64,000 bases of DNA from Aureococcus anophagefferens (Eukaryota; Sar; Pelagophyceae; Pelagomonadales; Pelagomonadaceae). Position 1 is the stretch's first letter, and each line of letters begins with the position of its first letter. The notes beneath the pieces are model-generated. The model was not told the origin of the DNA, searched no databases, and saw only the letters and a program-made list of their open reading frames with translations. The stretch is from contig NW_008705570.1 in assembly GCF_000186865.1 (NCBI RefSeq), positions 1,548,280-1,612,279 on the forward strand, given 5' to 3'. Shown piece after piece: positions 1-64,000 of the stretch. Position numbers and translations under genes: made by a program.

Positions 1-91
1 CGGTCGTTTCGTGCTACCGACGCATGGCAGAAATCCCGATTTTCGTCGAAAATTGCCGCTTCGACGGTCGTGTCGTGCTTCCGACGCATAG
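1..91. repeat. Partial 64-bp direct repeat at the window edge
   Basis: The sequence CGGTCGTTTCGTGCT at position 1 recurs as CGGTCGTGTCGTGCT at 65, followed in both by TCCGACGCAT-like bases. The rest of the unit has diverged. The array may continue to the left of the window. Confidence 0.45.
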
Positions 92-819
92 GTTTGGTTC
101 TCCTGCGAAAATGGCTTCATTTCACGGACTTTGATTTTTCACAGTTCCCTACGTCGATTGAGACACGTACGAGCCCGGGCCGTTTCGCAAAATCCGCTCC
201 TCGAAGACAAAATCGGGGCCGGAAAAAAATGCCGTTCCATGTTTCGTACGTATAAAACTAAGGGATTCCGCGCCTCCGCAACAAAATCCACGGCGATGCG
301 ACGCGCGTTCTTCGCGCTCGAAGTCTCGTTAAATGCGTCGAGCGTTTCTACGGTGCCGCATTTACGTACCCCGAAATCGACGAGTGCGGACATCCCGACC
401 GTCGCGTTATGCTCCCGAAGCATATGGCACAAAAACCCGACAAAAAAACCGGAATTTTTTTCGTCGGCCCCGAGACGCCCTCCCCACGCCTAGCACTCCC
501 TAGTGCTACGCGCTAGTGATCCACGCGCCAGGACTACGGGACTACGGGAGGGGAAATCCGTGATAGCGGTCGGGCCGCGCGACCGTCGTTGCCCGTGTGG
601 TGCGGCGCCGCTGCCCAATGACCCTGGACAAAGCGGCGGCTGGAACGAGACGGGCTGTGTTGAAGTTCAAGTTGAACCTGCGATCTATGTTGAACTTCAA
701 GTTGAAGTCACGCCGAAGCACGTCTTTGCGCCGGACTCGCGCGTCCTCGACGAAGCGAGAGATTCACAACGATCCAAACACGATGCCTTCGCAAAATTCC
801 GTCTGGAAACAGCTTCCCA
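1..819. other. Lower-GC edge region, no supported gene
   Basis: This stretch is clearly less GC-rich than the rest of the window and no reading frame shows the strong G/C third-position bias of the real genes here. The first 91 bases hold the start of a direct repeat with a period of 64 bases: the block at 1-27 recurs with a few changes at 65-91. At 660-712 short palindromic blocks of the type TTGAAGTTCAAGTTGAA occur twice. I see no tRNA, rRNA or intact mobile element. It may be intergenic DNA or decayed repeats. Confidence 0.5.
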
Positions 820-1104
820 ATGTTTCTTGACGTCGACGCGGCGCGCGGCCGCTTCGCCGGGCGCATCGGCGCGGCCGCGTTCGCGGCGCACTTCGGCGGC
901 GCCTGGGCGGACGGCGGGGGGCTCGGGCACCTCCACGTCGTCGGGACGAGCGCCATGGAGCGCGAGACCATCGGCGTGGCCATGGGCTCGGGCATCATCA
1001 AGGAGAAGATCCGCGGCCACCCGCTGTTCCTCCTCATGCTCGGGCCCGGCGGCGACAACGCGCCCTGGCGGCCCCTGTCGCCGCCGGAGGACGGGGAACT
1101 GTAA
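820..1104 (+). CDS. Hypothetical protein, 94 aa
   Basis: A short frame starting at an ATG with the strong G/C third-position bias typical of real genes here, ending in TAA. The product is rich in Gly and Ala and contains the stretch GVAMGSGIIKEKIRGHPLFL followed by LGPGGDN. No domain is recognised, and there is no signal peptide or obvious membrane span. Upstream DNA is of lower GC with no matching exon, so this may be a complete small gene or the last exon of a longer or decayed one. Confidence 0.4.
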   Translation: MFLDVDAARGRFAGRIGAAAFAAHFGGAWADGGGLGHLHVVGTSAMERETIGVAMGSGIIKEKIRGHPLFLLMLGPGGDNAPWRPLSPPEDGEL

Positions 1105-1410
1105 GGTTGTGGATTGTTGCGTGGTTTTCCCCAACGTCCCGAAAACCATTCCTTGCCCTCGTGTGTGGGACGTCGCACGCTTCGTTAAACAGCCACATTC
1201 GAGGACATCGACGTCGTCGGCGGTGAAGCACGCGCCTGAATTCGCCCGCCGAAGTTCAGGCCTTCCCGGTCACGTCCTCGAGCGACGCCCCTCGAGTGGC
1301 TCTCGAGCGTGACAAGAAGGCCGGGTCGAAACGCCTCGATATCGACAAACACCTTGTCGGCGATCCCTCTGATTAACTCGAACCTGCTATCGCCATCTGC
1401 GTCAGATAGG
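1105..1410. other. Intergenic, upstream of heat-shock factor gene 1
   Basis: No gene seen. This is presumably the promoter and 5' leader of the HSF gene at 1411. In-frame codons directly upstream of that ATG are unbiased, supporting the start chosen. No clear heat-shock element (alternating GAA/TTC blocks) was recognised. Confidence 0.4.
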
Positions 1411-2154
1411 ATGGCCGACGGTCTCCTGCCCGTCGCGTCGTTCGTGCGGACCGTGTGGACCATGGTGACGAACGAGGAGGAGACGCTCATCGCCTGGTCG
1501 CCGGACGGCGAGCGCATCGTCATCGCGGATCCGCCGAGATTCGCGGCCGAGGTCTGCCCGCGCTACTTCCGCCACAACAAGTGGACGTCCTTCGCGCGCC
1601 TCCTGAACATGTACGAGTTCCACAAGTGCCCCATCAACCCCGTCGACGGGTCGAACCGCGTCGAGTTCCGCCACGCGCACTTCCGCCGCGGCGCCGAGGG
1701 CGAGCTCCACCGCATCGAGCGGAAGAAGTGGACGCCCAAGTCCGAGGCGAAGACGCCGGCCCAGAAGCGGGCGCGCGCCGACAACAAGGCCAACAACAAG
1801 GCCGCGCCCGAGTCCGAGGTGCCCGGGCGCGCGCCGCTCCCCGGGCCGCCGCCGCTGCCGGACCTGGCCGAGCCCGACGTCGCCGCTTGGAAGAGCCGCT
1901 GCGCCGAGCTCGAGCTGCAGGTCGACATGCTCCGGAAGGAGAACGAGCGCCTCAGCGCCGAGATCGCCGCGCGCGACGCGAGCGCCTGGTGCGCGCCGAC
2001 GTTCGTCCGGCCCGCGGCGGCCGCCGCCGGCGACGACGGCGACGGCGTCCCGGAGCTGGACTCGGCGACGTTCATGGAGTTGATGACGTCGCCGTTCTCC
2101 TGCTTCACGCCCCGCGGGGCCGAGAGCCCCGTGACCCCGATGGCCGTCGAGTGA
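1411..2154 (+). CDS. Heat-shock transcription factor (HSF-type DNA-binding domain), 247 aa
   Basis: HSF family transcription factor that should bind heat-shock elements in the nucleus. The winged-helix HSF domain spans residues 7-105 and includes ETLIAWSPDGERIVI, the recognition-helix region RYFRHNKWTSFARLLNMYEFH and VEFRHAHFRRG. A basic patch (KRARADNKANNK, about 119-130) is a plausible NLS. A predicted coiled coil at about 158-188 (ELELQVDMLRKENERLSAEI) should serve for trimerisation. The ATG at 1411 is chosen because coding bias starts there; the in-frame extension upstream lacks ATG support. A second HSF lies 610 bp downstream on the same strand, and the two share much of the DNA-binding domain, suggesting tandem duplication. 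Confidence 0.9.
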   Translation: MADGLLPVASFVRTVWTMVTNEEETLIAWSPDGERIVIADPPRFAAEVCPRYFRHNKWTSFARLLNMYEFHKCPINPVDGSNRVEFRHAHFRRGAEGELHRIERKKWTPKSEAKTPAQKRARADNKANNKAAPESEVPGRAPLPGPPPLPDLAEPDVAAWKSRCAELELQVDMLRKENERLSAEIAARDASAWCAPTFVRPAAAAAGDDGDGVPELDSATFMELMTSPFSCFTPRGAESPVTPMAVE

Positions 2155-2763
2155 GCAAGGTACCCTCAAGTGTCGCGGAGCCAACCGGCAAGATCCCCTC
2201 CGCGATCGCACCATCGCCGCCGCCTCGCGAGGCGCAACATTTTCTGCTTGAAACCCTGTGTGTCCTCCCGAGGCGGCCGCGTACGAACCATATGTAACAA
2301 GTACCCCTCCATCTTTCCTCTTTTGGGGGGTCGTGGCTCTCTGGGCTTTCTCGCGCGTTTTTCTTCACGACGCGGCGCAGGGGATGGGTACGCCGGTTTT
2401 TTGTGGGTGCACCTGTACATGGTCGTCGAGCACGATGCGCAGCGTGTGAGGAGAGTTCGACTTCGAATTCCCTTCGACGGCGGAGTTTTCCTGCGCGAAT
2501 CAAATTTCAAGGTTGGTTCAAACGTCAACGAAAATCGACGACTCGTGCAGTCGCGTCGCTCGCTTTCTTTGCTCGGTGCGCGGGAACGTCGCGGTCGTGT
2601 GTGCTATCGACAAACGCGCCCCAAGACTCGCTCACGCGACGCCTCACGCATCCGAGTCGCCAAGGGCTCCGGGGAACTCGCTCAGTTGACCCCGAGCCCC
2701 GTCGTCGGCGATTCTCCCGCCTCGGAACATACACTTGCACCCGGGGGAAAACTCGATCTTCAG
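2155..2763. other. Intergenic region between the two HSF genes
   Basis: About 600 bp with mixed composition, including a T/C-rich and G-run segment near 2300-2340. Overlapping frames here lack coding bias. It is taken to hold the 3' end of HSF gene 1 and the promoter of HSF gene 2. No repeat or RNA gene recognised. Confidence 0.4.
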
Positions 2764-4800
2764 ATGGACGCCCTCCTCGCCGCGTCCGCGCCCGAGGCGC
2801 CCCAGGCGCCCCGGGACCGGTCGAAGCCCGTCGCGAACGTCGAGCGGCCCGTCGCGTCCTTCGCGCGGACCGGCGTCTCCGCGCGGCCGAAACGTCAAAA
2901 CCCCCGTCGCCCCCCCCGCATCTGCGCGCGGCCGAAACGTCAAAACCCCCGCCGCCCCCCCCGCAGGTGCGCACGCTCTTCTCGCTGTGCAACGGGCCCT
3001 TCGCGGAGACGCTCATCGCCTGGAGCGACGACGGCGAGCGCATCGTCATCGCGGACCCGCCGCGGTTCGCGGAGGAGATCTGCCCCAAGTTCTTCCGCCA
3101 CAAGAACTGGACGAGCTTCTCGCGGCTCCTGAACATGTACGAGTTCCACAAGATCCCCGCGCCGCCCGCGCTCACGCCCCTCGTCGAGTTCAAGCACCCC
3201 GCCTTCCGGCGCGACGGCGGCCGCGACATCTGGAAGGTCGTGCGCAAGAAGTCGCCGTCCGAGTCCGCGGGCGCGACGAAGCGGGCGCGCGTCGGCGGCC
3301 GCCCGCCGAAGAAGGCCATCGTGAGCCGCGTGCTCATGCCCGCGGTGCCCCGGGGCCCCGCGGGCGCGCCACCGCCGCCGCCGCCGCGCGTCGTGTCCCA
3401 GGCCGTCGCGCCGTACCCCGGCGGCCGCGGCGGGACCGCCGCGGCCGGCGTCCGCGTGCGCCTCGGCGACGAGGACCTCGGGCGCCGCGACCTGCCCCCC
3501 AAGCGCGACGGCCGCCGGTCCTACGCCGGCGGCGCGCCGCCGCCCAAGGTCGCGCGCGTCGACGACTGGCGGCGCCGCGTCGCCGACCTCGAGGCCGAGG
3601 TCGCGAGCCTCCGGTCCGAGAACGCGCTGCTCCGGCGGACGTCGGCGGCGGCGGCGGAGATGATCCTCTTCAGCCGCGACGGCGTGTCGCGCGACGGCTC
3701 GGGGTCGGAAAACGCGTCGCCGCGCGAGCCCGACAGCGGCTACGCGTCGCCCGACGCGTCCGGCGGCGACGACCCGTCGCTCGACGCGGCGTCGACGTCC
3801 TTCGACGCCGCGCCGATGGACGTCGACGCGGCGCCGGCGCCGCTGCCGGAGATCGTCCCGGACAGCGTCGAGGTCGTCGCGGCCGCGGACGACGGCGCGC
3901 CCGCCGTCGAGGTCGCGGCCGCGGCCGCGCCCCCGGCGCCCCGCGCGCCCGCCGCGCCGGCGCCGTCGGCCGCCGAGCCGGGGCCCGCCGGCGCCGCGAA
4001 CCCGGCGCTCGCGAACTGGCAGCGCTACGGCGGCGGCCGCGCGGCCGAGCCGCTCCCGCCGCCGCCGCCGGCGAGCGGCGCCGTCCTGTGTGGAAATCAA
4101 CACTGGTTTGGGGGGTCCCCACCAAACTTCAGAACTCTCTAGCTCGATCAAATCGAAGTCGATTTGGTTGATTTTTGGATGAATCGATTGCTCTCGTCGA
4201 GTTTCGAAGCACGGCAGACGAGCTTGCGTCGACACCGTCGCACGCGCTCATTGAAGTCGGGTTGAACACACAGGCGCCGTCTGGAAGCCGGCCTACGGCC
4301 GCCACCGGAGCGGGCCCTACGACCGCCACGTCGTCGAGGTCCCGCCGCCGGAGCCCAAGCCCCTCGCCGCGCTCCGCGAGGAGCAGCAGGCCGCCGACGA
4401 CCAGGACGCCGCCGACGACCAGGACGCCGCCGACGAGCCCGAGGCCGCCGACGAGCCCGAGGCCGCCGACGACGAGCCGGCCGCCGACGACGAGCCCGAG
4501 GCCGCCGACGAACCCGAGGCCGCGCCCAAGCCGCTCACGGGCCGCGCGGCGGTGGCCGCGCTCCGCGAGCAAAAGGCCGCCGAGCAGCAGGTCGCCGAGG
4601 CGCCGGCCGCCCACGAGCCCGAGGAGGCCGCCGCGCCCAAGCCGCTCACGGGCCGCGCCGCGGTCGCCGCGCTCCGCGAGCAGCAGGCCGCGGCGCGCGC
4701 GGAGGAGGCCGCCGAGCAGGAGGACGCCGAAGCGACGGAAGGCTCCGAGCCCGACGCCCCGCGAAACCCCAGCCCCATCCCCGAGGAGCTCGCCGCGTAG
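2764..4800 (+). CDS. Heat-shock transcription factor 2, three exons, 578 aa, acidic repetitive C-terminus
   Basis: Proposed exons are 2764-2862, 2967-4077 and 4274-4800. Exon 1 ends in PVASF, which joins VRTLFSLCNG of exon 2 and rebuilds the start of the HSF domain exactly as in the neighbouring HSF gene. The DNA-binding domain (about 28-125) has FRHKNWTSFSRLLNMYEFHK. A Leu/Glu-rich coiled coil follows (VADLEAEVASLRSENALLRR). The last exon is only reached by removing an introner, joining SGAV to WKPAYGRHRSG in frame. It encodes acidic repeats (DDQDAA, DEPEAA units) and two copies of PKPLTGRAAVAALREQ. Both introns are modelled with GC donors. For intron 1 a GT donor 18 bases further in is also in frame and would add six residues. 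Confidence 0.82.
2863..2966 (+). repeat. Intron 1 of HSF2 with internal tandem duplication and TSD-like ends
   Basis: The intron has two near-identical blocks of about 43 bp, each with CGGCCGAAACGTCAAAAC followed by a C-rich tract and CCGCA. The first ends in a dead acceptor (CCGCATCT), the second in the used acceptor (CCGCAG). The first eight intron bases (GCGCGGAC) resemble the first eight of the next exon (GTGCGCAC), which could be a degraded target-site duplication. It shows no similarity to the introner families below. Confidence 0.55.
4086..4273 (+). mobile_element. Introner family A, copy 1, in HSF2 (reverse orientation)
   Basis: A 188-bp element flanked by a perfect 8-bp duplication GCGCCGTC (4078-4085 and 4274-4281). 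It begins CTGTGTGG and ends CACACAG, a perfect 7-bp terminal inverted repeat. Removing element plus one duplication (196 bp, GC...AG) restores the uninterrupted reading frame. Using GT at 4090 instead also keeps frame but adds four codons. It carries the family A core GATTTTTGGATGAATCGATT. Relative to transcription it lies opposite to copies 2, 3 and 4. It has no coding capacity and would have to be non-autonomous. Confidence 0.88.
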
Positions 4801-4868
4801 CCGCCGGCGCGCGGCGCCTCGGGCCCCGAAAGCGCTTCACGCCCGAGGCGCGCTAACTCCTCTCCGAC

Positions 4869-6041
4869 TTACGTCGCGGCCTTGAGTCCCTGGACGCGCG
4901 CGCGCCAGCGCTCGAAGGCCGTCGCCGGCCGCGCGTCCGTCGGGGCCGGGGTCAGCCAGCGCGGTTCGACGTCCGCCGTCCGCGGCGCCGTCGTCGTCGT
5001 CCTCCGCGTCGTCTTCTTCTTCGGCTCGCGCTTCCGCGCGGCCTTCACCGCCGCGAGCGCCGCGTCCGCGTCGCGGAACGCGTTGAGCAGCAGGTCCGCG
5101 ATGTAGAAGCGGCCGAGATCCGCGAAATGGTACGCGTTTTTCTTCTCCGGGTGCGTGAGAGCGCCGGCGACGACGCCGTCGATGGAGCCCGCCGTCGTCG
5201 GGACGATGACCGTGTTCGGCACGCCCGCGCCGTAGCGGAGCACGTCGGCCTCGTGCCTGCGGAGCCGCTGTTCGTCGGACCGCGCGCGGTGCGGCACCGT
5301 GACCAGGAAAAACGTCGTCGTATCCATCAGCTTGGGCCGCGCGGCCTGGAGCTGGCGGATGCGCTTGAAGAGGAAGCGAAACGACTCGGGCGCGCCCGCC
5401 TCGGTGAGACACAGGACGACGTAGTCGGGAAAGAAGCCTTCCTCGCACACCGACCCTTTTTGGCCGTAGTCGCCCGGGTCCGCCCACAAACGCAGCAAGT
5501 CGTGGAGCGCGGGCTCGGACGGCGAGTTCGTGAAGGCGTAGGTGATCATCGCCGACGCGTTCGTGGGCCGCCGGTGGGCGACGCAGCAGTTGAGCGCCGC
5601 GCGCGCGGCGTCCTTGCCGTCCTTCGTCCGCTTCTGGGATCGCACGCAGTCGTCGCTCACGAGCTTCTCCCGCGAGAACTCCGCCGACGCCGCGCCGTGG
5701 GCGACCCAGATGGGCGATTCCGCGTTGGGCAGCGCGCCGGCGCCGACGGCGACGTCGACGACCGCCGCGGCCTCGGCGGGCCGCGAGAGGAGCGAGTGGA
5801 GCGCGGAGACAGCGTGCCGCGTCACGCTGTTCCCGAGCAGGACGGCGTGCTTCCCGCGGAGCGCGTCGAAGGCGTCGCCGTGGCCGCCGAAGTGGGTCAT
5901 GTTGGGGCAACTCGGCCAGTCGAAGCTCGCCGTTTTGTCGGTGACCGTCCACTGCACGGGGCACGGCGCCGCGACGGCCTCCGGCTCCGACTTCTTCGCC
6001 GCGGCGCAGGCGGCGACGAGGAGGACACGAAGCGCGCGCAT
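4869..6041 (-). CDS. Secreted SGNH/PC-esterase-like protein, 390 aa
   Basis: The start at 6041 gives a clear signal peptide (MRALRVLLVAACAAA). The mature part has GKHAVLLGNSVTRH, which resembles the Ser block (GDS-type) of PC-esterase/SGNH-fold acyl-esterases that act on glycans. Near the C-terminus, KKNAYHFADLGRFYIADLLLN is where such families keep their catalytic Asp/His. Several Cys and NxT/NxS sites fit the secretory pathway. The tail is basic (KREPKKKTTRRTTTT). An in-frame extension upstream of 6041 lacks coding bias. Family placement rests on motifs only. Alternatives are another SGNH hydrolase or an enzyme that has lost activity. Confidence 0.6.
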   Translation of the reverse strand: MRALRVLLVAACAAAKKSEPEAVAAPCPVQWTVTDKTASFDWPSCPNMTHFGGHGDAFDALRGKHAVLLGNSVTRHAVSALHSLLSRPAEAAAVVDVAVGAGALPNAESPIWVAHGAASAEFSREKLVSDDCVRSQKRTKDGKDAARAALNCCVAHRRPTNASAMITYAFTNSPSEPALHDLLRLWADPGDYGQKGSVCEEGFFPDYVVLCLTEAGAPESFRFLFKRIRQLQAARPKLMDTTTFFLVTVPHRARSDEQRLRRHEADVLRYGAGVPNTVIVPTTAGSIDGVVAGALTHPEKKNAYHFADLGRFYIADLLLNAFRDADAALAAVKAARKREPKKKTTRRTTTTAPRTADVEPRWLTPAPTDARPATAFERWRARVQGLKAAT

Positions 6042-6219
6042 CGGTGTCGCGTCTGCTCCTCGCTGCGGCTCCTCACGGCCTAGGTACGCATCGGGTCGAC
6101 TTTTTTTCCCAAGCCATCCCTCGTCCTTCGGCAGATCTTCGGCCCGCGAAGCTATTGATGCAGGCAACACCGGCGCGCACGCGTAGGCCTACGCGTATCA
6201 CGGCGACCTCAGCATCTCC

Positions 6220-7029
6220 TCAGCTTACCGCGACCTCGCGCTCTCCTCCTTTCGACCCATACAGAGCAGGAAGGAAGGATGCGAGGACGCGCATCTCCTC
6301 GGACGCGTGGGTCCACAGCGCCCGGCCGAGCGCTCCCGGAGGTCCGCCGCCGATCGCGCGCGCGGCGACGGAGCGGACCGCCGTCGTGTTCGCGAGCGCG
6401 CGGACGAGGCCGCCGGCGAAGCTGAGAGACGACCCGGCGGAGACGTCGACGTCGAAGAGCCAGAACCGCGACACGAGTCGAAAGCCGCCGCCGTCGCGCG
6501 GCAGCGTGAAATGGATGAAATGCCCCACGTCGAGCCAGCCCAGCACGGCGTCGTGCGTCGCGATGCGCGCCGTCAGCGCGACCTCGCAGCCCGCGGCCGC
6601 CTTCTCCGCCGCGCCGACGCCGTAGGTCGCCGCGGGGACGAACTGGATGCGGTACTTGCTCGCGCCGATTTTTCCGAGCCGCTCGGTGACGCGATGCGTC
6701 TCGCCGACGACGTCCGCCGGCGCCTTGGAAAACCAGCCATCGGTCCAGGTGCCCGCGACGTGGTCGTCGGGATGCCACAGTTTGTACTCATCGTCGCCGC
6801 GGCAGCCCGCGGAGAACCACCACTCGACGCTTCGCGGCGGGCCCGCCGGGAATTCGGCTTCGCTCGCGACGAGCACGCGGTTGTCCCTCGTCTGGCAGAC
6901 GCCGTCGAGGCCGTCGCCGAGCAAGGCGCGCGTCATGTCTCCCACGTCGTAGTAGGCGTCGGCCGGCAGCTTCGGCGGCGCCGGCAGCGTCGCGCGCGCG
7001 TGCGCCAGCGCGGCCCGCGACGCCTCCAT
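6220..7029 (-). CDS. DAPG hydrolase (PhlG)-like protein, 269 aa
   Basis: The protein has WWFSAGCRGDDEYKLWHPDDH in the middle and VGHFIHFTLPRDGGGFRLVSRFW later. Both match the pattern I associate with the 2,4-diacetylphloroglucinol hydrolase fold, where a His and acidic residues bind Zn2+ to cleave a C-C bond in acylated phenolics. Known members are mostly bacterial and fungal. There is no signal peptide, so a cytosolic location is likely. The ATG at 7029 is the first in frame with good codon bias. The substrate here is unknown. Confidence 0.6.
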   Translation of the reverse strand: MEASRAALAHARATLPAPPKLPADAYYDVGDMTRALLGDGLDGVCQTRDNRVLVASEAEFPAGPPRSVEWWFSAGCRGDDEYKLWHPDDHVAGTWTDGWFSKAPADVVGETHRVTERLGKIGASKYRIQFVPAATYGVGAAEKAAAGCEVALTARIATHDAVLGWLDVGHFIHFTLPRDGGGFRLVSRFWLFDVDVSAGSSLSFAGGLVRALANTTAVRSVAARAIGGGPPGALGRALWTHASEEMRVLASFLPALYGSKGGEREVAVS

Positions 7030-7215
7030 TGCCAGCGGCTAATTCGGTAGTTCTGCTTTTCTGTCTTTAGCAGCTGACCACAACGCTCAAGAGGCGGCTC
7101 GCAAGCGGCGGCACGGCTCTCGACTCTCCCAAAATCGTGCTTTCACCCTGTGGCAGCTCGGGAACTGAGGTCGTCATTGAGGTCGACCGGGTCAGCCGTC
7201 GGCGCGGAGCCTGCT

Positions 7216-7284
7216 GGGGCTGCCTGTCTGCGAGGGCGGCGCCGTCGTCGGCGGCGGGCTGGGCTGCCTGTCTGCGAGGCGGCG
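7216..7284 (+). repeat. Direct repeat just upstream of the CHAT gene start
   Basis: The block GGGCTGCCTGTCTGCGAGG at 7216 recurs at 7261, in both cases followed by GCGGCG after zero or one extra G, with about 45 bp between copies. It lies in the putative leader of the gene starting at 7292. Confidence 0.6.
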
Positions 7285-7291
7285 TCCCGCG

Positions 7292-9532
7292 ATGAAGGAG
7301 GCGCTGGAGCTGCTCGTGTCCGGCGGCAGCCAGGAGGCGCTGGAGCCCTGCGTCGCCGCCGGCGTCGTCGGCGGCGCGCCGGCGGCGGCGCGCGGCACGG
7401 CGCCGGCGCCCTCCGTCGCCTACGCGACGCCGGTCGTCGACGTGCGCCTCGCCTACGTCTTCGCGACGCCCTTCGTCTACGGGCGCCGCGACGGCACGAC
7501 GAGCGCCGTGCCGTCCATCGACGCGGCGCAGGAGCTCGTGCTCGTGCGGTCCGCGCTGCGGTCCGCCGGGCGACGGGTACGATTCGTGGCCGAGGTCGCG
7601 ACCGCGCAGCGGATCCGGCGCTTGATGACCCTGGGCTGCGACCTCCTCCACTATTCGGGCCACGGCGTCTCGGAGGGGCTCGCGCTGGAGGCGGACCGCG
7701 GCGCGGACGTCCACGTCGTCTCGCGCGACGCGCTCTGCGCGCTCATCGGCGCGGGCGGCGAGGTCCGGACGCGGTTGGTTTTTGTCTCGGCCTGCCACAG
7801 CGAGCCCGCGGGCCGCGCCTTCGTGCGCGCGGGCGTGCGGCACGTCGTCTGCGTCAAGCGCGACGCCAAGGTCTCGGACGCGTCGTCGCGGACGTTCGCG
7901 CGGCAATTTTATCTGGCGCTCCTCGTGGGCAAGACCGTGCGCCAGGCCTTCGACATCGGCGCGCGGTCCGCGTCCGTGGAGCAGGGCAGCAGCACGGGCG
8001 CGACGGCGGCGTCGGCGACGGACGGGTCGACGAAATTTCTCCTGTTGCCGGAGACCGGCGACCACGGCGTGCCGTTGGTGGCCACGGGCGTGCCCGAGGG
8101 CGACTTTGTGGACGAGACGCGGCCGCCCGCGCCCAACGGCGCGCCGACGGCGCCGAAGCCCTTCGTGGGCCGCGCGCGCGAGCTCGCGGAGACCGCGCGC
8201 TACCTCAGCGCCGGCGCGCGGTGCGTCTCCGTCGTCGGCCCGCCGGGCATCGGGAAATCCGCGCTCGCGTCGAAGATCGCGGAGTACGTCGCGCTGCGCC
8301 GGACCTACGGCGCCGTCGCCGTCGCCGCCGTCGACGACGCCGGCGACCCGCGCGACGCGCTCGTCGACGCGTGCCGCCGCGTCGCGCCGCGGAAGGACGT
8401 CGCCGCGGCGGCGTCCGACGACGTCTTCGGCGCGCTCGCGGCGGCCGCGGGCGGCGACGCGCCGCTCCTCGTCATCGTGGACTTTTCCGGCACGCAACCG
8501 AGCGGCCTCGTGCGGGCGCTCTCGAAGATTTTGCTGCGGACGCGCGCGCTCGCGTTCTTGGTTTTAGCGGAGCGGCCCCTGCACGCGTCGACGCCGGAGC
8601 GGCTCGAGAACGAGGCGGAGAAGGTCGTCGAGCTCGGCGCGCTGGACCGGCGGAGCGCGGCGCTGCTCCTGGTCCAGCTCGCGCCGCGGCGCCTGCTGCG
8701 CCACGAGACGGGCGGGCCGGACGGCGGCATCGAAGGCCTCGCGAACCACGCGGTCGTGGGCGCGCTGCGGGGCAGGCCCCGGGCCATCGCGCGCTTCGCC
8801 CCGAAGCTCCAGCACCTCTTCCTCGATCGCAACGGGCCCGAGCTGCTGCGCGCCGCGCAGGACGCGGCCGCGGACGCCGTCGTCGAGGCCGCGCCGCCGC
8901 CGCCGGCGCCGGCGAGCCCGGCGTTCTCCTACGACTCCGCGGAGGAGATCGTCACGCGGGCCCTCGACGCCGACTTCCGCGACGCGGTGCCCGGGCGGCG
9001 CTTGTCCGGCGACGACGCGGCCTTTTTGATGGCTCTGCGGCGGGACAAGGGCGAGCCGCTGTTTCGGTCGTGGTGGAAGGCGTGCCTCGAATTGATCCGC
9101 GCGACGCGGCGCGAGTGGGCCGCGCGGAGGCCCGTACTCGTCCAGGGCTTCGTGTCCCGCGCGGCGGCGCAGAAGCTGCTCCTCGGCGCCGGCGCGGCGC
9201 GGGGCGACTTCCTGCTCCGGGTCTCGGAGTCGCGCGACGGGCGCCTCGTGGCGTCGTTCGTCGGCGACGGGCGGGCCGTGAACCACTGCCTGATCAGCTC
9301 GGACAAGGGCAAGGTCTCCATCGCCATCGGCACGCGCAAGAACGAGGTCTCCCACTACGACTCGCTCCGCAAGCTCGTCGTGGATTCGAGGAACCTGCTG
9401 AGGCTCTGCCCCGGGCGCGCGGACAAGAAGGACGCGTTCGCGCAGCTCGCCGAGGCCGGCGGCGCGGACCCGGCGGCGACGACGGCCATGCTCCTCCTCG
9501 ACCTCGGCGGCGGCGCGCCGCCGCCGCCGTAG
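7292..9532 (+). CDS. CHAT protease - NB-ARC/STAND NTPase - STAT-type linker/SH2 protein, 746 aa
   Basis: Three modules occur in one exon. (1) Residues 50-255 are a CHAT (caspase-like) peptidase: HYSGHG gives His124 and FVSACHS gives Cys168, the catalytic dyad. (2) Residues 288-510 are a STAND/NB-ARC NTPase: FVGR (291), Walker A GPPGIGKS (316-323), Walker B LLVIVDF (Asp397), and GRPRAIA at 494 in the GLPLA position. (3) Residues 590-715 resemble the STAT linker plus SH2: SWWKACLELI, GFVSRAAAQKLLL, then FLLRVSES with Arg643 as the phosphotyrosine-binding Arg, and LCPGRADKKDAF matching the end of STAT SH2 domains. There is no membrane span and no repeat sensor domain. By analogy with NLRs it may be an inducible protease under nucleotide and phosphotyrosine control; this is inference. 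Confidence 0.85.
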   Translation: MKEALELLVSGGSQEALEPCVAAGVVGGAPAAARGTAPAPSVAYATPVVDVRLAYVFATPFVYGRRDGTTSAVPSIDAAQELVLVRSALRSAGRRVRFVAEVATAQRIRRLMTLGCDLLHYSGHGVSEGLALEADRGADVHVVSRDALCALIGAGGEVRTRLVFVSACHSEPAGRAFVRAGVRHVVCVKRDAKVSDASSRTFARQFYLALLVGKTVRQAFDIGARSASVEQGSSTGATAASATDGSTKFLLLPETGDHGVPLVATGVPEGDFVDETRPPAPNGAPTAPKPFVGRARELAETARYLSAGARCVSVVGPPGIGKSALASKIAEYVALRRTYGAVAVAAVDDAGDPRDALVDACRRVAPRKDVAAAASDDVFGALAAAAGGDAPLLVIVDFSGTQPSGLVRALSKILLRTRALAFLVLAERPLHASTPERLENEAEKVVELGALDRRSAALLLVQLAPRRLLRHETGGPDGGIEGLANHAVVGALRGRPRAIARFAPKLQHLFLDRNGPELLRAAQDAAADAVVEAAPPPPAPASPAFSYDSAEEIVTRALDADFRDAVPGRRLSGDDAAFLMALRRDKGEPLFRSWWKACLELIRATRREWAARRPVLVQGFVSRAAAQKLLLGAGAARGDFLLRVSESRDGRLVASFVGDGRAVNHCLISSDKGKVSIAIGTRKNEVSHYDSLRKLVVDSRNLLRLCPGRADKKDAFAQLAEAGGADPAATTAMLLLDLGGGAPPPP

Positions 9533-9678
9533 CCGTAGCCTAAGTGCATTCTTCATGTTGCAGTGCTTGTCACAAGTTGCAGCGGAAAAAATACCGCGCC
9601 AGCATCTGAGCATATGGGCCTTCCATAATTGCTGGCGCGGTCGAAAAGACGAGGCGCGGGAGCGGCCGCCGGCGCGGC

Positions 9679-10878
9679 ATGCGCCGCGCGCGCGACGGGG
9701 AGGACGTGGCGAAGCGCCGGCGCTGCTGCGCCTGGCTCTCCGACGTCTTCCGAGGATGCTGCCGGCGCGGTCCGGCGGCGGCGGCGGAGCCGTCGGACGA
9801 CGGCGACGTCGAGCTCGGCGGCGGCTCGTCGCTGCTCGTCGCGGAGCGAGTGCGCATGATCCAGCAACTGGCCGCGCCGCCGCCGCCGCCGCCGGAAGCG
9901 CCGACGCCCGGCCGCGAGCGCTGCCCGTCCATCGCCGAGCGGCGCGCCATGCTCGAGAAAAAGACCACGCCGCCGCCGCCGCCGGAGCGCACCCGGTCGG
10001 CGTCGGCCGAGAAGCTCCGCGCGATGCGGTCCGCGCGCGCGGCCCCGCGCTGCGGCTTCTGCGGCCTCGACGTCTTCGCCGCGGAGGCGCAGCGGTCGCG
10101 CGGCGAGGTCTACCACGCGGCGTGCTTCCGCTGCGGCGCCTGCGGGAAGGCGTTGGCGGGCGTCCAGTGGGGCGCGCGCGCCGACGACGACTTGATGTAC
10201 TGCGACGACCTGCGACTCGGCTCGTGCCTCCAAAAATTGAAAACGCGCGACCTCGACCACGAACGGGAGGCGGCGAACCAGCGGCTCAGCGCGTCCGACG
10301 CGCGCGCGACGGCGAGTGCGAAGCTCAGGGCCGTCGAGGTCATCGGCGACGAGCTCGAGCAGCTCGTGTCGAAGCTCGTGCCCAGGTGCGCGCTGTGCGG
10401 GGGCACGTTCGGCGCCTCGGATCGCATGGTCATGCAGGGGATGACCAAGATCCACGAGGCATGCATGCGCGGCGCGGCCCCGGCCGCGGGCGCGGGCGCG
10501 AGCCTGACGCCCAAGGTGGCGCTGAAAGACGCGCCCGACTCGCTCCTCGTGAAACTCTCGGCGGGCAAGGTCGTCACGTTCTTCCTCGCCAAGGTCGACG
10601 ACGCGGATGAGGAGACTGTGCGATACATCCCGGACCCGCAAAGCCGGGCGCCGCACCGGCGCCGGGTGGCTTCCGCCATCGGCGCGGGCGCGCGGTGCCT
10701 CTCGAACTCGGGGCGCGACGTGGCGCCGGCCACCACCGTGACCGACGGGTTGCTCGCGCCCTTCCGCTGGACGAGCGCGGGCCTCGACTGGTCCCTCGAC
10801 GTCGAGTTCCAACTCGACGGCGAGACGCTCGCCCTCGGCGGCGCCGCGCTCCGCGTCCGATCGACCGCGCTCGTATAA
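9679..10878 (+). CDS. LIM zinc-finger protein, 399 aa
   Basis: A complete first LIM zinc knuckle is visible at about residues 116-145: CGFCGLDVFAAEAQRSRGEVYHAACFRCGAC (C-x2-C...H-x2-C-x2-C-x2-C spacing). A second, partial one is CALCGGTFGASDRMVMQGMTKIHEAC near residue 237. The N-terminus has Pro runs and basic RS-type segments. The C-terminal third (LKDAPDSLLVKLSAGKVVTFF onwards) is unrecognised. LIM domains mediate protein contacts, often with the cytoskeleton. The gene ends 5 bp before the stop of the convergent gene at 10884. Confidence 0.75.
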   Translation: MRRARDGEDVAKRRRCCAWLSDVFRGCCRRGPAAAAEPSDDGDVELGGGSSLLVAERVRMIQQLAAPPPPPPEAPTPGRERCPSIAERRAMLEKKTTPPPPPERTRSASAEKLRAMRSARAAPRCGFCGLDVFAAEAQRSRGEVYHAACFRCGACGKALAGVQWGARADDDLMYCDDLRLGSCLQKLKTRDLDHEREAANQRLSASDARATASAKLRAVEVIGDELEQLVSKLVPRCALCGGTFGASDRMVMQGMTKIHEACMRGAAPAAGAGASLTPKVALKDAPDSLLVKLSAGKVVTFFLAKVDDADEETVRYIPDPQSRAPHRRRVASAIGAGARCLSNSGRDVAPATTVTDGLLAPFRWTSAGLDWSLDVEFQLDGETLALGGAALRVRSTALV

Positions 10879-10883
10879 AAATG

Positions 10884-11834
10884 TTACTTGATCGTCGTGT
10901 TCGCGTGGCAGAAGATCTGGTGGTCCGAGAGCTGCTTCGCCGAGTGGACGCCGTGGTGCTCGAGGATCAGCTGGGAGTTGCGCAGGCCGTGGGCGGCGAC
11001 GAACTTGCCGTGGCTGCCGCAGACGTAGCCGTTCATGAGCGAGAAGAGCGTGAGCGCGGCCTGGTCCTGGCGGTGGTTCGCGCGCGTCGAGCCCGGCGGG
11101 CAGGTGCAGTCCTTGACGAGGGAGCACGCGAGCCAGTTCTTCGAGATCTTCTCGAACATGGGCGAGCCCCAGACGTGCGCCGAGAACGCGCCGTTGCAGT
11201 TCCGGAACCGCTTCAGGTCGTCGCTGAAGGCCTCGTGGTCGTCGAGGGCCGCGCCGCCGGCCTTGCGCTTCTCGACGATCTCGGCCACGAGGGACGCGCC
11301 CAGGCCGTAGTGCGCGACGAAGTAGTCGAGCACCTTCTCGTGGAGGAACCGCGCGAGGCCCTTCGCGGTCTCGTCGGAGACGTAGCCGCCGTTCGCGCGC
11401 GTCTTCGCGACGACGTTGCGCAGGGGCTGGGCCACGGTCGCGCCGGAGTCGATCCACATGACCACGGACGCGTTCTTCACCTCCGCGGCGACCTCCAGGA
11501 TGATCGGCGCCTTCCACGCGTAGCAGTGGAGCTGCGCGACGTGCGGCGGGTATCTCCGGAAGTCGAAGTGGCGGTACTCGATGCCGAAGCTGTCCCAGAG
11601 GCTCGACGGCGCGGCCTTGCCGGCGTCGCCGTCGGCGCACTCGCCGAGCTGGCCGAGGTTGTAGGCGATGAGCCGCACGGGCAGGTTTTCCTGCCGCGCG
11701 CGGTCCTTGATGTCCAGGAGCACAGCGAGCTCCTTGAGCGCGTAGCGGCCGTTCGCTCCCGACACGACCGTCAGAGGTGGCACGTCCTCCACCGCGGCCG
11801 CGACCGCCGCGCAGGCCGCGAGCCGCCAGATCAT
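10884..11834 (-). CDS. DUF1647-like putative glycosyltransferase, secreted or luminal, 316 aa
   Basis: The start at 11834 gives a signal peptide or anchor (MIWRLAACAAVAAAVED), followed by PLTVVSGANGRYALKELAVLLD. Then come IAYNLGQLG, YRHFDFRRYPPHV, YAWKAPII and VVMWIDSGA. This order (opening with SxxN, YDLG-like, then a WxDSG motif) resembles the DUF1647 and related GT-A fold proteins of the secretory pathway, with DSGA as the possible metal-binding DxD equivalent. Several Cys residues sit near the C-terminus. The upstream in-frame extension overlaps the shared promoter and is not used. Assignment is tentative. Confidence 0.55.
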   Translation of the reverse strand: MIWRLAACAAVAAAVEDVPPLTVVSGANGRYALKELAVLLDIKDRARQENLPVRLIAYNLGQLGECADGDAGKAAPSSLWDSFGIEYRHFDFRRYPPHVAQLHCYAWKAPIILEVAAEVKNASVVMWIDSGATVAQPLRNVVAKTRANGGYVSDETAKGLARFLHEKVLDYFVAHYGLGASLVAEIVEKRKAGGAALDDHEAFSDDLKRFRNCNGAFSAHVWGSPMFEKISKNWLACSLVKDCTCPPGSTRANHRQDQAALTLFSLMNGYVCGSHGKFVAAHGLRNSQLILEHHGVHSAKQLSDHQIFCHANTTIK

Positions 11835-11940
11835 AATTTGCGAAGAGCTGCCCCGCCGGGCCGATGGTGACGTCAAGGGGCAGCCTGCAAAGAGAGCGCT
11901 CTCGCGCCGCTGAACGCTCGAATCGCCGCGCGCCTCGACC
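11835..11940. promoter_or_regulatory. Divergent promoter between the DUF1647-like and DsbA-like genes
   Basis: Only 106 bp separate the two ATGs, so both promoters must fit here or within the genes. It contains TGACGTCA (11869-11876), a CRE/bZIP-type palindrome. No TATA box is evident. Confidence 0.45.
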
Positions 11941-12552
11941 ATGGGCGGCCCGCCGATCCCGCCGGCGCGCGTCGGCACGAAGCTCTTCAAGCACCCGAGC
12001 CCGGCGCTCGAGATCGAGATCTTCGTGGACTTTTGCTGCCCCTACAGCCGCAAGCTCTTCGACACGGTCTACGGCGGCGTCGTGGGCGCCGCGCCGGCGG
12101 GCCAGGTCGAGCTCATCCTCCAGAACGTCGTCCAGTGCTGGCACCCCCAGTCCGCCTACATGCACGAGGCGTCGCTCGCCGTGCGCGCGCTCGACGAGGC
12201 CAAGTTCTTCCCGTTCGCGGCGAAGCTCTTCTCGCGCCAGGTCGAGTTCTTCGACGCGCACATCTGGGACATGAGCCGCGCGCAGATCTACGACGCCCTC
12301 GTCGAGATCGCGTCGGAGTTCGTCGACGCCGAGGCGCTCAGGGCGAAGCTCGCGCGGACGATCGTCGAGGGGTCGCTGAACACGGGCAACGCCGCGACGC
12401 TCGACCTCAAGTGGGCGACGAAGTACCACCGCGTCCGCGGCGTCCACGTCACGCCCACGGTCTTCCTCAACGGCGTCGAGGCGCCCGACGTCTCCTCGGG
12501 CTGGGACGCGGACCAGTGGGCCGCGAAGATCGCCGACTGCCTCCCCAAGTAG
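11941..12552 (+). CDS. DsbA-fold thiol oxidoreductase-like protein, 203 aa
   Basis: A thioredoxin-fold protein of the DsbA/thioredoxin_4 type. The first strand EIEIFVDF leads into CCPYS (residues 32-36), where Cys33-Pro-Tyr-Ser has the catalytic position but keeps only the N-terminal Cys of a CxxC, with an extra Cys32 in front. An all-helical insertion follows, then the cis-Pro loop HVTPTVFLNG at about 172-181 and a final helix. No signal peptide is seen, so it may act in the cytosol or a plastid. A missing resolving Cys suggests a monothiol mechanism, glutathione-linked or isomerase-like activity. Confidence 0.75.
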   Translation: MGGPPIPPARVGTKLFKHPSPALEIEIFVDFCCPYSRKLFDTVYGGVVGAAPAGQVELILQNVVQCWHPQSAYMHEASLAVRALDEAKFFPFAAKLFSRQVEFFDAHIWDMSRAQIYDALVEIASEFVDAEALRAKLARTIVEGSLNTGNAATLDLKWATKYHRVRGVHVTPTVFLNGVEAPDVSSGWDADQWAAKIADCLPK

Positions 12553-12589
12553 GGCCTAAAGACGTGGGTGTGCTTTGCGAGCGTCATGG

Positions 12590-13696
12590 TTAATCGACGT
12601 CGAAGGTCCCGTCGGCGCCGGAGGACCCGATGCTCTCGAGGTACCAGGTGCCCATGAGCGGCGGCCGCCGCCGCTGGCGCGCCTCCGCGATCCAGCGCCG
12701 GAGCCGGCCGTCGGCGCAGACCGTCTCGACGACGCAGGTCCCGATCCAGCCGCTCGACGTCGTCTGCCAGGGCCGCGCGACGCGCCAGCTCCGCCCGCGC
12801 ATCGTCGCGCCGTAGAAGCTCGTCGGGTACGTGTCCGCCGTCATCCGCGCGCTCTCGACGAAGTCCGCGAGGTCGTTCTTGAAGATCCAGCGCAGCGTGT
12901 CGCCCGCGATGTCCCAGATGCGCTCGAGCGTCGCGTTCGACTCGTGCACCGACGGGTGCGCGAGCGCGGCGAACAATTTGTCGATCATCGGGCCCGGCTC
13001 GTCGTCGACCTCGGGCAGGACCGCGGGCGCGTCGGCGCCCTCCCGCTCGTTCAACAGGAACGCGCGGTACTTCTTGAGCGCCGCGTCGTCCGCGGGCACG
13101 TAGTGGCCACCGTCGTGCACGAAGGTCTCGCCGCGGAACACGGCCGCGAGGCGGATCGCGTGCTCCGGCGGATTGATGTCGTCGGCCGCGCCGAGGACGT
13201 GGAGCGTCTGCAGGTAGCCGCTCTGCGACTTGACGGCCTCGAGCTCCGTCTCGTAGGGCCGCGGCCACGACGCGCCGTTGATGATCAGCTTCTTCTCCTT
13301 GAGGAAGCCGAGCGGACCCTTTGGGTCGAGGATGCCCTGCGCCGCCGCGAAGCCCAGCAGGATCGCGCCCTGCGAGTGGCCCCAGACGGCGTCGACCTTA
13401 TCTGAATATTCCGCGAGCGCCGCGAGCGACACGTCGACGCCGCCGTAGACCTTGGCCTCGAAGGACCGCGTGCCGGGAGGCAGCGTCCACCACGCCGCGC
13501 CGCGGCCCGCCGCGTAGGGCGCGTTCGCGAAGGAAAAGTCGCACTCCGGCAGCGCCGCGGCGATGGGCTCGAAGTATTGCTCCATCGACGCGGCGGTGCC
13601 GCCCTTGCCGTGGAGCACGAGCACGCGCAGCGGCCTCGGGGGCTTGAGCGACGACGCGCAGCGCAGCGCGAGGAGGGCCATGGTGGTGTATAGCAT
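12590..13696 (-). CDS. FSH1-family serine hydrolase with a C-terminal extension, 368 aa
   Basis: Alpha/beta hydrolase of the FSH1/OVCA2 family. It has LVLHGKGGTAASM at the start (residues 26-38), the nucleophile elbow GHSQGA with Ser108, an Asp in LGAADDINPP (about 172) and the His in HDGGHYVP (about 198). The N-terminus MLYTTMALLALRCASS may be a short targeting segment, and an ATG five codons in (13681) is an alternative start. Residues after about 215 form an extra domain with several Trp (ESIGSSGADGTFDVD at the end) that I do not recognise. Known family members hydrolyse short acyl esters. Confidence 0.82.
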   Translation of the reverse strand: MLYTTMALLALRCASSLKPPRPLRVLVLHGKGGTAASMEQYFEPIAAALPECDFSFANAPYAAGRGAAWWTLPPGTRSFEAKVYGGVDVSLAALAEYSDKVDAVWGHSQGAILLGFAAAQGILDPKGPLGFLKEKKLIINGASWPRPYETELEAVKSQSGYLQTLHVLGAADDINPPEHAIRLAAVFRGETFVHDGGHYVPADDAALKKYRAFLLNEREGADAPAVLPEVDDEPGPMIDKLFAALAHPSVHESNATLERIWDIAGDTLRWIFKNDLADFVESARMTADTYPTSFYGATMRGRSWRVARPWQTTSSGWIGTCVVETVCADGRLRRWIAEARQRRRPPLMGTWYLESIGSSGADGTFDVD

Positions 13697-13794
13697 GGCA
13701 AATTCACGCCTCCATGCTCTCAGCAATTGCTCAAGTCCCAAGACTTCACCTTGGACTTCAACACACCACGTCGCGCTCGGAAAAAAAGCAAGTA

Positions 13795-16179
13795 CTACTC
13801 GCGCGACTCCTCGAGGCGCGCGAGCTTCGCGTTGACGCCGGCGAGCTCCGAGCGCACGGCCGCGAGGTCGTCCGCGAGGCGCGCGACGGCCGCGAGGACC
13901 GCGTCGGCGCCGGCGCCGTCGCGCGGCGGCGCGGGCGACGGCGGCTCGCCGCGCGGCGTCTTCCGTTGCGCGCGCGGGCTCTCGAGCGGCGCCGCGTGCT
14001 TCGCGTCGTGGGCCTGGTCGAAGGTGGCCAGCTCCACCTCGTCGAGGAACCCGTCCTCGACGGCCTTCGTGACCGCGAGGTGCCGCAGGTCGTAGAGCAC
14101 GCCGCCGAACTCGGACAGGTTCCGGTAGATCTGGATCTGCGACGTCGCGAAGAAGCCCGCCGGGCTCGTCGACGTCAGCGTCGCGTGGTAGACGGAGTGG
14201 ACCGCCAGCGCGACGAGCTCGCCGAAGCAGTCGCTCCGCTCCATCGTCCGCTCGACGCGGCCCCGGCGCATCGACGGCCGCGTCGGCCGCTTCGTCGGGG
14301 GCGTGAAGGTCGCGTCGAGGCCGTTGAGCTTGGCCGACATGCGCTTCTTCGACTTGGAGACCTGGGACTGCCGCCGCTTCAGCGAGTGGCGCTTCTTCGG
14401 CGCCTTCTCGGCGTCGTCGGCGCCCGCGAGCAGGCCGCTGTCGCCGGGCCCCGTGAAGTCGCGCGTCGCCGCGGCCGTGCCCGACGCCAGCACGTACATG
14501 AGGTCGCCCGTGTCGCCCGTCGTCTGGACGACCTCGCCCGCGTGCGACGCCACGGGCTGGATCGAGTCCGCGAACCGCAGCACGATCGCCGAGTTCTGCC
14601 GCTCGAAGAGGTAGCACTCGCGGAAGGGCCCCGGCAATAAAAACTGCATGACGTCCTCGCGAAGCTCGTCGGACAGCTCGTGCAAAATCGCCTGCTCGTC
14701 GAGCGCCGTCCGCTCCTCGAAGCCTGCGTGGAATTCGACCGCTGGTTCGGGCGGTCCCGACCAAACTTCGGAATTCTCTCGCTCGGTCACATCGAAGTCG
14801 ATTCGGCTGATTTTTGGACGCATCGAGTGCTCTCGTCGAGTTCTCGAAGCACGGTCGAAGAGCTTGCGTCAAAGATGTCGCATACAGGCTCACATGGAAG
14901 TCGGGTTGAAGATTCGAATGCCGCGCGGCTCGACGCGGCTCTTGTAGAACCGGCGCACGCGACGGTGCAGCTCGCCGGGGAACTGGTGGTGCGCGAGCCA
15001 CGCGCGGATCGTCTTCATGCGCTCCGCGCAGGCCTGCTCGTTGGCGTCGCTCACGGCGACGAGCGACGAGATGACGCCGATGACGTAGCCGTAGAAGCCG
15101 CCGCCGATGCACATGGCGATCATCGCGTAGAACCGCTCCCAGCCCGAGTTCGGGATGATGTCCCCGTAGCCCACGGTCGTCATCGTCGTCATGGCGAAGT
15201 ACATGGCCGCGAGGTAGCGCGCCGGCACGCGCCACGTCGACGCGCTGTCGCCCTCGCCGTCCCGGGGGTAGTTCTGGAGGAACCCGGGGCCCGACAACAC
15301 CATGAAGCACGCGAGCAGGTGGCAGAGGAACACGCAGTAAAAGGCCATGCGGACCGCCGTCAGCAGGCAGATCGCCGCCTTCGAGATGAAGAGCTCGTCC
15401 AGCGCGTCCGACAGGTTGCTCCCCTTGGACTGGAGCTTGCTCAGCCGCAGCAGTTTCATGACCTTCATGATCTTCCCCAACTTCAGCAGCTTCGCCGCGT
15501 TCAGGTGGCTGAACGCGGACCCCAGCAGCAGGTCCAGCGGCGCCGACGACACGAAGTCGAGCGCGAACCAGGTCCGCAGGTAGTGCAGCGCCGCGCGGTC
15601 GCCGCGCATCACGAGCCGGTTGTCTTCGTCGTAGAAGCCCGTGCGGAAGTTGATCGCGACGTCGACGATGAAGGCCGCGTCGATGAACCGCTCGACGTGG
15701 TACGACGCGTCGCCCGGCGCCGCGTCGACCTTGAAGGCCAGCCGGTAGGGCATGACGACGGCGATGTAGCCGACCATGAGGATCGTCGCGAGGTCCCAGA
15801 AGATGCGCGTGTAGCCGCAGGGCTCGAACATGGTCCAGAACGTGAGCTTGACCCACGTCGACACGAGCTCCTCGTCGTCGCTCTCGTACTCCTCCTCGCA
15901 GGGCAGCTCGACGCCGTCGAGCACGAACTGGAACCGCTGGCGCTGGAACGACGCCGGCCGCGACCGGTTCGGGGACAGGGTCGCGCTCGAGCCCGGGGAC
16001 TCCACGGTCACGCAGCGCTCGATCTCCATGACGTTCCTCTCCGCGAGCTCCGCGACGTTCGATCTCGAGGACGAGCGCTCCAGGACGTTCCTCTCCGCGA
16101 CCGGGGTCACCGCCGCCCGGTCCGCGAAGCTCACGTTCAGGGCGTCGCGCTCCTTCGGGGCGTCGGGCTCCGCCATCAT
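13795..16179 (-). CDS. Voltage-gated K+ channel with cyclic-nucleotide-binding-type C-terminus
   Basis: Two exons: 16179-14922 and 14723-13795. Exon 1 encodes S1-S6: basic S4 segment KLGKIMKVMKLLRLSKLQ and the K+ filter TTMTTVGYGD. A C-linker follows (RMKTIRAWLAHHQFPGELHRRVRRFYKSRVEPRG). The exons join as EPRG-FEERTALDEQ, then HELSDELREDVMQFLL and a CNBD-like beta region (AGEVVQTTGDTGDLMYVLASG). The CNBD is interrupted by a basic insertion (KKRHSLKRRQSQVSKSKKRMS), so ligand binding is uncertain. The C-terminus ends in a short coiled coil. It resembles EAG/plant Shaker channels. It starts 151 bp from a divergent SulP gene that also carries a cNMP-type domain. Confidence 0.85.
14724..14913 (-). 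mobile_element. Introner family A, copy 2, in the K+ channel gene
   Basis: About 190 bp on the coding (minus) strand. It starts with TCTTCAACCCGACTTCCATG and ends GAATTCCACGCAG, with the family core CAGCCGAATCGACTTCGATG inside. The flanks are GCATTCGA upstream and GCTTCGAG downstream, a degenerate 8-bp duplication. The intron (14724-14921) must use a GC donor, because it gives the only in-frame join and rebuilds the C-linker. The outer part of the left terminal repeat is lost here, so this looks like an older copy. It lies in forward orientation, like copies 3 and 4. Confidence 0.82.
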
Positions 16180-16330
16180 GCCCCGGCAGCACCCAGCCTT
16201 GTTGCGGCTGAAAATTAATGGCTGCATCATCAATGCAGTTCAGCGAGCTGGTGTTGCCACAGCTCGCTTTTACCGCGATCTCATTGGCAGTCAAATCGTC
16301 GTCGTCCGCCGGCGGCGGCACGCGCCGCCC
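16180..16330. promoter_or_regulatory. Divergent promoter of K+ channel and SulP transporter genes
   Basis: A 151-bp shared upstream region with an AT-rich patch (AAAATTAATGG) and a CAATGCAGTT block at 16230. It is a natural site for coordinated expression of two membrane proteins that both carry cNMP-binding-type modules. Confidence 0.45.
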
Positions 16331-19078
16331 ATGGTCAAGATGGACGAGAGCTACGCGTCCATCAACTCGAGCGAGATGGAGCTCGACAAGTCGGGCCACG
16401 CGCTCCGGCAGGAGAAGCCCGCGGAGGCGGAGGTGAGCTGGCTGAAGGCCCAGCTGCTGGCCGTTCTCTACGGCGTCGTCGCGACGGCCATGGCGGCGCC
16501 GGTCATGATGTCCTTCGCGTCCATCATCTTCAGCGACGTCTTCTTCGCGCCGTTCCTGCCCCACCTCGTCAAGCTCGTCGTCTGCTCCGCGGCGGTGCAC
16601 CAGATCTGCTACGTGTGCTCGAGCACGATGGCGTTCGCCGTCGGGCAGGTCCAGGACGCGGGGCTCATCTTCCTCAGCGCCATGGCGCGCCTCGTCGTGC
16701 ACGACGCGGAGGTCTGGCGGCGCGCGGCGCGCGGCGCCGCGGACGCGGTCGAGGGCGTCGCGGCGCGCGCGGGCGGCGACCGCGCGCTGGAGCGCGCCGC
16801 GGGCGGCGTCCACGGCGGCGGGCTCGTCGCCGACCTCGCGGCGAAGACGTCCGTCGAGGCGACGCTGATGCTGAGCGACGAGGTCGTCGTGGCGACGGCG
16901 CTCTGGCTCTTGGGCATCGCGACGGCGGCGCTGGGCTTCATGCTCATCGTCATCGGGAAATTAAGGCTCGCGTCTCTCGCCCAGTACCTGCCCGTGCCCG
17001 TCGTCGGCGGCTACCTCGCCTACATTGGGTTTTATTGCGGCCAGGCGGGCCTGGCGATGATGGCCAACGAGCAATTGATCGGCCTCGGCGACTGGCCGAA
17101 ATTGTTCAACGAAGCCGCGGCCGCGCGGATCCTCGTGGGCGTCTTCGTCTGCCTCGCCATCAAGCTCGCGGGCGCGCTGGCGAAGAAGCACCACTGGAGC
17201 CGGGCGACGGCGGCGGGCATCATCCCGGGCACGCTCTGCCTCACGATGGCCGTCTTCTACGCGGGCGGGCTCGCCTTCGGCTACTCGCTCGAAGACGCGC
17301 GCGAGGGCGGCTGGGTCGGCAAGAAGCCCGCCGTCGCCGCGGCGGATATGAGCGGGACGACGGGCGGCTGGCGCGATATCGCCGTGCTCAAGCCCTGGAC
17401 GCTCTACTTCCCGAACGCGACGCCGTCGGACATGAGCTCCGTGTTCCTCGGTCTGGGGCGGCTCCTGCCGCAGGTGCTGCCCAACTGGCTCGCCATGGTC
17501 TGCGTCGTCGCGTTCTCGTCGTCGCTCGACGTGGCGGCCATCGAGATGGAGCTCGGGCGGCCCCTGGACTACGACTCGGAGCTGCAGACCGTCGGCCTGG
17601 GGAACCTGGTCTCGGGCGGCTTGGGCGGCTTCTCGGGGTCCTACATCTTCTCGCAGACGATCCTCAACATGCGCGGCGGCGTCGCGAACCGGTTGAGCGG
17701 GCTCGTGGTTTTTGGTCTCGAAATTATCCTCGTCTTCGGCTGCCCGACGCCGCCGACGGCGTTCTGCCCCACGGGCGCGTTCGGTGGTTTGCTGCTGCTG
17801 ATCTGCCTCGAGCTGACGACGGAGTGGCTCTGGCACGCGCGGCATCGCTTCTCCTTCCCCGAGTACGCCGTCTGCGTCTTCACGTTCTGCGCCATCCAGG
17901 GCCTCGGGCTCGAGTCGGGCTTCGCCGCGGGGCTGGTGGCCGCGGGCCTGGCGTTCGCGTGCTCCTACGCGACGCCCGACGGCGGCGGCGTGTCCATCGC
18001 GCGGTCGTCGGGCAAGGGCCGGTCCGTGGCCATGCGCGACTTCGAGCAGCGGCTCTGCCTGAGCCGCCACAGCGAGAAGATCAAGACGCTGGATCTCAAG
18101 GGCTTCGTGTTCTTTGGGACAGCGGCGACGTTGCTCGCGCGGCTCAAGGCCGAGGTCGGCGTCTTCGACGACGACCCCCGGTCGAAGCGGAAGCACCGCG
18201 GCGCGAGCCCGGGCACCGCGATCTCCGTCGAGGAGGCGCGCTACCTCGAGGACGGCGCGCGGCCGCTGGAATTTTGGGTCGTCCTCGACTGCGTCGACTT
18301 CGCCGGCGTCGACGCGACGGCCGTCCGCGCGTGCTTCGTGCCGTTCCTCGCCGCGCTGAAGCGGACGCGGGGCAAGCTCCTCTTCAGCGGGCTCAAGGCG
18401 GACGTGTTGGCGACGCTGGAGGGCCACGGCGTCGCCTTCGACGGCGGCGACGGCGCGTCGTCGTTCGACGACCGCGACGCGGCGCTCGAATCCGCGGAGG
18501 ACGCGCTGTTGCGGCGCTACCACGAGAAGCCGGGCCTCCAGCCGCGCCTCGATTCTTTTAACGAGCTCGCCGGCGACGACGACCGGGGCCTGCGGGACAT
18601 TCTGGGCGACTACCTCGCGTCGCGGCCGTACCTCCGGGCCGGCGACCGGAGGCGGGCGGAGACAGCGACGGATTCCGAGGCCTTCGCCGCGGAGGCCCAC
18701 CGCCTGTCGTCCTACTTCTCGCGGACGACCGTGGACCAGGGCGCGACGCTCTTCGACGCCGGCGACGACGCGGCGAACATCTACTTCGTGCAGAACGGCA
18801 CCGTCGACCTCTCCGTGAAAAAGTCGAGGGCGCGGCCCGCGCGGCGCATCATGCGCGTGAAGCGCGGCGCCGTGCTCGGCGAGCTCATGTTCCTGCTCAA
18901 GCAGGAGCAGACCCTGACGGCGACGGCGGCGACGCACACGGACCTGTGGACGCTGAGCCGGGCCGCGCACGCACGCATGCGCGACGACGACCCGAAGCTC
19001 TTCACGCTGCTCCAGACGGCGCTCCTCAAGTCCATGGCGCTCCAGGTCGAGGAGTCCCTCGCGACGGGCGAGATCTAA
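16331..19078 (+). CDS. SulP (SLC26-like) anion transporter with STAS and cNMP-binding-type domains, 915 aa
   Basis: Residues about 35-560 are a SulP membrane domain with many hydrophobic spans (QYLPVPVVGGYLAYIGFYCG, SDMSSVFLGLGRLLPQVLPNW, GLGNLVSGGLGGFSGSYIFSQ). A STAS domain follows at about 575-720 (KIKTLDLKGFVFFGTAATL, WVVLDCVDFAGVDATA). At about 795-905 lies a cyclic-nucleotide-binding fold (DQGATLFDAGDDAANIYFVQNGTVDL, RVKRGAVLGELMFLL). This order resembles fungal and algal vacuolar SulP proteins. It probably transports sulfate or another oxyanion; the substrate is not visible. The stop codon overlaps that of the convergent TPR gene. Confidence 0.9.
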   Translation: MVKMDESYASINSSEMELDKSGHALRQEKPAEAEVSWLKAQLLAVLYGVVATAMAAPVMMSFASIIFSDVFFAPFLPHLVKLVVCSAAVHQICYVCSSTMAFAVGQVQDAGLIFLSAMARLVVHDAEVWRRAARGAADAVEGVAARAGGDRALERAAGGVHGGGLVADLAAKTSVEATLMLSDEVVVATALWLLGIATAALGFMLIVIGKLRLASLAQYLPVPVVGGYLAYIGFYCGQAGLAMMANEQLIGLGDWPKLFNEAAAARILVGVFVCLAIKLAGALAKKHHWSRATAAGIIPGTLCLTMAVFYAGGLAFGYSLEDAREGGWVGKKPAVAAADMSGTTGGWRDIAVLKPWTLYFPNATPSDMSSVFLGLGRLLPQVLPNWLAMVCVVAFSSSLDVAAIEMELGRPLDYDSELQTVGLGNLVSGGLGGFSGSYIFSQTILNMRGGVANRLSGLVVFGLEIILVFGCPTPPTAFCPTGAFGGLLLLICLELTTEWLWHARHRFSFPEYAVCVFTFCAIQGLGLESGFAAGLVAAGLAFACSYATPDGGGVSIARSSGKGRSVAMRDFEQRLCLSRHSEKIKTLDLKGFVFFGTAATLLARLKAEVGVFDDDPRSKRKHRGASPGTAISVEEARYLEDGARPLEFWVVLDCVDFAGVDATAVRACFVPFLAALKRTRGKLLFSGLKADVLATLEGHGVAFDGGDGASSFDDRDAALESAEDALLRRYHEKPGLQPRLDSFNELAGDDDRGLRDILGDYLASRPYLRAGDRRRAETATDSEAFAAEAHRLSSYFSRTTVDQGATLFDAGDDAANIYFVQNGTVDLSVKKSRARPARRIMRVKRGAVLGELMFLLKQEQTLTATAATHTDLWTLSRAAHARMRDDDPKLFTLLQTALLKSMALQVEESLATGEI

Positions 19079-20340
19079 TACGCGTTAGGCGCGCACTTCG
19101 TCGGGTCCTCGTACTTGTCCCAGTCGTGGGACGAGATCGCCGTGTTCGGGTCGTAGGGCGTCCCGGACATGGACGAGATGAGGCGGTCCGTCTTCTCCTT
19201 GGACTCGTAGGGGAGCATGACGGGCGGGCCCTTGCCCATCTTCTCGCGCACCTTGACCATCTTCGCCCACTGCGACTTCTCGTCCGGGTCCTCCATGGCG
19301 TCGCGCATCTCCTCGTGGATCTCCAAATCTTTCGCCATGGGGTCCTTCTCGTACTTGAGCCACTCGGGCGGTCCGTGCTTCTTCTCGAACTTGAGGATCT
19401 CGTTGGACGGCACGTCGACGTGGCAGGCGTCGCAGCTGTCGCGCTCGGCCGCCGTGATGCGGAAGCCCTTGTGGCGCCGCGCGGCGACGTAGAACAGCTT
19501 CCAGAGCCTCTTCCGCGGCTCCGCGAGCGACGCGTGGAGGGGCTTGTCCTTCGTCGACGCCTTCCGGGCGCCGGCGTCGGCGAGCTGCTCGAGCTCGAGG
19601 CCGTAGTCCTCGAAGGCGTCGCCCGTGAACTTGAGGCACCGCTCGAGCACGTCCGTGAGGTGCGTGAGGTACTTTCGTTTCGTGAATTCGAAGTCGCGCC
19701 GGTCGCGCTCCTGCTTCGCGCGCGACGCGGCGCTTCGCGCCTTGCCGTAGCCCTCCTTCTTGAAGAGGCCGCCGAAGTTGTCCGTGAGGTCGTCGCGCGT
19801 CCGCGCTTTGATCGCTTTCAGCTTCGCGGCGATCTGCTTGTCGTCGGGGTCCGCGGCGCGCGCCTTGGTTAATGCGGCCTCGGCCTCCTTGAGCCTGTCC
19901 AGCGACTCGTAGGCAAGGCCCAGGCGGAAGAGCGCCTTCTTGTGGTCGGGCTTGATGGTGAGCGCGTCCTCGCAGTGCGTCGCGGCGCTCTCGAAGTCCT
20001 TCAGTTTGAGGAGACACGCGGCCGCGTTGACGTGGCAGTCGCCGCGCAGCGCCGCGAGCTCCTCGACCATGATCGCAAGCTCCTCGGCGTTCGGCGGGTC
20101 CCGCGTCGCCAGGCAGCGCGCGACGTCCGCTTCGAGGTCGCCCTTGGACGCGAGGCCCTTGAGGGCCGCCTTGTACTGCCGCTGGGCCGACGAGTAGTCC
20201 TGGCGCTTGAAGCGGGCGTTGCCGTCGACCTTGTGCTCCGCGGCGGCGCTCAGCATCTCCGTCAGCTCCAGCTGGTAGGCGAAGGGCGTCTCCTCGGGGT
20301 CGTAGGCGTCCGCCGGTTCCGCGGCCGCCATCTCGGCCAT
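19075..20340 (-). CDS. TPR-domain protein, 421 aa
   Basis: The N-terminal half has TPR helices arranged as in FKBP/CNS1-type co-chaperones: EHKVDGNARFKRQDYSSAQRQYKAAL (about 36), CHVNAAACLLKLKDFESAATHCEDAL (about 105) and KALFRLGLAYESLDRLKEAEAAL (about 139). No peptidyl-prolyl isomerase domain is present. The C-terminal half is basic and acidic with a CDACHVDVP motif (one CxxC pair) and HGPPEWLKYEKDPMAKD, unrecognised. It may be a co-chaperone or scaffold. Its TAG stop shares bases with the TAA of the convergent SulP gene (4-bp overlap). Confidence 0.75.
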   Translation of the reverse strand: MAEMAAAEPADAYDPEETPFAYQLELTEMLSAAAEHKVDGNARFKRQDYSSAQRQYKAALKGLASKGDLEADVARCLATRDPPNAEELAIMVEELAALRGDCHVNAAACLLKLKDFESAATHCEDALTIKPDHKKALFRLGLAYESLDRLKEAEAALTKARAADPDDKQIAAKLKAIKARTRDDLTDNFGGLFKKEGYGKARSAASRAKQERDRRDFEFTKRKYLTHLTDVLERCLKFTGDAFEDYGLELEQLADAGARKASTKDKPLHASLAEPRKRLWKLFYVAARRHKGFRITAAERDSCDACHVDVPSNEILKFEKKHGPPEWLKYEKDPMAKDLEIHEEMRDAMEDPDEKSQWAKMVKVREKMGKGPPVMLPYESKEKTDRLISSMSGTPYDPNTAISSHDWDKYEDPTKCAPNAY

Positions 20341-20548
20341 AAGACGACTTTCGGCCCTTGTGCAAACGGCGTCGGACGTGGCGCCGCCGCCGACGGCGGG
20401 CAGCGGTGGCGGCGCGCGCTCGACGACGACGATGGTAGGCCTCGTCGAAGGGCTGCACTACGGCGGCACCATTAGTGGTTGAATGTGCAACTTGATGCGC
20501 TAATTGGAAGCATGGACGATTAGCAGCAAGGGTGCGACCACTGAGAGC

Positions 20549-23500
20549 ATGGAAGAGCTGCCCTTGGTCGACGCGCCGCTCGCGCCGCCGCCGACCGATG
20601 TAGACGACGCGCCGCTCGTCTCCTGCATCTGTCCGACGACGCCGTCGCGGGCCTGGGCCTTCGAAACGGCCTACGCCAGCTTCTGCCGCCAGACCTACGC
20701 GCGCAGGGAGCTCCTCGTCTTCGAGACGGGCGGAACCCCGTCGCCCTTCTGGCGCGACGTCGCAGCGCGCGACGCCCGCGTCCGCTACGCGCACGCACGC
20801 GACGACGCGCCCCTCGGCGCGAAGCGCAACCGGCTCGTCCGCGACGCGCGCGGCGAAGTAGTAGCCCACTTCGACGACGACGACTACTACGGACCGCGCT
20901 ACCTGTCCGCCATGGTCGGCGCGCTGCGGGCCGGCGCCGCGTCCCTCGTCAAGCTGTCGACCTTCGCCTGCGTGGACGCGCGGACCAACGCGTTGTCCCT
21001 CTACGAGCCGTTAAGAGACGCCGGCGGAGGCTCGCTCGGGACCGCGCCCGCGGCCGTCTCCGACGCCGCGCGACGGTCCTACTTCTGGGGCTACGGCTGG
21101 TCCTACGTCTACCTGCGATCGCTCGCCCTGGCCAGCCCCTTCGACGACGCGCGGCACTGCGGCGAGGACTACGCGTTCGTCGCCGCGGCCGCTTCGAAGG
21201 GCCGCGTCGTCCGCGCGCTCCGCGACGCCGGGGACGACCCCGTGGCGTGCCGCGCCGTCCACGCGGCGAGCTCGTCGGTGACGGAGCTCGGGCGGCCCCT
21301 GCCCCGCGCGCCGGCCTGGCTCCGCGGGGTGTTGCGAGAGGTCGACGCCGACGACTCGACCGACGACGACGAGACTCCCGCGGACGCGCTCGCGCGCGCT
21401 GAGGCGGCCGTCGCCGCCGCCGACGCCGCGGGCGCCGCTTTGGACGCCGGGGACGCCGCGGCCTGGGTCGCCCGCGTGCTCGACGACGCCGAGGACGACG
21501 CCGCGGCCGCGGCGCCGTCGCTCGCGGCGCCGGCGTTCGCGCGCGCGGCCGAAGCGACGGCGGCGGCCGCCGACGCGGCCCTGCGGCGCTACGCGCGCTG
21601 CGCGTCCGCGCCGCCGGACGCGCGGGATCTCGTGGTCGTCGGCGCGCGCCTCGCCAAGGCCGAGGGCCGCTACGCGGACGCGTTCCGATTGTTCGGCTCG
21701 GGGCGGGACGAGCGCGCGAAATTTCCAAGGCTCCTCTCTCGGCCGTTTCCCACTCGTTTCGGCTGATTTATGGACGAGCGATCATCCCTCGGAGCGTGCT
21801 CGTCGCGTGGCTGCTTTTTCGGGAACGCGCGCGCGCGGACCACTCACGTTGAAGCGAAGTTGAATCTCTCTTTTCCCGCGCAGGTTCGGCTGGCTGCGCG
21901 CGGCCGCGCCGAAGCACGCGGCCCTCGCGCGCGAGGCCGCGTCCTGCCTCTACTTCGCCGGGCGCTACGGCGCCGCCGTCGACGCCGCCGTCGCCGCGGG
22001 CGACCTGCGGCGGGCGCACTCCTACAGCCTCTTCGGCGATCCGACGTCGACGCGCGGCTTCGACCTCCGGAAGCGGTCCGCTGTGTGGAATTCAAATATT
22101 CAACCCGACTTCAATGTGCGCATATGCGACAGTTTCGACGCAAGCTCTTCGGCCGTGCTTCGAGAACTCGACGAGAGCAATCGATTCGTCCAAAAATCAG
22201 CCGAATCGACTTCGATGTGACCGAGCTAGAGAATTCTCAAGTTTGGTCAGGACCACCCAAACCAGTGGTTGAATTCGGCACAGGCGGTCCGCGGAACGGG
22301 CCGCGGCGCGCCTCGGGCTCGACCTCGCCGAGGACTGGGTGCGTCGTCGTTAAATTTGAGCGTTCGACCGTCGGTCGTAGGCGGCCCCCGTCTTCGAGGA
22401 CGACACCGTCGTCCTCGCGCGCGTGCCCGGCCCCGCGTCCGCGCTCGGCCCGAACCCCGCGGTCTACGACGACGCCACGCTCTACGCGGGCCGGCGGGGC
22501 GAGGGCTTCCCGCACGTCCCGGGCTGCGACGGCGACGTCGACGCGGCGCCGTTCCTCGACGCGGCGGGGGTCGACGCGCCGTCGGCCGCGATCTTCGTCT
22601 TCGCGACGAAGCCCGGGAACCACTACCATTTCTTACTCGAGTACCCCTTCGGCGTTTATGAAGCGTTCCCCGCCCGATCCCCAGTTTGCACCGCACAGGT
22701 ACGTCGCCAAGGTCGCGGCGCTCGTCCGCGGCGGCGCGGTGCCCGCGGGCGCGACGTTCTTTGTGCCGGCCGGTGTGGAAATCAAATCTTCAACCCGACT
22801 TCAATGTTCACGTATTCGAATGTGTTGACCCAAGAACTTTCGCTGTGCTTCGAGACCTCGACGAGAGCAATCGATACGTCCAAACATCAGCCGAATCGAC
22901 TTCGATTTGATCGAGCTAGAGAATTTCAAAGTTTGGTCGGGACGTCCGAAACCAGCGGTTGATTTGCACACAGGTGCCGGCGTCGCGCGCCGCGGACGCG
23001 TACGCCGCGTGCTTCGCGGCTCTGGGCGTCGAACGCTGGCGGACCTACGACTGCGCGACGCGGCTCCGCCTGCCCGGCGGCTGCTACGTCCTCGACGCGG
23101 CGGCGACGGCGCGCGTCGACGCGCGGCGGCGGTCGCTGTGGGACTTCGACACGCCGCCCGCGGCGGCGTTCGTCGGGCTGCGGGCCGCGCTCGCGGGCCT
23201 CGGCGCCGGCGCGGCCGGCGGCGACGTCGGGCTCTACTGCCGGCGCGACGGCCACCGGGCCGTGCGAGGCGAGGCGGCGCTCCTCGACGCGCTGCGGGCG
23301 TCGACGCCGGGGCTCGCCTGGGTCGTCCACGACGGGACGGGCGCGCTCGCGGACCAGGCGGCCCTCTTCCGCCGGGCCGTGATCGTCGTGGCGCCCCACG
23401 GCGCCGCCCTCGCGAACCTCGTCTTCGCGAGGGCGGGCGCGCGGGTGGTGGAGCTGCCCGTGAAGCACCACGCGAACAAGGTCTACAAACACGCGGCGGC

Positions 23501-23627
23501 CGCGCTCGGCCTGCCCTACCGCGCGGCGAAAACGTGCACGAGCCTCTACACGGGCACCTACGACGTCGGCGAGCGGGAGCTCGCGGAGATCGTGGGGCTC
23601 GTGGGGGAGCTGTTTGACGAGTCGTAA
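20549..23627 (+). CDS. GT2-GT61 bifunctional glycosyltransferase, six exons
   Basis: Proposed exons: 20549-21690, 21884-22073, 22284-22338, 22381-22640, 22699-22762, 22974-23627. The N-terminal part is a family 2 transferase: PLVSCICPTTPSRAWAFETAYASF, APLGAKRNRLV and the metal-binding HFDDDDYYGP. An Ala/Asp-rich helical spacer follows. The C-terminal part is GT61 (DUF563/EOGT-like): HYHFLLE joined to YVAKVAALVRGG, then APHGAALANLVFARAGARVVELP. All five junctions keep the frame. Three introns are introners; the other two are 42 and 58 bp. No signal peptide is visible at the chosen ATG, so a missing 5' exon or another route to the Golgi is possible. The fused enzyme should build a glycan in two steps. 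Confidence 0.78.
21699..21883 (+). mobile_element. Introner family B, copy 1, in the GT2-GT61 gene
   Basis: A 185-bp element between perfect 8-bp duplications GTTCGGCT (21691-21698 and 21884-21891). The intron 21691-21883 is GT...AG, with GT from the duplication and AG from the element end CCCGCGCAG. Its right part GAAGCGAAGTTGAATCTCTC matches family B copy 2, and GGCTGATTTATGGACGAGCG matches the core of family A. Joining gives FRLFGWLRAAAPKHAAL in frame. Confidence 0.85.
22082..22283 (+). mobile_element. Introner family A, copy 3, in the GT2-GT61 gene
   Basis: A 202-bp element flanked by perfect 8-bp duplications GCGGTCCG (22074-22081 and 22284-22291). The terminal inverted repeats are the longest in the window: CTGTGTGGAATTCAA at the left against TTGAATTCGGCACAG at the right (13 of 15 pairs). 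Removing element plus one duplication gives GC...AG and restores LRKRSAERAAARLG. A GT donor inside the left repeat (22086) also keeps the frame with four extra codons. It is the best reference copy for the family. Confidence 0.9.
22771..22973 (+). mobile_element. Introner family A, copy 4, in the GT2-GT61 gene
   Basis: A 203-bp element between perfect 8-bp duplications GTGCCGGC (22763-22770 and 22974-22981). It starts CGGTGTGGAAATCAAATC and ends GATTTGCACACAG. Here the duplication itself begins GT, so GT...AG splicing at 22763-22973 exactly restores FFVPASRAADA with no extra residues. This copy shows most clearly how the duplication can give the donor and the element end the acceptor. It is closely similar to copy 3, 500 bp away in the same gene. 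Confidence 0.9.
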
Positions 23628-23649
23628 TTTTAGGTCTAATTTTGTGGCC

Positions 23650-23743
23650 GTGGTTGCTGGTGGACGTAAAGGAGCCGCGCAGTGGTTGCTGGTGGATGTG
23701 AAGGCGCCGCGCAGTGGGCTGGTGGACGTGATGGCGCCGCACA
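23650..23743 (+). repeat. Three tandem units of 30-32 bp between glycosyltransferase genes
   Basis: Units at 23650-23681, 23682-23713 and 23714-23743 share GTGGTTGCTGGTGGA at the start and GCGCCGCRCA at the end; the third lacks two bases. They lie just after the GT2-GT61 stop. No protein seems to be encoded. Confidence 0.75.
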
Positions 23744-23952
23744 GTCGGCGAACGCGAAAATTTCGGGTCCAGTCATTCGCCTGTCGCGATTATCGCGCGC
23801 CTCGTCCACCGCGCCAGCGCCCGTCACACTCTCGTCGAGACACCAGAGTATCGTCGGTACCCACTCTCGTCTCGACACGAGAGCGGAGAACGCAAAAGCG
23901 TCGCAGAAGAGGAGCCGCCGCTCGAGCCGAAACGTTTTCGCGACGAAGACGC

Positions 23953-25184
23953 ATGCGATTGGCGCCGTTCGCCGCGCTCCTGGCCGCGGCCGCGGCCACA
24001 CTATCGCCGCCGCCGCCTATTCACGTCGCCTTCGCCTCGGACCTGGAGGTGTTGCCCGGCCTCGTCGTCGCGCTCGCCTCGCTCGCGAACGCGACGGCCT
24101 CGATCGGCCGCGTCCGCGTCCACGTCGTCTCGGTGCCGGCGGACGCGGCACTCGTGCGGGACGTCGTCGCCTGCGCGCTCCCGACGCTCGCCGTCGAGGT
24201 CCACGCGTTCGAGGCGCCCCTGGCGCTGCCGCGGCGGACGCGGCCCGGCGACGAGCGGCTCTTGGCGCCGCTCGACTCAGGGCAGGAAAAGAGAGCGAAA
24301 TTCTCAACTTCAAAGGCTCCGATGTGTTTTCTGTAACGCGCGCGCGCGGAACGCTCGCGTTGAAGCGACGTTGAATCACTCTTATGCTGCCCAGGCTCAA
24401 CTACGCGCGCTTCTTCCTCGGCGACGTCCTCAAAAACGTGCGGGGCAAGGTCCTGTACCTCGACACGGACACGATCGTCCACGGCGACGTCGCGGAGCTC
24501 GTCGACGCCGCGCTCGCCGGCGGCGCGCCGGCCGTCGCGGCCGTTCCGCGCGGCGATGGCCGGAAGCTCCGCCTCGCGCCGTCCGTGACGACGGACCCCG
24601 CCGCGCGCGCGGCGCTGAGCGCGCGGGGCGTCGGCGTCAACACGACGCAGCGCCGCCGCCCCCAGACCTTCATCGACGACTTCAACGCGGGCGTCGTCGT
24701 CGTCGATTTGGCCGAGTGGGACGCGCGGAACCTCACGGCGACGACGCTCGAGTGGATGGCGCTGAACCTGGCGCACGGGCTCTACACGAAGGGGTCGAAC
24801 CCGCCGCTGGTCCTCGCGGTCGCGGGCGACTTCGAGCGCCTCGACGCGCGCTGGAACTGCCCCGCGGCGCCGCGCGCGCTGCCGCTGCGCGACGCCTGCG
24901 TCGAGCGGCCGGGCATCGTCCACCTCACGGGCCGCGACAAGCCCTGGCTCGGCGACGGCACGCTCGACGCCCGCTGGGCGGCGCAGGTCCCGGAGCGGCT
25001 CGAGGCCTGCCTCCTGGACGCGGGCCTCGACTCCGCGGCCGAGGCCGCGCGCCGCCGCGCGATGCGCGTCCGGGCCGCGCACCGGCAGCGCGCGCGGTTC
25101 CCCGTCTCGGACCGGAACCTCTACTGGGCGCCCTGGACCGCGGCGGGCCGCGCGTCCCGGCGCCCGCGGCGGCGCGGCGCCTAG
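23953..25184 (+). CDS. GT8-family glycosyltransferase, two exons, 368 aa
   Basis: Exons 23953-24269 and 24395-25184. The N-terminus is a signal peptide or anchor (MRLAPFAALLAAAAATLS). Then come HVAFASDLEVLPGLVVALASL, the joined LLAPLNYARFFLGDVL, and LYLDTDTIVHGD with the DxD motif at about residue 128 that binds Mn2+ and nucleotide sugar. IVHLTGRDKPW near the C-terminus matches the HxxGxxKPW motif of GT8. It is a Golgi-type retaining transferase, sugar unknown. Part of the coding sequence recurs inverted about 530 bp away (25289-25378). The neighbouring genes are also glycosyltransferases. Confidence 0.88.
24278..24394 (+). mobile_element. Introner family B, copy 2, in the GT8 gene
   Basis: A short 117-bp element between near-perfect 8-bp duplications GCTCGACT (24270-24277) and GCTCAACT (24395-24402). 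Its ends are CAGGGCAG and CTGCCCAG (7 of 8 inverted matches). The 125-bp intron 24270-24394 must use a GC donor; splicing gives APLNYARFF, the expected GT8 motif. It shares CGCGCGCGGA and TTGAAGCGACGTTGAAT with family B copy 1, but lacks the central part of that copy. Confidence 0.83.
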
Positions 25185-25259
25185 CGGCGACGTTCCGAGC
25201 GCGCCCGGGCGCCTCGACGGCGACGCGCGCGCGCCCGGTAGGATCGATCGCGGCATGCT

Positions 25260-25406
25260 TTAGGCTCTCAGAGAAAGCTCGCGTCCGCCGTCGAGGCGCT
25301 CGAAGTCGCCCGCGACCGCGAGGACCAGCGGCGGGTTCGACCCCTTCGTGTAGAGCCCGTGCGCCAGGTTCAGCGCCACGTCCTGCGAGACCATCGAGCA
25401 TCTCAT
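25260..25406 (-). pseudogene. Inverted partial copy of the GT8 gene, 48-codon remnant
   Basis: Bases 25289-25378 are the exact reverse complement of 24757-24846 inside GT8 exon 2 (90 bp). An ATG at 25406 on the minus strand opens a frame that runs into the same reading frame as the parent (ALNLAHGLYTKGSN...) and ends after GGRELSLRA. The piece lacks the DxD region, so it cannot be an active transferase. It looks like a recent inverted duplication. A transcript could pair with the parent mRNA. Confidence 0.7.
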
Positions 25407-25533
25407 GGGCGTCGCCGCGGAAAGGCCTAAGGCCGTCACGACGTAGCAAATCGTTGTTAATCTACGCGCCGCGGTTACTACTCGAGCAATTTTCGCCGCG
25501 CGCGCGTCTTGGGCAATGTCCCCTCATGGCCCC

Positions 25534-26073
25534 TCATGGTGCGTGTGTACTTGACCAGGACGCGTACCACTCCAAGGCAATCTGGATCTGTTGCTTCTTC
25601 ATCCAACACGAGTCGTACAGCTCTTCGAGAAACGCTTTCGCCTGGTCGTTCCTCAAAACCAGATCGCCGAACGGATGCTCAGGATCCAGATCGGTCATCT
25701 TGATCATCGCAAGCAGTCCCGTAGCCTCGTCGAATTCGATCGACCCTCTTTCCGTCTCAAAGAGCCCGCCAAGGAAGCCCGCCTGGAACGTTTCGTACTG
25801 CGGGATACCGGACAGCGAGCGCAGGCGACGGGAACTTGGGCGGCCGTCGCTCGCGCGCGCGTCGGCGGTCTCTTCATCTTTGCGCTCGACGGCGTCGGGG
25901 GGGCTCGAGTTCGCGCGCTCGGCTTCGGCTTGCGATTCGCGGCGCTTCGCGTAATCCAATAATTCTTCGACCGACAGCCCTTGCAATCCCTTCGGGAGGC
26001 GAGCCCGTCCCTCGACCTCTTCGTCGGATTCAGAATCTCCAATTCGGTCAAATTTCGAGTAGTCGATGGGCAT
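25534..26073 (-). CDS. Hypothetical acidic protein with N-terminal DYSKFD/DSDEE motif, 179 aa
   Basis: The frame starts at an ATG and has no known domain. The N-terminus, IDYSKFDRIGDSESDEE, closely resembles that of the ARM-like protein at 51584. GLSVEELLDYAKRRE and a central charged stretch follow. The C-terminus has AKAFLEELYDSCWMKKQQIQIALEWYASW, probably helical. Codon use is noticeably less G/C-biased than in neighbouring genes, hinting at a younger or differently constrained gene. Likely cytosolic or nuclear. Function unknown. Confidence 0.6.
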   Translation of the reverse strand: MPIDYSKFDRIGDSESDEEVEGRARLPKGLQGLSVEELLDYAKRRESQAEAERANSSPPDAVERKDEETADARASDGRPSSRRLRSLSGIPQYETFQAGFLGGLFETERGSIEFDEATGLLAMIKMTDLDPEHPFGDLVLRNDQAKAFLEELYDSCWMKKQQIQIALEWYASWSSTHAP

Positions 26074-26452
26074 GATGACTACGAAAGCACGCGTGCAACG
26101 CGAGGAGGTGGGCTAGGCGATCGCCTTTGTATATCGACGCGTGTCTCTCTCCCTCTCGATCGAGTGGGTGTTGTACTGTGTTGTGGAAAACGGCGATTGC
26201 AGACTCGAGGGAGCGGCGCAAGGCAGGGAGGAAGCCCTGGGAGGATTGTCAGCCGGGTCGCCAAAAATTACCAGATCGACGGCGGGAGGCACCGCTCCCG
26301 GTACGTCCCACCGGGCGACCGCCGGAACGCGGCCGCGAAGCCGCGGCCGCGAACCGCGGCCGTCTCCCGCGAGCCGCGGACGGCGGGCTCCCCACTTCGC
26401 GGTTTACCAGCGCTCCCAGCGCGTCGACGCTCGACGCGCCGACGCTCGACGC
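26074..26452. other. Intergenic with short GC repeats
   Basis: No gene seen. The left part is moderately AT-rich and probably the promoter of the minus-strand gene at 26073. At 26330-26390 there are overlapping copies of CCGCGGCCGCGA. At 26418-26455 the unit GACGCTCGACGC repeats next to the stop of the LRR gene. Confidence 0.45.
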
Positions 26453-27514
26453 TCATTTCTTTTTTTTGCCCTTCTTGCCCTTCTTCTTCTTGCCGCCGCC
26501 GGCCGCGTCGATGCGGCAGAGGTGGTCGAAGAGCTGCTGGGGCAGCGTCGAGTCGACGAGGAGCTGCTTGACCTTGGAGGGCGCGCCCTTGCCCTCGGCC
26601 TTGCCGCCGTTGAAGATGAAGAGCATCGCGTTCGCGCCCTTCTCGCCGATGCGGTTGTAGAGCATGTCCACGGACCCCAGCACGCTCTCGGGCTTCATGA
26701 TGATGGTCGCGAGCTGCTCGAGGGCCGCGATGTCCTCGTCGGTCTGGGCGATGCCGTTGTCGGCCACGGACAGCGACCCGAGCGTGACGTTCGCCTTCAG
26801 GCCGTCGCAGATGCCGCTCAGGCCGCCGCCGCCGAGGTGGTTGCCCTGGAGATTCAGCAGGTTCAGCGTGAGCTGGCGGTAGGACAGCATCTCGCCCAGC
26901 GGCCCGCCGCCGTCCGCGTCGATGTTGCAGTAGGGCAGGTGGAGCTGCTTGAGCGTCGAGTTCGTCCGCAGCCCCCGGCAGAGCGCGACGACGCCCTCGG
27001 AGCCCAGCGAGTTGTTGTAGTCCAGCTTCAGCGTCAGCAGGCTCCGGTTCATGCCGTAGGTCAGCGCCTGGCCCAGGGACCGCGCCCCGCGCGCGCCGAT
27101 GCCGTTGTCGAGCAGCTCGAGGTACGAGATCGCGACCTCGGCCCCGCCCAGCCGCAGCAGCTCCGCGATGCACGCCGCGCCGTCGTCGGACACGTTCGAC
27201 CGCCAGAGCCGCAAACTCTTGACGAGCTTGCACTGCGCGCCGTTCATGCCCGTGCCCGAGCCCATGATCGCCGTGCAGAGCGCGCGCGTGCCGTGCGGCC
27301 CCAACGCGCCGAACTCGTCGTCGACGACGAGCTGGTTGTGCTTCATGAAGGCCTCGAGCTTCTCCTCGTCCGTGAGCTGGTCGACGATCTTCTGGTTCGC
27401 CGGCACGGCGATGAGCTTGCAGAACTTGGTGTAGTTCGTCTTGAACGCGTCGGGGTTCATGCCCGGGTCGCCGTCGTCGGCGAAGTCCGCCTTCTTGTCC
27501 TTCTTCGGCGGCAT
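26453..27514 (-). CDS. Leucine-rich repeat protein (ribonuclease-inhibitor type), 353 aa
   Basis: From about residue 90 there are consecutive RI-type LRRs with the pattern LxLxxNxIGxxGAxxLxxAL: LELLDNGIGARGARSLGQAL, LKLDYNNSLGSEGVVALCRG, LHLPYCNIDADGG, LNLQGNHLGGGGLSGI, LSVADNGIAQTDEDIAAL and VDMLYNRIGEKGANAMLF. Both termini are Lys-rich (MPPKKDKKADF; GGGKKKKGKKGKKKK), suggesting nucleic acid, nuclear or axonemal contacts. No NACHT or kinase domain is attached. It is probably a protein-interaction scaffold. Confidence 0.78.
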   Translation of the reverse strand: MPPKKDKKADFADDGDPGMNPDAFKTNYTKFCKLIAVPANQKIVDQLTDEEKLEAFMKHNQLVVDDEFGALGPHGTRALCTAIMGSGTGMNGAQCKLVKSLRLWRSNVSDDGAACIAELLRLGGAEVAISYLELLDNGIGARGARSLGQALTYGMNRSLLTLKLDYNNSLGSEGVVALCRGLRTNSTLKQLHLPYCNIDADGGGPLGEMLSYRQLTLNLLNLQGNHLGGGGLSGICDGLKANVTLGSLSVADNGIAQTDEDIAALEQLATIIMKPESVLGSVDMLYNRIGEKGANAMLFIFNGGKAEGKGAPSKVKQLLVDSTLPQQLFDHLCRIDAAGGGKKKKGKKGKKKK

Positions 27515-27992
27515 GGCTGCGGTCGCGGGCGGCCCGCCGGCGCCGGGCGGGCGGGCGAGGCGCGGCGCGGGCGGCGCGGCGGGGCGCGGCGCGCGGCTAG
27601 GCTGCCCGAACCAGCAGCGCGCTGTTGATCAACAACGGGTGCAAGGTTGTGCTCATGAATCTTTGCGGCGGCCGGGGGTCCGGGGACGCGCGGCGCGCGG
27701 GGAATCTAGGCGGCTCGGTGCACGTGGACCAGGCGTGTGTGGGTCCGGTTCAGGCTTCGAGAGACGTGGCTCCGCGGGATCAATGGCGCACGTCTCGTAC
27801 CGATCCGAGCGCACCCTGGCCGTCGGCTACGGCCGTGATCGGCCTTTTCGGGCGTCGCCGCTTAAATTTACTTCGGTCCATCGGCTTGGACGGGACCGCG
27901 CACGCCTTAAAACACCTCGTCGCATCATCATGCGCCGCGACCGGTCGTCATCGATGGCAGGCGACCGGTCGTAAGCATTAGGACGATCGACG
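27515..27992. other. Intergenic, divergent promoter region
   Basis: Separates the LRR gene from the fucosyltransferase-like gene. GC is very high next to the LRR start and falls toward 27700-27990. A 12-bp block GCGACCGGTCGT occurs twice (near 27937 and 27961), each containing the palindrome CGACCGGTCG, a possible protein-binding site. No gene recognised. Confidence 0.4.
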
Positions 27993-30444
27993 ATGAGCAC
28001 GACCGCCTCCCTCCTCGCATGGCTCGCCGCCGCCGTCGCCGGCGACTGCGGCGACGGCCCGACGGTCGTCGTGCCGGCGGTAAAAAAAGGCCTCTCGTAA
28101 CCAACGCATGCGCATCGTCCAGGACGTCGCCATGGCGCAGCTCCTGGGCTACGCGGTGTCGCTCCCGCGGACGCTCTTCTCGCGAAACGGGTGCCACTAC
28201 GCGAGCGACTGCTACCGAGACTACGACAACGGCACGGACTTCTGGTCCGTCTTCGACCGCGAGCAGACCCTCGGCGCCCTGGCCGCCGCGGGGATCTGCG
28301 TCCGCGACCCCCCGCCGGACGGCGCGGACGCGCTCGCGATCCCGTTCCGCTGGCCCGTCGCGGCGTCGGACGTCGCGCGGTCGCGCAAACTGGTGAACCG
28401 CTTCGTCGGCACACACCCCTACGTCGGCTTCGGCGACCCCGGCCACTGCTGCACGCACCTCCTCCCCGACTCGCCCGCGGCCGCGGCGGCGCTCCGGCGC
28501 GCGCACCGCGCGTTCGCGCCCTCGTCCGCCGCCGCGGCCGCGGCCGCGCGGGTCCTCGACGCCTTCCGGGAGGGGGACGACGTCGACGAGGCGTGCGTCG
28601 CGCACTGGCGCGACGAGGACGACTTCGTCCGCTCCGAGCACGCGCTCGACCGCGACGCGTACCGGGCCGCGATGGTCCGGGCGCTCGACCCGTGCCGCGC
28701 GGCGCTCCTCGTCGGCGACGTCTCGCGCGCGCGGCTCGGCGAGCTCCGCGGCATCCCCGGAATGCCGACGCTCTACGCGAAGACGTCGCTGCTCCCGGGC
28801 GTCGACTGGGCCGCGGCCTTTGGTGGCGAGGACCTGGCCTCGATGGTCGACTCGCGCGTCGCCGAGGCCGCGGACCGCTTCGTCGGGTCGCCGTTCTCGT
28901 CCTTCTCCGCGCTCGTCGCCTTCGCCCGCGGCCCGGAGCGCACGGCCATGGCGGACGTCGACGTCGCCGATTCGCTCGGCGCGCTCTTCGAGGCCCAGTT
29001 CCCCGCGGACGCGGCGGCGGTCGGCGACCCCTGCGCCTCGCTCGCGTCCGCGTCGGAGAAGTTCGCGAAGCGCCTGGTCCGCCACACCTGCGCCGTCGGC
29101 GCCGAGCGCGCGCCGCTCGCGGCCGACGAGCTCTTCGACCTGCGGGAGAAGAAGACGAAGCGCGGCGTCGACGGAAGGCGAAGCGAGGCCTCGCCGTGCG
29201 GGCCCGACTTCGCGGGCCTGTCGACCGCGTACGGCGTCGCGGTCGCCGCCGCCGCCGCCGCGGCGGCCGGCCGGGGCCGGCGCCGCGTCGCCGCGATCGC
29301 CTGCCTCGCGTTCCTCCCCCTGCTCCTCCGACGACCGCCGCCGCGCTGCCGCGCGCCGCCGCGAGCCTGGTCGCGGGGCGATCCCTGGCCCCCGTCGCCG
29401 CCGCCGCTCGCGTGGCCGCTCGCCCGCTCCCACCCCTGCGCCGCGGGCGCGGCCGTCGCCGTCATCTCGGCAAACCTCGGCGCCGCGGACGTCGTCGGTC
29501 CCGCGCCGCGACAGAGAGGCTGCGCGCCGGCGTTCCTTCTCTTCGTCGCGGAGCGGACGCGCGCGGCCGGGTGGACGACGGTGCTGCCCGCGGCCGGCGC
29601 CGCGACGCCCGCCGACATGGTCGGCCGCGACGCGACGGCCTACTCGCGGACCTGGGCCGCGGCGCTGCGGACCGCGCGCGGCGCCTACCGCGGCGGCGGG
29701 CCCGCGATAGGCGCCTACCGCGGCGAAGACGCGCCGCTCCCCTTCGACCTCGCGTCGCTGGGCCACACGGCGCGGACGGCGCTCGCGCCCGAGCACGCCG
29801 GGGCCCAGAGCCTGCCGGACGTCATGGCGGCCAAGTTCGTCAAGCTCCAGTTCCTACGGTTCGACGTCCTGAAGCGCTTCGAGATCTTTGTGTGGGCGGA
29901 TGCGGCGCTCGCGTTCGACGCCTCGGTCGTCGCGCGCGCGCTGCGGCCCTTCGGCGAGACCCGCGCGCGGCGCTCGCGCTCGAGCCGCACCCGCAGCGCA
30001 ACTCCTCCGCGGAGGAGCTGGACCACTGCCTCGAGCCACAAGCGCCGCCGCGGCTCCGCGCGCTCCGCGCGCGCCTCGAGGCGCAGCGGGCCGCCTACGG
30101 CCGCGTCCGCCGGCTGGAACGACGACCGCGGCCTCTACTGGGCGGCCTTCTTCGCCGCGAGACGGCGGCCCGCGGCGTCGGCCCTGTTCGACGCCTGGTG
30201 GCTCGAGGTGCGGCGCTGGCAGTACCGGGACCAGATCTCGCTGCCGTTCGCGCTGGCGGCCGCGGACCCGCCGCTCGCGACGTTCCGCGCCTTCGGCGAG
30301 GCCCCGCCGCGGCCGCTGCCGCGGGAGCAGGCCCTCTGCGCGACGCTCGTCGGGGACGTGACGCGGTGCTGCCGGCGCTGCGCGCCCGACGTCACCGCGA
30401 AGCTCGCCGCGCGCGCCGCGCGGCTCGACGCCGCTTCGAAGTAA
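27993..30444 (+). CDS. O-fucosyltransferase-like / DUF616-like fusion, frame broken near the start
   Basis: An ATG at 27993 opens MSTTASLLAWLAAAVAGDCG, ending PAVKKGLS at a TAA (28098-28100). One base out of phase, the main frame continues with NQRMRIVQDVAMAQLLGY, the conserved opening of O-fucosyltransferase (OFUT) domains. A 1-base indel beside the A7 run at 28082-28088 would join them. The OFUT part ends with EDLASMVDSRVAEAADRFVGSPFSSFSALV. A basic/hydrophobic segment (about 380-410) may be a membrane span. The second half resembles DUF616/TOD1 glycosyltransferases: AVISANLGAADVV and KFVKLQFLRFDVLKRFEIFVWADAAL. Bases 29965-30115 read better in another frame. The gene is either damaged or has sequence errors. 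Confidence 0.6.
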
Positions 30445-30456
30445 ATCGTGTTTATA

Positions 30457-31658
30457 TTACGCCGCCTTCGCCTTGACCCAGCCCCCCTCGACCATGGACG
30501 CCATCGCGTCGCGGACCGTGTCGACGAGGGGCACGAAGGCGAGCACGAGGCTCCGCTTCGCGCGCGCGTTCGAGAAGGGGATCTTCTCCTCGAAGACGCG
30601 GAGCTTGAACTCCGTGATGCCCGCCAGACCCGCGAGGGACGGCCCGACGAGCGGCGCGTCGTAGACCACGCGCAGCGCGGCGATGAGCGCCGGCGCGTAC
30701 ATGGGCGCCGCTACGGTCTTCCACTGCGGGCACGCGGCCCTCGCGACGGCGCCCAGGTCGAGCGTGTTCATGACGCCGGCATCGTTCACGAGGAGGTGGC
30801 GGCCCGTGGCGGGCATCGACAGGCACCTAGGATGTGGGAGCGTCACAACCGTGTCTCATGTCTACTATAAATGAAGTCGTCACGGCCAAAAAGGCTCAGA
30901 CTTGACCTATTGATTCTAATCATCGACGCCGCATCTCGCCGCGCGTGCGCCGCGCCGACGTCGCGGACGTCGACGAAGCAGCAGTTGTAGTTGAGCATCT
31001 TGTTGCCGTAGAGCAGCTCGCGGAGCAGCACCGTCGACGCCTTCGTGTGCTGCTTCGTGAAGCACGGCCCGAGCGTCACGCCCGGGTTCAACGTCGCGAG
31101 CGGCAGCGCCATCGTCTCGCACGCCTCCCGGACCAGCGCCTCCGCGGAGGACTTGGCGAAGCCGTAGGGGTCCGTCTCCACCGTGGACCAGCCGTTGAAG
31201 TCGGCCTCGTCGTACGTCGCGCCGCCGCCCTTCGAGTCGACGGCCGCGACGGCGATGCACGAGGACGTGTGGACGAATTTCTTGATCGTCGCCAGGTGCT
31301 TCTCGACGCTCGCCAGGACGTTGCGGCAGCCCTCGAGGGACGGGTCGACGATGTCGCGCACGGGGTCCGAGACCTTGAGGATCTCGACGACGGCCGCGAC
31401 GTGGACGACGGCCGCGGCGCCGTCGAACGCGGCGTCGAAGGACCCGGCCTCGAGCAGGTCGCCGCGCGCGAGCTCGACCGCGCCGCCGTGCTTGGCCGCG
31501 AGCGCTTCGAGGTGCGCGACCTTGGCCTCGTTCGACGGGTCGCGGACGCAGGCGCGGACGACGTAGCCCGCCTTGAGGCAAGCCTCGACGACGTGGCTGC
31601 CGATGAAGCCCGACGCGCCCGTGACCGCGACCGTGGCGCCCGGCGGGATCGTGGCCAT
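30457..31658 (-). CDS. Extended SDR (dihydroflavonol/cinnamoyl-CoA reductase-like), two exons, 362 aa
   Basis: Exons 31658-30940 and 30826-30457; the 113-bp intron is GC...AG. The N-terminus has the NAD(P)-binding TGASGFIGSHVVEACLKAGY with the GxxGxxG pattern. ARGDLLEAGSFDAAFDGAAAVVHVAA and FVHTSSCIAVAA follow. The active-site YxxxK appears as YGFAKSSAEALV. Exon 2 begins CLSMPATGRHLLVNDAG, the normal continuation in this family. It probably reduces an aldehyde or ketone of a small metabolite using NADPH in the cytosol; the substrate is unknown. It lies tail to tail with the fucosyltransferase-like gene (12 bp apart). Confidence 0.85.
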
Positions 31659-31957
31659 GGCGCCTGCGGCGGTGGCGACTCGCGTATTGTATGCTTGCGG
31701 CGCGGGCGACGGGCGCGTCGCGCGGCCCCTCAGCAGTTTATTTGATAGTTTTTCCCCGTCAAAGGCAGTCGATGAACCGCTCTGGAAGGAGGTGTTGCTC
31801 GTCCTCGGGATGGGGGAGTGGGAGCGATCCGGGACGCTGGTGCACGCGAGGCTGCGGCTGCCGACGAGGCCGGCGGCGTCGTGATCGGCGAGTGCATCGT
31901 GCTGTGGCAGGACCGGCTTATGGGCGGCGCCAGGACGGCCTGCTGAGCCGCGCCGTG

Positions 31958-32581
31958 ATGGACGAGGACCAATACAAGGCGCGCACGCGCGCGCGCGGCC
32001 CCATGGCTGCGTCGAGATTGCTGTTGGATGCCACGAAGGCCAGCGCCGCGAGCACGGCGCCCAAAAAGGCGAAGGCCAGCGCCTGCGAGGCAAGATTACA
32101 ATCGCTGTTCACGTCCATCGCGCCGGAGGCGCCGCCGCCGTCGCGCATCGAGGCGGGGCACTCCGGCAAGGCAAACCACACGGCGCGGCTCGACGACGTC
32201 TTCGGCTCGCTGAACCACTCGCTCCGCGCGCCGTCGCCGCCGCCCGCGCCAGCCCGAGCGCCCGCCGCCCGCCGCCCGAGGAAGAAGGCGCGGGGCGCGC
32301 GGGGCGCGCCGCCGCCGAAGCAGGGCTACACCCTCTACGAGCTCGGCGACAAGGTCGACGCTGGCACCGAACGCGCCGCGGCGCTCTCTTTCCTCGACGA
32401 CCTCCGGCGGCGCAAACGCGGCGACGCCGCGGAGGAGGACGAGCCGACGGCCCCGTCGAAGCCGACGTTCAAGAAGCGACGGCGGCCGGCCGGCGGCGGC
32501 GCGGCGCCGGCCGCCGCCGCCGAGCCGAAACGGACGCGACCAGCGGGCGTCGCGCTCGCGCACCTCGCGGACGATGAGTAA
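31958..32581 (+). CDS. Basic low-complexity nuclear-type protein, 207 aa
   Basis: A frame with the usual codon bias starting at ATG 31958. The product is rich in Ala, Pro, Lys and Arg. It has several basic clusters (RRPRKKARGARG, FKKRRRP) likely to act as nuclear localisation signals, and two more ordered segments, HTARLDDVFGSLNHSLRAP and YTLYELGDKVDAGTERAAALSFLDDLRR. I do not recognise a family. A spliceosome-assembly factor such as TSSC4 was considered, but the resemblance is too weak to assert. Confidence 0.6.
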   Translation: MDEDQYKARTRARGPMAASRLLLDATKASAASTAPKKAKASACEARLQSLFTSIAPEAPPPSRIEAGHSGKANHTARLDDVFGSLNHSLRAPSPPPAPARAPAARRPRKKARGARGAPPPKQGYTLYELGDKVDAGTERAAALSFLDDLRRRKRGDAAEEDEPTAPSKPTFKKRRRPAGGGAAPAAAAEPKRTRPAGVALAHLADDE

Positions 32582-32774
32582 GCCCCTGGGTATATAGCAA
32601 ACGAAGCAGGGAACTTCGCGAAGTGGGATTCAGCGACCGATCGGTCGGCCGCACTCTCTCGGCGCCTGACTGCACGCGGGCGCTAGACGCGGGCGCGAGA
32701 GCTTATCGAGAGCACAAGGCTGGGCCCACATTGCAGCACCTTCGACCCAGGTGAGCCATAGTTTTGGTGACGAG

Positions 32775-34316
32775 ATGGGCGGCCACCCCAGACGGCCGCG
32801 CTGGGCTGCCGGGTCCGCCGTGGCCCTGGGCGGCCTGGCCTGCGTCGTGGCGGCGTCGTTCCGCTCGCTGCTCATCGACCCCCGGTCCGCCGTGCGCTCC
32901 GCCGCGGACCGCTGGATCAGGTTCGCGGCCCCGCCCGGCAAAACGCTCGCGTCGACGGTGGCGCTGGACGCGTCGGCGTTCCTGGCCTTCCCCGCCGTCG
33001 TCGAGATGCTCGACCTCAAGGGCGTCGCGGCGGCGGACCTGTACGACTACGTGCCGCGACAACTGACGGCCACGTTTCGCAACGCGGGCGCCGAGATCGA
33101 GGGCGCGATCGGCCGGAGCGCGCTCGGCGGCTGGGTCGCTTTGTCGCTGAGCTCCGGCAACAAGGCGTCCTACGTCGTCGTCGTCGACTACGCCAACACC
33201 TACGGCCCCCGGGGCCTCAAGGTCTACAACGCCTCGAGCCTCCTCGTCGCCCTCGGCGCGAACGCGAACAAGGGCCCCCGCGCCATCTGGAATTTCGTGG
33301 AAGACACGTGGACGATCCTCTGCGCCGGCGGGTCGAACGACGCGCACGACCTCCAGCTGTCCTACGACGGCTCCCAACTCTGGCAGGCCGACGGCCGCAC
33401 GGCCGTCGAGGCCTGGGACGTGGCCAGCGGCGCCGTCGTGGCGTCCTTCGCCGAGGTCGACGTCGAGGACCCGAACCACGTCCAGGTCACGGACGAGGAC
33501 GCCGTCGCCTACGTCTCGAGCCGCCAGACGGACGGCGTCGTCAAGATGAAGACCGACGGCACCGTTTTGTGGACCCTGGGCGGGCCCAACGGCGACTTCA
33601 ACGTCACCTTCGGCGACGACCACTACGCCGCGGGGTCGTCGCTCTGGGTCGGCCAGCACAACGCGGAGTACGTCGGCGACGACGAGTACTGCCTCTTCGA
33701 CAACCAGGAGGGCACGGGCGCCGACTCGCGCCTGTTGTGCGTGGAGCTCGACTACCACCGCTCCAAGGCCGCCGTGACCTTCTCCAAGGATCTCGGCGCC
33801 TACACGCCCCACTTCGGCGACAACGACCGGCTGCCCACGTCGAACCAGTTCGGCGTCCACTGGCCCGACCAGGTCGACGTCGACGACCAGTACGACGTCC
33901 GCGCCCTCGAGGTCGTCCGGGCGACGGGCGACGTCGTCTACGAGCTCAAGGTCGTCGGCGCGAAGTGCCGCTCCGCGGCCGACTGCGACAAGGGCCTCAC
34001 GGACCGCTGGACGTCCTACTCCGCCGAGCGCTTCTACGCCGCGCCCCTCGTCTGGAACGCGACTTGCGCCGGCTCGACGCTGAGTTTCACCGCCGCCGAC
34101 GCCTTCAAGAGGCCCAACAAGTACGCCGCGACCTACGACGTCGTCGAGCGGCCCGCGCGCCGCGCCAAGTCCGTCGCCGGCGACTTCGAGCTCGCGGCCT
34201 ACTGGCGCGACACGGCGGCGGCCGTCGACGTCTCCGCGCTCACGGGGCCCCTCACGCTCACGGTGACGAACGCGCAGGGCGCGGCGACGACCGTGGACGT
34301 CGACGCGTGCTCCTAA
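32775..34316 (+). CDS. Arylsulfotransferase-family beta-propeller protein, 513 aa
   Basis: A basic N-terminus and hydrophobic segment (RWAAGSAVALGGLACVVAASF, about 9-29) act as signal anchor. The body shows the ASST-type propeller motifs: WTILCAGGSNDAHDLQLSYDGS, VEDPNHVQVTDEDAVAYVSS, GVVKMKTDGTVLWTLGG and AGSSLWVGQHNAEYVGDDEYCLFDN. The His in DPNHV and in GQHNAEY are the expected active-site positions. It is a probable secretory-pathway sulfuryl transferase acting on phenolic or glycan acceptors. The C-terminus has an Ig-like region with Cys pairs. An in-frame ATG at 32751 would add eight residues. Confidence 0.75.
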   Translation: MGGHPRRPRWAAGSAVALGGLACVVAASFRSLLIDPRSAVRSAADRWIRFAAPPGKTLASTVALDASAFLAFPAVVEMLDLKGVAAADLYDYVPRQLTATFRNAGAEIEGAIGRSALGGWVALSLSSGNKASYVVVVDYANTYGPRGLKVYNASSLLVALGANANKGPRAIWNFVEDTWTILCAGGSNDAHDLQLSYDGSQLWQADGRTAVEAWDVASGAVVASFAEVDVEDPNHVQVTDEDAVAYVSSRQTDGVVKMKTDGTVLWTLGGPNGDFNVTFGDDHYAAGSSLWVGQHNAEYVGDDEYCLFDNQEGTGADSRLLCVELDYHRSKAAVTFSKDLGAYTPHFGDNDRLPTSNQFGVHWPDQVDVDDQYDVRALEVVRATGDVVYELKVVGAKCRSAADCDKGLTDRWTSYSAERFYAAPLVWNATCAGSTLSFTAADAFKRPNKYAATYDVVERPARRAKSVAGDFELAAYWRDTAAAVDVSALTGPLTLTVTNAQGAATTVDVDACS

Positions 34317-34329
34317 CTTTTATGTGTAT

Positions 34330-35268
34330 CTACTCTTCCTTGAAGAAGGCGTGGTCGCGCGCGCCGGCGATGGAGAGCCGGTCGTCCGCGTCCGCGGCGA
34401 GGCGGGCCATGAGGTCCCGCGCGTCGTCCGAGAGCTTCGCCGGCGACACGATCTTCACGATCTTGCCCAATTTGAAGCACCCGCAGTCCGTGCCCTGCGC
34501 CTCGAGGCCCTGCATGATCGTGAGCTCGGGGGACACGCCCGTGAGCATGTGGCGGAGCACCTTCCCGAGCGAGAACGCGTCGATCTCGTACGCGTGCGCG
34601 TCGTCCATGGCCACCGTCTGCGCGTGGGCGAAGACGAGCTCCGGCGGCGAGAAGCCGCGCGTGCCCACCGTGGAGATGGACCGTTTCAGGAGCGCCGACG
34701 GCCGGGGGCGCTTCGATCCGCGGATCGACCGCTTGATCTCCCGGAGCGACGTCGGCGCCGCGCTCGGCAGCAGGCGCGCGAGGCCGAAATCGATGAGCTT
34801 GACGCGGCAGGCCGAAAGCGGCGCGCGCGCGAGGGGCTCCGCGAGCATGACGTTCTCGGTCTTGAGGTCGCGGTGGATGATCTGCCGCTCGTGCAGGTAG
34901 ACGACCGCGTCGACGACCTGGCGGCCGACGCGCCGCGCCGCGGCCTCGCCCACCGCGCCCGCGGCGTCGATGACCTCCGAGAGCGCGGGGCCCTCGCAGA
35001 GCTCGAGGATCATCTCCATCTCGCGGCGCTCGTCGTCGTCGCGGCGCCAGGCGTAGAGCTTGAGGATGTTCGCGTGGTCGAGCCCGCGCATGACCGTCAC
35101 CTCGCGCACGAGCGTCGCGACGGCGTCGGGGTGCTTTTCCTCGAGCGCTTCGAGGTCCATGACCTTCACGGCGACGTCCCTGCCGTTCGTCTTGCCGCGC
35201 CGCACGACGCCGAAGCCGCCGCGGCCGAGCTCCTCGCCGAGCGTGAGATTCGCGAAGGCGTCGTCCAT
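34330..35268 (-). CDS. Serine/threonine protein kinase (CAMK-like), 312 aa
   Basis: A complete kinase domain fills the protein. It has Gly loop GRGGFGVV (15-22), VAVK with Lys35, a Glu in LVREVTVM (about 56), HRDLKTEN with Asp134, DFGLA with Asp160, and an activation segment with STVGTRGFSPPEL. The segment between DFG and SPPE has a basic insert (REIKRSIRGSKRPRP) with Ser/Thr that may be phosphorylated. There are no extra domains. It is predicted active. The closest subfamily was not determined. Confidence 0.9.
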   Translation of the reverse strand: MDDAFANLTLGEELGRGGFGVVRRGKTNGRDVAVKVMDLEALEEKHPDAVATLVREVTVMRGLDHANILKLYAWRRDDDERREMEMILELCEGPALSEVIDAAGAVGEAAARRVGRQVVDAVVYLHERQIIHRDLKTENVMLAEPLARAPLSACRVKLIDFGLARLLPSAAPTSLREIKRSIRGSKRPRPSALLKRSISTVGTRGFSPPELVFAHAQTVAMDDAHAYEIDAFSLGKVLRHMLTGVSPELTIMQGLEAQGTDCGCFKLGKIVKIVSPAKLSDDARDLMARLAADADDRLSIAGARDHAFFKEE

Positions 35269-35446
35269 CGTCGTAGGTGTCCGACGCCGTCGTCTCGTCG
35301 TCGATCGTCGCGTTCCGGTACGAGCGAGGACCCGCGAGCTACTCGATGAAGAGGATCACTGAGGGAATTGCCTGAAAGCGAATCGCCGATTTCAATCAAC
35401 AGTGCACGCTGCACAGCAAGGAGCAGCAGCCCACATCACACACGAA

Positions 35447-35608
35447 TCATGATGGTTTAAAGCGCGTCTGTTCATTCATCATGAGCACGTAGATCGCCGC
35501 CATCTTCGCCTGGTACGTCTTCGTGGCGCCCGGCCGCACGACGTAGGTGGTCACGAGGAGCGCGTCGTCCGAGCCGAGGAGCAGCTTCAGCAGGACGGCC
35601 GTCGGCAG
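35447..35608 (-). pseudogene. Orphan terminal exon-like segment, 53 codons, gene unknown
   Basis: On the minus strand, TTGTTTCAG (a good acceptor) is followed by a 162-base frame ending in TGA. Third positions are nearly all G or C until the last few codons. It reads LPTAVLLKLLLGSDDALLVT... and ends MMNEQTRFKPS. No upstream exon is evident, because the DNA beyond is the plus-strand DENN gene. It could be the last exon of a gene whose front part is lost, or a nested gene. No family recognised. Confidence 0.4.
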
Positions 35609-35623
35609 CTGAAACAAGAGACG

Positions 35624-38600
35624 ATGCAGACCGTGGCGTGCGGCTACGGCGTCTGCGGGCTGGACCTCGGCGCGCCGCAGCTCGTCGACGGCGGCGCGGG
35701 CGTCGTGCGCACGCGGGCCCAGGAGATCACGGCGGTCTACGTCGGGGACCGCAGCAGCTCGCGCGACGAGGCCGTGCGCACGTTGCGCGGCGACGTCGCG
35801 CCGGTGTGCGCCTGGGTCCGGCGGCGCGGCGCGCGGGGCCGGCGCGACGACGACCGGTCCGCCGTCGCCGCCGTCGTCGCCGCGGGGCCCGGCGGCCCGC
35901 CCAAGGGCCACGTCGTCATGGCGTCCGAGAACCGAAAAACCCGCGAGGACCCCGCGCGCGGCGCGCGGCTCGCCGTGCGGCGCTGCGGCGACGGCGAGCG
36001 GCCCGTCGTCGGGGTCATCATCGTCGCCGCCGGCGACGTCGGCGCGGCTCGCGACGCGGGCTACGACGTCGGCGGCGACGCGCTGCCCGACGGCTCGCGC
36101 GTCGCCGTGCGCCGCGCCGCGGGCGCGGGCGCCGTCGGCGACGCGCGCTGGGCGCCGCGGCTGCTCGACACCTACGCGTCGGTCCACGGCGAGGCCTGCG
36201 CCGGCGCCGCGGCCTTCTGCTTCCCCGACCGGGGATTGGCGTGCGTCGAGGCGTCCGACGACCGCGCGGCGCGGCCCGAGGGGCGCGTCGTCGAGTGGGC
36301 GCAGACGCTCCCGGACGGCGCGCGGCTCCGGGGCTGCGCTCTCATCGAGTACGACGCCCTCGACGGCGCGGACGTGGCGCGCCTCGCGGCGGCCGCGCGC
36401 GCGCCCGTCGCCGCCGCGGCGCGCGACGCGGAGGCGGCGAAGCGCGCGCGGAGCGCCGCGAAGCTCGGGCGGCGCCTCGGCGCCGCGCGCACGGCGGCCG
36501 ACGACGAGGGCTGGAAGCTCACCAACCTCGCGAAGCAGCGCGACGCGTCGAAGACGCGCGAGGTCTACGAGCGGCGCCTCGACCGCGCGACGCGCGACGG
36601 CGACGCGGCGCGCGCGGCGCGCTACGCCTACCGCGTCGCGCGCATCGACGGCGCCGCCGCCGCGCCGCCGCCGCGGGCCGCGGGCCGCGAGCCGCGCGGA
36701 GGCGGCGGTCTGGGCGCCGAGGGCGACGTTCTTGCTCTCCGCGGCCGCGGGCGTCGCGCCCGCGCTGCGGGCGGCGCTGGCGGCGCTCGTCGCCCTCGCG
36801 CCCGGCGAGCGGGACCGGGCCCTCGTCGCGCTCCTGTCGACGCCCCTGCCGCGGCGCCACCCGGCGATGTTACGCGTCGGCGGCGCGACTGTTGCTCTCC
36901 CCCGCGCGACGTGCAAGTACGGCGCCCTGCCGCCCGGCGACGCCGACGCCGTCGTCGAGCTCTTTCGTTTCGCGTCGCCGCGGAGCGTCGCCGCGGCCTG
37001 GGTCTGCCTGCTCTCCGAGCGCAAGGTCGTCGTCGCGTCGGCTCTGGACGGCCGCGCCGTGCGGGGCGCGGACGCGCTCCACGCGCTGCTCTGGCCCCTG
37101 GGCTGGCAGCACGCCTTCGTGCCGAGGCTCCCGCCGTCGCTGAGCTGCGCCGTCGAGTCGCCCTGCGCGATCCTCGCGGGCGTCGTCGACGGCGACGACT
37201 GGCGGGCCGCCCTCGCGGAGTGCGACGACGCGAACGTCCTGGACCTCGACGGCCGCGGCTTCCTGCCGTCGGCGGCCGAGGCCGACGCGGACCTCGAGGC
37301 GCGGCGGCGGCCCCGCGTGTCGTCGCGCTACTCCTGCGCGGCGGACTCGACGGACGCGCGCGGCGACTCCGACGACGATTCGAGCGACGACGACGGCGAC
37401 GGCGGCGCGTGCCTCCTGCGCCTCCTGCCTCGGCTCGAACGACGGACGCTGGTCCGCGCGTGGGAGGCGGCCGCCGCGTCGGGCGTCCCGGACGTCTTCG
37501 CGATCCGCGCGGCCGCGGCCGCGTGCCTCGCGTCGCTCCTCTCCGGCTACGCCGCGGCGCTGCGGCCGCCGCGGTTCCCCGACGACTACCGCACGGGCCG
37601 GGACCGCAACGCGCGCCGCGAGCCCCTCTTCTCCGTGGACCGGTTCGAAGCCGCGCGCGTACCGTCGCCGCTCCGCCAACGGATCTTCGAGTCGCAGGCG
37701 TGGCACGTCTTCTGCCAGCGCCGCGCGGTCGACGGCGCGGACTACGGCGCCCTCGCGACCTTCGACGCCCTCTGCGGCGGCGTTAGCGCGCTCGTCGACG
37801 ACCGTCGAGGGGCGCCGCCCGTCGCGCCGTCGCCGAAGAAGCACCGCGCGTTCGCGGCCGTCGACGCCGCCGCGCTCGACGCCGCCCTGGCGCCCGACGT
37901 CGCGCGCCGCGACGACGACGACGACGAGGACCTGCTGGCCCACGCGGGGCTCCCCCACGGCCGCGGCGGGAGTTTCTTGGGCGCGTGGCTCCTCGCGGCC
38001 GCCGCGTTTCCCGACTTCCGCGCGACGCTCGCCGTCGCCGCCTTCGGCCTCGCGACGACCTGCGCCCTGGACGACGGCGCCCTCGGGGCGGCCTTCGTGG
38101 CCCTGGCGCGGTCCGGCGCGGACGTCGCCGGCGCCGCGGCGGCGCTGACGGAGGACCGGTCGATGTCGCCGGCGACGCTCGCGGCCTTGCGGCGGTGCGC
38201 GGGCACCGAGGGCCTGCCCGGGCTCGTGGACCTGACGTTCCGCGAGCAGTACGGCAGCGCGAAGCTGCGCGCGGCGCTGGAGCGCGACGACGGCGCGACG
38301 GCGCTCGCGCGCCTCTGGAGGACGGGGCAGATGGCCTTCGACGGCGTCGACGTCGACGCGGACGACGGACGGCGGCGCCGTCTACCGCCTGCCCGCGCGG
38401 AGCGCCGACGCCTCCTGGGACCTCGCGTCCGACGAGGGGTCGGCGCCCTGCCTCGGCGGGGCCACCTGGTACGGCGCGGGCGCCGTCGTCGCCGCGGCGT
38501 GGCCCCGGGCCGACGGCGGCGGCGACGCGCGGACCTGGAGCCCGGCGACGCTCCGCGTCGCCATCCTGCGGGCGGGCTGCGCGGCCTACGACGTCGCCTC

Positions 38601-39072
38601 CTGGACGCTGCTCGGCGAGGCCGACGCGCGGCGGGGTTTGGAGGAGGCGCTCCTCGCGCGGCGGAAAATCGGCGGTCTACCGGCGGACGACCCGTCGCTC
38701 TTCTGGTCCCTGGCCTACCACTGCGCGCGGCGCCACCTGCCGTTGTGCGTCCCCACGTCGCTCGTGGACGTCGTCGTCGCGGGGCCCTCGGAGGCCGCGG
38801 CCGTGGCGCTCGCGCGGCGCGCGGCGGCGCGCCGGCCGACCGTCGACGTCGCGCGCGCGGAGGACGCCGACGACTCCGCGTCGGAGCTGAGCGTCGGCCG
38901 CTTCGACGACCTGCTCGTGAGCCGCCTCGAGGCCGACTCCGACGCGGCGTCGTCGTCGTCGCGGGACGGCGGCGACGCGCCCGCGCCGCTCGCGCGGCCG
39001 CCGTCCTGGGAGAACGTCGCGACGCGCTTCTTCGGCCACCGGTTCTCGGGCGCCGCCGACGCGCCGTCTTAG
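35624..39072 (+). CDS. DENN-domain protein (putative Rab GEF), structure uncertain
   Basis: Three frames join into one gene: 35624 to about 36720, about 36700 to 38360, and about 38365 to 39072. The first has uDENN-like features (CFPDRGLACVE, VEWAQTLPDGARLRGCALIEYD). The second has a clear cDENN core (RVGGATVALP, LLSERKVVVASALDGR, LLWPLGWQHAFVPRLP, CAILAGV) and dDENN-like RQRIFESQAWHVFCQRR. The third ends SWENVATRFFGHRFSG and is unassigned. The first switch may be a short GC-rich intron; the second looks like a 1-base shift. DENN proteins activate Rab GTPases in membrane traffic. Its TAG stop overlaps the stop of the convergent CENP-C gene. Confidence 0.65.
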
Positions 39073-40292
39073 TCGCTTAACTCGTCGTCGGGGGGCGGGC
39101 CGTCGTCCGGGAGCTGGATCGCGTTGATGAGGCAGAAGAAGAGCTTGGCCGGCCGCGACTGGGACCGGTTCTCGAGGCGGTAGATGTTGTTCGGCGGGAT
39201 CTGGAACTGGTCCCCCGGCGAGAGGAGGAAGCGCTGGGCGCTGGGCGCGTCGAAGCGGCCGACCTCGTCGTCGGGCTCGGGCCGGTTGATCGCGAGCTCC
39301 AAGGCGCCGTCCTGGCCCTCGCCGGCGAAGAAGAGCATGGACGCGAGGCCCGTCGACTCGGCGTCCTTGACGCCCTTGGGCGGGAGCTCGAGGCAGCCCG
39401 TCATCCAGCCCGGGATGACGACGTCGCCCGCGACGGCCTGCTCCCGGCTGAAAGCCTGCGTCGCGAGCGTCATCCGCGCCTCGGCGCGCTTGCCCCCGGC
39501 CATGGTCGCCGGCAGCTTGGACATGAGCAGGTTGTCGAAGCGCGCGATGGCCGGCACGGCGACGACGCGCTGCGCCTCCTCGGCCCAGACGTCGGCCTGC
39601 TGGCCCTCGCCGTCGGCGTCGTACTCGGACGCGGTGAGCGCGCCGCCGTCGCCGCCGCGGCCCGGCGCGCCGTAGCCGCCCTTCTTGGCCGCGCGGGGGC
39701 GAACCCTGGGCTTGGGCGTCTTCGCGCCGAGCTGGATCGCGACGACGGACGGCGCCGGGACGGCGTCGTCGCGCCGGTAGATGAGGCGCTCGTTCTTCCA
39801 GAACTTCATGGGCGGGAACTTGGCCCGCTTGCTCCGCCGCACGTTCGGGTCCGCCGCCTCGTCGTCCTGCGGCGGCTCGTAGGCCTGGACCCGCGGCGGC
39901 TCGTCGTCGTCCTCCTCGTCGCCCGCGGGCGGCGGGCCGTCGTCCGCGAGCGACGCGCGCGCGCGCTCGTTGCCCTCGCGCGCCGCGCCGACGAACGCCT
40001 CCTCCTCGCCGCCGCCGTCGCTCAGGTCCGCGAAGGCCGGCGCGTCGAAGTCGTCGTAGCCCGGCGACGCGCCCGCGAGGTCCGCCGCCGCGAGCCCGTC
40101 GGAGTGGTAGCGCGACGCGCTCCGCTCGGACCACCGCGACGCGGACCGGGGCTGCGCCCGCTGGGCCGCCGTGGCCGTGAAGGCCTGCGCCGTCGACGCC
40201 GCGGCCCAGAACGCGTCGAGGTCGTCGTAGCCGCTCGCGTCCTTCCCGACGGCGTCGTAGTCGATCACGACGCCGGAGCGGCGGCCGATCAT
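39069..40292 (-). CDS. CENPC: CENP-C-like inner kinetochore protein, 407 aa
   Basis: The CENP-C motif that binds the CENP-A nucleosome is visible at residues 152-174 (RRSKRAKFPPMKFWKNERLI, then YRR), with the Arg anchor and the WxNER core. The C-terminus has the Mif2-type cupin used for dimerisation: FLLSPGDQFQIPPNNIYRLE and RPAKLFFCLINAIQL. The N-terminus MIGRRSGVVID recalls the conserved CENP-C N-terminal Arg-rich motif. Between them are acidic, disordered stretches. The start at 40292 is chosen because it gives this N-terminus and codon bias drops upstream. It shows that this alga has a CENP-A-based centromere. Confidence 0.88.
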   Translation of the reverse strand: MIGRRSGVVIDYDAVGKDASGYDDLDAFWAAASTAQAFTATAAQRAQPRSASRWSERSASRYHSDGLAAADLAGASPGYDDFDAPAFADLSDGGGEEEAFVGAAREGNERARASLADDGPPPAGDEEDDDEPPRVQAYEPPQDDEAADPNVRRSKRAKFPPMKFWKNERLIYRRDDAVPAPSVVAIQLGAKTPKPRVRPRAAKKGGYGAPGRGGDGGALTASEYDADGEGQQADVWAEEAQRVVAVPAIARFDNLLMSKLPATMAGGKRAEARMTLATQAFSREQAVAGDVVIPGWMTGCLELPPKGVKDAESTGLASMLFFAGEGQDGALELAINRPEPDDEVGRFDAPSAQRFLLSPGDQFQIPPNNIYRLENRSQSRPAKLFFCLINAIQLPDDGPPPDDELSD

Positions 40293-40902
40293 CGCGTTTT
40301 TTCGCGTGCGCGTCTCGACAGGCGTGCTCGGGCGTCTCTCGACGCGTGTCACGACTGCGGCGGCGCGGACGGGCGCGCGCACGAGCGTCGAGCGGCGGCT
40401 CCAAGCGCTCCTGTTTAAAGCACCTCGTCCAACTCGAGGGCGCGGCGACCCCCGGCGAGCTGCGCGCGGACGCGATGGACGCCAGTGAAGTGATCAACGT
40501 ACATCTAGACACGCCCATAGGAAATTAATTAATAAAGATCAATCATCGAATTCCGGCCGGCGGAGCCAGAGTCATTAGTCCTCCATAGAGGCTGTGCGTC
40601 GACCGCGCGCGCGGGCGCGGTGTCGCGGAGGTCCGCGGGCTGAAATCACGGCCAAAATTGGTTAAATGGTCGTATCAAAGCAAGCTTGATGATACTCACG
40701 CGTTGATTGCACGTTTGCGAAGACTTTTTGCGCGCGGTCGCTGGTTCGGGTCAAGAAATCGCAAGATTTAACTTCAACAAAAGTGCTGAAGTTCAACAAA
40801 AATGTTGACTTTTAAATCCAGGCTATCAGAATCCGAGTTTTGATCACTTCACTGATGGACGCGTACCTGGAGAGGTCGGGGGCAGCCACCACCTCCCGAA
40901 GC
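40293..40902. other. Long intergenic region with an AT-rich core
   Basis: No gene seen. Bases 40520-40850 are the most AT-rich stretch of the window, with repeated TTCAACAAAA/TGTTGA-type words near 40768-40815 (CTTCAACAAAAGTGCTGAAG, then AAGTTCAACAAAAATGTTGA). These can form small hairpins. It is probably the promoter of the CENP-C gene together with the 3' side of the hydrolase gene. A replication start or decayed repeat is possible but unsupported. Confidence 0.45.
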
Positions 40903-41760
40903 TTACTTCCCCGCGACGAAGTCCAGCACGAGCCTTGCGAACGCCTTCGGGCTCGTGAGGTGCGGGAGGTGGCCGCCCGGGAGGGCAACCTTGTCCGCGT
41001 CCGGCAGCAGCGCGAGGAGCGCGTCCGTCGTCGCGCCCGTGAACGTGTCGTCGGCGCCGTAGACGAGGCGCGTCTTCTGGCGCAGATGCACGACCCGCGC
41101 CGTGATGTCCAGCGGGATCACGATGGACAGGCGCGCCATGACCGACGCGTGGTGCGCCCAGGACGCTTCTTTGATGAAGAAGTTCGTCACCCACTCGGGC
41201 TCCGACGCCTCGACGACGTCGGACGCGTGGACGTAGGCGAAGATCGTCTGCGCGACGTTGGGGAACGCGCGGCCGATCACGCGCACGACGGGCAATGCGA
41301 ACGTCTTCTTGAGCCAGACCTCCGTCGTGAGCTCCGTCTTCGCCAGCGAGCTCAGCAGGAGGAGCCGCGTCACCCGGGTTTCGTGCTCGAGCGCGGCGTG
41401 CATGGCGACGACGCCGCCGAAGGACTCGCCGACGACGGGCGCGGCGTCGATGTCGAGCTCGTCGAGCGCGTCCGCCAGCCCCCGCGCGAGGTACGAGAAC
41501 GTGTAGGCGTCGCGGTTCGCGGCGGAAACCAGCGGCAGCTCGTAGACGACCACGAAGCGCTCGCGGGTCAGCTCCGGCAGCGCGCCGGCGTAGAAGGACG
41601 CGCAGCCGTCGAGGCCGGGGATGAGCACGACCGGCGGCAGCGCCGGGTTCCCGTAGGTGCGGTAGCGGGGCAGCCCGGCGTGGGCCCGGCGCATGCGCGA
41701 CCGGTCCACGTAGCTCAGCAGCGCGACGACGGCCGCGACGAGGGCCCGCGAGGATGGCAT
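40903..41760 (-). CDS. Alpha/beta hydrolase, 285 aa
   Basis: An N-terminal hydrophobic segment (MPSSRALVAAVVALLSYV) is an anchor or targeting signal. The hydrolase core has VVLIPGLDGCASFYAG (oxyanion region), the nucleophile elbow VVGESFGGVV with Ser at about 117, TRLVYGADDTFT with the acidic residue, and LPGGHLPHLTSP with the His. Related plastid enzymes act as esterases or lipases (for example phytyl ester synthase-type proteins), but the substrate cannot be read here. The upstream in-frame extension overlaps the divergent promoter and is not used. Confidence 0.82.
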   Translation of the reverse strand: MPSSRALVAAVVALLSYVDRSRMRRAHAGLPRYRTYGNPALPPVVLIPGLDGCASFYAGALPELTRERFVVVYELPLVSAANRDAYTFSYLARGLADALDELDIDAAPVVGESFGGVVAMHAALEHETRVTRLLLLSSLAKTELTTEVWLKKTFALPVVRVIGRAFPNVAQTIFAYVHASDVVEASEPEWVTNFFIKEASWAHHASVMARLSIVIPLDITARVVHLRQKTRLVYGADDTFTGATTDALLALLPDADKVALPGGHLPHLTSPKAFARLVLDFVAGK

Positions 41761-41960
41761 CGTGGAGGCTGCCTCGTTGCGCTCGCAGGTGGGCTGCCCG
41801 AGTGGGTTTGCTACACGGCCATCGGCGCGCCGCCGAGTCGACGGCAAGTCGACGATGCCGAATTCAACACCCACCGCTCGCGAGCTCCACGACGAGAGGG
41901 TGGTCGATCAGCGGAGTCGCCAGGCTTCCAACGCCGACGAACGCGCACGAACGCGTCGCG
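41761..41960. promoter_or_regulatory. Divergent promoter between alpha/beta hydrolase and MYND-USP genes
   Basis: 200 bp between two ATGs on opposite strands. Codon bias is absent on both strands. No TATA box or known binding site was recognised. Confidence 0.4.
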
Positions 41961-43679
41961 ATGAAGTTCGCCGCGGACGAGCCGAAGGTCTGCGGCGCCT
42001 GCGGCTCGTCCAACGCGACGAAGATCTGCGGGAACTGCAAGGAGCAGCCCTACTGCTCCCTCGAATGTGCGCGCTCGTCCCCCCGCCGCGCCGGCGCCGA
42101 CCCCGCGCGCCCGCGATTTTAGGCCAGCGCGAGCACTGGCGCGAGCACAAGACGCAGTGCGTCAAGAGCGTGCAGCGCACGGGCCGGCCGACGTCCGGCG
42201 CGGTTCCGCCGGCGCGGCCGACGGCGCAGGGGCCGAGCCGCAAGGGGAACCAGGTCATCGCCGGCACGCCGCTCTACGGCGACCACTTCCGCGCGAGCTC
42301 GCCCGCGGCCCTCCAGCGCGCCAACGCCGCCGGTCCGCCTCCCGGCGTCCCGCGTCGCTCCCGCGCGGAACTCTTACGACCCCCCCCCCGCAGGCGCGCG
42401 CGTGGGCCTGCGCAACGAGGGCAACACGTGCTACCTGACCTGCGTGCTCCAGGCCCTCACCTACAGCCCCCTCGCCGGGTACCTGCTGGAGGTCGAGGTC
42501 GGCAACGCGCCGACGAAGCGCGGCTTCAACATGATGTTCGAATTGGCGCGCCACGTCCGCAAGGTCTGGAGCCGCAACGAGATGCTGAGCCGCTGCGAGC
42601 CCATCGCGCCCGTCGACCCGGCGAGCGACTCCGACGACGAGCCCGACGACGGCGACGACGGCGCCGCGGCGCCGGGCCGGCGGCGGCGCCGCGCGCCGCG
42701 GAAGCGGTCCACCGAGGAGCTCGTGGTTTCCAAGCAGCTCCTGAGCTGCACGCGCCACGCGGGGCGCATGGAGGACGCCCACGAGTGCCTGACCTACGTG
42801 CTGGCCCAGCTCCTCGAGGCCTGCGGCGTCGGCTACGACGGCCCGACGGACGCGGCCTGGGAGCGGTCGACGCTCGTCCACGACGTCTTCGAGTGCACGC
42901 TGGGCCAGGCCGTCGTCTGCGGCGCCTGCGGCTTCCACAGCAAGGCGCACAGCGTCGAGCTGGCCCTGCGGCTCAACGCGACGCTGGGCCTGTCGCCCGA
43001 GGAATTGGCGAAAGCTTCCGCGAAGGACGAGTCGCCGGGGCTCGGCGGCCTCGCGGAGAAGTCGCCCTGGAAGAACAAGGCGGCGACGCGCGCGGCGCTG
43101 CGCATCGGCGCGGCGGGCGGCCGCCGCGAGGACACGACGCCGCCGACGGACGTCGTCGAGCTGCTCGAGCTCTTCTTCGCGTCGGAGACCATCGACGGCT
43201 ACAAGTGCGACGAGTGCGACCAGAAGTCGACCTGCGAGAAGATCGCCGGCTTCTACCAGACGCCCAACGCCCTCGCGCTCTACGTGGACCGCGTGCCGGC
43301 CTTCGGGGCTTTGTTCGGCAAGCTGAACCGCAAGGTCGCGTTCGACGAGACGCTCGACCTCGAGCCGTTCCTCGCGCCGGGCGCGCCGGCGAACGCGGAC
43401 GAGACCTACCGCCTCTTCGGCGTCGTCTGCCACCTCGACGTCGCCGGGTCCACGTTCTTCGGCCACTACATCTGCCACGTCCGCGACTCGAACGGCGAGT
43501 GGTGGTCTTTGGACGACGAGCGCGTGATCCCGTCGGACTGGGACCACGTCAAGGACGCGTCGCCCTACCTCCTCTTCTACGCGCGCAACGCGCCGCACCT
43601 CTCGCCGCGCCTGACGCCGCCGAAGCAGGAGCCCAGTGCCAAGGCGAAGGCGCGCGCGGCCAAGGCCGGCGCGCCCTGA
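41961..43679 (+). CDS. Ubiquitin-specific protease with N-terminal MYND zinc finger, three exons
   Basis: Exons 41961-42066, 42123-42332 and 42394-43679 (533 aa). Joining exons 1 and 2 gives an intact MYND finger (CGACGSS, ICGNC, PYCSLECQREHW, HKTQC). Exon 3 opens VGLRNEGNTCYL with the catalytic Cys at about 118. Then come the acidic insert DSDDEPDDGDDG, AGRMEDAHECLTYVL, a CxxC pair (KCDECDQKSTC), and the His box FFGHYICHVRDSNGEWWSLDDE (His at about 462). It resembles plant UBP15-19, which also have a MYND domain. It should remove ubiquitin from proteins. Introns are GT...AG, 56 and 61 bp; the second has a C10 tract before its acceptor. Confidence 0.9.
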
Positions 43680-43739
43680 GGCCGCGGCGGCCCTTTTTTC
43701 TCCCACCCCGCTTATAAACAACCGTCGCGCCTCGGTCCT

Positions 43740-44636
43740 TTACTTCTCGTCGAGGTAGACCTGCCAGAAGTGCGACGCCGAACTCGTGATGGACGAGCCG
43801 CCGAGGGAGCCCCCGGGGCTGCCCATCCCGGAGGGGTTCGGCGCGGTCCTCGGCCGCCGCTTCGGGCTCCGCTTGCGGAACTCGTCCATGCGCCGCACGG
43901 CGCCCGCGGACACGACGGAGTGGCCCGTCGACGGCCGCTCCAGGGACCCGGGCACGGCGACGACGTCCCGGCCGTAGAGGCTCAGCCCGCCCACGGCGAC
44001 GCGGTCCTCGATCGACGGAGAACCGGGCCGCCGGAGCGTCTTCCAGACGCCGCTGGGCCGCGTGCCCATGATCGTGCCGTTGAGGCCGAGCTCCTTGGGG
44101 TCCCGGAAGTAGCTCCGGCAGCTCCTCGGCACGGCGCTGTTTTTCTCGGAAACTGTAACGGCGTGCGCGCCGTTCCACGCCGCCTCCCGCGCCAGGTTCC
44201 GCCGGTCCGTGAGGGACCGCTGGGGCTGCAGCGCGCGCCGCCGGTGGTGGCGCAGGTCCAGCGCCGCGTGCTCCCAGGAGACGCGGTCCCAGGACCGCAG
44301 GGGCGCCCCTGTTTTTCGATGTACCTTCGCCTCGCGGCTGTCGGTGTCGTAGGGCACGGTCCGCCACTTGGGCAGCTTCGACAGTTTCAAACCCTGGCTG
44401 TGCTTGGGCCCGCCGCTGTGGAAGCCCTCGGAGGGGAAGCCGTAGGGCGCCTGGAGGCTGCAGGCCTGGGGCGCGCTCGGCGCCGCGGGCCGCCGCCGCG
44501 ACCGCGCGTTGAACTTGGAGCCCCGGTGGTGGCTGTAGCAGGGGATGGACGCGGGCACGCGCAGGTCCCGCCCGCCGTCCGCCGGCCGCCCGACGACGCC
44601 GCAGGCCACGCCGTTCACGGGACCGTTGACGGGCAT
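43740..44636 (-). CDS. Hypothetical basic protein, 298 aa
   Basis: Starts at ATG 44636. It is rich in Arg, Ser and Pro, with short Trp-containing motifs such as KLPKWRTVPYDTD, LRSWDRVSWEHAALDLRHH, SGVWKTLRRPGSPSIEDRV and a C-terminus ending ASHFWQVYLDEK. No domain, signal peptide or membrane span is seen. Such Trp/Gly motif proteins in algae can be flagellar or cytoskeletal, but I cannot support this here. It shares a 132-bp divergent promoter with the thioesterase gene. Confidence 0.6.
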   Translation of the reverse strand: MPVNGPVNGVACGVVGRPADGGRDLRVPASIPCYSHHRGSKFNARSRRRPAAPSAPQACSLQAPYGFPSEGFHSGGPKHSQGLKLSKLPKWRTVPYDTDSREAKVHRKTGAPLRSWDRVSWEHAALDLRHHRRRALQPQRSLTDRRNLAREAAWNGAHAVTVSEKNSAVPRSCRSYFRDPKELGLNGTIMGTRPSGVWKTLRRPGSPSIEDRVAVGGLSLYGRDVVAVPGSLERPSTGHSVVSAGAVRRMDEFRKRSPKRRPRTAPNPSGMGSPGGSLGGSSITSSASHFWQVYLDEK

Positions 44637-44768
44637 CGCGGCACGCAGACGACGACGCTCTCCGAAGCACGGGCAGCCGAGAGCTCGGCGTTGAGAGTTT
44701 TGGGGAGGTTCAATTGCAGTGCTCGTGCAGTGGCAACTTTCTGCTGCAGACAGTGCGGCGACGAGAGC

Positions 44769-46103
44769 ATGCTCTGCGCTTTCTCGCGGTCCCCGCGCCA
44801 CTTGCGGCAGCTCCGCGCTTTCCAGACGCGCGCCGAGCACAAGGCCTATCTCGATGCCGTGCGGCGCAGCGCGCTGGCGCGTCCCGACGACGCGCGGCGC
44901 GCCGACGAGCCGGCGAAGGTCGCGCCCTTCCTGCACAGCGTCGACCCCATGGCGTCGCACCTGCAACTCTGGACGGCGCCGCGCGGCGCCGCCGGGACCG
45001 CGGCGGCGTCGATGATCGAGGCGGTCTACCCGCTGTCGACCGACGAGCCGCTGCGGCACAGCGTCCGCGACGTCGGCAACGGCTACTCCCCCTTCCGCCT
45101 CGGCAAGTTCTTCGAGGCCGTCGACGCGCTGACGGCCGACGTCGCCTACGCGCACACGGACGGCGAAAAACGGGGCCTCGCGCTGGTGACGGCGAGCCAC
45201 TCGCACTCGCGGAAGCTCGAGAGGACCGCCATCGCGCGCGATTTGAGTCTGCGGTGCTACGTCACGCGGACGGGGTCCGCGTCGCTCGAGGTGCGCACGG
45301 ACGGCGTCCAGGTCGACGAGGCCGGCGTCGAAGTCCTGGTGAACTCCTGCGCGACGACGATGGTCGCGGTCGACGGCGCGACGGGCAAACCGGCGAAGGG
45401 CGCGGTGCCGCCGCTGGGCGCGGCGGACGCGGCGGACGCGTCGCGCTTCGAGCTCCGCGACGAGCTCGCGGCGACCCACGCGGCGATCCGGCGGCGCCGC
45501 GCCGACGGGTCCATGCTCCTCCGCGACGGCCGGTCGCACCCGCCGCGGCCCGAGGAGATGGAGGCCGTGCACGAGCTCGAGCGCGAGGCGCTCCGCGCGC
45601 GCGAAACCGGCGACCGGCCCGTCAAGTCCATCGGGGCCAACGCGACGTTCCGGTCGTCGTTCGTCGTCTTCCCGGAGCAGCGCAACGTCCACGGCAAGCT
45701 CTTCGGCGGCTTCGTCATGGAGCAGGCCTTCACGCTCGCGTCCTACGCGGCGCGCTTCTTCGCGGGCGGCGCGCCGGTGGTCCCGCTCGGCATCGACGAC
45801 GCGACGTTCAACTCGCCCGTGTCCATCGGCGACTGCGTGACCTTCACGGCGCGCGTCGTCCACCGCACGGCCGAGACGTGCCGCGTCAACGTGTCCGTGG
45901 AGATCCGCGACCCGGCGGCGGCGCACCTCGCGCCGAAAAAGTCGAACCGCGCGGTCTTCGTCTTCGCCGCGCGGTCCCGGACGCTCCTCGTGCCCGAGAG
46001 CTACAGCGAGGTCCTCATGCACGTCGACGCCGCGCGGTTCTCCGCGAGCGAGGGGCCGGACGACGCGGAGGTCGTCGCGCTGCTGGGGGACTCGCTAAGT
46101 TGA
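44769..46103 (+). CDS. Acyl-CoA thioesterase, double hotdog (ACOT9-like), 444 aa
   Basis: The basic, Arg-rich N-terminus (MLCAFSRSPRHLRQLRAFQTRA) suggests a mitochondrial presequence. Two hotdog-fold halves follow: the first around SVRDVGNGYSPFRLGKFFEAVDALTADVAYAHT, the second around SFVVFPEQRNVHGKLFGGFVMEQAFTLASYAARFF. The second has the characteristic NxHGxxFGGxxM helix motif of acyl-CoA thioesterases. A linker helix joins them (PEEMEAVHELEREAL). It hydrolyses fatty acyl-CoA to free acid and CoA, probably in mitochondria. Length agrees with ACOT9-type enzymes. Confidence 0.87.
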   Translation: MLCAFSRSPRHLRQLRAFQTRAEHKAYLDAVRRSALARPDDARRADEPAKVAPFLHSVDPMASHLQLWTAPRGAAGTAAASMIEAVYPLSTDEPLRHSVRDVGNGYSPFRLGKFFEAVDALTADVAYAHTDGEKRGLALVTASHSHSRKLERTAIARDLSLRCYVTRTGSASLEVRTDGVQVDEAGVEVLVNSCATTMVAVDGATGKPAKGAVPPLGAADAADASRFELRDELAATHAAIRRRRADGSMLLRDGRSHPPRPEEMEAVHELEREALRARETGDRPVKSIGANATFRSSFVVFPEQRNVHGKLFGGFVMEQAFTLASYAARFFAGGAPVVPLGIDDATFNSPVSIGDCVTFTARVVHRTAETCRVNVSVEIRDPAAAHLAPKKSNRAVFVFAARSRTLLVPESYSEVLMHVDAARFSASEGPDDAEVVALLGDSLS

Positions 46104-46149
46104 ACTTTACAGAGAAGCCCTTGTTTCACGCAACCGCGGCCCCGCCAGC

Positions 46150-47376
46150 ATGATGGACGGTGACATACCCGAGGTGTGGGGGACGGCACGTGGTATCATA
46201 ATGGCCGTGGAGAGTCAGAGCGACGCTGCGTCGCTTCGCGCTCTGATTCCACGGTTTCCGAATGAGCTAGTCGGGCAGCTGTCCTGCACGGTATTGCCGC
46301 GCGCCTGCGAACTTGGAGACGGGGAGATTTTGAGCATCCTGTTGGACGCCGGCTACGCCGTGAATCCCGACCTGGAGCAGCACCTGGAGCCCCGCACACA
46401 TGCTAATGAATCACCGCTGCACAAAGCCGTGGAAATGGGGCATGAGGATTGCGTCGCCATCCTCCTCGACGCGGGCGCCAACGTCGACGCCACGAACGTC
46501 GAAGCTGAGACACCACTACATTATGCTTGCTGGACGGGGGGCGCGCAGATAGTCGCGCGCTTACTGGAGGCGGGTGCATCAATCCACCACGATTCGGGCA
46601 TGGGCTACATGGAGGACTACGACCAGGACCAGATCGTGGGGAACGCCACCGGCCACCCGATCCACGTAGCGGCGGCCAAATCTCGTGAATGCGTCCAGCT
46701 ACTCCTAGATGCCGGTGCGACTACGGACGTTCGGGGTGTCTATTTCGGTCAGACACCTTTGCATCATGCAGCTGAAGCGGGGCAGCTCGAATCTCTTCGT
46801 CTACTGCTCGCGTCTGGCGCCGAGGTCGACGCGCCGGTGCAATGCCACGACGGCTCCCAAGACCCCAGCTCTGAAACCATCTTCTGCAACATGACCCGAA
46901 CACCGTTGTCATTTGCGTCGCAGGAGAACTGCATCGTCGCGCTCCTTGCCGCTGGCGCCGATGCGAGGAAGTCGACCATATGTCCCGCGGCGCTTTCTGG
47001 CAACCGGCGTCTTCTCTATCTGCTGCTGCGGGCCGGAGCGAGGATTTCATGGCGGGCGCGTGATGACAATCCCCCGGAGCCCGGCGAACAGCTGGGTGGG
47101 CGCGTGATGAAAGTTGATTGGTCTTTCTTCTATTTCGCGGGCCATAAGCCGATACCGAGCGAGGTCCCGGAGAGCACGAGGCTTTACCTGGAGAAGGTCA
47201 TCAAGGCGGGCCCGCGGGCCGGCGATTTCGCGCCCTACGAAGCGAAATGTCGCCAGGTGTGCGGGAGCATCGTGGTGCGACACGTCTCCGGCCATCGGCT
47301 CCCCCGTGCACTCGCGTGCGAAGTCGCTGCTTTCTGGGGCCACCTCGGGGGCGAGTCGGGGCATACTAGCGTGTGA
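46150..47376 (+). CDS. Ankyrin-repeat protein with atypical codon use, 408 aa
   Basis: Residues 75-300 hold ankyrin repeats: ESPLHKAVEMGHEDCVAILLDAG, TPLHYACWTGGAQIVARLLEAG, HPIHVAAAKSRECVQLLLDAG, TPLHHAAEAGQLESLRLLLASG and TPLSFASQENCIVALLAAG. The C-terminal 110 residues are not repetitive and include VDWSFFYFAGHKPIP and VVRHVSGHRLPRALACEVAAF. Third positions use A and T much more often than in neighbouring genes, so it may be a recent arrival or a young member of an expanded family. There are two adjacent ATGs at the start. Function unknown beyond protein binding. Confidence 0.82.
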   Translation: MMDGDIPEVWGTARGIIMAVESQSDAASLRALIPRFPNELVGQLSCTVLPRACELGDGEILSILLDAGYAVNPDLEQHLEPRTHANESPLHKAVEMGHEDCVAILLDAGANVDATNVEAETPLHYACWTGGAQIVARLLEAGASIHHDSGMGYMEDYDQDQIVGNATGHPIHVAAAKSRECVQLLLDAGATTDVRGVYFGQTPLHHAAEAGQLESLRLLLASGAEVDAPVQCHDGSQDPSSETIFCNMTRTPLSFASQENCIVALLAAGADARKSTICPAALSGNRRLLYLLLRAGARISWRARDDNPPEPGEQLGGRVMKVDWSFFYFAGHKPIPSEVPESTRLYLEKVIKAGPRAGDFAPYEAKCRQVCGSIVVRHVSGHRLPRALACEVAAFWGHLGGESGHTSV

Positions 47377-47638
47377 GTAACGGCCGGCATAGATGCGCAT
47401 GTGAAGTGTACGACGAGACCGTTCTTCCTGCGAGCGAGACTCTGGCGGCGGACGCGTGCGGCAAGGCGTGCAAGTAAGCCTTCAAGTAGGCCTGCGGCGC
47501 GCGGACGAACGATGATGAAGTCTGCCCGACGGAGTCTCGACGGGCGACGAGCAGGTTTGAACGAGTGCTCTCCGAGCTGCAGCCGCCCTCTGCCTCGTCC
47601 TTCGGTCCCCTGCACCGCACGTTCCAGCGCGCGAACCC

Positions 47639-49233
47639 ATGGCGAACGGCAAGATTCCCGAGGAGGACCTCATGGACGGGCGCGGCGCACCGCGTCCGCG
47701 GCGCGCCGCCGCGCCGGAAGACGCGCACTCCCTAGGTACTCGCTGGCCGAGGTCTTCGAGCAGTCGCGGTCCCACAGCGGCTACACCTACGACGACATCA
47801 TCGTGCTGCCCGGCGAGATCGACTTCGGCGTCGACGCCGTCGCGCTCGAGACCAAGGTGACGAAGAAGATCGCGCTGAAGACGCCGTTCGTCTCCTCGCC
47901 CATGGACACGGTGACGGAGGCGAACATGGCCATCGCGATCGCGCAGCACGGGGGCCTCGGCGTCATCCACTACAACATGCCCGTCGCGGACCAGGTCGCC
48001 GAGGTGAAGAAGGTCAAGGCCTACAAGAACGGGTTCATTTCGGCGCCCGTCGTGATGGCGCCGGACCAGACGATCGCCGAGCTCGACGACGTCAAGGAGA
48101 AGTACGGCCACTTCGGCATCCCCATCACGGTGGACGGCAAGCTCCACTCGAAGCTCGTGGGCATCGTCACGAAGCGCGACGTCGACTTCGTCGAGGACCG
48201 CGAGGGCACGAAGATCTCTTCGGTGATGTCGACGGATTTGGTGGTCGCGACGGAGCCGTGCACGCTCTCGGAGGCCAACGACGTCCTGTCGAAGAACAAG
48301 AAGGGCAAGCTGCCCATCGTCAACGCCAACTACGAGCTCGTGTCGCTCATCTCGCGCACGGACCTGCGGAAGGCGCGCGACTACCCGCTGTCGTCCGTCG
48401 GCGCGGACAAGAGCCTGCTCTGCGGCGCGGCCATCGGCACGCGGCCCAACGACCGCCTGCGCCTCAAGGAGCTCGTCGACGCCGGTCTGGACGTCGTCGT
48501 CCTCGACAGCTCCCAGGGCGACAGCGTCTTCCAGAAGGACATGGTCAAGTGGATCAAGGCGACGTTCCCGGGACTGGAGGTCATCGGCGGCAACGTCGTC
48601 ACGCGGCTCCAGGCCAAGCACCTCATCGAGGCCGGCGTCGACGGCCTGCGCGTGGGCATGGGCGTGGGCTCCATCTGCACGACGCAGGTCGTCTGCGCGT
48701 GCGGGCGCCCGCAGGCGTCCGCGGTCTACAACGTCGCGCGGCTCGCGCGCCAGTACGGCGTGCCCGTCATCGCCGACGGCGGCGTCGGCAACACGGGCCA
48801 CATCATCAAGGCCTTGATGTTGGGCGCGTCCTGCGTCATGATGGGCTCGATGCTCGCGGGCACCGACGAGTCGCCGGGCGAGTACTTCTTCCAGGACGGC
48901 GCGCGGCTCAAGCGCTACCGGGGCATGGGCTCCCTCGAGGCCATGAAGCAGGGCAGCGACAAGCGCTACTTCGCGTCCCAGGCCAAGGTCAAGGTCGCGC
49001 AGGGCGTCTCCGGCTCCGTCATCGACAAGGGGCCGCTCGCGTCCTACATCCCCTACCTCCGCCAGGGCATCCAGCACGGCATGCAGGACGCGGGCGTCAA
49101 GGACCTCCCGGGCCTCCTCCTCGCCGCGTCGTCGGGCAAGCTCCGCGTCGAGCTCCGCTCGCCCGCGGCCCAGAAGGAGGGCGGCGTCCACGGCCTCCAC
49201 TCCTACACCGTCCGCACGCACCAGTCCGCGTAG
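47639..49233 (+). CDS. IMPDH: Inosine-5'-monophosphate dehydrogenase, two exons, 512 aa
   Basis: Exons 47639-47679 and 47736-49233 with a 56-bp GC...AG intron. The join reads MANGKIPEEDLMDGYSLAEVF. Then come TYDDIIVLPGEIDFG, two CBS modules inserted in the barrel (about 110-230: VVMAPDQTIAELDD, SSVMSTDLVVATEPCTLSEA), DSSQGDS, the catalytic loop GVGSICTTQ with Cys at about 328, ADGGVGNTGHI and the flap GMGSLEAMKQGSDKRYF. The enzyme oxidises IMP to XMP with NAD+, the first step to GTP. All key residues are present. There is no GT in the exon 1 end region, so a GC donor is needed. Confidence 0.93.
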
Positions 49234-49444
49234 GCCACCGGCGCGCGTCCCGCGGCCCAAGCCCCGCGGCGCACCCCGGGTAAAAAGAGCGACGGCAGAA
49301 CGCTCGGGCGTTTTATTGAACCATACATTGCCCTTAGGTTGCACTTTCTTCGCAGAGCTCTCTCGTGAGCTACCCACCGCGCCGTCGTCGTGCGTGGGCC
49401 TCCACCGCTGCGCCACGATACGTTTGCTGTCGTCGCGCGCAACG

Positions 49445-49789
49445 ATGGCGAAAGCTCTCACGATTACCCACTGCCCGCACTGATCCTACAACAAGAAGGT
49501 CGGGTTTCTCCTGCAGAAGCTGCGGACCAACGCCGACCTGAACATCACGGAGAAGCACGTCGACGCGCGCGGCATCCTCTACATCGACACGGCCGAGGGC
49601 CGCTACTACGCGAAGCGGCGCTACCCGGACGTCAAAAATCCGCAGCCGACGCCCGCGGAGGTCGACGGGTTCGTGAAGGAATTCGTCGGCCGCCCGCTGG
49701 ACGCCGACGAGCGCGCGCGCTACGAGGAGATCCATCGCATCCAAGCCGCGCACTTGCTCGAGAAGTTCGGGCCCCAGGACGGCATGTGA
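49445..49789 (+). CDS. Selenoprotein with CxxU motif, thioredoxin-like, 114 aa
   Basis: ATG at 49445 gives MAKALTITHCPH, then an in-frame TGA (49481-49483), then SYNKKVGFLLQKLRTN and on to a TGA stop at 49787. Read as selenocysteine, this forms Cys10-Pro-His-Sec13 after a beta strand and before a helix, the layout of Rdx-type (SelW/SelH-like) thioredoxin folds. Codon bias after the TGA is strong. A SECIS-like hairpin starts about 40 bases after the stop. The exact family is not recognised; the C-terminal half (ERARYEEIHRIQAAHLLEKF) is helical. It is probably a redox protein. An intron removing the TGA is unlikely because no GT lies between. Confidence 0.78.
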
Positions 49790-49819
49790 TGCTGCGCGTG
49801 AACGAATCGCGCCAACCAC

Positions 49820-49876
49820 GGGGACGAACATGACGGCGCGCGCGGAAAACGACCGCGCGCCCTGACACCCAACCCC
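49820..49876 (+). promoter_or_regulatory. SECIS element in the selenoprotein 3' UTR
   Basis: ATGAC at 49830 and CTGAC at 49862 give the non-Watson-Crick quartet (tandem G-A). Helix II is GGCGCGCG (49835-49842) with CGCGCGCC (49854-49861), 8 perfect pairs. The apical loop CGGAAAACGAC has the unpaired A run 12 bases after the ATGA, as in eukaryotic SECIS. GGGG (49820-49823) can pair with CCCC (49873-49876) below. It directs Sec insertion at the TGA of the gene at 49445. Confidence 0.8.
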
Positions 49877-49954
49877 ACAGCGTGCCTAACCTGACGCCTG
49901 GTGTACAGTGCCTAGTCTCACGCCTTGTGTAGTGTATCTCTGGTACCGTCGGGA

Positions 49955-50321
49955 CTAGCTCTGCCCGGCGGGGGCGTCGTCGGCCGGCGCGCGCGGCGTT
50001 TCGGGCGGCGGCTCGTCGGCCTCGGTTTTCGAGCGCGAAGTTCCCGCGCCGTCGTCGGCGCAGCATCGCGTCGGAGGCTTGCGCGAGCTCGGCGTCGTAG
50101 GCGGCGGCGCGCGCGGCCGTGTCCTCTGCGCGCGGGTTCGTCGCTCTCTCGAGGCCGTCGCACCACGGGCCTTTGCCGTCGATGCACACGAGGGCCGCGT
50201 CGGCGCGCGGCGCGACAAAAGACGCGACGGCGGGCGGCAGCGTTGCGAAGAGGCTGCGGCGCGTCGCCCTCGGCGGCGAGAGCGCATAGCTCGACACTGC
50301 TAAAAGGAGTAGGAGCCTCAT
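49955..50321 (-). CDS. Small probable plastid/thylakoid protein with apparent frame shift
   Basis: Starting at 50321, MRLLLLLAVSSYALS is a signal peptide. Then comes PPRATRRSLFATLPPAVASF up to RADAA, which has a twin-Arg and hydrophobic stretch ending AxA, as in thylakoid lumen transfer signals. Mature sequence follows (VCIDGKGPWCDGLERATNP, AAYDAELAQASDAML). Near 50070 the codon bias moves one frame over, giving a tail ending PADDAPAGQS at 49955. A 1-base indel or error is likely. Family unknown. It is the least certain of the plastid candidates. Confidence 0.42.
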
Positions 50322-50635
50322 GCTTTGCGGTCCGCGTCTTTCGCGCTGCTGTTCGTCGCGAGAAATTTCTGGCCGGCCGTGTAGCAGAGATGTAGCGTGA
50401 GCACAGCGGCGAATCCAGCACTCAATAAGAGCTGGGTGCGCTTGTCTACCATAGCCCAGCAGAGAGAGCGGTCGAGACGCGGCTCGATCGATCAATTGAG
50501 AGAGGGAGACAGGTAAACATCGACATTGCCGCCTCATTGCAGTGGGCTGCAGGGTGTCTAGTGGGCATCTTCACGCACGTTTTGCGTTCCGACCGCGACG
50601 CCGAATTCGCCCAGACACGCAAACATATACGCTAA
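50322..50635. other. Intergenic between two minus-strand genes
   Basis: 314 bp of moderate GC, probably the promoter of the minus-strand gene at 50321 and the 3' side of the membrane protein ending at 50636. A CATTGCAGTG word lies at 50535. No gene seen. Confidence 0.4.
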
Positions 50636-51376
50636 TTACAAGTCCTCCATCGTCACGCCGCCGACGACGAAGCCCTCCCCGTCGTTCGGGACCATCTCGA
50701 AGCCGCGGGGCGAGCTCGGCGACCGCGGCGCGCGCGGCGGCGGCGGCGGCGGCGGCGGCGCGCGCGGCGGGTCGACCCAGAGCGCCTCCGTGGGCGCCTT
50801 GTCCGCCGGGACGCTCGCCGCGGCGGGTTTCTCGCGCCTCCGGCACACGTAGGCGCCGCACGCGAACGAGAAGCCGTTCAGCAGCGCGAGAAAAACACAG
50901 AGCCAGAAGAGCATGTCCCGGTCGCCGCCGTCGTCGTCGTCGTCGTCGGTCGCCGGCTCCGAGGGCGCCGCCGTGGGCGCCGGCGTCGCGCCGACGTTTC
51001 GGCAGCAGCCGCAGTCGTCGCCGCAGCCGCTGTCGGAGAAGTCGCCGCCCACAGCATCGCAGTCGTCCGACGACGCCATGCAGAGGCCGTCGTGCTTCGC
51101 GAGGCAGTAGCTCATGGCGACGGTTCCCGCGGTCTCGCAGGTCGGGAGAATCCGCGGCTGTTTGCAGCAGAAGCACGCGGCCCCGCAGCCGGCGTCGCCG
51201 TTGCCGAAGCCGCCCATGGCGTCGCACTCGCCCGTGGAGTTGACGCAGACGCCGCCGCTCGTCGCGTTGCAGTAGGCCTCGGCCAGCGGCGGCGCGAACT
51301 CGCACATGGTCGCGGGCAGCCCCTGGGTGACGCTCCATGGCGCTGCGAGCGCGACGAGGCGTGCGAAGCTGCCCAT
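50636..51376 (-). CDS. Cys-rich single-pass membrane protein, 246 aa
   Basis: Signal peptide (MGSFARLVALAAPWSV), then two related Cys-rich modules of about 50 residues: CEFAPPLAEAYCNATSGGVC...CGAACFCC and CETAGTVAMSYCLAKHDGLC...CGDDCGCC, each with eight or nine Cys and one Asp-rich loop. A linker rich in Asp follows (ATDDDDDDGGD), then one membrane span (LFWLCVFLALLNGFSFACGA), a basic stop-transfer CRRREK and a Pro-rich cytosolic tail with a run of eight Pro. This is type I topology. It may be a surface adhesion or receptor protein. No family recognised. Confidence 0.7.
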   Translation of the reverse strand: MGSFARLVALAAPWSVTQGLPATMCEFAPPLAEAYCNATSGGVCVNSTGECDAMGGFGNGDAGCGAACFCCKQPRILPTCETAGTVAMSYCLAKHDGLCMASSDDCDAVGGDFSDSGCGDDCGCCRNVGATPAPTAAPSEPATDDDDDDGGDRDMLFWLCVFLALLNGFSFACGAYVCRRREKPAAASVPADKAPTEALWVDPPRAPPPPPPPPRAPRSPSSPRGFEMVPNDGEGFVVGGVTMEDL

Positions 51377-51583
51377 GCCGCTCGAAGCACCCGGTCGCCG
51401 CTGATGCCCGACTGCGGACAGTCCCAATTCCCGACGACGCCGTGCGCCGGATGGGCAGAAGAAGCTTCGCGCGCAGTCCCGAAGTTCAATAATCACTTCA
51501 AGCTGGGAGTATTGCCACAAAGAGCTCTCAAAAGCGCCGGCGCCGCCGTCGCTGTGCAACGCAACGCAGCCAAAGCGACGACC
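51377..51583. promoter_or_regulatory. Divergent promoter between Cys-rich membrane protein and ARM-like genes
   Basis: 207 bp between ATGs, less GC-biased than coding DNA, with CAATAATCACTTC near 51487. No clear core element. Confidence 0.4.
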
Positions 51584-52324
51584 ATGTCCGCCCAGCAGCG
51601 CGCCTCCTTGGACTATTCGAAGTTCGACATCGACATCGTCGACAGCGACGAGGAGGCGATCGCGCCCGCCTGGGAGGCGGCGAAGAAGGCCTCGGCGGCC
51701 GCCAAGGCGCGCCTCGACGCCGAGTCGGCCGTCGAGGCGGCGAAGACCATGGCGCGCGCGCCGACGCGGACCGTCGTCGGTCCGGAGCCCGAGGGCGGCC
51801 CGTCGAACCCCTTCGACTTCGACCTCGACAACGCGCTGAAGTTGTTGGAGAAGGCCGAGGCCGGAGTCTGCGAGAGCTTCCTCGAGGCGCTCTCGACGCA
51901 GCTCTTCAACGCGCCGCTGCGCAAGGCCGCGGCGGGCGAGGCCGGCGCGCTCGCGGCCATCGTCGGCACGCTCACGCGCCACCCGGGCCACGCGGGCGTC
52001 GCGGCCAAGGGCTGCCGCGCGATGCGCCACCTCTGCTTCGGCAACGCGCTCAACTGCGCGTCCGCGGAGGCCTGCGGCGCCGTGTCCGCCATCGCCGTCG
52101 CCCTCACGGTCCACGACACCGGCGACGTGCGCCACGAGGGCGTCTGGGCGCTGACCGTGCTCTGCAACTCGTCGGAGACGGCCCTCCGGGCCGCGAGCCG
52201 GACGTGCTTCGACCGCCTCACGGCCATCGCCGGCGACCTGGAGGCGAGCGGCGCCCAGACGTCGGCCATGGCCATGTTCCTCGTCGAGAAGGTCGGCGAG
52301 TGGCGCTGCGGCGGGAACCGGTAA
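51584..52324 (+). CDS. Armadillo-like helical repeat protein, 246 aa
   Basis: The N-terminus LDYSKFDIDIVDSDEE is the same motif as in the protein at 26073. After an Ala/Lys-rich helix, residues about 100-240 form ARM-like helical hairpins: LRKAAAGEAGALAAIVGTLTRHP, VAAKGCRAMRHLCFGNALN, CGAVSAIAVALTVHDTGDVRHEGVWALTVLCN. It has only three or so repeats, short for ARM families, so it is probably a small scaffold or regulator. No signal peptide. Cytosolic or nuclear. Confidence 0.68.
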   Translation: MSAQQRASLDYSKFDIDIVDSDEEAIAPAWEAAKKASAAAKARLDAESAVEAAKTMARAPTRTVVGPEPEGGPSNPFDFDLDNALKLLEKAEAGVCESFLEALSTQLFNAPLRKAAAGEAGALAAIVGTLTRHPGHAGVAAKGCRAMRHLCFGNALNCASAEACGAVSAIAVALTVHDTGDVRHEGVWALTVLCNSSETALRAASRTCFDRLTAIAGDLEASGAQTSAMAMFLVEKVGEWRCGGNR

Positions 52325-52336
52325 TTTTGGATCGTC

Positions 52337-53005
52337 TTATTTCTTCGCCTTCTTCGCCGGCGGCGCGCGCGCGGTGAGCGGCTTCGGCAGCGGCGGCGGC
52401 AGGGGCGGCGGCGGCGGCAGGGCCCGCGGCGGCGGCGGCGCGGCGGGCGGCGGCGCCGGCGGCGGCGCGGGCGCCGGCTCGACCTGCCGGTACTCGGAGA
52501 GCTCCGAGTTGTACCGCGTCCGGTCCGCCGCGGCGAGGTCCTCGAAGGGCTTCTTCTCCTGCGGCGTCGCCGCCTTCCACATGGCGCCGACGGTCTTGCC
52601 GAGGTCGCCGAAGGTCAGGTCGCTGTTCTCCCGCTTGAGCAGCAGGCGGTGGTGCTTCGAGAAGTACCTGCGCGGGTTCGGCGGTTTCGGGAGACCCGCG
52701 GCGGCGGGCGCGCGCGGGCGGACGCACATGTAGGCGGAGGTCGCGGACTTCGGCGCCTTGGGGTCCTTCTCCCGCCGCTCCTTGCGCTTCCGCGGCTGCG
52801 CCGTCACGCCCGGCTTCTTCTGCTCCGCGTACGTCGCCGACAGCACGCCGTAGGCGCGCGCGCGATCCGCCGGCAGCGCCTTCCACTTGTCGGCGATGAG
52901 CGCGCTGAGCTCGTGGGGCGCCAGGGTCGGGTGCGCCGCCTGCACGACGTCGCGGTGCTCGCAGAAGAAGAGCATGAACGGCGTCAGCCGCTCGCCGGAG
53001 CTCAT
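52337..53005 (-). CDS. Double HMG-box protein, two exons, 202 aa
   Basis: The first HMG box lies at residues 5-65 (RLTPFMLFFCEHRDVVQAAHP, LIADKWKALPADRARAY). The second starts DPKAPKSATSAYM and continues YFSKHHRLLLKRENSDLTFGDLGKTVGAMWK. Between these a 60-nt intron (52668-52727, GT...AG, no stop and divisible by three) must be removed; unspliced, the box would gain 20 extra residues in helix 1. The C-terminus is a Pro/Ala tail ending in a basic cluster (PPAKKAKK). It should bend DNA in chromatin, with no sequence specificity evident. Confidence 0.85.
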   Translation of the reverse strand: MSSGERLTPFMLFFCEHRDVVQAAHPTLAPHELSALIADKWKALPADRARAYGVLSATYAEQKKPGVTAQPRKRKERREKDPKAPKSATSAYMCVRPRAPAAAGLPKPPNPRRYFSKHHRLLLKRENSDLTFGDLGKTVGAMWKAATPQEKKPFEDLAAADRTRYNSELSEYRQVEPAPAPPPAPPPAAPPPPRALPPPPPLPPPLPKPLTARAPPAKKAKK

Positions 53006-53317
53006 GGCGCTGGAACGGCGAGGCGCGCGCGGCGCAGCGGTCGCGGCGGTGCGCGCCTTCGCGTGCGGCGCGTGGAGCGGCGGCCGCGCGGCGCTATGCC
53101 TCGCCCCGGCGCCGGCGTCGACGGGTAGGGCGCGCAGCGATCACGGAGCTCTCAGTCAAGGAGGGCCATCGTCTCGGCGGTGGGCGGCCGAGCTCGCGGG
53201 GCCGGCCGAGCCGTCCGGTGCCGCCCGCCGGAGCGTGCGACGCGGCCGGCACCTCGATCGGCTCCCTCAGCCCGAGGCGAATACTCCTAGCTACACATAA
53301 CCATACACGCGAGGCCA
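53006..53317. other. Intergenic between Tic22-like and HMG-box genes
   Basis: 312 bp, GC-rich at the right end of the HMG gene and unbiased elsewhere. It holds the HMG promoter and the 3' flank of the Tic22-like gene (ACACATAACCATACAC just after its stop). No gene, RNA or repeat recognised. Confidence 0.4.
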
Positions 53318-54109
53318 TCACCCCCGGATGCCCCAGTTCGTGCCCGGGATGGGCGTCACGGGCGGGCCGCCGCCGGCCTCCACCTCGCCCCCCGGCCGCC
53401 CGTTCTGGAGCCAGGCGACGGACGCCGCCGGCGGGACGAACTGGAAGCCCACGGCCCCCGCGGAGCGCCGCGTCACGAGGTCGAGCGCGCGGTCGAGGGA
53501 AATGCAGACGATCGTCAGGTCGAAGCCCGCGGGGTCGTCGCCGGGTTGCTGCGTCGGTGGCTTGGCGTTGCCCACGGCCCGCTCCGCGTCGTCGGGGCAC
53601 ATGAACAATGGGCACACCGTCTCGCCGTAGGCGTTGGGCATCGTCATCTGGAGGCAGCCGAAGAGCGGGATCGTGCCGTCGTCCCAGGCCTCGCCGCTCG
53701 GGTTCCGCGCGGCGTCGAGCGCGGCACTCCCCGGCACGACGACGGCGCCGCCTGCCGCCTTTCGCTCGTAGGCGTCGCCGAGGCCGATGGCGACGAGCCG
53801 CAGGCCGAGGCCGGGATACGCCTTCCGGTTCTGCGCGAGCGCCTCCTGCGCTTCGGCGCAGTCCGCGTAGCAGAGCGCCAGCGGCTTCCCGTCGCGCTCG
53901 TATTCTAACGGGTTGCCCTGTTCGTTGCAGTGCACGAAGACCGGCAGCTCGTTGAGCTCCTCGAGGAGCTTCGGGGTGAGGGTTGTGGTGGCGCGGAGAG
54001 CGGTGTTTCGGCGTGGTTGTGCTATGGGTGCGAACAACGACTCGGCGCGATGCAAGGCAAGCAAGCAGACGACCAGGCACGGCCAGACCCCCTGATTCGG
54101 CAGGCGCAT
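53318..54109 (-). CDS. Tic22-like plastid protein, 263 aa
   Basis: The N-terminus is bipartite: signal peptide MRLPNQGVWPCLVVCLLALH, then RAESLFAPIAQPRRN with Phe at the cleavage region, as in ASAFAP plastid signals of algae with complex red plastids. The mature part resembles Tic22/YCF39-type sequences: LPVFVHCNEQGNPLEYERDGKPLALCYADCAEAQEAL, GLGLRLVAIGLGDAYER, and later GDDPAGFDLTIVCISLDRALDLV and VGFQFVPPAASVAWLQ. Tic22 is an import-related chaperone in the plastid intermembrane space. Placement in one of the inner plastid compartments is inferred from the targeting signal. Confidence 0.75.
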   Translation of the reverse strand: MRLPNQGVWPCLVVCLLALHRAESLFAPIAQPRRNTALRATTTLTPKLLEELNELPVFVHCNEQGNPLEYERDGKPLALCYADCAEAQEALAQNRKAYPGLGLRLVAIGLGDAYERKAAGGAVVVPGSAALDAARNPSGEAWDDGTIPLFGCLQMTMPNAYGETVCPLFMCPDDAERAVGNAKPPTQQPGDDPAGFDLTIVCISLDRALDLVTRRSAGAVGFQFVPPAASVAWLQNGRPGGEVEAGGGPPVTPIPGTNWGIRG

Positions 54110-54201
54110 CGCGTGAGCGTCTGCAAGTTGAACAGTTCTTTGCAGGCGAAGTCGCTTTGAGAGAGCATGGTCGCCTAATCAAGGGAGACTTGCACCCTAA
54201 G

Positions 54202-55143
54202 ATGGCCACCGCGCGCGCGAAAAAGCTCGCAACCCAAGCTGAGGACCTCGCGGAGGTCGGCGACACGGCCGGCGCCATCGCCAAGTACGAGGCGGCCGTG
54301 CGCGAGGACCCCGGAGACGCCATGCTCCAGATGAAGCTCGAGTCGCTGCGCGGCGGCGCGTCGGCCATGGACGAGCTCTTCGCGCAGATGGCGGCGAACA
54401 AGCGCGAGCAGCAGACCGTCCACGAGGCGCCGCCGGACCCGGCTCAACCGCTCGCGCCGGAGCTCCGGGAAGACGCGGAGCAGCTCTGCCGCTGCGCCGA
54501 GAAGGGCGACGTGCCCGGCCTCCGGCGCCTGCTCGCCAAGGGCGCCGACGTCGACGCGGCGAACGCGCTGCGCTACGGCGATCGCGCGCTCCACTTCGCG
54601 AAGGACGTGAAGACGGCGCGGGCGTTGCTCGACGCGGGCGCGGCCGTCGACGCGGGCGGGTCGAACCCGACGTGGACGCCTTTATTGGCGGCGCTGCGCT
54701 TCGGCCGCCTCGACGTCGCGAAGCTGCTGCTGGCCTCCGGCGCCGACGCGACCGTCGGCGACGGCGAGCGGCCGGGGCGAAACGCGCTCTTCGTCGTCAC
54801 GTCCGGCTCGGCGCTCGACGCGGAGGAGCGACTCGAGGCCGCGACGCTGCTCGTCGCCGGCGGCGCGGACGCGGCGGCCTGCGAGCGGAGCACGGAGTGG
54901 ACTGCGCTCCACGACGCGGCCGTCAACGACGACCGGGGCGTCGCGCGGCTGCTTTTGGAGCACGGCGCGAACGTCAACGCGACGTCGACAAAGACGCTCA
55001 TGTGGGACGCGGGCGGCCGCGTGACGCCCTACGACGTCGCCGTCGGCAGCGGCTTCGACGACCTCGCCACCATGCTCGCGGGCTTCGGCGGCGCGCGCTT
55101 CGGGGATTTGCATTGCTACGCGGGGCCCCAGGGGAGGATCTAG
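54202..55143 (+). CDS. Ankyrin-repeat protein with N-terminal TPR-like hairpin, 313 aa
   Basis: The N-terminus has one TPR-like pair (AEDLAEVGDTAGAIAKYEAAVREDPGDAML). Ankyrin repeats then run from about residue 95: LCRCAEKGDVPGLRRLLAKGADVD, DRALHFAKDVKTARALLDAGAAVD, TPLLAALRFGRLDVAKLLLASGAD, ATLLVAGGADAAACERSTEWTALHDAAVNDDRGVARLLLEHGANVN. The last repeat is degenerate. It has normal codon bias, unlike the ankyrin gene at 46150. It is a protein-binding scaffold, partner unknown. It lies 92 bp from the divergent Tic22-like gene. Confidence 0.82.
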   Translation: MATARAKKLATQAEDLAEVGDTAGAIAKYEAAVREDPGDAMLQMKLESLRGGASAMDELFAQMAANKREQQTVHEAPPDPAQPLAPELREDAEQLCRCAEKGDVPGLRRLLAKGADVDAANALRYGDRALHFAKDVKTARALLDAGAAVDAGGSNPTWTPLLAALRFGRLDVAKLLLASGADATVGDGERPGRNALFVVTSGSALDAEERLEAATLLVAGGADAAACERSTEWTALHDAAVNDDRGVARLLLEHGANVNATSTKTLMWDAGGRVTPYDVAVGSGFDDLATMLAGFGGARFGDLHCYAGPQGRI

Positions 55144-55154
55144 GAAAAAATAAT

Positions 55155-57386
55155 TCAGTCGCTCTCGACACGGCGCGCCTTCCGGCCCTCGGAGCCGTCG
55201 TCGCTCAGGGACCGCTTCCGCGGCGACGACGACGACCGGCGCGGCTCCGGCGACCGCGACGACGACGACCGGCTGAAGCGGCTGCGGCTCCGGGAGCGCC
55301 GCGAGCGCGACGACCGCGACGACGACGACGACCGGCTCCGGCTGCGGGACTTCTTCGACCGCTTCCGCTCCTTCTTGAGGCGCTTCTTCTCCTTCTTGCG
55401 CTCCTTCTTGAGCCGCTTCCGCTCCTTTTTGGCGGCCCGCGCGTCGTCGCCGGAGTCGTCGCGCCGCGGGGCCGGCCGGGGCTCGTCGTCGCCGCGGCGC
55501 AGCGCGGGCACGACGCGGAACGTGCGCGCGCGGTCGTCGAGGAGCACGCGCAGCTCGTCGCGGAGCTCGTCGCGGATCGCGTCCGCGAGGTCGAAGTCGC
55601 GGAGCAGCTGCGCGTCCCTTCGCGCGGCGATTTTGCGGTGCACGCGGTCCTCGTCTTCTCGCGCCAGCGGCGGCCCGTCGTCGTCGGCGTCGCGCGCGAA
55701 CCCGCTCCGCCGCCGCGCGCGGTCGTCGTCGTCGGGCGGCGGCGCGGCGCGGTCGACGAGCGGGCGCGCGGCGTAGGTCCGGCGCGCGTCGTCGACGAAG
55801 ACGCGGTGCTCGTCCCGGAGGACGCCGCGCAGCCGGTCCGCCTCGTCGAAGTCGCGGGACCGCTTCGCCCGCACCCGGGCGAGGAGCAGCTCGTCGACGG
55901 CGTCGTCGAGGGGCGCGCCGTCATCGTCGCGCGCGTAGCCGTGGCCGCCCTCGGGCGCCGGCGGCGGCCGCGCGCGCGCCGCGCGCGCGGGCTCGGCGCG
56001 CTCGATCAAAGGGCGCACGGCGTAGGTCCGGCGCGCGTCGTCGACGAAGACGCGGTGCTCGTCGCGCAGCAGCCCGCGCAGCCGATCCGCCTCGTCGAAG
56101 TCGCGGGACCGCTTCGCTCTGACTCTCGCGAGCAATAAAGCGTCGACGGCCTCGGCCGCGGCCGGCGGCAGCGGCTCGCCGCCGTCGTCCCTCGCGAAGC
56201 CGTGCGCGTCGTCCGCCGCCGGCGCCGCCGCGGGCTCGGCGGCCCGGAGAAATCGGTACGTGCGCCGGTCGTCGTCGAGCACGAGGCGGCAGCCGCAGGC
56301 CGACGCGACGGCGTCGAGCTCGTCGCGGATGGCCTGGGCGCTCGAGTAGTCGCGGTGGTGGCGGGCCGCGCGCCGCGTCGCGAGCCGCGCGACGAGGAGC
56401 GCCTCGTCGGCCGGAGCGAGCGTCACGCCCGAGTCGTCCGACGGGTCCCGCGCGTAGGGCGGTTCTGCTGGAGGAAGCGGCGGCGGCGGCGTCGGAAGCG
56501 GCGGCGCCGCCACCGGTACCGGCGGCCCGTCGGCCATGGGCGACCCGTCGGCCATGTCGACCTCGCGGACGGCGCGCGGCGCGCCGCCGCCGCGGGACCA
56601 GCCCGCGACGGGCTGGCGCCGCGTCGCCGTCGCGTCCATGGGCGCCGCGGCGGGCCCGAGGACGCGGTACGTACGATCGCGGTCGTCGATGCGGACGCCC
56701 GCGGCCTCCAACGCCGCGCGCAGCCGGTCCGCCTCGTCGAAGTTGCGCTCGCGCTTCGCGGCGACGCGGTCCAGCAAGAGCGCGTCGAGGCGCGCGGCGT
56801 CGTCCGGGGTCAACGCCACGGCCCCGTCGTCGTCGCGGCGGTAGCCGTGGCCCCGGGGCCGCGGCGGGCCGGGCCGGCCGACGCGGTACGTGTTCCGCCG
56901 GTCGTCGACCTCGACGCCCGCGGCCCGTAAGAGGTCGCGCGCGTGGTCCGCGGCGGCGAAGTCGCGAGAACGCTTCGCGCGGACCCTTTCGAGGAGCAGC
57001 GCGTCGAGCTGCGCCGCGTCGTCGGGGCTCAGGGCGACGGACCCGCCGTCGTCGTCGCGCGCGTAGCCGTGGCCCGTCGGCGGCGGCCGGCGGAAGACGC
57101 GGAACGTCGCGGACCGGTCGTCGACGGAGACGCCCGCGTCGCGGAGCCGGTCGCGGACGCCGTCGGCCGCGGCGAAGTCGCGCGCGCGCTTCGCGAGGAC
57201 GCGCTCGAGCAGCAGCCGGTGCAGCGCCGCCGCGTCGGCCCCGGAGAGCTCGCCGTCGTAGTTCTGGCCGTCGTCCTCGGCGACGTAGCCGTGGGCCTCC
57301 GCGAGCGCCGGCACGCCGCCGCCGCGGGCGAGCGCGTCGATCTCCGCGGCGCGCGACGACGCGGCGTCGGGCCGCTCGACCTCCAT
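55155..57386 (-). CDS. Seven-repeat CysRS-tail-like protein with C-terminal RS domain, 743 aa
   Basis: Seven modules of about 40 residues share LLLxRVRAKRSRDFxxADxxRDxLRxxGVxVDDRxxTYRV. The pattern (RAxKDFxxADxIRDxLxxxGIxIxDxxxGT) matches the helical hairpin at the C-terminus of cysteinyl-tRNA synthetase. Modules 5 and 6 are almost identical, a recent duplication. Glycine-hinge linkers HGYARDDDG separate them. After a Lys-rich stretch (KKERKRLKKERKKEKKRLKK) the protein ends in an Arg-Ser domain of SR splicing-factor type. It probably acts with RNA in the nucleus, perhaps in splicing. The start at 57386 (MEVERPDAASS) is chosen because codon bias begins there. Confidence 0.8.
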   Translation of the reverse strand: MEVERPDAASSRAAEIDALARGGGVPALAEAHGYVAEDDGQNYDGELSGADAAALHRLLLERVLAKRARDFAAADGVRDRLRDAGVSVDDRSATFRVFRRPPPTGHGYARDDDGGSVALSPDDAAQLDALLLERVRAKRSRDFAAADHARDLLRAAGVEVDDRRNTYRVGRPGPPRPRGHGYRRDDDGAVALTPDDAARLDALLLDRVAAKRERNFDEADRLRAALEAAGVRIDDRDRTYRVLGPAAAPMDATATRRQPVAGWSRGGGAPRAVREVDMADGSPMADGPPVPVAAPPLPTPPPPLPPAEPPYARDPSDDSGVTLAPADEALLVARLATRRAARHHRDYSSAQAIRDELDAVASACGCRLVLDDDRRTYRFLRAAEPAAAPAADDAHGFARDDGGEPLPPAAAEAVDALLLARVRAKRSRDFDEADRLRGLLRDEHRVFVDDARRTYAVRPLIERAEPARAARARPPPAPEGGHGYARDDDGAPLDDAVDELLLARVRAKRSRDFDEADRLRGVLRDEHRVFVDDARRTYAARPLVDRAAPPPDDDDRARRRSGFARDADDDGPPLAREDEDRVHRKIAARRDAQLLRDFDLADAIRDELRDELRVLLDDRARTFRVVPALRRGDDEPRPAPRRDDSGDDARAAKKERKRLKKERKKEKKRLKKERKRSKKSRSRSRSSSSSRSSRSRRSRSRSRFSRSSSSRSPEPRRSSSSPRKRSLSDDGSEGRKARRVESD

Positions 57387-57619
57387 GGAGTTGTTGGCGG
57401 ACTGTTCGACGGCGAGCTCTGGGTCGTTCGCGGGTCTCGTCGGCGTTACACCGTTCGATGACTGATATTTGCGTGTTATGCGACCGCTAAACGCGCTCAA
57501 AAAGCGCTCGTCGAGCGGCCATAAGCGCGGGCGCCGCGGTGGTAAAGCCAATGTTTGACTGCTCCCGCGAGATGATGCCGTGGGCGATTGCGATTAATTG
57601 CTTCGGCCTGTGTCGCAGC
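57387..57619. promoter_or_regulatory. Divergent promoter between RS-repeat and RSL1D1-like genes
   Basis: 233 bp of lower GC with ACTGATATTTGCGTGTTATG near 57460. Both genes are likely to be involved in RNA metabolism, so shared control is plausible. No core element identified. Confidence 0.4.
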
Positions 57620-58720
57620 ATGGTCGCGTCGCCTCTGGTCGCGTCGGACGTGACGAAGGCCGTCAAGGCGCTGCTCGCCTATCGGTCGAAGCAGGGCCGG
57701 GGCCTCGACCTCGACGCCGACTTCCTCACGGTGCAGATCGGCCTGAAGCAGGCGCCGATCACGCCGTCGCCGAAGCCGCGGCTCGTCGCGCTGCCGCACC
57801 CGCTCAAGGACGCGAGCGAGCTGAGCTGCTGCCTCATCGTCAAGGCCGCGGACAAGCCCTGGCTCAAGGCGCTGGCCGTCGACGGCGAGGCGCCGGGGCC
57901 GAAGGTCAAGCTCACGAAGCTCGACGGCACGCGCGCGGCGAACCGCGCGCGCCGCGAGGAAACGACCCGGGCGCCCGGGTCCGGCGTCGAGACGGACGCG
58001 GGCAAGCTCGTCGACAAGGTCCTGGCCTTCGACAAGCTGCGCAGCTCCTACAAGCAGTACAAGGACAAGCGCGAACTGCGGGACCGCTTCGACGTCTTCC
58101 TCGCGGACGACCGCGTCGCGCCCATGCTCGGCAAGCTGCTCGGGTCGACGTTCTTCGGCCGCAAGAAGCAGCCCATCGTCGTCAAGGTCACGCGGCCCGA
58201 GAGCCTCGCCGCGCAGATCCGCAAGGCGACGGCGAGCGCGCACGTCGTGCTCAAGGAGGGCACGTGCGTCGCCGCGAACCTGGCGCACACGGACATGAGC
58301 GCGGACGAGTGCGTCGCCAACGTCGTCGCGGGCGTCAACGCCGTCGTCGGCGACCTCGTCCCCAAGAAGTGGAACAACGTGCTCTCGGTGTCGCTCAAGC
58401 TCCCGGAGAGCGCGGCGCTGCCGCTCTACAACGCGGACCCGACGGCGGGCGCGGGCCTGCCCGACGCGCCGCCGGCCGCAACGGCGCCGGCGAAACGCGC
58501 GGACACGCCCGCGGCGCCGGCGAAGAAGCCCGCGAAGAAGGACGCCGCGGCGCCGCCGCCGGCGCCGAAGCGCGCGCGCGACGACGCGAAGCCCGCCGCC
58601 GCGGAGAAGAAGGCCAAGAAGCCCAAGGCCGCGCCGAAGGTCGTCGCCGCGGCGCCCGCGGCGAAGCGCGCGCCGTCCCTCAAGGACAAGCTCAAGGCGA
58701 GGAAGGCCATGAAGTGCTAG
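57620..58720 (+). CDS. Ribosomal L1-domain nucleolar protein (RSL1D1/Utp30-like), 366 aa
   Basis: The ribosomal L1 fold spans residues about 5-270: LVASDVTKAVKALLAYRSKQ, LVALPHPLKDASELSCCLIVK, then LAFDKLRSSYKQYKDKRELRDRFDVFLADDRVAPMLGKLLGSTFF, PIVVKVTRPESLAAQIRKA, and GTCVAANLAHTDMSADECVANVVAGV. The 'LRxxYKxxKxKRELxxxFDxFLADxRV' segment is diagnostic of RSL1D1/Utp30. The long C-terminus is Lys/Ala/Pro-rich, typical of nucleolar proteins. It should act in small-subunit pre-rRNA processing. An in-frame ATG at 57551 would add 23 residues. Confidence 0.88.
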   Translation: MVASPLVASDVTKAVKALLAYRSKQGRGLDLDADFLTVQIGLKQAPITPSPKPRLVALPHPLKDASELSCCLIVKAADKPWLKALAVDGEAPGPKVKLTKLDGTRAANRARREETTRAPGSGVETDAGKLVDKVLAFDKLRSSYKQYKDKRELRDRFDVFLADDRVAPMLGKLLGSTFFGRKKQPIVVKVTRPESLAAQIRKATASAHVVLKEGTCVAANLAHTDMSADECVANVVAGVNAVVGDLVPKKWNNVLSVSLKLPESAALPLYNADPTAGAGLPDAPPAATAPAKRADTPAAPAKKPAKKDAAAPPPAPKRARDDAKPAAAEKKAKKPKAAPKVVAAAPAAKRAPSLKDKLKARKAMKC

Positions 58721-58805
58721 GGCGCGCGGCGTAAAAAGGAGCGACCGGGTGTCATGCGCAACAACAGGGACGGCGCGGCTTACGCGCGCCGCGACATCGC
58801 CCTTC

Positions 58806-59216
58806 CTAGAGGGCCATGCGCACGCGGGGGTCGTTGCGGAGGACCGCGTAGCACTCGTAGAGCTGGTCCGCGGACGCGACGGGCGCCTCGATGGTCACGG
58901 ACGTGTAGGTGCCCTTGCCGCTCGGCGTCGTCGTGAACTTGATCTTCTCCGGGGCGACGTCGACCGTCTTGGAGATGTAGCCGACCATGTCGCCGGCGAA
59001 GCTGTCCTCGTGCTTGCCGATGACCTTGATCGTAAACTCGCAGGGGTACTCGACGAGCTTCTCGAAGACCTTGCCGCCATTGTCGCGCTCGAACTTGGCG
59101 ATGAGGTCGCCCGCGTCCGAAATGTGGAGCGCCATGGCGTGTCGTCTTTGCGGCGCCGGCGCGAAGGAGGACACACTGGCCGCGAGGAGGCAGCCGAGCG
59201 TCGCGGCGCGCCACAT
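58806..59216 (-). CDS. Plastid-targeted DUF493 (YbeD-like) protein, 136 aa
   Basis: The N-terminus is a signal peptide followed by SSFAPAPQRR, an ASAFAP-type plastid signal. The mature part is a complete DUF493/YbeD domain: EYPCEFTIKVIGKHEDSFAGDMVGYISKTVDV, then GKGTYTSVTIEAPVASADQLYECYAVLRNDPRVRMAL. Known members are small alpha-beta (ACT-like) proteins linked to lipoate regulation in bacteria and chloroplast functions in plants; the role here is inferred only from family. Length is typical once the leader is removed. Confidence 0.85.
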   Translation of the reverse strand: MWRAATLGCLLAASVSSFAPAPQRRHAMALHISDAGDLIAKFERDNGGKVFEKLVEYPCEFTIKVIGKHEDSFAGDMVGYISKTVDVAPEKIKFTTTPSGKGTYTSVTIEAPVASADQLYECYAVLRNDPRVRMAL

Positions 59217-59461
59217 GCCGCGGCGCGCGCGGGTCGCTGAGGCGCTGGCGCGACTCGTGCGGCTGCGTCCGCCGCGCAGCCGAGGAGCTGGCTAGGCGAC
59301 AACCGGCGCCGCGAAGGTCGAGCCGAGTCGACGATTGCTGTCGATGTGTTTTGCTCGCCGCACGGTTCCAAGTGCAAGGTCGATGTTGACGCGCGGACCA
59401 AATTGCGCGCCTCCGGCACCGCGTCGTCAGAGTCCCGTTATCAGGGATGTGGGGGAGTGGT

Positions 59462-60700
59462 CTAGAGCCAGTAGAGGACGACGCGGCGGAAGAGCGGGTC
59501 GGGGAGCTGGGCGCCGCGCGACGGCTTCTTGGCGGCGGGTTCGTCGGCGGCGCCGTCGTCGTGCGCCGCGAAGATCCAGGCGAGCTCGCTGGGCGCCGAC
59601 GCGAGCGGCCGCGCGCGGCCCGCGGCGCAGAGGGCGCGGAGCGCGACGAGCCGCGCGCGCGCCGCGCGGACGTAGCTCGGCCAGACGGTGGAGCTGCCGT
59701 CGGGGCCCGACCAGTACGAGACGAAATCCTCCGAGGGGAAATGCTTGTTCGGCCCGAGGGGCCAGTACTTGACGATGCGCCGCGTGGCGGACCAGGAGCC
59801 ACCAGCCGCGGCCAAGGCGTCGGAGACGAGGTCCGCGCACGCGCGCATGGCGTCCAAGGTCTCGGGACTCTCGCCCCACTTGAAGTAGCGACCGTACTGC
59901 TCCCGCCGCTCGGCCTCCTTCCGGAGCCGGTCCGCGACCAAGGTCATCGGGGTCTCCCAGCGCGGCGCCGGTCCGAGGTGGCCGGCGAGGTGCCGGTGGA
60001 TCGTCGCGCCTCGCCGGAGGAGCGTCCGCGTCGCCTCGAGGTGGCCGTGGAGGAGCGCGATCCAAAGCGCCGTGTAGCTGAACAGGCTGCGAGTGTTGAG
60101 GTCGCGCGCGCCGGCGTCGAGGAGCAGGTCGATGCACCGCGCGTGCCCGCCCGCGGCCGCGTCCCAGAGCGCGGTCCGCCCGGCGATCGGCTTGAAGGTC
60201 GGATCCGCGCCGTGGGCGAGCAGGGCCTCGAGCGCCGCCGCGTGGCCGCGCGACGCCGCCACCTTGACGGCGGTGGTCCCCTCGAACTTGTGGTCGACGT
60301 CCGCGCCGGCGGCGACGAGCGTCGCGACGGCCGGCGCCGCGTCGTACTCGGCCGCGACCATGAGCGGCGGCCGGTCGCCGCGCGCGGGCCGCTTGAAGCC
60401 GTAGCGCAGCGTGGGCATGCAGAAGCACCCCGGGAACAGGTATCCCTTGCGCACGGTCCCGGGGAGCGAGAAACCGCACTCGCACGCGCCCGGCAAGTTC
60501 GGATCCGTACCCGCGGCGAGGTAGCCCTCGAGGGCCCGCAGGTCGCCGGTGCGGATCGAGTCGCGGACGAGCGCGGCGTGCGCGGCGGCCGCGGAGCGGC
60601 GGTCGTCCTCGGCGACCGCCGCGGCGGCCGCGGCGGCCGCCTCGGCCTGGCCCTCCGGGCTCTCCTCGTAGCGGCGGCGGTCGCCGCGCGTCGTGACCAT
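59462..60700 (-). CDS. Ankyrin-repeat protein, 412 aa
   Basis: The start at 60700 (MVTTRGDRRRYEESPEG) is the first ATG. An Ala-rich helix follows, then ankyrin repeats at about 45-245: SIRTGDLRALEGYLAAGTDPN, PPLMVAAEYDAAPAVATLVAAGADVD, TAVKVAASRGHAAALEALLAHGADP, TALWDAAAGGHARCIDLLLDAGA, TALWIALLHGHLEATRTLLRRGA. An insert between repeats 1 and 2 holds several Cys and aromatics (GACECGFSLP, FPGCFCMPTLRYG). The C-terminal part has HFPSEDFVSYWSGPDGSSTVWPSYVRAARARL, seen in large algal ankyrin families. Function unknown. Confidence 0.83.
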   Translation of the reverse strand: MVTTRGDRRRYEESPEGQAEAAAAAAAAVAEDDRRSAAAAHAALVRDSIRTGDLRALEGYLAAGTDPNLPGACECGFSLPGTVRKGYLFPGCFCMPTLRYGFKRPARGDRPPLMVAAEYDAAPAVATLVAAGADVDHKFEGTTAVKVAASRGHAAALEALLAHGADPTFKPIAGRTALWDAAAGGHARCIDLLLDAGARDLNTRSLFSYTALWIALLHGHLEATRTLLRRGATIHRHLAGHLGPAPRWETPMTLVADRLRKEAERREQYGRYFKWGESPETLDAMRACADLVSDALAAAGGSWSATRRIVKYWPLGPNKHFPSEDFVSYWSGPDGSSTVWPSYVRAARARLVALRALCAAGRARPLASAPSELAWIFAAHDDGAADEPAAKKPSRGAQLPDPLFRRVVLYWL

Positions 60701-60752
60701 TTGTTCTCGCAATCGAGGAGCGGAACAGGGCGTCGAAGCGCGGCGAGCGTGC

Positions 60753-60774
60753 GGGGGGGGGGGGGGGCGGGGGG
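60753..60774. repeat. Poly-G tract upstream of the ankyrin gene
   Basis: Fifteen G, one C, then six G, 53 bp upstream of the minus-strand start at 60700. It could form a G-quadruplex on the plus strand or, on the minus strand, a C-tract near the promoter. Confidence 0.8.
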
Positions 60775-60965
60775 CTTCTACCGACTCGGACAGACGCGAG
60801 CGAGAGGGTTATTAACTCGAATTTTTTGGTTTGCTGTGGCGAAACCGTGTGAGTTTTGTGAACGGCGGGCGCGCTCGGCCTGCAGCCCTGGTAGCTCACT
60901 GATGGGTAAACCAATGCTACATGAACTACTACAATACTAAGCTGCGATTCCCACCAAGGCAAACG

Positions 60966-62606
60966 TTACGCCAGCCCCGCGCCGTCGCGGAGCTTCGGCG
61001 GCGGGTTCGACGTCGAGCGGCGCTTCGGCGGCGGCGGCGCGTCCGGCTCGTCGGGCGGCGCCTTGCGGTGCGAGTCCAGGATCTTGCGGCTCGCGAGGGC
61101 CGTCGAGTCGATGTAGGAAAAGATGGGGAACCCCTCCGGGTCCAGCCCCGTCGGCTGGCTCATGGCCTTGCCCACGGTCAGCAGCCCCAGGAGCACGATC
61201 GTCGTGAAGAGCACCGTCAGGCACGGGAAGAAGAGGCCCGCGGTGATCGACGACGACGCGCCGAATTTCAGGCCCATGTCGACGGCGAGGACGAGGAGGT
61301 AGCAGGCGCAGACGAAGGACACGAGGTGCGAGTAGGCGAAGGGGATCTCCTGGAAGCGCTCGTCGAAGAGCGTCTGCATCGACCCGCGGAAGAGGATGAC
61401 CATCTCCTGGAGCGCGACCATCTCGTTCGGGCTCGAGATCTCGCCCCGCTGGTGCGCCGCGGACAGCGCGGCGAGCGCCCAGAGCACGAACTCGTGGAAC
61501 GCCTCGCCGCTCGCGTCCTCCGTCGACAGCTTCTGCGCGGAGAAGGCGCGCTTCTCGCGGGCGCTCAAGAGGCCGTGGCGGCGCACGAAGGGCTCGAAGA
61601 GGTTCTTGCGCGTGTACGTCGGTGTCAGCGCGCAGTAGCCCGCGCAGTGCGCCGCGTTGAGGTACCGGTAGAGCTTCTCCGCCGTCGCGATGGGCAGCCT
61701 TCCCGCCGGGGGCCGGTCGACGTCGTCGTCGTCGAGCGCCTCGGCGACGGGGATGGCCGCGTCGCTGTAGGCCCTCGCGGTGGAGACGACGTCGGAGATC
61801 GTCCGGCAGCAGATCTTCACGGCCTCGTACTGGCGGTAGAAGCGCGTGTAGCAGTGGTTCGAGTAGAAGACGATGATGAAGGAGACGAAAATCGAGAGCT
61901 TCACGACCGTCGAGTCGCCGTCGCCCTCCTTGTCGCCGACCGCGCCGCCGCGCTTCAGCACCGCGGCCGACACGTAGACGCCGAGCACGAAGCGCGCGAC
62001 CCACGTCGAGAGCACGCGCGGCACGATGGACGCCGTCAGCGCGAGGTCCAGGCGCCAGACCAGATCCACGGGGTTCATGCGCCGGCTCGAGTCCAGCAAA
62101 TCGCAGCGCTTGTCGTCGATGGCGACCGTGTCCGCGAAGGTCTCGGGCGTCATCGTCTCGTTCGACAGGTTCGCCGCGGACCCGTACCAGCGCAGGCTCC
62201 GCCGCACGCGGACGACCGTCTCCGTGTTCACGCGGCAGCAGGCGCCGCAGCGGCCCGCGTACTCGTGCAGCGACCACCGCACGTCCTCGGCGTAATCCCG
62301 CAAGACGTCGCGCGACTCCTCGACGAAGGACCTGCGCCGCCCGACGGGGCTGCCACCGGGGCCGCGCTCGTCGGAGCGGGCCCGCCGCGCCGAGGCGCCG
62401 CCGCGCGTGACGATGGTCGAGGGCTGCTTCGCCGGCGACCGCATGAGCGTGATGGAGTTGAGGGACCGCGCCCGCCGGTGCGTCGGGAGCGGCGACGGCG
62501 ACGGCGTCGGCGGCTCGCCGCTCTCGCTCAGGTCGCCGAAGGAGTCCTTCCGCTCGCGCCCGCCCTCGACGTCCGGCGCGGCGGGCTCCATCGGGTACGA
62601 GGCCAT
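60966..62606 (-). CDS. Bestrophin-like anion channel, 546 aa
   Basis: A long Ser/Arg-rich N-terminus, then membrane segments: RVLSTWVARFVLGVYVSAAVL (about 220), STVVKLSIFVSFIIVFYSNHCYTRFYRQYEAV (about 250, with the bestrophin-type span-loop-basic pattern), IPFAYSHLVSFVCACYLLVLAVDMGL and SITAGLFFPCLTVLFTTIVLLGLLTVG. The C-terminus has DPEGFPIFSYIDSTALASRKILD. The layout matches bestrophin/UPF0187-like channels of algae, thought to move chloride or bicarbonate. Plasma-membrane, plastid or thylakoid location is not visible. It shares a 102-bp divergent promoter with the CAP-domain gene. Confidence 0.8.
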   Translation of the reverse strand: MASYPMEPAAPDVEGGRERKDSFGDLSESGEPPTPSPSPLPTHRRARSLNSITLMRSPAKQPSTIVTRGGASARRARSDERGPGGSPVGRRRSFVEESRDVLRDYAEDVRWSLHEYAGRCGACCRVNTETVVRVRRSLRWYGSAANLSNETMTPETFADTVAIDDKRCDLLDSSRRMNPVDLVWRLDLALTASIVPRVLSTWVARFVLGVYVSAAVLKRGGAVGDKEGDGDSTVVKLSIFVSFIIVFYSNHCYTRFYRQYEAVKICCRTISDVVSTARAYSDAAIPVAEALDDDDVDRPPAGRLPIATAEKLYRYLNAAHCAGYCALTPTYTRKNLFEPFVRRHGLLSAREKRAFSAQKLSTEDASGEAFHEFVLWALAALSAAHQRGEISSPNEMVALQEMVILFRGSMQTLFDERFQEIPFAYSHLVSFVCACYLLVLAVDMGLKFGASSSITAGLFFPCLTVLFTTIVLLGLLTVGKAMSQPTGLDPEGFPIFSYIDSTALASRKILDSHRKAPPDEPDAPPPPKRRSTSNPPPKLRDGAGLA

Positions 62607-62708
62607 ACTTCAGTGGTTTTTGAATGTTCAATAAAAATTTCACATATCAAAGTGGGCGTTTTATGCAATCTCAAACAGAGCTGCTTTCCGCGCGGCGCTG
62701 CCGGCACC
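62607..62708. promoter_or_regulatory. Divergent promoter between bestrophin-like and CAP-domain genes
   Basis: 102 bp. AT-rich near the bestrophin start (TGAATGTTCAATAAAAATTT), possibly a TATA-like core (AATAAAA). Confidence 0.45.
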
Positions 62709-63934
62709 ATGGGCGCCGGCGCGTCGTCGGCGCAGCAGGTCGTGCAGGAGGCGTCGGACACGCAGGCGCTCGAGGCGTTGACGGCGCTCTACCTGCAGGA
62801 TGCGTCGCGCGCGGCCATGCTCGTCGAGTCGGCCAAGAGCGCGGCCCTGGAGCAGAAGGAGAGCGGCGCGGCGCCCGAGGCGACGCCCGAGGCGAGCAAG
62901 CGGGACTGGGACGCCTTCCGCGCCGAGCTCTGCGCGGAGCACAACCTGGCGCGCGCGAAGCCCCTGGAGTACGCGGAGACGCGTGTCAGGCCCATGCTCG
63001 CGCGCTTCGACGACAAACGGTACCGCGACGACGGCGGCACGAACACGACCGCGCGGGTGCTGCTCACGCAGGAGGGCGCGGCGCCCGTCGAGGACCTGCT
63101 CCAGGCCCTGGCGGCCCACGAGCCCTGCGGCGCGCTGACGCTGGAGGCCGGCCTGAGCGGCGCCGCGCAGCGGCACGCGGCGGACCTCGGCTACTCGGGC
63201 GGCATGGACCACGGCGGCACGGACGGGTCCACGGTGCAGACGCGCATCGAGGCCTACGGCGAGTGGTGGGGGTCCTGCGGCGAGAACATCTCCCTCGGCT
63301 TCTCCGGCGCGCGGAACATCGTCCTCTGGCTCCTCGTCGACGACGGCGTGCCCGGCCGGGGCCACCGGAAGAACATCCTGGACGCCAAGTTCAACGTCAT
63401 GGGCTGCAGCGAGCTCCGCGAGCACGTGAAGCTGCGCCAGTGCATCGTCTTCGACTACGCCACGGGCTTCGGCCCCAAGAAGAACGTCATCGCCGTCGCG
63501 CTGCAGGCGGAGGCCCGCGCCGGAAACGACCGGTCCGGCGAAACTTCAAACCTCTCGATCTCGGTCAAATCGAGGTCGATTCGGCTGATTTTTGGACGAA
63601 TCGTTTTCTCTCGTCGAGTCGTTGGCAGACAACGAAAGGACTGTGCCAGAATCGTTCGAATACGCTGAATTCGTGTCGAATATTTTGCGTCCCGCAGGCG
63701 GAGGCCCAGGGCGAGATGAACGCGAACGTCTCCGCGATCCTCGACTCGCTGCCCCACGGCCTCGAGCAGCTCAAGGAGGAGATCACGACGCTCCTCGTGC
63801 CCGACGCGCCGGGCCACCCGAAGGTCATCATCGACTACAAGCCGGGCTCCGTCGAGGCCAAGTACATCACCGTCGCCGACGGCAAGCGCTCCACGCGGAC
63901 GCGCAAGGCCACCTGGGCCACGGAGAGCCAGTGA
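62709..63934 (+). CDS. CAP/SCP-domain protein, probable N-myristoylation, two exons, 344 aa
   Basis: Exons 62709-63506 and 63698-63934. The N-terminus MGAGASS fits an N-myristoylation signal, so it is probably membrane-bound from the cytosolic side, unlike most secreted CAP proteins. The CAP domain has FRAELCAEHNLARAKP, LEAGLSGAAQRHAADLGYSG, HGGTDGSTVQTRIEAYG, GSCGENISLGFS, WLLVDDGVPGRGHRKNILD and CIVFDYATGF. The His pair and Glu that form the CAP cavity are present. Exon 2 joins as VALQAEAQGEMNANVSAIL and adds a charged tail. The intron is an introner with a GC donor. Confidence 0.87.
63515..63697 (+). mobile_element. Introner family A, copy 5, in the CAP gene (reverse orientation)
   Basis: A 183-bp element between perfect 8-bp duplications GCGGAGGC (63507-63514 and 63698-63705). 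It has the family core GATTCGGCTGATTTTTGGAC and CTCTCGTCGAG, in the same orientation as copy 1. The terminal repeats have diverged (CCGCGCCGG at left, CCCGCAG at right). No GT is available at the left end, so GC...AG (63507-63697) is needed; it restores the frame with no extra residues. The perfect duplication suggests a recent insertion, yet the ends differ from other copies, perhaps a subfamily. Confidence 0.83.
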
Positions 63935-64000
63935 CTCTTTTTTGGGGGGTCCGGCGCGTAACCGCCGGGTGGTCTACTTACGCCTGGGCTGGCCACGGAG

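Follow-up and report, generated by a model that had tools for sequence, protein, structure and literature searches.

A predicted CHAT-NTPase-linker-SH2 protein of Aureococcus anophagefferens as a candidate receptor-protease

Are a caspase-like protease, an NTPase and an SH2 domain joined in one protein of the pelagophyte Aureococcus anophagefferens, and what would such a protein do? The question is raised by a frame in the window (the whole 64,000-nucleotide stretch of contig NW_008705570.1 analysed here), in which an earlier note, made from the letters alone, had read a CHAT protease, an NB-ARC/STAND NTPase and a STAT-type SH2. The product is called P0001 below.

The reading frame and its modules

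7292..9532, + strand: CHAT - NTPase - STAT-like linker - SH2 frame, 746 aa, predicted single exon
7430..8098, + strand: CHAT caspase-like peptidase domain, residues 47-269 by structure match (Pfam stretch 72-219)
7661..7663, + strand: His124, predicted catalytic His (HYSGHG), by motif
7793..7795, + strand: Cys168, predicted nucleophile (SACHS), by motif
8144..8911, + strand: STAND-like NTPase, residues 285-540, comprising the nucleotide-binding and first helical domains
8237..8260, + strand: Walker A GPPGIGKS, residues 316-323, by motif
8480..8482, + strand: Walker B Asp397 (VIVDFS 394-399), by motif
8936..9127, + strand: STAT-like helical linker domain, residues 549-612, by model helices and family profile
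9146..9457, + strand: SH2 domain, residues 619-722, by profile and fold matches (PF00017 stretch 619-682)
9158..9160, + strand: Arg623 of the phosphate pocket, identical in 9/9 linker-SH2 proteins
9218..9220, + strand: Arg643 (FLLRVSES) of the phosphate pocket, identical in 9/9
9224..9226, + strand: Ser645 of the phosphate pocket, identical in 9/9

Open-frame length is weak evidence at this locus, since long frames come cheaply at the G+C content of the region (72-75%) and a competing 797-aa frame (7150-9543) overlaps that of P0001 in another phase. The P0001 frame, 746 stop-free codons of the + strand from the ATG at 7292 to the TAG at 9530-9532, was therefore tested by other means. Across the seven 300-base blocks between 7292 and 9391 third-position G+C stays at 0.94-0.98; it drops to 0.76 in the block containing the stop. 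Three Pfam domains, CHAT (72-219), AAA_16 (290-424) and SH2 (619-682), exceed their cut-offs in this order, and homologues have the same order of modules. These three lines of evidence fix the frame and bear out the single 746-aa reading of the earlier note; from the DNA we conclude that P0001 is the predicted product of one continuous coding exon. All motif positions that the note had given were correct, those of the CHAT and NTPase modules (HYSGHG 120-125, SACHS 166-170, GPPGIGKS 316-323, VIVDFS 394-399) as well as those of the C-terminal region (WWKACLELI 594-602, FLLRVSES 640-647, LCPGRADKK 705-713). Of the neighbouring genes, the one at 6220-7029 (- strand) encodes a DAPG-hydrolase-like protein (88.2 bits vs. 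22.7), the one at 9679-10878 (+ strand) a LIM-domain protein (32.4 bits vs. 22.9); a functional link to P0001 is not evident for either.

The proposed CHAT domain with a His124/Cys168 dyad was recovered in full: PF12770 scores 47.7 bits against a cut-off of 24, the predicted structure has a caspase-like fold with fold matches to SAVED-CHAT (PDB 8tl0), and both residues are present. For the NTPase the outcome was divided. Walker A and B are in place, AAA_16 scores 38.2 bits (cut-off 32.6), and the predicted fold is NB-ARC-like, matching the NTPases of NRC, CED-4 and APAF-1. NB-ARC as a Pfam label was rejected at 16.1 bits (cut-off 23.5), and nSTAND1 (18.4 vs. 27.1) and NACHT (14.6 vs. 26.7) also lie below their cut-offs. 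The definition of STAND/NB-ARC proteins includes a winged-helix domain that follows the first helical one; none was recognised by fold matches between the P0001 NTPase and the linker. Among the NTPase fold matches listed, 39 of 45 end at residues 527-545, and the remaining six reach 580-597, inside the linker helices. Residues 533-548 of the model have pLDDT below 50. Directly before the SH2 (PF00017, 36.2 bits vs. 21) the model places the three linker helices at 549-565, 573-586 and 588-612.

Recurrence among homologues

A search with P0001 yielded 21 proteins and a family profile 128, the best 120 of which are listed, with about 8,000 candidates scored in each case. A linker-SH2 profile matched nine of 122 homologous proteins (P0001, P0004, P0005, P0008, P0010, P0011, P0013, P0016 and P0023), all with the same module order. 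The earlier note had proposed a search for the same architecture in other pelagophytes; by this profile the order recurs in eight other proteins. Seven of the nine were used to build the profile, which leaves P0016 and P0023 as the independent finds. The Pfam SH2 model exceeds its cut-off in six of the nine; P0016 (14.4 bits) and P0023 (15.5 bits) stay below the value of 21, and no Pfam SH2 match was found in P0013 at E 0.01. A linker-SH2 search starting from the P0008 region found only P0008 and P0010 among 287 candidates.

Of the 30 rows prepared, 26 are in the tree, as the motif anchors skipped P0012, P0018, P0019 and one paralogue; the tree also leaves out P0022, P0026 onwards and the CHAT locus on C5. 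The SH2 carriers do not form one clade in it. They fall into four groups (P0011/P0013 with P0016/P0023; P0008/P0010; P0004/P0005; P0001), interrupted by P0002, P0003, P0007, P0009 and the paralogue C6:2312991, and the SH2 label requires four changes. No SH2 was found in the two nearest homologues: P0002 has 69% identity over 64%, and P0003 53% over 67%. Their source contigs of 3.7 and 2.5 kb may have cut the proteins short. P0002, P0003, P0007 and P0009 are 500-630 aa long; P0002 continues into low-complexity sequence and the other three stop at or near the NTPase, so that loss of the SH2 and truncation are indistinguishable.

Elsewhere in the family, P0012 carries a partial protein kinase domain after the CHAT-NTPase core (PF07714, 39.3 bits vs. 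23.1), a possible writer of phosphorylation joined to the core that P0001 also has. P0024 has LRR-like sequence ahead of the core (LRR_1, 23.5 bits vs. 20.6) in one protein with CHAT and NTPase. In the Aureococcus genome CHAT exceeds its cut-off at five loci. The linker-SH2 profile was not found at the closest paralogue (C6:2312991) in six frames of 8.9 kb. At another locus (C3:2609866-2613771) a CHAT-NTPase frame (1474-2949) follows a frame that looks LRR-like by eye, both in the same phase with a stop between them and part of the stretch given as N. A CHAT-nSTAND1 paralogue (C6:863652-867500; 46.0 and 34.2 bits) ends in what appears by eye to be a hydrophobic C-terminal stretch, like P0017 and P0018.

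A scan of prokaryotic genomes gave seven relatives among 175 pattern matches, of which three were annotated: the best-scoring, L023:4698-7838 from Anaerolineae, is EAD7-CHAT-STAND-TPR, L024 from Theionarchaea has the order CHAT-STAND-TPR, and L025 consists of a CHAT-NTPase frame of 472 aa. A viral origin was also considered; the scan of viral contigs returned 17 pattern matches and zero relatives.

A possible receptor-protease and the alternatives

We read P0001 as an NLR-like receptor-protease whose SH2 senses a phosphotyrosine ligand and whose CHAT domain is the output, at a probability of about 0.5. The C-terminal linker-SH2 would act as sensor in place of the prokaryotic TPRs, the central STAND-like NTPase as switch, and the N-terminal CHAT as caspase-like cysteine protease output. 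On this view the NTPase would be released once the SH2 has bound a tyrosine-phosphorylated partner, and its oligomerisation would bring CHAT domains together for cleavage of a substrate, possibly killing or reprogramming the cell. The roles of sensor and output are assigned from position and conservation. Established from the sequences are the architecture in one frame, the intact dyad, Walker A, the conserved phosphate pocket and the recurring order, whereas ligand, oligomerisation, proteolysis and outcome are inferred. In characterised STAND systems the sensor usually lies at the C-terminus and the effector at the N-terminus, as parts of PMC10907252 describe. Two of the three annotated prokaryotic relatives have TPRs where P0001 has its SH2, which puts the SH2 in the usual sensor position. 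The kept phosphate pocket points to a phosphorylated ligand, most simply phosphotyrosine, and the architecture as a whole suggests a phosphorylation-triggered protease. Counted against this reading were the SH2-less closest homologues and paralogue, one lineage that lost the dyad, the apparent scarcity of tyrosine kinases and phosphatases, and the lack of a recognised winged helix.

Rather doubtful, in our view, is a role of the SH2 as an adaptor or address label that docks the CHAT-NTPase, with activation coming from elsewhere and the protein being no more than a scaffold in some lineages. The near-copies P0004 and P0005 fit such a role, having a pseudo-CHAT (HYTGIG, SARHS) with retained NTPase and SH2, so that protease activity is not always required; SH2 domains and kinases also occur among the variable C-termini of Amphimedon Death-TRADD-N proteins (PMC8195603, in part). 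Against it, the dyad is complete in six of the eight linker-SH2 proteins where both residues can be judged, and the linker-SH2 occupies the STAND sensor position (PMC10907252, in part). Site by site, the His124 equivalent lies in HYSGHG or HYTGHG in six of the nine (Ile in P0004/P0005, region uncovered in P0016), the Cys168 equivalent is Cys in seven (Arg in P0004/P0005), and Walker A (G..G.G[KT][ST]) is present in all nine.

In P0023 (approximately residues 95-479) and in the N-terminal part of P0016 an intein-like insert splits the CHAT domain just past the catalytic His motif, the boundaries in P0023 being HYTGHGMPS, insert, CLAFED. By eye the insert resembles Hint/intein sequences, with a Cys at its start and DHPDHLIVAQR near its end; no Hint or intein match was found in Pfam or NCBIfam, and the best PDB sequence match (E 0.95) is not meaningful. 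If the insert splices, assembly of the protease would depend on splicing.

It is unlikely that the SH2 fold reads phosphoserine/threonine or an unmodified peptide rather than phosphotyrosine, a mode of reading for which SPT6 is a precedent. Arg623, Arg643 and Ser645, which we take to be the alpha-A Arg, the beta-B Arg and a further residue of the phosphate pocket, are identical in all nine divergent proteins, as expected for a kept pocket. His665, the His of beta-D, is retained in five of nine only, and few tyrosine kinases or PTPs could be recognised in the genome; both would fit a ligand other than phosphotyrosine. Dual-specificity or TKL kinases could write phosphotyrosine, however, and PK_Tyr_Ser-Thr gave at least 145 matches, in which tyrosine kinases are not separated from others. 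The pattern HRDL[ARGP]A[ARGP]N matched once, in a kinase frame at C2:1662602 with HRDLAARN and GTRWMAPE, a count at chance level by itself, as the reversed control pattern matched twice. For PTP there was a single match, a short one (26.1 bits vs. 20.9). Judged from the genome sequence, unambiguous tyrosine kinases and phosphatases seem to be few.

The likeness to STATs is strong only at the level of the family profile. This linker-SH2 profile matches STAT at E 1.3e-17, with 18 STAT sequences ahead of any other SH2, and STAT fold matches of the linker-SH2 begin at residue 1, 7 or 8 of the model (residue 1 being P0001 541). Taken alone, the P0001 SH2 matches those of ZAP-70, ABL and SYK best (best of each, E 0.001-0.011) and STATs weakly (best E 0.037). 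STAT-type SH2s reportedly have no beta-E and beta-F and a split alpha-B, according to parts of PMC12470777. The P0001 model has strands after beta-D at 674-680 and 686-689 (block pLDDT 60-68), contrary to that definition, and short helices at 692-697 and 699-705 (pLDDT 57-68 in the 671-710 block), in line with a split alpha-B. Of the STAT-type SH2 claimed earlier, the relationship of linker plus SH2 to STATs stands; for the type in the strict sense, the strands of the model speak against it and the two short helices for it.

It is very unlikely that P0001 is a STAT derivative acting in transcription or dimerisation, with the CHAT-NTPase as a regulatory part. The family-profile matches do continue through the STAT linker and SH2 into the region beyond, and P0001 shares linker and SH2 with STATs (Dictyostelium STATa 1uur, STAT2, STAT5, STAT6). 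Unlike these it has no Pfam match to the STAT coiled-coil or DNA-binding domain (E up to 10), its modelled strands after beta-D are additional, and its last Tyr, Y689, lies within the SH2, so that a STAT-like tail tyrosine is absent. That separate genes were fused in the assembly or its annotation is extremely improbable: the predicted gene is one frame with even third-position G+C, and the identical order stands in eight other proteins, among them P0010, a EukProt gene model.

To return to the receptor-protease, P0001 may hold the only classical SH2 reader of A. anophagefferens, in which case SH2-phosphotyrosine recognition would serve there mainly to switch a protease, perhaps one that acts in cell death. 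No PF00017 match beyond the window gene was found in the genome (2 candidates scored; introns could hide more), a search of uncalibrated sensitivity, since 14 control genomes gave no PF00017 match either. The linker-SH2 query likewise found the window gene only. SH2_2, presumably the SPT6 family, was found with its own model (142.9 bits), which does not calibrate the PF00017 search. Gasdermin models had no match in the genome and none in the control genomes, so nothing follows from that negative. More tentatively, P0001 could represent an old protist receptor class, a phosphotyrosine-gated NLR in which the SH2 senses a phosphorylated protein, for example a self protein that becomes modified in the course of infection or stress, and turns on the protease of its own chain.

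Comparison with known systems

CHAT-NTPase receptors and STAT-like linker-SH2 modules are known separately; of their union in one protein we found no report. This agrees with the earlier note, which knew of no described example: in the open-access literature, with most subscription papers outside, no report of an SH2 joined with a CHAT domain was found. For a STAND NTPase with an SH2 the same literature gave only PMC8195603, on sponge Death-TRADD-N proteins, and no report on CHAT receptors of algae was found among the matches listed. PADLOC matches to P0001 are weak (mad8 17.1 bits, SAVED_CHAT 14.9), and we therefore claim no known defence system for it. The modules of P0001 are compact and its gene is a single open frame, which makes the hypotheses directly testable.

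The CHAT-NTPase core of P0001 is homologous to those of L023 and L024, with best segments 36% and 28% identical; these differ in having TPRs at the C-terminus and, in L023, an N-terminal EAD7. The SAVED-CHAT protease (PDB 8tl0, named from its PDB title) differs from P0001 in having SAVED and neither a STAND NTPase nor an SH2. Amphimedon Death-TRADD-N proteins, whose variable C-termini include SH2 domains and kinases, resemble P0001 in that the SH2 is the C-terminal module of a predicted apoptosis/immunity protein; a CHAT-STAND core is not mentioned for them in section 10 of PMC8195603.

Fungal NLRs with CHAT proteases also combine the protease and an NLR-type NTPase in one chain, and some lie close to gasdermin genes; the modules named for them in the relevant parts of PMC10197012 are ANK, TPR and WD40 repeats, not SH2. 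They are described there as contracted pathways, with the caspase within the receptor. Should the SH2 of P0001 prove to be the sensor, a caspase-like protease would be tied to phosphotyrosine signalling within one molecule and without adaptors, which would bear on the origin of death receptors and of SH2 signalling.
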